DNA of 33,248 bases, from assembly GCA_020847555.1 (NCBI GenBank), contig JADLBT010000288.1:1-33248 (forward strand), written 5' to 3'. The position numbers and the translations under genes are program-made. Below the pieces are notes generated by a model, which ran no database searches, was not told where the DNA came from, and saw nothing but the letters and a program-made list of their open reading frames with translations. Of the stretch, positions 1-33,248 are shown in pieces (within the stretch, counting starts at the first letter, position 1; each line of letters starts with the position of its first letter). Origin of the DNA: Gemmataceae bacterium (GTDB lineage: Bacteria; Planctomycetota; Planctomycetia; Gemmatales; Gemmataceae).

Positions 1-333
1 GAGCGAGAATGAGGCATTGGCGAACGGGAGCGGCTGGGCATCCCCAACGTGCCAGGTCAGATTCGTCAGGCCGTGGCTCTGTTGCAACACCTTCGCCTGC
101 TCGATCATGGCCGGAGTCAAGTCGATGCCAGTGACGTGGCGAACAACCTTTGCAAACTCACAGGCTATCAGGCCAGGACCGCACGCCACGTCCAGCACGG
201 AGTCCTCCCGCCCGGCCCCGGAAGCGGCCAGGAGAAGCTCCGGCGAGTGATTTTGCATCTGTGAAAACGGCACGGCCTGCTTCGTGAATTGGTCCAGAAT
301 CAAGCGCTGATGCTCGTCGGCTTGGCTGGTCAT
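1..333 (-). CDS. Class I SAM-dependent methyltransferase, N-terminal part (cut by window edge)
   Basis: The 111 visible codons open with MTSQADEHQRLILDQF and run off the left end of the window with no stop. Motif I, which binds S-adenosylmethionine, reads VLDVACGPG at about residues 52-60. It is followed by the acidic end of strand 2 (TGIDLTPAMIEQA), the usual arrangement in the UbiE/Methyltransf_11 group. The substrate cannot be read from this part. The ATG at 333 overlaps the stop of the upstream cupin gene in an ATGA arrangement, so the two are probably translationally coupled and belong to the same leftward operon. The first ~110 residues show no damage; the C-terminal half lies outside the window. 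Confidence 0.85.
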   Translation of the reverse strand, partial: MTSQADEHQRLILDQFTKQAVPFSQMQNHSPELLLAASGAGREDSVLDVACGPGLIACEFAKVVRHVTGIDLTPAMIEQAKVLQQSHGLTNLTWHVGDAQPLPFANASFSL

Positions 334-719
334 GGTTTCGTTCCGACCTCGCTCTTGAGCGCCCAGGTTGTTTCAAGGTGGCCTGGCGGATACGCCGGGG
401 CCGCTGCGCTGAAATATCGAAGCGTCATGTCGCCGTCGTTTTTCAGGCCGTGAGGTTGACCAGACGGAGTGAATACACAGTCTCCAGGGCCAACCCGCTG
501 CGACTCGCCTCCGACCGTCATCAACCCGCTGCCTTCAAGAATGAAGTACACCTGCTCCGGTCGATGGTTGTGAATCCGCTGTTCGCCGCCAGGCTCGATC
601 ACGGCCAGCGTCGTGGTCAGATGCTCGGCGCTGGTGGTCCGAGGCGAGGCCAGAAGGTACGAAGTAATTCCTTCTGGACGCTTGTAGCGTGGCGCTGTTT
701 CTTTCTTGGCGACGTGCAT
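330..719 (-). CDS. Cupin-domain protein
   Basis: A 129-residue single-domain cupin. The first cupin motif is visible as HNHRPEQVYFILEGSG (metal-ligand His, His and Glu) and the second as PGDCVFTPSGQPHGLKND (ligand His). These small beta-barrel proteins usually bind a divalent metal; catalytic function is not predictable. The ATG at 719 is chosen because an AGGAGA Shine-Dalgarno lies just upstream and the protein then starts MHVAKKETAPRY. The frame stays open upstream to 812 but there overlaps the preceding gene. The stop overlaps the start of the methyltransferase by four bases, and the gene sits 17 bp after the 83-residue unknown. Confidence 0.88.
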   Translation of the reverse strand: MHVAKKETAPRYKRPEGITSYLLASPRTTSAEHLTTTLAVIEPGGEQRIHNHRPEQVYFILEGSGLMTVGGESQRVGPGDCVFTPSGQPHGLKNDGDMTLRYFSAAAPAYPPGHLETTWALKSEVGTKP

Positions 720-736
720 CGGTTTCTCCTGGGCGG

Positions 737-988
737 TCACTTCTCGGTTTCCAGCACGGCAACAAACGCCTCTCCCGCTCGCACGATAATCGGCTGTGCC
801 AGGTCCACCCAACCGCCTTCGCCCACGGTAGCTGTTGCCAGCAGACCGAGGCGCTCGCTGGTGTCGGGGTCGAACTTGAAGACCGAGACTCGCAGCCCGG
901 CCTCCACGCCCTCCAGATGAAACCTGGGAATGCGCCTGTCGTCAACGAAGCGAAACGTGAACCACGGGTCTTGGTAAAGCGGCAGCAT
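737..988 (-). CDS. Small protein of unknown function (83 aa)
   Basis: The protein starts MLPLYQDPWFTFRF and ends AGEAFVAVLETEK. I do not recognise a family. It is acidic to neutral, predicted mainly beta from its alternating hydrophobic pattern, and has no signal peptide or membrane segment. The ATG at 988 lies only one base after the TAG stop of the CPXCG gene, which makes it a convincing operon member despite its size. The cupin gene begins 17 bp after its stop. The frame continues upstream to 1144 only by overlapping the CPXCG gene in another frame, so that longer version is rejected. Confidence 0.7.
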   Translation of the reverse strand: MLPLYQDPWFTFRFVDDRRIPRFHLEGVEAGLRVSVFKFDPDTSERLGLLATATVGEGGWVDLAQPIIVRAGEAFVAVLETEK

Positions 989-989
989 C

Positions 990-1172
990 CTATTCCTTCT
1001 CGGCCCAGACCCGCACTTCGCCGCCCTCATCAATCTCGACGTGGACCACGTTGGGGCTGCCACACACCGGGCAATCTTCGACGTACTCTTGCTCTGACCC
1101 TGCCGACACGTCGATAGGTACGACGATCTCCTCGCCGCAGGCATCGCAGACGTAGCTGGCCTCGTCCTTCAT
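990..1172 (-). CDS. CPXCG-motif cysteine-rich protein
   Basis: A 60-residue protein with two Cys pairs, CDACGEE near residues 9-15 and CPVCGSP near 35-41, in an otherwise acidic chain. The second pair has the CPxCG signature of the Cys_rich_CPXG family, small zinc-ribbon-like proteins of unknown role. The full expected length for the family is present. The gene starts 5 bp after the stop of the phosphatase-SUI1 fusion and ends 1 bp before the next start, so it is firmly inside the leftward operon. Zinc binding is inferred from the paired CxxC motifs. Confidence 0.88.
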   Translation of the reverse strand: MKDEASYVCDACGEEIVVPIDVSAGSEQEYVEDCPVCGSPNVVHVEIDEGGEVRVWAEKE

Positions 1173-1177
1173 CGTGT

Positions 1178-1930
1178 TCAGCCCCCGACCCGCTTCACCC
1201 GGTAGCCCATCGCCTCCAGCACCGAAGCCAGACGATCACGCTGGTCGCCTTGAATCTCGATCACACCGTCCTTGACCGTCCCGCCCGTGCCACACCGATT
1301 CTTCAACGTCGTGGCGAGTTCGGCCAGGCCAGCGTCATCGAGGGGAATATCGGAAACGGTCGTCACACCCTTGCCACGCCTGCCTTTTGTCTCTCGTCCC
1401 AACCGGACCACCGGGGCGGCTTTCTTGGAGGTTTCCGGTTTCGTCATGACTGGCTCGATGGCGACCTCCGGCAGCGGCGCAACTCGCTTTCTTCCACCAC
1501 CGATCAATCGAGCCGCCAGGTCCATGACCTCACGTTCGATCAGGCCCAGGATTTCAGGTGCATCGTCCACGTCCCAGAACTCGACCTTCTCGGCCCAGGC
1601 CGGAAACCGCTCTTGGGCCAGGGGCAGATGCTCAGCCTCTTTGAGAGCGACAATCCAGTTTGCTAACTCGAATTCGTTCATCGTGACCTGGATCGGCAAG
1701 CGACCACATTCAGCGACGGCATGAAGGCCACGAGCTTCCAGTGCCTTCACGGCGGACACGGCCATCGGGCCGACGTTGTTGACGCCTCTCTCCAGCGCCA
1801 GGCCCCTGGAGGACGCCTGCCACAGCAGGCCCGTCTTTCCGGCCACGGCGTTGAAGAAAATCTCGGCATACCGGCTGCGGTAGTAATTGCCGGTGCATAG
1901 GAACAGGACGGTGCGTTCTCGATTCCTCAT
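1178..1930 (-). CDS. Low-molecular-weight tyrosine phosphatase domain fused to SUI1/eIF1 domain
   Basis: A 250-residue protein with two domains that are normally separate. Residues ~1-150 match the LMW protein tyrosine phosphatase/arsenate reductase fold: the P-loop is VLFLCTGNYYRSRYAE, giving a C(x)5R motif with Cys12 and Arg18 followed by Ser. The general-acid Asp is probably in the WDVDDAP segment. A basic linker (~160-188) leads to a SUI1 domain (~188-250) with LKNRCGTGGTVKDGVIEIQGD, the hallmark of bacterial YciH-type proteins related to eIF1. There is no frame break between domains. An internal ATG (residue 162, position 1447) could give a separate SUI1 product, but its upstream sequence lacks a well-placed ribosome-binding site. 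The chosen start (1930) overlaps the previous stop as ATGA. Substrates are unknown. Confidence 0.88.
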   Translation of the reverse strand: MRNRERTVLFLCTGNYYRSRYAEIFFNAVAGKTGLLWQASSRGLALERGVNNVGPMAVSAVKALEARGLHAVAECGRLPIQVTMNEFELANWIVALKEAEHLPLAQERFPAWAEKVEFWDVDDAPEILGLIEREVMDLAARLIGGGRKRVAPLPEVAIEPVMTKPETSKKAAPVVRLGRETKGRRGKGVTTVSDIPLDDAGLAELATTLKNRCGTGGTVKDGVIEIQGDQRDRLASVLEAMGYRVKRVGG

Positions 1931-2340
1931 CGCTCGTCGGCCCTTTTCTTCTTTGGAACGCCCTTCTGCTTGACTTTCCGTTTCTTCGCTACCGCCTTCT
2001 TCATCTGCTCGGCCTCCCACCAGGCAAGGTCCGTAGTCTGCTGCAATAACTCCATCTCCAGGTCCATGCGGCAACAGTCGGCAAACAGGCTTTCGTCTTC
2101 TGCGTCATCACACATGCCCGTTTCTGTTTCCCGCCAGAGCGAGAGGATCGTCTTGTCATCCAGCGGTTTCAGCAATGCACGAATGGCCTCAAGAATAATG
2201 TCGGCATAATGTCCGTCGAACGAATCCGGCTTGGCGATCTGCTTGATGGCCGTCGCCCACAGGAGTTTTCTGCCTGACAGCCGGTGTTGTGTCAGCTTGT
2301 CTCGAATTTCATCGACCACTTCGGTGAGGTACACGACCAC
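1927..2340 (-). CDS. Unknown protein, 137 aa, with basic tail
   Basis: I do not recognise a family. The protein starts MVVYLTEVVDEIRD and looks mainly helical. It has several Cys in the middle (MCDDAEDE, FADCCRMD) and a strongly basic tail (KKRKVKQKGVPKKKRADER), which could contact nucleic acid or ribosomes, although that is only a guess. There is no signal peptide or membrane segment. The stop overlaps the ATG of the phosphatase-SUI1 fusion (ATGA), and the start lies 15 bp after the stop of the upstream 246-residue gene. It therefore appears co-translated with both. Confidence 0.7.
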   Translation of the reverse strand: MVVYLTEVVDEIRDKLTQHRLSGRKLLWATAIKQIAKPDSFDGHYADIILEAIRALLKPLDDKTILSLWRETETGMCDDAEDESLFADCCRMDLEMELLQQTTDLAWWEAEQMKKAVAKKRKVKQKGVPKKKRADER

Positions 2341-2355
2341 GACCTTTCTGACGTA

Positions 2356-3096
2356 TCAACACCACGGCTTCCACTTGCGTTTGACCAGCCAGGCTTCCGC
2401 CGAGGCGATGCTGCCGCTTTCGATGGGCCTGATCGGGTATGCTCCCCAGGAGCCATCCCGCAGGGCGTACAGGCAAGTGCCTCCGAACGATCCCGACAGG
2501 CTCACGGCAGTGAAACGGACCAGCACTCGTGTTCGATCTTCGGCGCACTCCACGATGCGTGGCGTCCGATGATACGCATACCAGGCGGATGGTTGGGCGA
2601 TGACCTCGACGGGCAGCCCGAAGTAGTGAAACAGCGCCTCCTGCACCGAACAAGTTGCACCCGTGTCGGCATAGACAAACTTCCCATCGTCGTTGATCGT
2701 CATCGCCTGCCGGTTCAAGCCCTGCCCAGCATTTCGCAGGGATTGGTCGAGGTAGCCGAGGCCGTGGAACGTCCCTTTGGTGTCACCGGCGATGACCTTG
2801 ATGAGCTTCTGGGCCGACCCCCTGGCGATCTCGTGCCAGCTTCGCCGTTCATGTTCGAGCAACAACTCGTCAGCCAGCGGCGTGATGCGGCCCCAGACTT
2901 CGACGCCCGCTGGAATGGCTCGCTCGATGTAGAAGCGGCCTCGGCGCAATTGGGCCTGGAGGCCGAACGCCGACAGGACCGGCGAGGCGGCGATCTCCTT
3001 GGTCATCTTCGCCAGGAGTTTTTTCTGCTCGTCAGCGGCAAGACGGCGCACTTTCGGTCGTGGTGGCCGGGGCGACCAATCCCGTCTCCAGCGCAT
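2356..3096 (-). CDS. Unknown protein, 246 aa, first gene of leftward operon
   Basis: I do not recognise a family. The chain starts MRWRRDWSPRPPRPKVRRL, a basic Pro/Arg-rich leader, followed by a soluble alpha/beta-looking body ending in VKRKWKPWC. No known catalytic motif or membrane segment is visible. The ATG at 3096 has GGGAGGAC about 8 bases upstream, which supports this start over other frames in the divergent spacer. It is the promoter-proximal gene of the operon that includes the phosphatase-SUI1 fusion, and the next gene follows after 15 bp. Confidence 0.72.
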   Translation of the reverse strand: MRWRRDWSPRPPRPKVRRLAADEQKKLLAKMTKEIAASPVLSAFGLQAQLRRGRFYIERAIPAGVEVWGRITPLADELLLEHERRSWHEIARGSAQKLIKVIAGDTKGTFHGLGYLDQSLRNAGQGLNRQAMTINDDGKFVYADTGATCSVQEALFHYFGLPVEVIAQPSAWYAYHRTPRIVECAEDRTRVLVRFTAVSLSGSFGGTCLYALRDGSWGAYPIRPIESGSIASAEAWLVKRKWKPWC

Positions 3097-3187
3097 TCGA
3101 CTTGTCCTCCCTTGGCGTGCGGACCTTCATTGCCATTCAGATAAAATACTCGCTACCTGACCACGAGACTGCCCCCGGAGACTGTCG
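3097..3187. promoter_or_regulatory. Divergent intergenic region
   Basis: A 91-bp spacer separates the leftward operon from the rightward TfoX-N gene, so it must hold both promoters. A TAAAAT hexamer at 3142-3147 could be a -10 box for the rightward genes, giving a leader of about 35 nt. No convincing -35 hexamer lies at the expected distance, so the assignment is weak. A GGAG at ~3176 is the ribosome-binding site for the ATG at 3188. Confidence 0.3.
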
Positions 3188-3517
3188 ATGGCCTTTGACG
3201 AAGCACTTGCCGAGCGCATACGCCGAGGACTGGCCCGCAAGAAGGGCGTCGAGGAAAAGAAGATGTTCGGGGGCCTCGGCTTCCTGCTGCACGGCAATAT
3301 GCTCGTTGGCGTGTGGAAGAACTCGATGATCGTTCGGCTCGGACCCGACGAAGGCGAAGCGGCGTTGCTTGAGCCGCACGTTGGCGAGTTCGATATTACG
3401 GGCAAGCCGATGAAGGGCTGGGTTATGGTGAAGCCGGAAGGCGTCGAGGAGTATGCCCAGGTGAAGGCGTGGATTCAACGGGCCGTCAAGTTCGTGGGCA
3501 AATTGCCGGAGAAGTGA
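3188..3517 (+). CDS. TfoX/Sxy N-terminal domain protein
   Basis: A 109-residue protein matching the TfoX N-terminal domain over its whole length. Visible signatures are the leading helix (ERIRRGLARK), EEKKMFGGLGFLLHGNM and the strand WKNSMIVRLGP. In gamma-proteobacteria TfoX/Sxy activates competence genes, but stand-alone N-terminal-domain proteins like this are widespread and of unclear role; a competence function should not be assumed. The gene leads a three-gene rightward run with 3 bp to the DUF1801 gene. Confidence 0.9.
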   Translation: MAFDEALAERIRRGLARKKGVEEKKMFGGLGFLLHGNMLVGVWKNSMIVRLGPDEGEAALLEPHVGEFDITGKPMKGWVMVKPEGVEEYAQVKAWIQRAVKFVGKLPEK

Positions 3518-3520
3518 AAT

Positions 3521-3907
3521 ATGGCGAAGCCGCCGAAGCCAAAGGACATCGACGCTTATATTTCGCAGTTCCCTGACGACGTGCAGGCGATTCTGGATAA
3601 GGTTCGGGCGACGATCCGCAAAGCTGCGCCCGAAGCGAGCGAAACGATCAGCTACCAGATGCCCGCCTTCAAGCAACACGGCATTCTGGTGTACTTCGCT
3701 GCGTGGAAGAAGCACATCGGCATGTACCCACCGATCTCCGGCGACAAGGCCCTGGAGAAGGCGGTCGCACGCTATGCCGGGCCGAAAGGCAATCTTCAAT
3801 TCCCGCTGGACGAGGCGATTCCCTCTGACCTGATCGAGCGGATCGTCAAGCTGCGGGTGAAACAGGACTCGGAGAAGGCGGCGGCGAAGCGCAAGAAGCG
3901 GAAGTAG
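3521..3907 (+). CDS. DUF1801 (YdhG-like) protein
   Basis: A 128-residue protein with the DUF1801 pattern: IDAYISQFPDDVQAILDKVR, then PEASETISYQMPAFK and ILVYFAAWKKHIGMYP, ending in a very basic tail (AAAKRKKRK). The fold resembles YdhG/frataxin-like iron-chaperone proteins, but the biochemical role is not established. It begins 3 bp after the TfoX-N stop and is followed 26 bp later by a methyltransferase gene. TfoX-N and DUF1801 genes often lie near each other in small accessory clusters, from general knowledge. Confidence 0.9.
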   Translation: MAKPPKPKDIDAYISQFPDDVQAILDKVRATIRKAAPEASETISYQMPAFKQHGILVYFAAWKKHIGMYPPISGDKALEKAVARYAGPKGNLQFPLDEAIPSDLIERIVKLRVKQDSEKAAAKRKKRK

Positions 3908-3933
3908 GCTCAGGCTTCAAGGGAGTGTTGAAA

Positions 3934-4548
3934 ATGGCGGATGTACCCGACCGCAGCACGTTTGAGAACCTCTACGCAGGCCAACCTCCTTGGGACATTG
4001 GCAGGGCGCAGAAGGCGTTCCTCGACGTGGGCGACCAGATCACCGGGTCTATATTGGACGCCGGGTGCGGCACGGGCGACAACGCTTTATTTTTCGCCAG
4101 CCAGGGCCGCACGGTCACGGGCATCGACTTCCTTGAGGAGCCGATCCAGCGGGCCAGGCGCAAAGCGACCGAGCGGGGCTTGCAGGCGACATTCCTGGTC
4201 ATGGACGCCCTGGCGCTCAAGGACTGGTCCGAGCGATTCGACACGGTGATCGACAGCGGGCTGTTTCATGTCTTTTCCGACGAAGACCGGCAGCGCTACG
4301 TCGAGGGCCTGGCGACGGTGTTGAAGCCGGGCGGGAGGCTGTTCTTGCTTTGCTTTTCCGACGAGGAGCCAGGCACGCAGGGGCCGAGGCGGGTGTCGAA
4401 GGAGGAACTGCACGACGCCTTTGCCCCTGGCTGGGCCATCGAGTCTATCGAGCCGTCGAGGTTCGAGGTCCGGCCAGACCTCAAGGACTTCACCTTCTCG
4501 GAGGGAGGGCCGAGGGCGTGGTTCACGGTCGTGCGCCGAGTGGGCTGA
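3934..4548 (+). CDS. Class I SAM-dependent methyltransferase (TPMT/TehB-like)
   Basis: A 204-residue methyltransferase. The N-terminus FENLYAGQPPWDIGRAQKAF is typical of the thiopurine-methyltransferase/TehB-like group, in which a Trp-Asp near the N-terminus lines the active site. Motif I is SILDAGCGTGDNAL, followed by the acidic TGIDFLEEPI, then FDTVIDSGLFH and LKPGGRLFLLCFSDE. The ATG at 3934 is preferred to the upstream GTG at 3925 because AAGGGAG lies 8 bases before it. It ends the rightward trio. Substrates in this group include thiol, selenium, tellurium and small xenobiotic compounds; nothing here selects one. Confidence 0.9.
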   Translation: MADVPDRSTFENLYAGQPPWDIGRAQKAFLDVGDQITGSILDAGCGTGDNALFFASQGRTVTGIDFLEEPIQRARRKATERGLQATFLVMDALALKDWSERFDTVIDSGLFHVFSDEDRQRYVEGLATVLKPGGRLFLLCFSDEEPGTQGPRRVSKEELHDAFAPGWAIESIEPSRFEVRPDLKDFTFSEGGPRAWFTVVRRVG

Positions 4549-4710
4549 TGGCGACAGATGCCCGTCGAGTACGGGCCTGCCGCCGACCCTTTCCGGTCGC
4601 TGAAAGGACTTGTGGAAATTGAAAGGGACTGCCGGGGAGGTCAGGGAAACGGGTCCGAGGAGGAAAAAAAGTTGTGGAGAAATTGTGGAGATCGGCTTCG
4701 GCGCAACAGA

Positions 4711-4743
4711 AAAGGACTTACGACGAATCGCCGTAAGTCCTTT
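4711..4743 (-). terminator. Intrinsic terminator downstream of tRNA-Leu
   Basis: Perfect 12-bp inverted repeat (arms 4711-4722 and 4732-4743) with a 9-nt loop. Read leftwards the second arm runs into CCTTTTCTG, giving a short U-tract. It starts about 11 nt beyond the tRNA 3' end and points the same way, so it most simply ends the tRNA transcript. Confidence 0.85.
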
Positions 4744-4753
4744 CGCTGTAAAG

Positions 4754-4839
4754 TGCCGGAGACAGGACTTGAACCTGCACTGCCAGTAAAGGCAACCAGG
4801 CCCTCAACCTGGCGCGTCTGCCAATTCCGCCACTCCGGC
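4754..4839 (-). tRNA. tRNA-Leu(GAG)
   Basis: An 86-nt leucine tRNA on the minus strand. The acceptor arms GCCGGAG (starting at 4839) and CTCCGGC (ending at 4755) pair perfectly, followed by discriminator A. The D-arm region, a CCAGG/CCTGG anticodon stem, a TTGAGGG loop (4801-4807) with anticodon GAG (4803-4805), a long variable arm, and the T-arm GGTTCAAGTCC are all recognisable. The long variable arm and discriminator A fit leucine. CCA is not encoded. Confidence 0.97.
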
Positions 4840-5042
4840 TGATGTTGCACTGACGTTGCGATGGCGTTGGGAAGTAAGAACTTACGGTGTTGTTGAGGGT
4901 CGCCGAATCCCGGTTCGCATCGCGGTCGTGTTGGGCTCGCGTGGCGATGGTCTTCGCCAGCCCACGCCTTCATGATTCTAGGGACCGCGGCGAGTCGTGT
5001 CTAGTTCTTGCTCTGTGGGAAGCTCAAGCGGGCGAATGGAGT
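4840..5042. other. Intergenic stretch without recognisable gene
   Basis: About 200 bases between the tRNA 5' end and the decayed gene. They should contain the tRNA promoter, but I could not place clear -35/-10 hexamers. Open frames here on the plus strand look like neither a family nor a gene with a ribosome-binding site. The 12-mer at 4990-5001 recurs at 5566-5577. Confidence 0.5.
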
Positions 5043-5447
5043 TCACCCCGCTGGCTTCACCCTGTGCGCAAGAAGGGTATCGCACGCCACCTCCTGGCCG
5101 TTGGCGAGCATTGCGACCTCGTACTTCCCCGACTCCGGGATCTGAATCGGCAGATGGTGGAGGGGAATCATCCAGATTTACAGCGGATTGCGGGCCTCAA
5201 ACGGTACTTCCATCTTGCAGCTGCACAGAACATCCCCTTCGAGGCTGCGGAGTTGCACCTCGATCTCGTAGGAGCCGTGAGCGTTTGTTCAGAGGGCGAA
5301 GACGGAGAAGTCTTCCTGGAGAGGGTATCGCTGGGCAAGAACCTGATGCACGGGCGAGACGATCGTGTAGTCCTGGCGTGCAGGATCGACGAACAGCCCG
5401 CGACACAGCACGAAGCATTTGCAGACGGGAGTCGGTCGGCGTTCCAC
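5043..5447 (-). pseudogene. Decayed DUF6941-like protein gene with two in-frame stops
   Basis: Read leftwards from a GTG at 5447 (or an ATG at 5519), one frame gives a coherent protein that resembles the DUF6941 type: VCKCFVLCRGLFVDPARQDY, SVFAL, then TNAHGSYEIEVQLRSLEGD, MEVPFEARNPL, and PESGKYEVAMLANGQEVACD, ending at a stop at 5043-5045. It is broken by TGA at 5289-5291 and TAA at 5178-5180. The frame is otherwise intact and its character as protein is preserved. Both stops are explained by single C-to-T changes (CGA to TGA, CAA to TAA). Because one of them is TAA, recoding is unlikely and nonsense decay or sequencing error is the better reading. The family call is from memory of the pattern. 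Confidence 0.65.
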
Positions 5448-5530
5448 AGTTGATCCCCCAAGGGCGTCTGCTAGATTTCTCGGAATCTTGTCGCATGGAA
5501 GCGGGTCGGACGATCCCACATAATGATAGA

Positions 5531-5578
5531 GGACACGAGCCTTCTTGACCCGAGTAGCGGGAAGCGCGAGTCGTGTCC
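5531..5578. repeat. Imperfect inverted repeat (GGACACGA ... TCGTGTCC)
   Basis: Eight-base arms at 5531-5538 and 5571-5578, with an inner partial stem (CCCG/CGGG) between them. It sits between the decayed gene and the gene starting at 5637. The right arm is part of a 12-mer also found at 4990-5001. A run of nine G lies shortly downstream (5610-5618). Confidence 0.45.
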
Positions 5579-5636
5579 CAACTTTTAAGTCGGCTTGTCT
5601 TCACCAGACGGGGGGGGGCGGGCACGAGGAGGAACG

Positions 5637-6116
5637 ATGGAAAAACCGCCAGAAGGCACGATGTGCCTACCCAACCCTGACGCACGTGCAAGCGTCATCC
5701 AATCCCTTCAGGCCACCGCCAGCAGAAACAACCCCGGCAGCTACGAATACGAACTGGCAGACCGCGCCGTGGAACTCGCACTGAGTCCAGGACGTGTGGC
5801 TGACAACCCTGCCTTTCTGACCCGCAACGTCAAGCGGGACGCAGCCCGCTTCCTCCAGAACCAGCAAGACCCCGAAGTCTTCCTTTCCTCGCTCGAGGCT
5901 GGCCTCAAGAAAAAGGCCATCGGCGACGTCGAACCGCCTTCGGTCGAGTCCGTCCTACCGCCGGCGAAGACTCCCGAACCAGTCGATGAACTCGCTGCCG
6001 CCGAACTGGAAGACCTGGTCCGCACGGCGGTCAAGGGCCGGCCCATCGGCGAGGACTGCCTCGACGCCATGCTCGCCAACGAGCAGCCACCGGAAAAAAT
6101 GAAAGTCAGGTCATAA
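5637..6116 (+). CDS. Unknown protein, 159 aa, 3' end altered by IS insertion
   Basis: The protein starts MEKPPEGTMCLPN behind a strong GAGGAGG ribosome-binding site (5626-5632), so the ATG at 5637 is well supported. The body is helical and charged (YEYELADRAVELAL, NVKRDAARFLQNQ, AAELEDLVRTAVKGR), with no signal peptide or membrane segment; I do not recognise a family. From about codon 151 the reading frame enters the left terminal repeat of the IS remnant and stops at 6114-6116, so the last residues (MKVRS) are element-derived. Joining the flanks of the element gives an in-frame GAG CAG CCG CTC TAA, so the original gene may have ended only about two codons beyond the insertion point. Function may thus be retained. 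Confidence 0.6.
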   Translation: MEKPPEGTMCLPNPDARASVIQSLQATASRNNPGSYEYELADRAVELALSPGRVADNPAFLTRNVKRDAARFLQNQQDPEVFLSSLEAGLKKKAIGDVEPPSVESVLPPAKTPEPVDELAAAELEDLVRTAVKGRPIGEDCLDAMLANEQPPEKMKVRS

Positions 6117-6433
6117 GTCGTTGAACGTAGTTTAAGCATATGAGGCAACAAGCTAATTGGAGGAAGGCATTGTGAACTTCTGGCAATCGATCCCAACGGA
6201 CCCGCAAGCGTCCTTTGCGATGCAGCCAGGAGAGGGTTCGCTCGATGAACCAGCGAAATACCCCCAGGCCGCTGCCATGCTCGGTCCGCCTGCGTGGCAA
6301 CAGGGGTTGGATCCCCCGCCGCCGCAAGCCGTCCCGGTTCTCCTGGGCGTCATAACCGCGGTCGCCCTGCACCCGCTCCGGCCGTTGCCGGGGGCGGCCC
6401 TGGCGACCCCGCACCTTGATTCATTTTTCCGGT
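6089..6433. mobile_element. IS5-type insertion sequence remnant with terminal inverted repeats
   Basis: The ends match as inverted repeats: ACCGGAAAAAATGAA at 6089-6103 and, on the other strand, ACCGGAAAAATGAA from 6433 to 6420, differing by one A. The 345 bp between them hold only the C-terminal third of an IS5-family transposase, so this is an internally deleted, MITE-like derivative with both ends kept. No clear target-site duplication is visible. It lies across the 3' end of the gene at 5637. Confidence 0.7.
6106..6414 (-). pseudogene. IS5-family transposase, C-terminal fragment
   Basis: About 102 codons remain. The fragment has GDRGYDAQENRDGLRRRGIQ, then RRRTEHGSGLGVFRWFIERT and SWLHRKGRLRVRWDRLPEVH, which is the C-terminal part of an IS5-group DDE transposase with the catalytic Glu in the WFIERT segment and probably the second Asp in DRGYD. 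The N-terminal half with the first catalytic Asp is absent: upstream of the GTG at 6414 the frame meets TGA, and the element's terminal repeat begins within a few bases. It cannot encode an active enzyme. Confidence 0.85.
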
Positions 6434-6460
6434 CGCTCTAAAGACTGGCGGAGCAAACGT

Positions 6461-6524
6461 GACGAGTTGGAAGCGTCAGCGAGGGCAGCTTGGACAAAGC
6501 CGGCGCTGACGCTTCCGGCTCGTC
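6461..6524. repeat. Long palindromic intergenic element, type A
   Basis: Arms of 21 nt at 6461-6481 and 6504-6524 with two differences, both allowing G-U pairs in RNA; loop 22 nt. The arm core GAAGCGTC and outer GACGAG recur in the palindrome at 24188-24251. It is the first structured sequence after the IS remnant. Confidence 0.8.
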
Positions 6525-6895
6525 GGCGTCATGGGGCGGAAAGCGATTGTGTGTCCACACCGGATCTCATACGCAGTCCGGCTGGTGGAACTGGCTCCTG
6601 CCGATCCCACTGGACAAAACCAGCCGGATGGGGTATCAGTTCCACCGAGCGGCCGAGAGTTCCCAAAAAATGTGTCAGGCTCATCGTATGCAACCGAGCG
6701 CCTGGGCACAGCTGACTCCTGGTACGCTGTCGGAGGGGGGGCGTCAGACCGCTTCCTGCGCTGCGTGCGCGGCTCGGACAGCAGTTACTGGCGTCGGCCC
6801 CCCGGCTTTCGCGCGCGGTTGCACGAATCGACCAACTTGCCTAAGATGGGCGAGGACTGGTACACCTTCTCTCGCGCCTGGAGTGCTGGCTGAAA
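6525..6895. other. Intergenic stretch upstream of metal-efflux locus
   Basis: About 370 bases with no gene I can support. A weaker inverted repeat is present, with arms TCCGGCTGGT at 6577-6586 and its complement at 6619-6628, framed by GGTGGAACTG and CAGTTCCACC. The region should carry the promoter of the efflux locus; no operator for a known metal regulator could be identified, and no metal-sensor gene is adjacent. Confidence 0.45.
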
Positions 6896-7369
6896 ATGTG
6901 TGATACACGGCGACGCCTGATCGCACTCCTCAGCCTGGGGGCGTTCCTCATCGCCAACACACACGCGGGCGCAGCCCTCGTCGCGTATCTTTCCGAAGCG
7001 GCGCCGACGGTCCAGACCGAACAGACGAGTCCCCAGAACCAAACGAACCGGCCGGTCCGGTCCAGATGTTCGTGCTGCGCGCGGCGCACCGCGGAGGCCG
7101 CCCCGCTCGTACCGACCGCACCCTGCAAGGAACGCACGCCCGGCGTTTCGTCGGGGTCTGAGTCGGCGGACAGCCCGAAGGAACACCACGGCCCGAAATG
7201 CCCCTGCCCCGGCGGCTGCGCCGCCTGTAACCTCGGTAAGATCCCGTGCCTGATCGGGTGCTCGCAGATTGCGCTTCCCGCGATCTGTCTGGGTGCCCGC
7301 CCCGCCGAACCGCCCGCTCCCTACGCCCCACCTCACACCGGCCGCCTGCTCCGTCCCCCCCGCGTCTGA
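6896..7369 (+). CDS. Secreted cysteine-rich protein of metal-efflux locus
   Basis: A 157-residue protein with a hydrophobic N-terminal segment (LIALLSLGAFLIANTHAGAA, residues ~8-27) that looks like a signal peptide. The rest is Cys-rich in clusters: RCSCCARR near residue 60, then CPCPGGCAACNLGKIPC near 105-118, with further Cys downstream and Pro-rich spacers. The clustered Cys suggest periplasmic metal binding, inferred from pattern and from its position ahead of the CzcB/CzcA genes. I do not recognise a named family. The ribosome-binding site is weak. The long opposite-strand frame is a GC artefact, since only this strand gives a signal peptide and ordered Cys motifs. Confidence 0.65.
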   Translation: MCDTRRRLIALLSLGAFLIANTHAGAALVAYLSEAAPTVQTEQTSPQNQTNRPVRSRCSCCARRTAEAAPLVPTAPCKERTPGVSSGSESADSPKEHHGPKCPCPGGCAACNLGKIPCLIGCSQIALPAICLGARPAEPPAPYAPPHTGRLLRPPRV

Positions 7370-7553
7370 AAGCCGCTCACAGCCCGCGCGTCCCCGCTCG
7401 CGTTACACGCCGCGTCCTCAAAGGACACCGGCCGCGCGTCGGCCCGCGCCACTGCGCAAGCTATCGCCCCCGGTCCGTCCTTTCACAGGCTCTTGAGTCG
7501 GACAGATTCGGCCAGCGCGGCTACCGCGCTGCGACGGGTCGAGGAGGAAGCCC

Positions 7554-9170
7554 ATGCACGACCACACACAGACCGCCACGATGCCGGGGGCGGCGCCCTC
7601 CGCGCCGCCCGGATCCAGGCCGACCTGGGCGGGGACGACCGCGCTGCGCTGGCTGCTCGGCCGAGCGGTGCCGAACCTGCTCGTCCTGTTCGCGCTGGGC
7701 GCGCTGGCCTACTGGGGCCACAGCACCGGCTGGAAACTGCCGCGTTTCTCGGAGTTGACCGGCGCCGGGGGGATCGGCACGGACGACTGGTGCGGCGAAC
7801 ACGCCGTGCCCGAGACGTTCTGTGTCGAGTGTCGTCCCGGCCTGCTGCCGCGCGGCAAGAGGCACGGATGGTGCAGCATCCACGGCGTCCACGAGTGCCC
7901 GCTGGAACATCCCGACGTCGCCCAGCTGAAGGTCACGCCGCAGGTGACCGCCGCCGACCTGGAGCGAGCCCGGCGTGCGCTCGCGTTCGCTGACCGCCCG
8001 GTCAACAGCAGCCGGTGCAAGTTGCACCTGCGGCGCGTCCAGTTCAGCTCCGACGATGCCGCCACCAAGGCCGGCGTCGAGGTCACCGAGGCGCTGCGCG
8101 GCGCAATCGCCGAGTCGGTGGCCGCCAACGGCGAGATCACCTACGACCCGGTCCGCGTGGCCCCGGTGGCGACGTCCGTGCCGGGCCGCGTCTGGCGCGT
8201 GTACAGGGAACTCGGCGAGCCCGTCAAGAAGGGCGACGTGCTCGCCCTGGTGGACGCGGTCGAGGTGGGCAGGACCAGGGCCGAACTCCTGCAAGCGCTG
8301 TCCCAGGTCGAGCTGCGGCGCAGGACTGTGGCCCGCCTCGCCCCGCTGGCGGACGGAGGCGTGTCGGCCGCGCAACTCCAGGAGGCCCAGGCGGCACTGC
8401 GGGACGCACAGATCCGCGCCGCCGCCGCCCAGCAAGCCCTGGTGAATTTCGGCCTGCCGGTGAAAACTGAGGACGTGCAAAAGCTCACTCCCGAGGACGC
8501 CGCCCGTGCCCTGCCGCTGCTTGGCCTACCCGCCGAGGTCGCCCGCGAACTCGATCCGGCGACGACGACCGCCAACCTGCTGCCGCTGCGGGCGCCGCTC
8601 GACGGGGTCGTCATCGCGCGTCGGGCGGTGGCGGGCGAGTTGGCCGACGCCTCGCGGCCGCTGTTTGTCGTCGCCGATACGGCGCGCATGGTCCTGTCGC
8701 TCGGCGTCCGCCAGGAGGACGCCCACCTCGTCCGTGTCGGTCAGGAGGTCCGTTTCCGCCTCGGCGGCGGGCGCGAGGTGGTTGGGGCCGTGGCCTGGGT
8801 CAGCACCGAGGCGGACGAGAAGACGCGGACGGTTCAGGTCCGCGCCGCGCTGGACAACGCCGACGGCCGGCTGCGGGCGCATACCTTTGGCAGCGGCCGG
8901 ATCGTCCTGCGGCGCGAGGAAGCGGCCGTCCTCGTCCCGAGCGAGGCGGTCCAGTGGGAGGGGGATTGCCACATCGTCTTCGTCCGCGACCGGGATTACC
9001 TCGCACCCGGCGCGCCGAAGGTGTTCCACACGCGCACCGTCCGCCCCGGGGCGACGGAGGCGGGTAGCACCGAGATCATCGCGGGCATTCTGCCGGGCGA
9101 GGTCGTGGTCACGCGCGGCAGCGGATTGATGCGCTCCGAGCTGCTCAAGAACAACCTGGGCGAGGGGTGA
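7554..9170 (+). CDS. czcB: Heavy-metal RND efflux periplasmic adaptor (CzcB/CusB type) with extra Cys/His segment
   Basis: A 538-residue membrane-fusion protein. A strong GAGGAGGAAG precedes the ATG. One membrane segment lies at ~38-55 (AVPNLLVLFALGALAYW). Residues ~78-120 hold a Cys/His segment: W79 C80 x E82 H83 xx P86 E87 xx C90 xx C93, then GWC107, H110, H113 and C115. The remainder is a standard adaptor: beta-barrel/lipoyl start (VAPVATSVPGRVWRVYRELG, GEPVKKGDVLALVDA), an alpha-hairpin (~230-300), a second lipoyl half (LRAPLDGVVIARRAV), and the barrel and membrane-proximal domains. It bridges the inner-membrane pump to an outer-membrane channel. The extra Cys/His segment probably binds metal before handover and is repeated in the lipoprotein at 12677. 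Confidence 0.92.
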   Translation: MHDHTQTATMPGAAPSAPPGSRPTWAGTTALRWLLGRAVPNLLVLFALGALAYWGHSTGWKLPRFSELTGAGGIGTDDWCGEHAVPETFCVECRPGLLPRGKRHGWCSIHGVHECPLEHPDVAQLKVTPQVTAADLERARRALAFADRPVNSSRCKLHLRRVQFSSDDAATKAGVEVTEALRGAIAESVAANGEITYDPVRVAPVATSVPGRVWRVYRELGEPVKKGDVLALVDAVEVGRTRAELLQALSQVELRRRTVARLAPLADGGVSAAQLQEAQAALRDAQIRAAAAQQALVNFGLPVKTEDVQKLTPEDAARALPLLGLPAEVARELDPATTTANLLPLRAPLDGVVIARRAVAGELADASRPLFVVADTARMVLSLGVRQEDAHLVRVGQEVRFRLGGGREVVGAVAWVSTEADEKTRTVQVRAALDNADGRLRAHTFGSGRIVLRREEAAVLVPSEAVQWEGDCHIVFVRDRDYLAPGAPKVFHTRTVRPGATEAGSTEIIAGILPGEVVVTRGSGLMRSELLKNNLGEG

Positions 9171-9245
9171 GGGTGCGGCAAGTGAGCGGCCCGGTCGGGT
9201 CGCAACACCGCGAAACAGGTCCGTGTCCTCGCCGGAGGCTGTCTC

Positions 9246-12659
<3,414 letters not shown>

Positions 12660-12676
12660 GTCAAGGAGGTAAACCG

Positions 12677-13033
12677 ATGCGCTCGATCGAACGAAATGCC
12701 CAGTCGCTGCTGGCGCTGTTCGCGGTGCTGGCGCTCTTCGCGGGTGGGTGCGGCAAGGCAGAGGAGCGGCAGCGCCAGGCGCAGAGCAAGACCGAGCCCA
12801 GGGCGGAGAGCAAACATGCCGGGTGGTGGTGCGACGAGCACGGCATCCCGGAGGAGGAGTGCAGCATGTGCAGCCCGAAGCTGGAGAAGGAGTGCAAGGC
12901 GAAGGGCGACTGGTGCGAGAAGCACAACCGGGCGCTGTCGCAGTGCTTCACCTGCAACCCCGAGCGACAAAAGTTCTACGCGGCCAAGTACCGGGCGAAG
13001 TACGGTAAGGAGCCGCCGCCGGTCGGGGAGTAG
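12677..13033 (+). CDS. Small lipoprotein with two WC-x-(E/K)H Cys/His repeats
   Basis: A 118-residue protein behind a near-perfect AAGGAGGT ribosome-binding site, 17 bp after the pump gene. The N-terminus has a hydrophobic stretch ending in the lipobox AGGC, with Cys25 the likely lipidated residue. Two repeats follow: W51 C52 x E54 H55 xx P58 E59 xx C62 xx C65 and W79 C80 x x H83 ... C90 xx C93. The first is nearly the same motif as in the adaptor encoded at 7554. The tail is basic (FYAAKYRAKYGKEPPP). It most likely acts as a membrane-anchored periplasmic metal-binding partner of the pump; that role is inferred from motif and position. Confidence 0.8.
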   Translation: MRSIERNAQSLLALFAVLALFAGGCGKAEERQRQAQSKTEPRAESKHAGWWCDEHGIPEEECSMCSPKLEKECKAKGDWCEKHNRALSQCFTCNPERQKFYAAKYRAKYGKEPPPVGE

Positions 13034-13056
13034 AAGCACCTGCTCGGCGCCGTCGG

Positions 13057-13117
13057 ACCAGCCCGGAGCGCCAGCGACGGGCGCTCCATGTGCCCGCCGC
13101 TGGCGCTCCGGGTTGGT
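13057..13117. repeat. Long palindromic intergenic element, type C
   Basis: Arms of 20 nt at 13057-13076 and 13098-13117 with one mismatch, loop 21 nt. The arm carries CGGAGCGCCAGCG. It lies between the metal-efflux lipoprotein and the M81 gene, both on the plus strand, and could end the efflux transcript, although no T-tract follows. Confidence 0.8.
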
Positions 13118-13142
13118 TCGGCAGACAGCGGAGAACCTCATC

Positions 13143-14678
13143 ATGCGAATCGCCATCGGCCAGCTGTGGCAGGAGACGAACACCTTCAACCCGCTGCCCA
13201 CCACGCGCAACGACTTCGAGGCGTTCGGCATTCTGCGCGGCGCTGCCGTGGTCGAGGAGATGTACAACACGAACGAACTCGGCGGCATGATCCAGGCGTT
13301 GCGCGCCTGGCCCGAGTGCCCCGAGATCGTCGGCCTCGTGCGCCTGCCGGCCTGGCCGAGCGGCGCCGCCACCCACGAAACGTTCGCGTGGCTGCGACAG
13401 GAACTGCTCGACGCCCTCCGCGCCGCCCTCCCGGTCGATGCAGTGCTGCTCGCCCTGCATGGCTCGCTCGCGGCGGTGGGCGCTCCGGACGTCGAGGGGG
13501 AGGTGCTGAGAGGCGTCCGCGAATTGATCGAGCCGAACGTGCCGCTGGTCGCGACGCTCGATCTGCACGCCAACGTCACCGCCAGGATGGTACGCCACGC
13601 CGACGCCCTGGTGCTGTATCACACCGCGCCGCACATCGACGTCTTCGAGACAGGGCAGCGCGGCGCCGCCGTCCTGCGCCGCATCCTGGTCGAAGGCGCC
13701 CGCCCGGTGACGGCGTTCCAGAAACTACCGCTCGTCGTTCCCGCCGAGCGCGCCAACACGCAGGATCCCGAGAGCATCAGTTACGTCCTGCGACAGAGAC
13801 TCCAGGAACTGGAGGCCGACCCGAACATCCTCGCCGCCGGGTTGGCAACCGTGCAGCCGTGGCTCGACATTCCGGAACTGGGCAGCGCGGTCGTCGTCGT
13901 GGCCGACGGCGACGCGGCGCTGGCCGAGGCGCGCTGCCGCGAGGTGGCCGCGGAGGTGTGGATACGCCGCAGGGATTACCTCCCGGAACTGGTGCTGGTC
14001 GAGGAGGCAGTGCGCGCGGCGAACGAGGCGCGCGGCGGGCTGGTGGTGCTGAGCGACAGCGCCGACTCGACCACGTCCGGTGCGCCGGGCGACAGTACCT
14101 GGGTGCTGCGCGAACTGATCAAGTACGACTGGCGGAACGGCGCCCTCGTCACTCTGGTGTCGGCGAACCTGCCAATCGAGGCGATGATGCGCGGCGCCGG
14201 CGCCCGGTTCGCGGTGACGCTCGGCGGAGTGCGCGACAGCCGCTTCGCGGAGCCGCTCACCCTGGACGTCGCGATCGAGCGGCTCTTCACCGCCCAATTC
14301 GTGCTGTCGGGGCACCTGGGGCGCAACCTGCCGATCGACATGGGTCCGGCGGTGGTGCTGCGGCACGGGAGCGTGCGCATCGTCGTCACGTCTGCTTCGG
14401 GGCCGCACTTCGCTCCCGAGCTATTTCGCGCCGCCGGTATCGACCCATTCGCCGCAAGCGTCCTGGTCGCGAAGAGCCCGTGCGGGTTCCGGGCAGCGTA
14501 CCAGGAGCGTGCGAAGAAAATCCTCCTCGTGCGCGCCCCAGGATGCGCGCCGTCGGACTTCTGGAACTACGCATATCGGCAGATTCCGCGTCCGCTCTGG
14601 CCGTGGGATGAGATCGCGGACTGGGCGCCGGCGCCGTGCATTGTCCACGCGACCGGGAGGCGGCCCGACCGCGATTGA
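13143..14678 (+). CDS. M81 family metallopeptidase (MlrC-like)
   Basis: A 511-residue protein matching the M81/MlrC family over full length. Visible motifs: QETNTFN at residues ~10-16 (the family's ETNTF), LLALHGSLAA, LDLHANVTARM with D140 and H142, YHTAPHIDVFETG, and SDSADSTTSGAPGDST in the C-terminal domain. The family is named for microcystinase C, a zinc enzyme that cleaves linearised microcystin products; most members have unknown natural substrates, so no toxin role is claimed. There is no signal peptide, so it is cytoplasmic. The ATG at 13143 is chosen because the family N-terminus (MRIAIGQLWQETNTF) begins there. The gene converges on the PilZ gene. Confidence 0.92.
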   Translation: MRIAIGQLWQETNTFNPLPTTRNDFEAFGILRGAAVVEEMYNTNELGGMIQALRAWPECPEIVGLVRLPAWPSGAATHETFAWLRQELLDALRAALPVDAVLLALHGSLAAVGAPDVEGEVLRGVRELIEPNVPLVATLDLHANVTARMVRHADALVLYHTAPHIDVFETGQRGAAVLRRILVEGARPVTAFQKLPLVVPAERANTQDPESISYVLRQRLQELEADPNILAAGLATVQPWLDIPELGSAVVVVADGDAALAEARCREVAAEVWIRRRDYLPELVLVEEAVRAANEARGGLVVLSDSADSTTSGAPGDSTWVLRELIKYDWRNGALVTLVSANLPIEAMMRGAGARFAVTLGGVRDSRFAEPLTLDVAIERLFTAQFVLSGHLGRNLPIDMGPAVVLRHGSVRIVVTSASGPHFAPELFRAAGIDPFAASVLVAKSPCGFRAAYQERAKKILLVRAPGCAPSDFWNYAYRQIPRPLWPWDEIADWAPAPCIVHATGRRPDRD

Positions 14679-14690
14679 GTCGCTCGATGC

Positions 14691-14750
14691 TTACCAGCCG
14701 CGAGCATCAGCGAGCGGGGCGAACCGCTCGCTGGCGCTTGCGGCTGGTAA
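14691..14750. repeat. Palindromic element at convergent gene ends
   Basis: Arms of 27 nt at 14691-14717 and 14724-14750 with three mismatches and a 6-nt loop. It fills nearly all of the 83-bp gap between the convergent M81 and PilZ genes, so a bidirectional terminator or boundary role is likely. The inner arm resembles the type C element at 13057. Confidence 0.8.
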
Positions 14751-14761
14751 AGGGTTCCCTG

Positions 14762-15427
14762 TCAGCCCGCGCGATCGCGCACCGCCTGCAGGTCAGGCGT
14801 CCCGACGAACCGACCGCAGACGAGCCACCCGTCCGCCTCCTGGCGGCAGTCGTCCACGACGACCTGCACCGTCGCCGGCCCCCCTCCGGTCCCGCGCACC
14901 TTGATGGAGACAGTCGCCTCCGGCGGCGGCGGCCACGCCCCGCTGGGGGAGAGTCGCTGCACCGTGAGGATGATCGCGCGGCCGGCGGCGTCTCTGCCCC
15001 GGAACGTCACCCCGGTGACGACGTTGGCGGGCGCGGTCGGCGGGAGGACGGTCAGCCTCAGGAAGCGTTCCACCTCCTCTTCGCTCAGCGGGCTGATGAA
15101 CCGGCAGCCGTGGATCCACTCGCCGTCGGCGCCGTGCCGGACGTGCAGGACGCGGGCCAGCAGGGTCTCGGGCTCATTCGCGTCCACCCCCGGCAACTCG
15201 ATACTCAGGCCGGCCCCCGGCTCGAAGCGCCGCCGCAGCGCGAGGGCGAGTCCCCCGAGCGAGATGTCCCGGATCGTTCCTTCCCACGTCAGGTCGTTAT
15301 CGTGCCGGGCCGCAACGGGCTGGCACGACGTCTGCAGCGCGGTGAGATGTCGCTCGGCGACGCGGCACTCGACCGCCGGTCGGCGCCCGGAGGTTGGCGA
15401 CTGCGAGGCAAGGGTCAGAACGGCCAT
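14762..15427 (-). CDS. PilZ-domain protein
   Basis: A 221-residue protein. The PilZ domain, the c-di-GMP-binding fold, is recognisable from TIRDISLGGLALALRRRF (the D-x-S-x-x-G motif) at ~residues 50-67 through HGCRFISPLSEEEVERFLRL at ~108-127. The classical RxxxR motif is not clear upstream: an AARHDND segment is the only candidate, so c-di-GMP binding may be lost or altered. The C-terminal ~85 residues may form a second degenerate domain (TVQVVVDDCRQEADGWLVCG). The ATG at 15427 with GGAAGG upstream is chosen; the frame stays open to 15850 only by overlapping the DUF885 gene. It may be co-transcribed with that gene (86-bp gap). Confidence 0.82.
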   Translation of the reverse strand: MAVLTLASQSPTSGRRPAVECRVAERHLTALQTSCQPVAARHDNDLTWEGTIRDISLGGLALALRRRFEPGAGLSIELPGVDANEPETLLARVLHVRHGADGEWIHGCRFISPLSEEEVERFLRLTVLPPTAPANVVTGVTFRGRDAAGRAIILTVQRLSPSGAWPPPPEATVSIKVRGTGGGPATVQVVVDDCRQEADGWLVCGRFVGTPDLQAVRDRAG

Positions 15428-15513
15428 GACACACCTTCCGGTTGAAGGAGGGAAAACCATTCCAACCGTAGGTCGCGCCCGTCGCCCTGTCAAATTACCC
15501 CCGAGATGGGCCG

Positions 15514-17280
15514 TCACCGCGGCCGCTGCAGCCGGTGGGCGACCAGTTCCGGCAGGTACTTCACCGGCAAGGTGCCGTGGTCCAGCGCCGCCTCGTGGAA
15601 CCGTCCCAGCTGGAAGTTCTCGCCCAGGTCGCGCTGGAAGCGCCGCCGCAGCCGCTGGAACGCCATCCGCCCGACGAAGTAGGTGGACAGCTGGCACGAA
15701 CTCTGCTTCGCCCGGATAACCTTCAGGATCGCCTCCGCCTCGGACTGGTAGGCGCGCAGGATCAGGAACAGCAGCGCCTCCCTGTCCGTCATGTTCGTGC
15801 AGTGCATCTTGTAGTCGAGGATGGCGTTGGCGACCGTCCGCAGATACCACTTCAACTGGTTCAGGCGCAGCGCCAGATCACCGTTGCCGTACCCCTGGTC
15901 GAGCATCATCTGCTCGGTGTAGACCGCCCACCCCTCCGCGAACACGCCGGACGAGAGGACGCGGCGGATCAGCGACGGGTGGCGGTTCGAGTACTCCAGC
16001 TGGACGTAGTGGCCGGGGTATGCCTCGTGGATCGTGAGGATCTGGATCATGTGCCGGTTGTACTCGTGCAGGTAGCTGGCGATGCGCTTCGCGTCCCACT
16101 CGCGCGGGGGTGGGCTGATGGCGTAGTAACTGGCCGCCTTTGGGTCGAGCGGCGGCGCCGGGTTCAGGTAGGCGACGCTGTTGCCGCGCTGGAACTCCGG
16201 CATCTCGACGATCCGGCAACGGTCCGGCTCGGGCAGGCGCAGGATGTCCTTCTCCTTGATGAACGCCCTGATCCGCTCGACGCCGGCACGGACGTCCTTG
16301 ACGAGATCCTCGACGCGGCCGTGGTCCCGGCTCACCCGGTCGAGCACCTTGCGGATCGTGGCGCGCTTACCCTCCGCGTCATCCGGCGGCAGAGGCGCCT
16401 TCGGGAACAGACCGGCCCACAGCTGCCGGGCGATGACGTACATCTCCGCCTCGACGCGGTCGGCCTCGACCTCCGCCTCGCGCAGCACCTCGTCGGCGGT
16501 CAGCCCGGCGTTCAGTTCCAGCTCCAATTTGCGGGCGAACTTCTCCTTGCCGATCCGCCAGGCGCCGTTCGCGCGAGGCAGGAGTTCCTGCTGCAGGAAC
16601 TGCTGGTATTCCTTGAGGCAGGCCACGACCGGCCGGCACGCCTTGCGCAGCTCGCTCAGCTGCGGCGCCTCCCCGGCGAAGTCAAAGAGGCCGCCATCGT
16701 AGAACGCGATCGCCCCCCGGTTCTGCCGGATGGCTGTCTCGACGAACACGCGCGGCGGGTTGCCCAGCACCTTTTTCGCGACGGCGACGATCTTCGGAAT
16801 CGCCCGCATGCGGGCGATGGCGTTGCGGACGTTGACCGGCCGGGGAAGGCTCGACTGGGTGAGCAAGAGGTAAACGCTGTCGCTAATGTAGTCGTTGTAG
16901 GTACGTGGATCGTCCTCGAACGGGCGGGTGTTCTCGGCGAGCCACAGCTCGCGCTGCAGGTGGTGCTGGAAGATCTCGAAATCGATCTGCCCGCCGCGGG
17001 TCAGCTTCTGGAAGGCGATGGTCTTTGGGAGATCCGCGAGTGCCTTGCGTGCGCGCTCCTTCCCGGCGGCGCGGGCCTCGGGAGAGACGTCGTCGAGCAG
17101 GTGATCGAAACGGTGGTCGCCCTGGCGCGTCGCCTCCAGCGGGCGATGGCGAAACTCCTCGTCGAGGTACGCCTTGAAGTAGGCCGTCAGCCGGTCGTCC
17201 TCCGACTGTGGTGGCTGGGCGGCGGGACCGATGGGGTTCGCGACAGGGAGCAGTACCAGCGACACGAGGAGGCGCTTCAT
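15514..17280 (-). CDS. DUF885 family protein (HExxPGH peptidase-like), secreted
   Basis: A 588-residue protein with an N-terminal signal-like segment (MKRLLVSLVLLPVANPIGPA). The DUF885 hallmark TIHEAYPGHYVQ is present, with H418, E419 and H424 forming an HEx(4)H-like zinc site and the helix MIQIL ahead of it. A second conserved block, FAEGWAVYTEQMMLDQGYG, follows, supplying a likely third ligand (Glu). Together these indicate a zinc-dependent peptidase acting outside the cytoplasm; substrates are unknown. Length and domain order look complete. It is divergent from the amidohydrolase gene across a 217-bp region that contains a palindrome. Confidence 0.9.
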   Translation of the reverse strand: MKRLLVSLVLLPVANPIGPAAQPPQSEDDRLTAYFKAYLDEEFRHRPLEATRQGDHRFDHLLDDVSPEARAAGKERARKALADLPKTIAFQKLTRGGQIDFEIFQHHLQRELWLAENTRPFEDDPRTYNDYISDSVYLLLTQSSLPRPVNVRNAIARMRAIPKIVAVAKKVLGNPPRVFVETAIRQNRGAIAFYDGGLFDFAGEAPQLSELRKACRPVVACLKEYQQFLQQELLPRANGAWRIGKEKFARKLELELNAGLTADEVLREAEVEADRVEAEMYVIARQLWAGLFPKAPLPPDDAEGKRATIRKVLDRVSRDHGRVEDLVKDVRAGVERIRAFIKEKDILRLPEPDRCRIVEMPEFQRGNSVAYLNPAPPLDPKAASYYAISPPPREWDAKRIASYLHEYNRHMIQILTIHEAYPGHYVQLEYSNRHPSLIRRVLSSGVFAEGWAVYTEQMMLDQGYGNGDLALRLNQLKWYLRTVANAILDYKMHCTNMTDREALLFLILRAYQSEAEAILKVIRAKQSSCQLSTYFVGRMAFQRLRRRFQRDLGENFQLGRFHEAALDHGTLPVKYLPELVAHRLQRPR

Positions 17281-17419
17281 AATTTACTCCGGGAGCAGCC
17301 GATTCTGGCGACGGGGCGGTGGTCACTCTACCGGGCGTGGGGCGAGACGCCAACGATTTCCGATTGGCTTCTGGCGACGCTGTGATACGCTGTGAGAACC
17401 AGCCCATCGCTGGCACTCG

Positions 17420-17469
17420 CACCAGTCCCCCCAGCCCGGCGCGGGCGCATTGGGCTGGTGGGACTGGTG
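17420..17469. repeat. Palindrome in divergent promoter region
   Basis: Arms of 18 nt at 17420-17437 and 17452-17469 with one mismatch and a 14-nt loop; the arm core is CCAGTCC/CCCAGCCC. It ends 28 bases before the amidohydrolase ATG and lies between divergent genes, so a terminator role is unlikely. It could form a leader hairpin for the amidohydrolase mRNA or simply be a dispersed element. Confidence 0.75.
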
Positions 17470-17497
17470 AGCGCGGCAGTCGAGTTGAGGAGCCCCC

Positions 17498-18748
17498 ATG
17501 ATCGGCCTGACCCTGACCGCCGACCGCCTGTTCGACGGGACCGGCGCCGCCGCCGTCCTCAATCCCGTCCTGCGCCTGGTCGGCGACCGCGTCGAGGCGA
17601 TTGACCGCAGCCTGCTTCCACCCGCGAACTGCTCCGGCGAACGGCTGGACTTCTCCGGCTGCACCATCCTGCCTGGCCTGATCGACACCCACGTCCACCT
17701 GGTCATGGTGGCGCTGGAGACGAACGAGGCGATCGTCGAGCAGGTCGGCCGCGAATCGGATGACGACCTGACCCGCCGGGCTCTCGCCAACGCCCGCGCC
17801 GCCCTCCACGCCGGGCTGACGACGGTGCGCGACTGCGGCGGCCGCGGGCGGATCGTGCAGGCGGTGCGCGACCGCATTCGCCGGGGCGAGGCGGATGGGC
17901 CGGACGTCCTGTCCTGCGGCGCCCCGATCACGACCCGGACCGGCCACTGTCACTGGCTCGGCCTGCTCGCCGACACCCCCGCCGAGGTGCGGGCCGCGGC
18001 CGAGCGCATGCTCGCCGAGGAGGCGGACTTCCTCAAGGTGATGGCGACCGGCGGCAACATGACGCCCAGCTCCGATCCGATGCGGGCGCAGTACGATCCG
18101 GACACCCTCACTCTCATCGCCGACATCGGGCGCAAGGCCGGACGCCACACCGCCGCCCACGTCCTGAGCCGCGCCGCCCTCCCCGGGGCCGTGGCGGCGC
18201 GCGTCCGCACCATCGAGCACTGTGACTGGCGCGTCGAGGAGAATCGCTACGAGTTCGATCCGGAGCTGGCTCGGCGCATGCGCGACCAGGGCCAGTACGT
18301 CGGCCTGACCATGTCCGGGACCGCCCGCCGCGCCTTCCTGCCGCAGATCGCCAGTCTGAACAGCGGCCCGGTGCGCCGACTCGACATCCGGTTCGCCTGC
18401 GAGCGGCAAATGATCGACTCCGGCGTGCCGTTCACCCTGCACAGCGACGCGGGAGTGCGCCTGACGCCGATCGACCGATTCGACATCGGGCTGCGTGCGG
18501 CCGTGCGCGAGTTGCGGTTGACGCCCGCCGAGGCCCTGCGGGCGGCGACCGGGACGGCGGCCGAGGCGCTTGGCCTGGACGACCGCGGCACCCTGACCCC
18601 GGGGCGGCGGGCCGACCTGGTGGTAGTCCGCGGCAATCCGCTCGCCGACCTGGAATGCCTCCACAACGTCGTGGCCGTGATGAAGGCCGGGCGGTGGGTG
18701 CTCCCCCAGGGACCGCCGTCTGAGGCGGCGGCGAGCGGCGCGGCGTGA
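17498..18748 (+). CDS. Amidohydrolase (metal-dependent, imidazolonepropionase-like)
   Basis: A 416-residue amidohydrolase-superfamily enzyme. The metal-binding set is complete: H65-x-H67 (DTHVHL) after the first strand, K180 (DFLKVMATGG, possibly carboxylated), H221 (AAHVLS), H241 (IEHCD) and D317 (LHSDAG). The small beta-sandwich is formed by residues ~1-55 and the C-terminus (GTLTPGRRADLVVVRGNPL). It likely hydrolyses a C-N bond in a cyclic amide or dipeptide, but the substrate is not readable. There is no signal peptide. An FHA-GAF kinase gene follows after 99 bp in the same direction, possibly with its own promoter. Confidence 0.92.
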   Translation: MIGLTLTADRLFDGTGAAAVLNPVLRLVGDRVEAIDRSLLPPANCSGERLDFSGCTILPGLIDTHVHLVMVALETNEAIVEQVGRESDDDLTRRALANARAALHAGLTTVRDCGGRGRIVQAVRDRIRRGEADGPDVLSCGAPITTRTGHCHWLGLLADTPAEVRAAAERMLAEEADFLKVMATGGNMTPSSDPMRAQYDPDTLTLIADIGRKAGRHTAAHVLSRAALPGAVAARVRTIEHCDWRVEENRYEFDPELARRMRDQGQYVGLTMSGTARRAFLPQIASLNSGPVRRLDIRFACERQMIDSGVPFTLHSDAGVRLTPIDRFDIGLRAAVRELRLTPAEALRAATGTAAEALGLDDRGTLTPGRRADLVVVRGNPLADLECLHNVVAVMKAGRWVLPQGPPSEAAASGAA

Positions 18749-18847
18749 GCGCGCGGTTGCGGAGGAATGCCCCAAACCCCGGGCGCGTGTGCTCGGCGGG
18801 CTCCCACTTGCCGCCTGCACGTCCCCTGCTGGAGTACAAACCGAGTC

Positions 18848-20518
18848 ATGGCGCACCTGCTGCTTCTCAGTGGTCCCGACGCCGGGACGCGGTTCCCCCT
18901 CAGGGATCGTCAGGTCACGATCGGGCGGCACGCGACCGCCCACATCCACCTCGACCTTCCCGACGTCAGCCGCCGGCACGCCCAGATCACCCACGAGGGC
19001 GACACGTTCTACCTCGAAGATCTCGGCAGCAGCTACGGCACCTACCTGAACGGGCTGCCGCTGAAGGGCAAGGCGGAGCTGCACGAGCACCACCGTATCC
19101 TGATCGGGTCGTGCGAGTTCCTGTTCGAGGATCCGGACCGGCTCGAGTCGGGCGTGATCATCCGGTCCGAACTGTCGCTGCACCCGTCTAACTCCGACCT
19201 GTACCGGCTCGACTCGGCCACGAAGCTGCAGGCCGTCCTCGACATCGCTCACCACCTCGCCCAGACGCTCGACCTGGACGTCCTGCTCCCGCGCCTGCTG
19301 GACCACCTGCTCGCCCTGTTCCTGAAGGCGGACCGGGGCCTTGTCTTGCTGCGCGAGGGCGATCGGATGGAGGTCCGAGCCGTGCGGGTGCGGCGCCCGG
19401 ACCGAGCCCCCAATCAGGTCTACAGCCGGTCCGTCGTCCAGCGCGTCCTGGCCGAGGGGGTCGGCGTCGTCGCCGCCGACCATTGCGAGACGGTCCCGGC
19501 CCAGACGCTCATGGCCGCCGGCGTCCGGTCGTTCGTCTGCGTGCCGCTCAAGAGCCGCGACGACCGTCCGCTCGGCGTGCTACAGCTGGACCGATCCGGG
19601 CAGGGAGCCGACTTCACCCACGAGGATCTGCACCTGCTGACCGCCATCTCGCTGCAGGTGTCCGCCGTCCTCGACAACGCCGCTCTGCACGCGACGCTGC
19701 TCGACCACGAGCGCGTCAAGCGCGACCTGGCCCTGGCCCGGCTCGGGCAGATGGCAGCCGGCGTGGCGCACGAGATCAACAACCCGCTCGCGTTCGTCAA
19801 CAGCAACACCGCCGTCGTCCAGCGCGATGTCGGGATGCTGCGCCAGCTCCTCGATCTGTACGCCCAGGCCGAGGCGGTCCTGAGCGACCACGCGGCCGAG
19901 ACGCTCGCGAAGATCCACGACTTCGCCGCGGAGATCGACCTGCCGTACACGCTGGAGAACCTGGACGGCCTGTTGACCCGGTCACGCGAGGGGCTCAAGC
20001 GCATCCAGCAGATCGTGCAGGGGCTGCGGGAGTTCGCCCGCCTGGACGAGAGCGAGCTGGACGAGGTGGATCTGAACGCGGGCGTCGAATCGGCCCTCAG
20101 CGTCACGCGCGGATTGGCCGCCAAGCGGAAGGTCGAACTGGCGCTCGACCTGGAACCGCTGCCGCCCGTGACCTGCCGCCCGGCGCGGATCAACCAGGTC
20201 GTGTTCAACCTGGTGGCCAACGCGATCGACGCCTGTGCCGAGGGGGGGCAGGTGACGGTGCGGACGCGCGCCGCCGACGGCGCCGTTGCGATTCACGTCA
20301 TCGACAATGGTTGCGGCATCCCCCCGTCGATCCGCGACCGGATCTTCGATCCGTTCTTCACTACCAAGCCGCTCGGCAAGGGGGTCGGGCTGGGCCTGAG
20401 CATCAGTCACGGCATCGTACAGGACCACGGGGGGACGATCGAGGTCGAATCTCAGCCGGGTCAGGGAGCCCAGTTCACCGTTCGGCTACCGCTGCAGGGT
20501 GCCCCGCCGGTCACCTGA
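18848..20518 (+). CDS. Soluble FHA-GAF sensor histidine kinase
   Basis: A 556-residue kinase without membrane segments. Domain order: FHA (~1-98; [33 protein letters not shown], the phosphothreonine-binding loops), GAF (~130-285; [20 protein letters not shown]), HisKA with H308 in [15 protein letters not shown], and the ATPase domain ([11 protein letters not shown]-box, [21 protein letters not shown] and [11 protein letters not shown]). All catalytic boxes are intact, so it should autophosphorylate. The FHA domain suggests input from Ser/Thr kinase signalling, of which planctomycetes have many. No receiver domain is fused and no response-regulator gene is adjacent. The ATG at 18848 begins the FHA strand; the frame is open further upstream without family support. 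Confidence 0.92.
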
Positions 20519-20550
20519 GGCACGATCCGGAAGAGGGTGTCTGCTACCCC

Positions 20551-20573
20551 CCCTCTCCCCTCGTGGGAGAGGG
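20551..20573. terminator. Hairpin after histidine kinase gene
   Basis: Nine-base arms CCCTCTCCC and GGGAGAGGG (20551-20559, 20565-20573) with a 5-nt loop, 32 bases after the kinase stop. No T-tract follows. It lies between convergent genes and probably ends transcription or protects the 3' end. Confidence 0.5.
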
Positions 20574-20618
20574 AGAACCCAAACCGGACTCCACCGCCCG
20601 GACCGTGCATGAGGTGCG

Positions 20619-20648
20619 AAAGTCCACGGACCGTGGCCCGTGGGCTTT
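20619..20648. repeat. Short palindromic element, type B (CCACGG ... CCGTGGGC)
   Basis: Arms of 11 nt at 20619-20629 and 20638-20648 with one G-U type difference; loop ACCGTGGC. The 30-bp unit differs at only two positions from the one at 28251-28280. Both lie between convergent genes and both have an A-run and a T-run at the base, so they look like bidirectional terminators of one repeat family. Confidence 0.75.
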
Positions 20649-20675
20649 ACGGCCTCACAGGACGGGACAGGCCCT

Positions 20676-22385
20676 TCACCGCTTCGGCACGAACGTCTTC
20701 AACCGCACGACCCAATCGATCCGATCCCCCTCGGTGCGCTGCGTCAGCTCGACGTGATCGAACCACTCCAGCACCGACAGCAGTCCCTCCAGCCGCGCGC
20801 CGGCCTGCCCGCGTGCCAGCCCGTTCCGCAGTGCCAGGAAGGCGAGGATGGGGTCGCGCCGCTCCTTCAGGAACTGCGCCAGCCGCTGCAACGACACGCG
20901 CAGCAGCGGTATGTTGGACCCCTGCGGCGCCGGCCCGGCCACGGCGGCAAAGCGCCGGATCGCGTCGGGCGAGTTGGCGAGGACGAGGTAGCCGGCCTTG
21001 ACGGCGAACGCCGGGCGCAGTCCGTGTGGGAACTTCTTGCCGGCGAAGTAATGGACCTCGACGCCAGCCTGCACTTCCTTTTTCAGGTAGATCGGGTCAG
21101 GGCTCTTGCGGTTGTGGTCGAGCACCCCGAGGACGGCGAACAGCTGCATCTGTTGCAGGAGCGACCGGGCCGCCGGCATCGCCCCGGGGCCGGGCCGGAT
21201 CCGCAGGGCCACGAGCAGGTGCGGGGGGCGGTCCTTGCCCGCCGAGACGAGGCACAACCCGCAGTCCGGACCGAGCGCGGGCAGGAGCTGGCGCGTCAGC
21301 GTCTCGCTCAGCGGGACGCCGAGCCGCGCCCGCAGTTCCGCGGCAATCGCTCGGCGGGCGTCGGGCGTCAGGAACTCGCCCAGCGCCTCGAACAGCGCCG
21401 GCACGTCCACGCACGCGGCGAAGGTAAGGACGGCGTCGTCCGGGAATCGGCCCCACAGGTCCGACGCCTTGCCCGCCGCCGCGAACAGTCGCCGCGCGGC
21501 CGCCGGCAGGTCGGCCGCGCGGGCGTGGGCGGCCAGCACCACTTCCGGGTCGCGATCGAGCGTCAGCGAGAGCGAGACGCCGTCCAGCGCCTTCCAGTAG
21601 GTCAGGAACGTGTTCAGCGCGTGGGCCGGTTCCGGCTTGAGCGACTCGGCCCGGGTGCGGAGTTCCGCGTCCAGCGCGCGCGGGTTGATCCAGAGGGTCG
21701 CCAGAGCCCTGTCGGTGCCGGCCTGCTTCAGTCGTGCGGCGAGCGGCAGGTCCGGCGGCCGCTTGAGGTCGGCGCGGCGGTCGAGGATCTCGCGCAGCAT
21801 CCCCTCGCGGGCCGCGAAGACGAGCACCGGCCCGCCGAGATGGTAGAAGCTCTCGCCGCCGGCCTCGACGCGGCGGCAATACTTCAGCCCTCGGTGTGCC
21901 CGGGCCTGCACCTCCTTCAGCTCGCCCGCCCGCTGCTGCTCCTGGTTGAGGCGCTCGACCACCTTCGCGAGCAGGTCGGGGTTGCGAGCCCAGAGGAGCA
22001 GCGCGCCCTCTTCGTCGTGGGGCTTGCCGGGCGGGCCGGCGCGGTGGGCGAGCACGATGGCATCGCCGAGGATCTCGTCGCGCAGCTGCGGCCAGGTGAC
22101 GCCCAGCCGGCGCCGCAGATGGTCGTCGAGCTTGCCGAACCCGGCCAGCTCCGGCGCCTGGACGATGGCCCGGCCGAGGGGCGACTCGCCGAGCGCCTTG
22201 ATCCACGGCGAGCGCAGCACTCGCTCGTGATGGACGCGCAGGTCGCCGATGACGAGGCAGAAGCCGACGTCGCCGGGAACGAGCCGGATCAGCTCCTCGC
22301 GCGGGGTCGCGGCGCAGGCGGACCCGGCGGCCAGCGGCGACAGGAGGGCGGCAAGGAGCAACGGCGAGCGCGGGCAGGACTTCAT
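20676..22385 (-). CDS. Secreted protein of unknown function (569 aa)
   Basis: The N-terminus is a signal peptide (SPLLLAALLSPLAAGSACA, cleavage likely after residue ~25). The mature part is a large alpha/beta protein with repeating blocks such as PGDVGFCLVIGDL, DEILGDAIVLAHR, GPVLVFAAREGMLREILDRR and GYLVLANSPDAIRRFAAVAG. This pattern resembles the large planctomycete DUF3352-like secreted proteins, but I cannot assign a family with certainty. No catalytic motif is visible. It follows the ECF sigma/anti-sigma pair in the same direction after a 121-bp gap with a strong hairpin, so it may be a target or partner of that pair. Confidence 0.8.
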   Translation of the reverse strand: MKSCPRSPLLLAALLSPLAAGSACAATPREELIRLVPGDVGFCLVIGDLRVHHERVLRSPWIKALGESPLGRAIVQAPELAGFGKLDDHLRRRLGVTWPQLRDEILGDAIVLAHRAGPPGKPHDEEGALLLWARNPDLLAKVVERLNQEQQRAGELKEVQARAHRGLKYCRRVEAGGESFYHLGGPVLVFAAREGMLREILDRRADLKRPPDLPLAARLKQAGTDRALATLWINPRALDAELRTRAESLKPEPAHALNTFLTYWKALDGVSLSLTLDRDPEVVLAAHARAADLPAAARRLFAAAGKASDLWGRFPDDAVLTFAACVDVPALFEALGEFLTPDARRAIAAELRARLGVPLSETLTRQLLPALGPDCGLCLVSAGKDRPPHLLVALRIRPGPGAMPAARSLLQQMQLFAVLGVLDHNRKSPDPIYLKKEVQAGVEVHYFAGKKFPHGLRPAFAVKAGYLVLANSPDAIRRFAAVAGPAPQGSNIPLLRVSLQRLAQFLKERRDPILAFLALRNGLARGQAGARLEGLLSVLEWFDHVELTQRTEGDRIDWVVRLKTFVPKR

Positions 22386-22441
22386 AAACGCCTCAGGCGG
22401 GGGAGCAGAGGAGGAAACCCACGAGCCGCCACCGTTGCATT

Positions 22442-22477
22442 CAGGCGAGCCGGAGCCGTCAGGCTCCGGCTCGCCTG
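22442..22477. repeat. Perfect 16-bp palindromic hairpin
   Basis: Perfect arms at 22442-22457 and 22462-22477 with a 4-nt loop, extended outward by GTTGCAT (22434-22440) and ATGCAAC (22483-22489). It lies between the anti-sigma gene and the downstream secreted-protein gene. The arm includes GAGCCGGA, as in the type A arms. Confidence 0.85.
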
Positions 22478-22506
22478 GAGCGTATGCAACCCGCCTGGGA
22501 ACCGCG

Positions 22507-23184
22507 CTAGCTCCTGGATTGCAGCGGCGGTAGTTTGCGGAAAAAGTAATTCAGGGCTCGGCGCGCCGACCCGCCGACAGTCTGCACGCCGGTCGAAACG
22601 CCGTCGGTGCCCTGACGGAGCCCCCGAACAGTGGCCTCCAGCGGCTGGGACACCGCCCCGACGCTGGGTAGCGAATCGGTCGAGACGAACTGCAGCGGTA
22701 GCGTCGAGGCCTCGAACACGCCGCCCTGCTCGCGCAACTTGTCGCCGATCCGATCCGCGAGCGCCGCCAGAGCCTGGCGCGCATCCTGGGCTCCTTCGCG
22801 CAGGCTGGGCTCGGCACGACGGTCGGGCTCGGGGGGGCGCACCGAGGCGAGGAAGCCCGGCTCGTCGGGGCCGGGGACCAGCCACGTGTAGCCGGCCAGG
22901 GCCGCCAGGAGCAGGCCGGCGGCCAGCGCCGCGCCCCGCCGCCACTGCCGGCGCAGACGTGCGGCGCGCTCGCGCAGCGCCGCAGCGACGACCTGCGCGG
23001 TTAGCCCCTCGGGAGCCGCTGGCCGGGGCAGGAGCTTTAACCCATCCGTCAGGCGCTGCGCGACGACGTGGCGGTCGCGGCACTCGGAGCACCCGGCCAG
23101 GTGCCGATCCAGCTCGACCCGGTCCGGAAGAAGCTCGCCGTCGAGCAGTCGCTGCAGCAGTTCCTGGCAGTCAAGGCAGCTCAT
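22507..23184 (-). CDS. Zinc-finger anti-sigma factor, membrane-anchored
   Basis: A 225-residue protein. The N-terminus has the ZAS anti-sigma signature: C3, C6, then H28xxxC32xxC35 (DRHLAGCSEC), which coordinates zinc and clamps the cognate ECF sigma factor. A single membrane segment (GAALAAGLLLAALAGYTWLV, ~84-103) separates it from a ~120-residue outer domain with no recognised fold. Its ATG at 23184 lies inside the end of the sigma gene (14-bp overlap), so the two are translationally coupled. It would release the sigma factor in response to a signal across the membrane. Confidence 0.9.
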   Translation of the reverse strand: MSCLDCQELLQRLLDGELLPDRVELDRHLAGCSECRDRHVVAQRLTDGLKLLPRPAAPEGLTAQVVAAALRERAARLRRQWRRGAALAAGLLLAALAGYTWLVPGPDEPGFLASVRPPEPDRRAEPSLREGAQDARQALAALADRIGDKLREQGGVFEASTLPLQFVSTDSLPSVGAVSQPLEATVRGLRQGTDGVSTGVQTVGGSARRALNYFFRKLPPLQSRS

Positions 23185-23728
23185 GCCCCACCTCCGCTAC
23201 CATCCCACGTCGGCGCAGCCGGTCCAGCACTTCCAGCCGGGCTCGGTGCAACCACGTCTTGATCGTCCCTACGGGGCGTTCCAGGGCGGCGGCGATCTCC
23301 TCGTAAGGCTGGCCCTGCTCGTGGAACAGGACGAACACCGTCCGGTACTCCAGGCGCAGGTCCGCGAGCGCGGCCTGGATTTCGGCCGCCAACTCGGCGG
23401 AGTCGTCCGCGGGCTTGTCGGCGGCCGTGTCTTGCAGATAGCCAGCCAGGTCCGGTCGGCGCACGCGCTGGGCCAGCCAGGTTCGGCACCGATTCACGGT
23501 GATGCCGACGACCCACGGTTTGAGCGGTCGGCCCGGATCCCAGCGGCGCAGGCTACGAAAGACGCGCAGGAAGACTTCCTGGGTGACGTCCTCCGCGTCG
23601 TGGCGGTGGTGCAGCAATCGGACGCACAGGCCGAATACCTCCGGCTGGAAGCGCTCGACCAGGGTGCGGATCGCCTCGGCGTCACTCCGCAGACAGCGGC
23701 GAACCAATGCGGCATCGTCACCCGACAC
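23171..23728 (-). CDS. ECF RNA polymerase sigma factor
   Basis: A 185-residue sigma-70 family ECF factor. Region 2 includes DAEDVTQEVFLRVFRSLRRW (core binding and -10 melting), and region 4 has the helix-turn-helix YEEIAAALERPVGTIKTWLH (-35 recognition). Region 3 and the N-terminal extension are absent, as is normal for ECFs. The next gene, overlapping by 14 bp, encodes the ZAS anti-sigma factor. Such pairs usually autoregulate, but no candidate promoter motif could be set out in the 106-bp upstream gap. Confidence 0.95.
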   Translation of the reverse strand: MSGDDAALVRRCLRSDAEAIRTLVERFQPEVFGLCVRLLHHRHDAEDVTQEVFLRVFRSLRRWDPGRPLKPWVVGITVNRCRTWLAQRVRRPDLAGYLQDTAADKPADDSAELAAEIQAALADLRLEYRTVFVLFHEQGQPYEEIAAALERPVGTIKTWLHRARLEVLDRLRRRGMVAEVGHELP

Positions 23729-23834
23729 GTTCCGCCCACCCGCGCTGGGATTTCTGAAAGGGAATACCTGCAGAGGAGAGAAGAGGTTTCACGGGCGCGG
23801 CGCCGGCGGGGGAAGCCCGCCGCGCGGCGGCGCG

Positions 23835-24089
23835 TCAATCGTCGAGAGCCTCGCGGAGCAGGTCCAGCGCCTCGTCCAGCGAGGCGTCCGGCAGCCGTTT
23901 GCCCCGTTTCTGGAGGGACTCGTTGAATTTGATCGACGCATCCTGCATCTTTTCATGCGTTTCCTGAGAGCCCCCGACCAGGAGGAAGTTCTCGTTCCGG
24001 GTGACCCGCTGGTGTTCGTCCTTGTTATCCAGACCGACGCCGAGGAATCCCAACAGCTCGCTCTCATTCTTCTTCGACCGGGTGGACAC
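23835..24089 (-). CDS. Small protein of unknown function (84 aa)
   Basis: The GTG at 24089 has a GAGGAGG ribosome-binding site directly upstream, which supports it over the longer open frame reaching 24221. The protein begins with a basic stretch (STRSKKNESELLG), then LGFLGVGLDNKDEHQRVT, ENFLLVGGSQETHEKM, and an acidic C-terminal helix (SLDEALDLLREALDD). It is soluble and I do not recognise a family. It lies between the two ECF sigma genes in the same direction, separated from the upstream one by a strong palindrome. Confidence 0.72.
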   Translation of the reverse strand: MSTRSKKNESELLGFLGVGLDNKDEHQRVTRNENFLLVGGSQETHEKMQDASIKFNESLQKRGKRLPDASLDEALDLLREALDD

Positions 24090-24187
24090 GTGGTCCTCCT
24101 CTCGTACAGGTGAGGAACTCGCTCCCGTAAAACTATACGGTCGCGGTGACCGGACGGTCAATTGCAAAGAGTTGGCAGACCAAACCC

Positions 24188-24251
24188 GACGAGCCGGAAG
24201 CGTCCGCGACGGGTCCGCCAACCTTTCCCGCGCGGACGCTTCCGGCTCGTC
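24188..24251. repeat. Long palindromic intergenic element, type A (perfect)
   Basis: Perfect 21-bp arms at 24188-24208 and 24231-24251 with a 22-nt loop. The arm core is the same as in the element at 6461-6524 about 17.7 kb away. It lies 18 bp after the stop of the ECF gene at 24270 and before the start of the 84-residue gene. Confidence 0.88.
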
Positions 24252-24269
24252 CGCCAGCTCAAAGGCGGG

Positions 24270-24893
24270 TTACGACTCCTCACGCTTCGATTCGCGGTGG
24301 ACGGGAGGGGGCTTCAGGACGTTGGTCCGGAGTTTCTTGCGGGCCCGCGACAGGACCGGCCCGATGCTGTTGACCGGCACGTTCAGCTCGGTGGCGATTT
24401 CCTCGTAAGTACGGCCCTCCAGGTAGTACAACCGCACGACCTGGCGCTCGCGTGCCGGCAGCTTCTTCAACAGCCGGGCCACCTCCTCCAGCGTCTCCAG
24501 ACCGACCCCCGCCTGCGGCGGACCTTCCGGCTCGGCCTCGATGGACGACAGTTGGCCGTCGTCGGTACGCAGCTGGACCTCGCGGGCCGTCGCCCGCTGC
24601 GCCAGTTCCTGCACGCAGATGCGCCGCGCGATGACCGTCAGATACGTCCCCAGGCTACTCTTGCCGCGGAACTGCCGCAGCACCGCGTAGTCCTTCGCCA
24701 CGATTTGCAGCAGGATTTCGGACGCCAGGTCTTCCGTGTCCTCGGGGCGCAACGGGACGCTGCGGAGGTGGGCGGTGTGGTGGATGACGTGGTAGATCAG
24801 GCCGAGGTGGTGATCGATGAAGTCATTCCAGGCTCCCGGTTCGTGGTGCAGGCAGCGCTGGAGTAGATCGCGATCTTGGGGAGTCAGTGCCAC
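24270..24893 (-). CDS. ECF-type RNA polymerase sigma factor, without linked anti-sigma
   Basis: A 207-residue ECF factor distinct from the one at 23171. Region 2 is represented by DTEDLASEILLQIVAKDY and FRGKSSLGTYLTVIARRIC, and region 4 by LPARERQVVRLYYLEGRTYE and IATELNVPVNSIGPVLSRAR. It has a longer linker (~115-140) and a basic tail (HRESKREES). Translation starts at a GTG (24893) with GAGGA about 10 bases upstream. No anti-sigma gene adjoins it, so control must lie elsewhere (for example a Ser/Thr kinase or C-terminal tail). Confidence 0.92.
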   Translation of the reverse strand: MALTPQDRDLLQRCLHHEPGAWNDFIDHHLGLIYHVIHHTAHLRSVPLRPEDTEDLASEILLQIVAKDYAVLRQFRGKSSLGTYLTVIARRICVQELAQRATAREVQLRTDDGQLSSIEAEPEGPPQAGVGLETLEEVARLLKKLPARERQVVRLYYLEGRTYEEIATELNVPVNSIGPVLSRARKKLRTNVLKPPPVHRESKREES

Positions 24894-25037
24894 GGCGAAC
24901 GGTCCTCGTCAGGTACCGGTCGGGCCTGGTGAGGGCCTGATTGTTCATTCTGCACGGCTGAGCAGTATACGAGTCGTCTTTCTTGCCCGCTCCTACTTAG
25001 CTTATTCTACCCTGCGCCAACCGCCCGGGGTAGTCCG

Positions 25038-25096
25038 GTCGCGACAATTCCCCCGTCCGCCAGGCAATTTGGCACGGTGGAACGCATTGTCGCGAC
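25038..25096. repeat. 11-bp inverted repeat around a 37-nt spacer
   Basis: GTCGCGACAAT at 25038-25048 and its exact complement at 25086-25096. Each arm contains the self-complementary TCGCGA. The spacing would suit either a long hairpin or two operator half-sites upstream of the ECF gene. Confidence 0.5.
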
Positions 25097-25127
25097 GCCC
25101 AGCTGCGGCGAGTGGCAGTGGGGAGAA

Positions 25128-25198
25128 AAAGCCCACGGGCGGCGTCCCGTGGGTGAAGTCGCCAGCGCTTCGCCCACGGGACGCCACCCGTGGGCTTT
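25128..25198. repeat. Nested double palindrome, type B related
   Basis: Arms of 31 nt at 25128-25158 and 25168-25198 with two differences and a 9-nt loop. Each arm is itself palindromic (CCCACGGG ... CCCGTGGG), so the element carries four copies of one 8-mer and could form a cruciform with alternative foldings. The outer AAAGCCCACGG/CCGTGGGCTTT matches the elements at 20619 and 28250. It lies 51 bases after the stop of the Trx/PDZ gene. Confidence 0.85.
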
Positions 25199-25248
25199 CC
25201 CGCCGCCTCTCCTCACTCCGCACTTGCCCCAGATGGGCTGGCTGCGGG

Positions 25249-26490
25249 TCACGGCTCCAGGGTCATGAGCAGATCCATCCGCTTGCCGTCGCGCAGGATG
25301 TTCAGCGTGACGCGGTCCCCGACCACATAGTTGTGCTGGATGTACCGAGCGAACCCATCCACGCCCATCGCCAGTTTCCGGCCATCGACGTCCAGGATGA
25401 TATCGCCGCCGCGTACCCCGGCCTTGCGGGCCTGGGTCGTGACGAGCTGCTTTTGCCGGAACGCGAGCTGGGTGGGGGACAGCCCCAGCGCCTTCCGCTC
25501 CTGCGGCCCGAGGTCGAAGCCGTCGAGGCGCCCGTAGGGGACCAGTTCCCGCAGCGATGCCCGCCACGAAATATCACTTTTCCGCCACCCGGCCGGTAGC
25601 TGTACCTTGCCGGTCCGGATCTGACCGTCGCGCTGCCAGACGACGTCGAGTTCGGTCGCCTTCATCGCCCTGTCCAGGGCGAACGTCGCGTCGGCGAGGG
25701 AGTGGATGGGCACGTTGTCGATTCGGCGCACCACATCCCCGGCCCAGAGGCCGCTGGCCGCGGCAGGGGAGCCATCCTTGACCGCCTTGACGATGTTGCC
25801 GCGGTCCACGTCCAGCTCGAACCCAAGGTTGTCAGGCAACGGGTAGCGGTGGATCAGATCCCTGCTCCAGGTGCCCGCACGCTTCAGGGCAGAGTGCTGG
25901 ATCTCTTTTACCTGGTGACAGTGGAGACAGCCGCGCCCGCCCCTGGGACCGAAGCCGAACCTGCTGCGGGCGAACTTCGGACCCTCCGCGGAGCGGGGCG
26001 CGAAGGTCTTGTCTGCGCTTCGATGCATCTCCAGGACCGACTGCATGGTGTAGCGCAGCCCCGGCAGCGACTGGCGCCGGTCGGCGTCGATCCCGTCCCG
26101 CGCGCCGTAGCGCGCGTACACCTTCCCGCCCGCGTCCAGGAAGAAGACCACGAGCGTCAGGTCGTAGTCGAACTCGAACAGATTCAGATCCTGCGTGTCG
26201 ATGCGCGTCAGCCGGACCCGGACGAACTGGTCGGCAATGTCCCTGAAACCTTCGAGACGGACAACCTGCCCGTCAAATTCGCGGCAGTCAATTCACGGAA
26301 CGCACCGCACCATCACCATGAGCGGTTTGCCGGTTACGCGCGCTCGCGCTTTGCCGTCCTCCAGACCGGGGAGCCACCCGTACCGGGCCGCCGGGTCGCC
26401 CCCCCTCGGCCCGCGGAATTGTGCCCTCCCCTCCCCCACAGCCAGTGCCACCCAACCCAGCGCGACGACCGTAACAAACCGACCCGTCAT
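25249..26490 (-). CDS. Trx-like/CxxCH/PDZ-PDZ protein, probable selenoprotein (in-frame TGA = Sec66)
   Basis: Read as one frame this encodes 413 residues starting MTGRFVTVVALGWVALAVGEG, a signal peptide, behind GGAGGACG at the right spacing. A single TGA at 26295-26293 falls at residue 66 in RCVP-U-IDC. The thioredoxin-like family normally has CxxC there, so TGA stands for its first Cys and C69 is kept. Both sides continue the same fold (GKPLMVMV before; LNLFEFDYDLTLVVFFLDAGG after). A CLHCH motif (C188, C191, H192) follows, then two PDZ domains (~215-290 with GSPAAASGLWAGDVV; ~330-410 with AGVRGGDIILDVDG). I recall this architecture from planctomycetes as a Trx7/PDZ (seleno)protein family. 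It acts outside the cytoplasm, presumably in redox or maturation chemistry. The alternative is a nonsense-mutated gene. Confidence 0.8.
26239..26287 (-). promoter_or_regulatory. Candidate bacterial SECIS stem-loops downstream of the TGA
   Basis: Two foldings are visible in the mRNA just after the TGA. One pairs CUGCC (26287-26283) with GGCAG around a 12-nt loop. The other pairs GUCC, CU and GAA with UUC, AG and GGAC (26262-26239), with small bulges and a GGU apical loop about 42 nt after the TGA. Bacterial SECIS elements carry a conserved GU in an apical loop, usually somewhat closer. Drawn by eye, no energies computed. Confidence 0.35.
26293..26295 (-). other. In-frame TGA, candidate selenocysteine codon
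   Basis: Upstream codons GTG CGG TGC GTT CCG precede the TGA, and downstream codons ATT GAC TGC keep the second redox Cys. No other stop occurs in this frame between 26490 and 25249. Confidence 0.75.
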
Positions 26491-26704
26491 GAAACGTCCT
26501 CCGGAGGGCGATGGTTGCTTCCCATGATATTGAACCCCCGGATCGTGACGGAGTCGCGGCAGGAGGGACGCCCGCTCCCCTCCGCTGCCGAAATCTCCTC
26601 TATCAACGAAACGACCGATTCCGTATAGTGTTCTCAAATTGTCCCACCCCTACCGCCCGCGCCGTCCGGTCAGAGCGCCGGGCCTCGGAGGATGCCGCAC
26701 CACG

Positions 26705-27946
26705 ATGAGCAGCGCACCGGCCGATCCCTGGTTCCAGACTCTGTTCGCCGACCGCATCGGCGGGGCCAACTACGGCAAGGGCACCGAGATCTACAAGTTC
26801 GAGAAGATCAAACGCGCCAGGCGGGCCGTCCTCCAGGCCCACCCGGAGCGCCAACTCCTGGACTTCGGCATCGGTGAGAACGACGAGATGGCCGCCCCGC
26901 TGGTGCGCGAGGCGCTGGCCCGCGAGGCGAACCAGCTCGAAAACAGAGGTTACGCCGACAACGGCATCCAGGCGTTCAAGGACGCGGCCGCCGGGTTCAT
27001 GAAGCGCGTCTTCGACGTCACCCTCGACCCGACCACCGAGATCAACCACGCCATCGGCTCCAAGCCGGCCCTGGCGATGCTGCCGGCCGTCTTCATCAAC
27101 CCGGGCGACGTGACGCTGATGACCGTCCCCGGCTACCCGGTGGCCGGCACCCACACGAAGTACTACGGCGGCGAGGTCTATAACCTACCGCTGCTGGAGG
27201 AGAACGGGTTCTACCCGGACCTGGTCGCGATCCCCGCGGAGATCAAGCGGCGGGCGAAGCTGCTCGTTATCAACTACCCGAACAGCCCGACCGGGGCGGT
27301 GGCGACGCGCGACTTCTACCGCCAGGTGATCGACTTCGCGCGGACGAACCGCGTCGTCGTCGTGCAGGACGCGGCCCACATCCTGCTCAGCTACGACGCT
27401 CCGCCGCTCAGTTTCCTGCAGGTCGAGGGGGCCAAGGAGGTCGGCGTCGAGATCCACTCGATGTCGAAGGGGTTCAACATGATCGGCTGGCGGATGGCGT
27501 TCGTGGCCGGCCATCCGCGGATCGTCCAGGCGTTCGCGGACGTCAAGGACAACTGCGACTCGGGGCAGTTCATGGCGATTCAGCAGGCGTCCGCCGAGGC
27601 GCTGCGCCATACCGAGATCGGCGACCAGACGCGCGCCAAGTACCGGCGGCGGCTGGAAAAGCTGGTGGCTGCCCTGAAGCAGGTCGGCTTCACGGCAAAG
27701 ATGCCGGGCGGCACCTACTTCCTCTACGTGCGTGCCCCGAAGGCGTGCGGCGAAAGGACGTTCGCCGACGCCGAGGAAGCGTCGCAGTTCCTGATTCACG
27801 AGCAGTCGGTGATCTGCGTGCCGTGGGACAACGCCGGCCCGTACCTGCGCTTCTCGGTCACGTACCTGGCGAAGGACGAGGCGGAGGAGGACGCGCTGAT
27901 GGCGGAGACAGTGAAGCGGCTCGGCCGGCTGGGGCTGCGCTTCTGA
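26705..27946 (+). CDS. dapL: LL-diaminopimelate aminotransferase
   Basis: A 413-residue fold-type I aminotransferase matching DapL, which converts tetrahydrodipicolinate directly to LL-diaminopimelate for lysine and peptidoglycan synthesis. Family features: IGGANYGKGTEIYKFEKIK near the N-terminus, LDFGIGENDEMA, ENRGYADNGIQAFK, VINYPNSPTGAVA (PLP phosphate and ring contacts), and SMSKGFNMIGWRMAF with the PLP Lys at residue 255. The C-terminus has PGGTYFLYVRAPKAC and LRFSVTY with the substrate-carboxylate Arg. The ATG at 26705 is preferred; the frame is open to 26639 but the extra leader lacks family support. It is divergent from the Trx/PDZ gene over 214 bp. Confidence 0.88.
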   Translation: MSSAPADPWFQTLFADRIGGANYGKGTEIYKFEKIKRARRAVLQAHPERQLLDFGIGENDEMAAPLVREALAREANQLENRGYADNGIQAFKDAAAGFMKRVFDVTLDPTTEINHAIGSKPALAMLPAVFINPGDVTLMTVPGYPVAGTHTKYYGGEVYNLPLLEENGFYPDLVAIPAEIKRRAKLLVINYPNSPTGAVATRDFYRQVIDFARTNRVVVVQDAAHILLSYDAPPLSFLQVEGAKEVGVEIHSMSKGFNMIGWRMAFVAGHPRIVQAFADVKDNCDSGQFMAIQQASAEALRHTEIGDQTRAKYRRRLEKLVAALKQVGFTAKMPGGTYFLYVRAPKACGERTFADAEEASQFLIHEQSVICVPWDNAGPYLRFSVTYLAKDEAEEDALMAETVKRLGRLGLRF

Positions 27947-27997
27947 CGCGCCCCGCCGGGGGTGGTCGAAAGGACTCGCACAACGCGGAGCCAATCT

Positions 27998-28234
27998 ATG
28001 GACAGGATGCGCCGTGTGCTCACCGGGACGTTGATCGTGTTTGCGGTGCCGCTGGGGATGCTCGTTGCCATACCCCTGGCGGTCCTGCTGGCGTTGGCCT
28101 TCCATCTCTTCGTCAGCTGGCAATTATTCCGGTCCGCCGCGCGCGGGGTCAGGGCGCTGACGCGCCGCTTGCTGCCCGCCCCCTGGCCGCTGGAGCACGC
28201 GCCGCCGCCCACCCTCGCCCTGCCGCAGCGCTAA
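27998..28234 (+). CDS. Small membrane protein of unknown function (78 aa)
   Basis: The chain begins MDRMRRVLTGTL and is dominated by one long hydrophobic stretch (IVFAVPLGMLVAIPLAVLLA, continuing through LAFHLFVSW; ~12-42), long enough for one or a hairpin of two membrane helices. A basic segment (RSAARGVRALTRRLLP) and a Pro-rich tail follow. It starts 51 bases after dapL in the same direction, with CGGAG about 8 bases before the ATG. No family is recognised. The opposite strand has only GC-driven open frames. Confidence 0.6.
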   Translation: MDRMRRVLTGTLIVFAVPLGMLVAIPLAVLLALAFHLFVSWQLFRSAARGVRALTRRLLPAPWPLEHAPPPTLALPQR

Positions 28235-28249
28235 CGTCAAAGAGCCCGG

Positions 28250-28281
28250 TAAAGCCCACGGACCGCGGCCCGTGGGCTTTA
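28250..28281. terminator. Bidirectional terminator-like palindrome, type B
   Basis: Perfect 12-bp arms TAAAGCCCACGG (28250-28261) and CCGTGGGCTTTA (28270-28281) with an 8-nt loop. It sits 15 bp after the small membrane-protein gene and 24 bp before the end of the convergent YdjM-like gene. The T/A runs at both bases suit termination in both directions, though they are short. Confidence 0.75.
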
Positions 28282-28305
28282 GTTACCCTCTCTTCTACTT
28301 CCTGA

Positions 28306-28998
28306 TCAGGGATAACGCTCCGTGACCGGGGTCTGCAGTCGCGGGCGGATCCACTGCACGTCCTCGCCGCGCCGCCAGTCCGTCCAGGCGACGTACACGA
28401 GGCAGGACAGAATCATGTACGTCACCGCCGTCGCCGGCCACGAGGACGAGGTCAGCTTCAGGGCGCTGCCGGCCGACTTGCTCAGGCGGACGGTCACGCC
28501 CGTGAAATCGACGCTGTAAAGCTCGTCCAGGATCAGGTGCGACAGGAACCCGAGCATGACGCCGCACGCGAGGTAGAGGCGCAGACCCCGATCCGGGCTG
28601 TGGTAGCCGAGAAAGACGGCCAGCCCGGCGATGAGCATGGCCGGCAGACTGTGGAACATCCCGCGGTGGACGGTGCCGCGCTTGAATACCTCCGAGATGC
28701 CGTAGCGGATCAGCACGTAGACGCCAGCGAGCACCACCACCGTCTGATCGAGGGTGAACCCGGCGTCGCGCACGCGGGTAAACAGCAGCAGCGGGGCGAG
28801 GACGGCGGTGAGGCCGAAGAGTTCGCGCACCGGGACGCCGCTGTCGCTGTCGAGGTCAGGGAGCAGACCGCCGACGGTGGTGACGCCTGCAGCGAGGAAC
28901 GCCGGCCCCCAGTCCTGGTTGCCGTACAGCGCTCCGGCCCCGCCGTAACACGCCCCCAGGACGACGGAAACCGACAGGTGTCCTTGATAGCTCGCCAT
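28306..28998 (-). CDS. YdjM/DUF457-like membrane-bound metal-dependent hydrolase
   Basis: A 230-residue multi-spanning protein. The family's putative metal ligands are visible: H7 in MASYQGHLSVSV, the DLDSDSG cluster (D48, D50, D52), HRGMFHSL (H111, H116), and FLSHLILDE (H154, D158). About five hydrophobic segments surround them (for example FGLTAVLAPLLLF, AMLIAGLAVFLGY). YdjM of E. coli is an inner-membrane protein of uncertain activity, so the hydrolase label is by family. The ATG at 28998 is the natural start; it lies 26 bp after the FadJ-type gene in the same direction. Confidence 0.85.
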   Translation of the reverse strand: MASYQGHLSVSVVLGACYGGAGALYGNQDWGPAFLAAGVTTVGGLLPDLDSDSGVPVRELFGLTAVLAPLLLFTRVRDAGFTLDQTVVVLAGVYVLIRYGISEVFKRGTVHRGMFHSLPAMLIAGLAVFLGYHSPDRGLRLYLACGVMLGFLSHLILDELYSVDFTGVTVRLSKSAGSALKLTSSSWPATAVTYMILSCLVYVAWTDWRRGEDVQWIRPRLQTPVTERYP

Positions 28999-29024
28999 CG
29001 GGCGATCCCTCGCGCCGAAAGAAC

Positions 29025-31166
29025 CTAACTCCCGCCGTAAAAGCCCTTCCCCTCCGCCGCCAGCCGCCGCATCTGCTCGGTCGGGTGGAAGCGCGGCCCC
29101 AGCGCCTCGTAGCGCTTCAGCTTCTCCAGCACCTGGCCGAGTCCCTGGTTGTCGGCCCAGCGCAGCAGGCCGCCACGGTACGGCGGGAAGCCGATGCCCA
29201 GGATCAATCCCAGGTCCACGTCGCCCGGCTCGCGCACGATGCCTTCCATCAGCACCCGGCTCGCCTCGGTCAGCATCGGCAGGAACAGCCGGTCGGCGAT
29301 CTCCGCCTGGTCGATCGCCCGGCGGCCGGTGCGGACCCGCTCCAGGATGACGGCGAAGGCCGGGTCGTCCGCCCCGCGCGACCCCTTCGCGTAGCTGTAG
29401 AACCCCGCGCCCGACTTCTGCCCCAGCCGCCCCGCGTTCACCAGTTCCTGCAGGATGCGCGTCGATGTCGCGCGGTCGGCGAAGGCGGTGTTGATGACGG
29501 TGCCGGCGTACAGCGAGGTGTCGAGCCCGACCAGGTCGTTGAGCGTGATCGGCCCCATCGGCATGCCGAAGTCCACCGCCGCCTTGTCGATCGCGCGCGG
29601 GTCGGCGCCCTCCTCGAGGAGGACCAGCGACTCGTTGAGATACGGGAACAGGATGCGGTTGACGAGGAACCCTGGGCAGTCGCGCACCACGATGGGCGTC
29701 TTGCCGATCTGCTTCGCCAGGGCGAACAGCGTCGCCACCGTCTCGTCGCCCGTCTGCTCGCCGCGGATCACCTCGACCAGCTGCATCCGATCGACCGGGT
29801 TGAAGAAGTGCATGCCGCCAAAGTTCTCGGGCCGCTTCCACGCCTGGGCCATGCGCGTGATCGAGATGGTCGAGGTGTTCGAGGCAAGGATCGCGTCGTC
29901 GCGGAGCACCGACTGCAGGTCGCGGTAGAGCTGTGTCTTGACCTTCTCGTTCTCGACGACCGCCTCGATGATCACGTCGCGGTCGCTCATCAGGGCGAGG
30001 TTCGGCGTGGTGCTCAGCTTCATCATCGCCGCCATCATCTCCGGCGGCTTCATCCGGCCGATCTCGATGCGCGTCTGCATCACCCTGGCGATGGCGGCGA
30101 CGCCCTTCTCCAGCGCCTGGGCGTTGCTGTCGAGCATCAGGGTGGGGATGCCGCGGCGGACGTGCGCCCCGGCGATGCCGGCGCCCATCAGCCCCGCGCC
30201 CAGGACGCCGACGCGCTCGACCTGGCGCGGCCTGATCGACGGGTCGGCGAAGGCCGGCTCCTTCTGACCGCGCTGCAGGAAGAACACCGCGATGAGGTTG
30301 CGCGAGATCGGGCTACCGAGCAGCGGCGCAAACTGCTCCGTCTCAACCTTCAGGCCGTCGTCCAGCGGCAGGTTGCACCCGCGCACGATCGCTTCGAGGG
30401 CGGCGAGCGGGGCCGGCAGCTGGCCCTTCGTCTTCAGGAGGATCTGCCCGCGCGCCACCGCGGCGGTGAACGTCAGCTGCTCCTCGCTCAGGCCGATCGG
30501 CTGCCGCCTGCGCCGGCGGACCGCCTCCCAGTCGTCGGACTGGCGCGCCCAGGCGAGTACCCGCAGCCCCTCCTCCATGAGGCGTTCGCTCGGGACCGCG
30601 TCGAAGACGATGCCGAGCTGGCGAGCCCGTTCGGCGTTGACCGATTCGCCGGCGCAGATCAGCTCCGCGGCCAGGGCCGGGCCGATCAGGCGCGTCAGCC
30701 GCTGGGTGCCGCCCCAGCCGGGGATCAGGCCGATTTTGACCTCCGGCAGCCCGATCTCGCACTTCGGGTGCGACCCGGCCAGCCGGTAGTCAAACCCGAG
30801 GGACAGCTCCAGCCCGCCGCCCATGCACGGGCCGTCGATCAGTACCACGGTCGGGTACGGCAGCGACTCGAACCGGGCGATCGCGTCCAGCCCGCGCCGG
30901 ATCGTCTGGCGCGTCGCCTCCGGGGCCGGTTTCGCCGCCCCCAGCTCGCGCAGGTCGGCGCCGGCGATGAACATGCCCGGCTTGCCGCTGCGCAGGATCA
31001 GCCCCTTCAGGTCGGTCCGGGCGACGAGCTGGGTTCCGACGGCCTCCAATTCGGCGAGGACCGCCTGGCCGAGCGTGTTGGCCCGGCTACCCGGCAGGTC
31101 GAAGGTGAGCACGGCAACGCCGTCCTGGATGTCGAGCCGCAGCGCCGGTTGCGATGCTTCCGCCAT
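29025..31166 (-). CDS. fadJ: Fatty-acid oxidation bifunctional enzyme (enoyl-CoA hydratase/3-hydroxyacyl-CoA dehydrogenase), FadJ/FadB type
   Basis: A 713-residue two-domain enzyme. The N-terminal crotonase domain (~1-195) has MFIAGADLREL (oxyanion hole) and both catalytic Glu: E120 in CMGGGLELSLG and E142 in EIGLPEVKIG. The dehydrogenase domain starts at ~318 with VGVLGAGLMGAGIAG (NAD-binding GxGxxG), has catalytic H453 in GGMHFFNPVDRM, and a C-terminal substrate domain with PFGFLVNRI-type sequence (DCPGFLVNRILFPY). It performs the hydration and oxidation steps of beta-oxidation. No thiolase (FadA/FadI) gene adjoins it, so the partner must be elsewhere. FadJ versus FadB cannot be settled from sequence alone. 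GGAGGAG precedes the ATG at 31166. Confidence 0.92.
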   Translation of the reverse strand: MAEASQPALRLDIQDGVAVLTFDLPGSRANTLGQAVLAELEAVGTQLVARTDLKGLILRSGKPGMFIAGADLRELGAAKPAPEATRQTIRRGLDAIARFESLPYPTVVLIDGPCMGGGLELSLGFDYRLAGSHPKCEIGLPEVKIGLIPGWGGTQRLTRLIGPALAAELICAGESVNAERARQLGIVFDAVPSERLMEEGLRVLAWARQSDDWEAVRRRRRQPIGLSEEQLTFTAAVARGQILLKTKGQLPAPLAALEAIVRGCNLPLDDGLKVETEQFAPLLGSPISRNLIAVFFLQRGQKEPAFADPSIRPRQVERVGVLGAGLMGAGIAGAHVRRGIPTLMLDSNAQALEKGVAAIARVMQTRIEIGRMKPPEMMAAMMKLSTTPNLALMSDRDVIIEAVVENEKVKTQLYRDLQSVLRDDAILASNTSTISITRMAQAWKRPENFGGMHFFNPVDRMQLVEVIRGEQTGDETVATLFALAKQIGKTPIVVRDCPGFLVNRILFPYLNESLVLLEEGADPRAIDKAAVDFGMPMGPITLNDLVGLDTSLYAGTVINTAFADRATSTRILQELVNAGRLGQKSGAGFYSYAKGSRGADDPAFAVILERVRTGRRAIDQAEIADRLFLPMLTEASRVLMEGIVREPGDVDLGLILGIGFPPYRGGLLRWADNQGLGQVLEKLKRYEALGPRFHPTEQMRRLAAEGKGFYGGS

Positions 31167-31185
31167 GAATGCTCCTCCTGTGGCC

Positions 31186-32547
31186 TCACCTCATGATGAT
31201 GAACTTGCTGCCGGCCGGGCTCGGCCCGACCTGCGCGGGGCGCAGCCGGGGGTTGCGGGCGAACGGATTGTACAGCGGGTCGCCCACCAGCACCGTCATC
31301 CAACTCGTGAGCATCAGCGTGCGGCTGTAGCACTCCACCAGGGTGTACCGGCCGGTGACGAGGGTTCCGAAGAACTCGGCCGGCTTCGGGAACCCGATCG
31401 TGTACGGCTCCGCGACCGGGCCGAGAGTGGCGACCACCCCGTTATCGAGCAGGTTCTTGCACCAGTACCGCGCTTTCGGATTGCGCAGCGAGACGGCCTC
31501 CGAACTCGCGATGTGGTAGCCGACCGCGCCGGGAACGAACCGGCAGCAATCGACGTAGTTCGCCAGCGAGTACCAGCCACAGTAGAGAGCGCACTCGGGG
31601 CAGCTGCCCGGCGCAAACAGGCCCGGCCTGTCGTCGAGAACGACCGGCAGGCCGGCTTGCTTCTCCAGCAGGCGGGCCATCTCGCGCAGCGACTCGTCGT
31701 AGCCGCCATACCCGAAGCCCCGGTCCGCCTTCGCGTCGTAGCGGATGCCGCGTGCATCAACGTAGACCTTGCCCGTCAGCCCCTTCTTCTCGATCTCGAC
31801 GGCCTGATCGACGAGGCGCATCGCCAGCGCGGCGCTGGGGCCGTCCAGCCGGGCGGTCATGAGCACGGCCGGCTTGTCCTCGCGCAGGTGCTCGGGCACC
31901 TGGAAGTACAGCGGGTTGACCTGCCAGCGGCGCAGCTCGTACGGACCCCACCACAGCAGCATCAGCTCGCTGTCCACCGCCGCTTCAGTCTCCGCGTGAC
32001 TGAGGAAGCGTTGCCGCTCGTTCAGCAGTTTCATCTTGCCCTGAACCGCGGTCCGCTCCTTGCGCCGCTCCGCCAGGGTTTTGACGGCGTCGGCCTTCGG
32101 ATCGGCCTTCGCCTTCGCCTCCAGGTCGGCGATTTCCTCCTGGAGCCGTTTGTCCTCGGCCTGCGCCTTCTCCAGCTCCGGCCGCAACTTCACCAGGTCC
32201 GCCTTCTCCTGCGCGGTCGGCTCGGTCCGCCCCACGCGCAGCGGCACCCCGTAGACGGTGAGGAGCACCCGCACCTCATTCTCCCGCTCCTCGAGGGCGG
32301 CCCGCAGCGGCACCTTGAGTCGCTTGTCGTAGTCCCGGCGGCTGATGTCCTCGCCGGTCGGCAGGTCGAGGACGATGACGTTCTCCTTCGGCACCCCGCG
32401 TTTGGCGCAGTAGTGGTCGGCCACCTGGCGCGACTCCGGCACGTTCTTGTTGACGAGGATGGCGATGTCCTTCGGCCCCAGGGCGGCTACCGGGTCGGCG
32501 GCCGCCAGGAGGCACAGGACGACGAGGGGGAAGTGCGGTACGAACAT
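31186..32547 (-). CDS. TIGR03790 family protein, secreted
   Basis: A 453-residue protein from the ATG at 32547 (MFVPHFPLVVLCLLAAADPVAA, a signal peptide). The family features seen are PKDIAILVNKNVPESRQVADHY near the mature N-terminus, VRVLLTVYGVPLRVG, a highly charged coiled-coil insertion (~105-180 with KLRPELEKAQAEDKRLQEEI), LMTARLDGPSAALAMRLVDQ, GYHIASSEAVSLRN, and a C-terminal LVGDPLYNPFA. TIGR03790 proteins are found in planctomycetes, acidobacteria and relatives, often secreted; their role is not known. The frame is open to 32634, but the signal peptide fixes the start. It begins a leftward run with the FadJ-type gene (19-bp gap). Confidence 0.87.
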   Translation of the reverse strand: MFVPHFPLVVLCLLAAADPVAALGPKDIAILVNKNVPESRQVADHYCAKRGVPKENVIVLDLPTGEDISRRDYDKRLKVPLRAALEERENEVRVLLTVYGVPLRVGRTEPTAQEKADLVKLRPELEKAQAEDKRLQEEIADLEAKAKADPKADAVKTLAERRKERTAVQGKMKLLNERQRFLSHAETEAAVDSELMLLWWGPYELRRWQVNPLYFQVPEHLREDKPAVLMTARLDGPSAALAMRLVDQAVEIEKKGLTGKVYVDARGIRYDAKADRGFGYGGYDESLREMARLLEKQAGLPVVLDDRPGLFAPGSCPECALYCGWYSLANYVDCCRFVPGAVGYHIASSEAVSLRNPKARYWCKNLLDNGVVATLGPVAEPYTIGFPKPAEFFGTLVTGRYTLVECYSRTLMLTSWMTVLVGDPLYNPFARNPRLRPAQVGPSPAGSKFIIMR

Positions 32548-32800
32548 GCGGTCGCTCTCGGGGCAGCTGGCGCGGGGCCGGCACTCGGGCCGGGATGTCA
32601 TCGTTGTACCAGACTGCCGCGCCCCCTGCCACACCTCCTGACTGGCCCGCGCCGCGCCGGGCGGCCAGCCCCGCCCGCCCGGTCATCGCATCAAGTCCGG
32701 CACATGAATTGCAACCTTTCTGATCTGCGCACATACGCCCGGCAAATGGTTGGGCCTGGGCGGACTTCAAACTTACCCCTGTTCCATGTTGAGGTGCATC

Positions 32801-33157
32801 ATGGCAGACACAGCGAATCGCGGTTCCAGTAACACCGGCCACCAGCCCCACGCCCCCCGCAAGGAAGAAACCTCCGGCGGCGCGATGGGCGCCATCAAGG
32901 AAGGGATCGAGAACGTCGCCTGCTCGGTGGAGTCGGCTACCGAGCAGGCGTGGGACACGACCCGGAACGTGGCCGAGCAGGCGTGGGACGCCACCCGATC
33001 CTGCGTCCAGCAGACGGCCTCGACGGTCGCGGGCGCGGCCGAAACTGCCTGGGGCAGCGCGACGAACTTCATGCGCCGCTACCCCGTGGCAACGTTCGCC
33101 ATCGGCGTCGGCCTCGGCTTCATGCTGTGCATGGTCGTGCGCAATAATCGGTCGTGA
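32801..33157 (+). CDS. DUF883-like small membrane-anchored protein
   Basis: A 118-residue protein with an unstructured polar N-terminus (SSNTGHQPHAPRKEETSGG), a long amphipathic helix with a repeated unit (TEQAWDTTR then AEQAWDATR), and a C-terminal membrane segment ATFAIGVGLGFMLCMVV after an RRYP motif, ending RNNRS. This layout resembles the ElaB/YqjD (DUF883) group, which places a helical domain on the membrane and can bind ribosomes or respond to stress. The family call is by overall layout only. GAGGTG lies 7 bases before the ATG, and a strong terminator follows. Confidence 0.7.
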   Translation: MADTANRGSSNTGHQPHAPRKEETSGGAMGAIKEGIENVACSVESATEQAWDTTRNVAEQAWDATRSCVQQTASTVAGAAETAWGSATNFMRRYPVATFAIGVGLGFMLCMVVRNNRS

Positions 33158-33187
33158 TTGTGGCCGGCTCAGGGCCATTCGACCTGA

Positions 33188-33219
33188 AACGGGTCGCGAT
33201 CGCAAGGCCGCGACCCGTT
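33188..33219 (+). terminator. Intrinsic terminator after the DUF883-like gene
   Basis: Perfect 11-bp arms AACGGGTCGCG (33188-33198) and CGCGACCCGTT (33209-33219) with a 10-nt loop, followed by CGCATTTTGG with a four-T run. It is 31 bases after the stop of the gene at 32801. Confidence 0.8.
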
Positions 33220-33248
33220 CGCATTTTGGTGGTGTGGATGGGCTGAGC

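Follow-up and report, generated by a model that had tools for sequence, protein, structure and literature searches.

Does the TGA codon at 26295-26293 end a gene, or is it read as selenocysteine (Sec) within a longer one? The codon lies in a minus-strand frame that runs from 26490 to 25249 of the window, by which we mean the whole stretch of 33,248 nucleotides that was analyzed. It is the only internal stop of that frame. Judged by the sequence comparisons described below, the stop-split gene almost certainly encodes one exported redox protein that contains Sec.

Reading frame and family assignment

Read through the TGA, the gene (25249 to 26490, minus strand) starts with ATG and specifies 413 residues, followed by a terminal TGA at 25251-25249. 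The original prediction had described this frame as broken at codon 66 alone, and the sequence confirmed it. A Shine-Dalgarno-like GGAGG was read from the sequence 7 nt upstream of the ATG (26498 to 26502, minus strand). Residues 1 to 24 (26419 to 26490) form a probable signal peptide, recognized by eye as a hydrophobic stretch behind an arginine. The in-frame TGA stands in the context ...MVMVRCVPUIDCREFDGQV..., with MVRC63VPU66IDC69REFD as the key residues. Under the ordinary code (table 11), one open reading frame stops at this codon and a second one, of 300 amino acids, occupies 26151 to 25249.

The read-through protein scored 410.4 bits (cut-off, 300) with the NCBIfam model NF041199, Trx7/PDZ domain-containing (seleno)protein. 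The match extended from residue 38 to residue 410, corresponding to model positions 2 to 389 of 390, and spanned the TGA. In Pfam, a Thioredoxin_7 domain at residues 39 to 120 (26131 to 26376, minus strand) runs across the codon and is followed by two PDZ stretches, which is the order expected of NF041199. PDZ1 covers residues 222 to 298 (25597 to 25827, minus strand; PF13180; matches covering about 210 to 307 of the predicted model are HtrA-family PDZ regions), and PDZ2 covers residues 350 to 411 approximately (25258 to 25443, minus strand). A thioredoxin-like fold on both sides of the codon, and a Trx7/PDZ (seleno)protein family with this layout in planctomycetes, had been put forward in the original prediction. 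Both were borne out, and the relatives analyzed here come from planctomycete genomes.

A database search for homologues yielded 658 matches from 7,999 candidates scored, 120 of which were listed. All but one of these 120 were 300 to 353 amino acids long and covered at most 84% of the query. The exception was P0005, the sole full-length protein among the matches listed, with 408 amino acids, 56% identity, and Cys at the TGA site. A near-identical match, P0002 (99% identity), is stored as a 300-amino-acid piece that begins at the late GTG, exactly the PDZ protein that a gene caller had been expected to report. The suspicion that the family might be known and this instance misannotated was well founded: the family is catalogued, and this near-identical protein is stored without its redox half. 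Read through the TGA, a protein that databases store shortened or name as a serine protease regains its redox centre.

TGA and cysteine alternate in the active site

The family set was built from 15 loci on genome contigs and then from further genomes reached through these. Together with the window, 226 sequences entered the comparison. Of these, 209 (including the window) were distinct; L041, which matched in the PDZ part only, had been left out beforehand. The set is a partial sample: it includes four sub-cut-off fragments (L114 to L117) from the taxonomic family of relative G001 and omits 23 listed rows over the cut-off (13 of them stop-free) as well as the listed sub-cut-off rows of the phylum search. 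The gene family was present in 61 of the 95 genomes of G001's taxonomic family. At the level of its phylum, it was present in 123 of 392 genomes (110 over the cut-off), with at most four candidates scored per genome.

Codon 66 (26293 to 26295, minus strand) was TGA in 147 of the 209 distinct sequences and Cys in 62, and nothing else was found there. An alignment of homologues, proposed as a check together with the original prediction, therefore revealed no unrelated residue at this site. Position 63 (TGC in the window, 26302 to 26304, minus strand) was equally restricted, with 150 Cys, 59 Sec encoded by TGA, and no other residue. Position 69 (TGC, 26284 to 26286, minus strand) was Cys in 189 sequences and lacked it in 20. 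Written as residues 63/66/69, the combinations were CUC (78 sequences), CCC (61), UUC (50), CUE (5), UUA (3), UUS (2), and CUG (2), with CUH, CUD, CUN, UU-gap, UUP, UUF, UUG, and CCL occurring once each. Sec63 combined with Cys66 was not seen among the 209.

The 59 UxxU sequences, examples of which are L119, L122, L125, L147, L154, L162, and L195, carry in-frame TGAs at both position 63 and position 66, spaced by nine bases, and one downstream hairpin. Both active-site residues are Sec in these 59 of the 147 Sec-type sequences. Two UxxU relatives, L114 and L115, end after PDZ1, the frame examined containing no further PDZ domain, and retain the CxxCH segment discussed below.

A FastTree phylogeny was computed with columns 63, 66, and 69 removed (91 of its 206 inner branches starred, 65 open). 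It implied 4 changes between Cys and Sec at position 66 and 19 at position 63 within the Sec66 forms; starred branches alone forced 13 changes for the UxxU group. On this tree, position 66 is stable and position 63 switches repeatedly. The window sits in a starred clade of 22 rows, all CxxU. That position 63 is always Cys or Sec, with at least 19 exchanges between them, suggests that a chalcogen is needed there for catalysis. As far as sequence can tell, the motif is best written Cys63-x-x-Sec66-x-x-Cys69, and the window protein is the predicted single-Sec form. With CxxC, CxxU, and UxxU centres on one scaffold, the family amounts to a natural experiment in which the benefit of a first and a second Sec could be measured.

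A conserved hairpin downstream of the TGA

Beginning 18 nt past the TGA, the window contains the bSECIS-type hairpin GACGGGC-AGGTT-GTCCGTC (26256 to 26274, minus strand). With the A-U pair of the loop open, it has a 7-bp stem and an AGGUU loop 25 nt after the UGA; with this pair closed, it has an 8-bp stem and a GGU loop 26 nt after the UGA (MFE, -12.5). It satisfies the published core rules for bacterial SECIS elements, taken here from section 5 of PMC13188914 and combined with an MFE at or below -7.5. Core rules and MFE were passed by 86 of 88 CxxU and 57 of 59 UxxU forms, but the bare rules are not specific, since 17 of 62 CxxC forms passed as well. Folded as a single sequence, the window was unremarkable (z, -1.75; 14 of 200 shuffles equally good). 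RNAalifold recovered, unaided, four pairs of the stem with a consensus of only -2.91 kcal/mol, and Rfam gave two chance-level matches and no SECIS at the site. The case for the hairpin rests on covariation and on the Cys-type control, not on single-sequence folding.

Covariation was assessed in the first set, from which 67 distinct TGA-type loci were used (68 minus L115, which has a 3-nt deletion), giving 64 distinct rows. The stem examined was GACGGGC/GUCCGUC, which encloses the loop AGGUU and begins 18 nt past the TGA. Pairing was found in 95.8% of 448 cells, a level reached by none of 500 shuffles, and fell to 31 to 62% when the register was slid. Three pairs were altered on both sides, a number reached by 2 of 500 shuffles, and the covariation score was 0.262 compared with 0.143 after shuffling (0 of 500 as high). 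In Cys-type relatives (34 loci, 33 distinct), only 14.3% of the same stem columns were paired.

The same division held across the whole family. At least five of the seven pairs, in fixed register, were present in 79 of 88 CxxU and 56 of 59 UxxU forms (135 of 147 Sec forms), compared with 0 of 62 CxxC forms. Among the 12 Sec forms below this level, visual inspection showed in nine a hairpin that is shifted by one base and has a loop of 4 nt, and L115 has its hairpin 3 nt closer. Synonymous recoding lowered the mean stem score from 18.6 to 11.0 for CxxU and from 18.3 to 11.1 for UxxU, whereas that of the Cys forms stayed at 8.6. Scores above 95% of a sequence's own recodings were obtained for 61 of 88 CxxU, 40 of 59 UxxU, and 3 of 62 CxxC forms. 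On average, the hairpin of Sec forms therefore appears to be maintained beyond protein-coding demand. By arithmetic, the loop of UxxU forms would follow the two UGAs at distances of 34 and 25 nt, which fall within the published range of 16 to 37 nt. If one hairpin does decode two UGAs nine bases apart, these genes would test the reach of the bacterial SECIS element.

Selenocysteine machinery in related genomes

The 13 genomes behind the first fetched loci, all of them relatives, were searched for Sec genes alongside 14 control genomes. Matches over the cut-off were obtained for tRNA-Sec in 13 of 13 (and also in 5 of 14 controls), for selA in 13 of 13 (1 of 14 controls, namely E. coli), and for selB and selD in 12 of 13 each (2 of 14 controls each). 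An in-frame TGA was present in 6 of the 14 selD matches of the relatives, so several of these genomes probably encode a SelD that itself contains Sec. Passages of an earlier study report Sec-insertion genes in other planctomycetes, including Gemmata obscuriglobus (PMC4807772).

In G001's taxonomic family, selA was found in 85 of 95 genomes, compared with 61 of 95 for the Trx7/PDZ gene. As selA is nearly everywhere in this family, co-occurrence is uninformative there, and a phylum sample, comprising 80 of the 109 phylum genomes listed, was used instead. In this sample, selA passed the cut-off in 40 of the 43 genomes that have TGA forms, compared with 10 of the 37 classed as having stop-free forms only, a label that may be wrong for some genomes because at most four candidates were scored per genome and stop-free genes were partly fetched. 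The association was strong (Fisher P of 8e-10, with kinship ignored). Two of the ten stop-free genomes, G219 and G437, were barely over the selA cut-off. The TGA-form genomes below it were G180, G262, and G274, the last represented by a contig-end fragment of 263.5 bits.

Surroundings of the gene

None of nine open reading frames of the window was found around five relatives (tblastn, 1e-5; stretches of 6.7 to 10.6 kb). The gene is followed by a long inverted repeat (25104 to 25222) built on CCCACGGG..CCCGTGGG, within which a terminator-like stem-loop with a T-run (25132 to 25153, minus strand) was recognized as a consensus match only. A third related palindrome lies at 28255 to 28276; the three places give 6 hits counting both strands, compared with 0.1 expected. 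Two genes for sigma-70-type (ECF-like) sigma factors are located nearby, at 22507 to 23728 and at 24270 to 24893. One of them adjoins a gene for a zf-HC2 anti-sigma-like protein. The sigma factor genes were not found beside the five relatives. Farther away, a large RND-like pump gene (9246 to 12659) lies between a gene for what seems to be an efflux adaptor (7554 to 9170) and one for a small protein rich in Cys (12656 to 13033); the two proteins share a WC..H...PE..C..C-like motif in the open reading frame translations.

Alternative explanations

Under the ordinary code, the frame does end at the TGA, and the near-identical P0002 is stored as a 300-amino-acid piece. The codon might accordingly be a genuine stop or the result of decay, leaving either a pseudogene or a secreted stub of 65 residues next to a 300-residue PDZ protein. 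Against this, the same TGA recurs in most of the distinct family sequences with Cys in the rest, the thioredoxin domain is intact on both sides, and the downstream hairpin is preserved by compensatory changes, on average beyond protein demand. We regard this explanation as very improbable. A sequencing or assembly error that hides a TGC or TGT is hardly credible either. The window does represent a single assembly, and P0005 has Cys at this place. However, the window's entire clade has TGA, its hairpin is perfect where no Cys form keeps even five of seven pairs, and P0002 begins at the same late GTG, as would be expected if it too contained the TGA. Both explanations were rejected on the strength of the recurrent TGA, the conserved hairpin, and the all-TGA clade. 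The curated family model, the exchange of TGA and Cys, the covarying hairpin that Cys forms do not keep, and the Sec machinery of relatives argue together for the selenoprotein.

Within a selenoprotein, Sec66 and Cys69 (UxxC) could be the working pair, with Cys63 in a structural role. This pairing agrees with ungapped alignments to TXNDC12 (E of 9e-05) and DsbD (E of 0.05 to 0.2), in which U66 and C69 fall on both Cys of the CxxC and U66 takes the place of the leading Cys in CGAC and CVAC, as well as with the frequency of Cys69. It is nevertheless unlikely: some Sec forms replace Cys69 with E, A, G, S, H, D, P, F, or N, whereas position 63 holds Cys or Sec throughout and, among Sec66 forms, needs at least 19 switches between them on the tree (13 for the UxxU group from starred branches alone). 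Of the UxxC centre put forward in the original prediction, the placement of Sec at the first thioredoxin Cys stood; the motif was incomplete, as Cys63, three residues before the Sec, is the partner that is exchanged for nothing but Sec and the published motif is CxxU. The resemblance of CVPU to CGPC would put residue 63 in the first-Cys place of a thioredoxin CxxC; this reading was dropped, because the PDB alignments put U66 there. A further choice concerns CLHCH at residues 188 to 192 (25915 to 25929, minus strand), between the thioredoxin domain and PDZ1, a CxxCH segment that may be a site for c-type haem. It could equally well bind no haem and serve as a metal site or as a further Cys pair by which the Sec-Cys centre is reduced; we give the two even odds. 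CxxCH is exact in all 209 distinct family sequences, and the protein probably carries an export signal; a family of cytochrome c assembly proteins is found in 13 of 13 relative genomes (8 of 14 controls); and haem motifs beside PDZ domains are familiar from MamP and MamE. On the other side, CxHCH with His190 is kept in 208 of 209 sequences, which is more specific than haem attachment requires, and Pfam identified no domain in this linker even at an E of 10, a search that short segments can escape. His156 is kept in 180 of 209, and the family sequences have no conserved distal Met.

Proposed mechanism

We place the probability that the gene encodes one exported Trx7/PDZ (NF041199) selenoprotein, acting as follows, at about 0.88. 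SelB and Sec-tRNA would bind the hairpin, UGA66 would be decoded as Sec, and the finished protein would be exported. Sec66, which aligns with the first Cys of a DsbD-type CxxC, would provide the attacking selenol. Cys63 would be the partner that it requires, joined to it as a selenenylsulfide, and the thiol of Cys69 would play an auxiliary part. C-terminal peptides or partner proteins would be held by the two PDZ domains. The CxxCH segment may carry a c-type haem that donates electrons to the Sec-Cys centre or accepts them from it; if it holds haem, a single chain would connect selenium chemistry with the flow of electrons through cytochromes. The task of the protein is most likely thiol-disulfide or peroxide chemistry on PDZ-bound clients in the cell envelope. 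More tentatively, and with considerable doubt on our part, the family might form a planctomycete envelope relay in one chain, in which a Sec-Cys or Sec-Sec thioredoxin centre is wired to c-type haem and presented to clients by the two PDZ domains, and one hairpin would decode both UGAs of the UxxU forms.

Comparison with known systems

The predicted structure of the window protein (pLDDT, 91.2; pTM, 0.88; residues 1 to 29 below a pLDDT of 50) has a helix at residues 70 to 77 that follows the CxxC-type centre. The stretch from residue 66 to residue 142 lacks proline and with it the cis-Pro loop that is usual in thioredoxins. In this it differs from the C-terminal domain of DsbD and from TXNDC12/AGR-type folds, and it further departs from them by Cys63 three residues before the Sec and by its fused PDZ domains.

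Both PDZ domains resemble, in sequence and fold, those of HtrA/Do-type proteases (DegQ, AlgW, and MucD). A trypsin-like protease domain was not matched in Pfam at E values up to 1, and the Do model gave 66.6 bits compared with a cut-off of 416.2, its best stretch lying on PDZ residues 224 to 300. Identity as a serine protease was therefore rejected, and entries named, for example, "serine protease Do" in databases are misleading. MamP and MamE combine PDZ domains with CxxCH magnetochrome haem segments. Their match to the window protein is only about one PDZ domain long, and their models scored far below the cut-offs (49.7 of 800 bits for MamE and 32.6 of 300 bits for MamP). Neither of them is known to have a thioredoxin domain or Sec.

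A 2026 review (PMC13188914), in the passages available, lists NF041199 with motif CxxU and one Sec and cites Zhang and Gladyshev (2008; PMC2398784, reference 61 of the review). In their analysis of the Global Ocean Sampling data, these authors described a "putative secreted serine protease MucD" with CxxU from 2 Sec and 12 Cys sequences; the term PDZ does not occur in the main text as available. From the review's citation, we infer that this MucD family is the same as NF041199. A passage of PMC9312934 names a "PDZ domain-containing protein, pfam13899, CxxU," and the main text of the deep-Sep paper (PMC12013277) contained none of the family terms. The available passages of PMC13188914 and PMC2398784 make no mention of UxxU or of CxxCH in this family, and UxxU in Trx7/PDZ proteins seems to be unpublished within the literature searched and the passages of the papers cited. 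The window gene is like the NF041199 family in domain order, Sec site, CxxU motif, and curated score. Whereas the review, in those passages, gives that family one Sec and CxxU only, 59 of the 209 sequences compared here, the window not among them, are UxxU, and CxxCH is present in every one. The window gene is thus a further member of a catalogued family, to which the present comparison adds two-Sec relatives, a constant CxxCH, and a refined motif.
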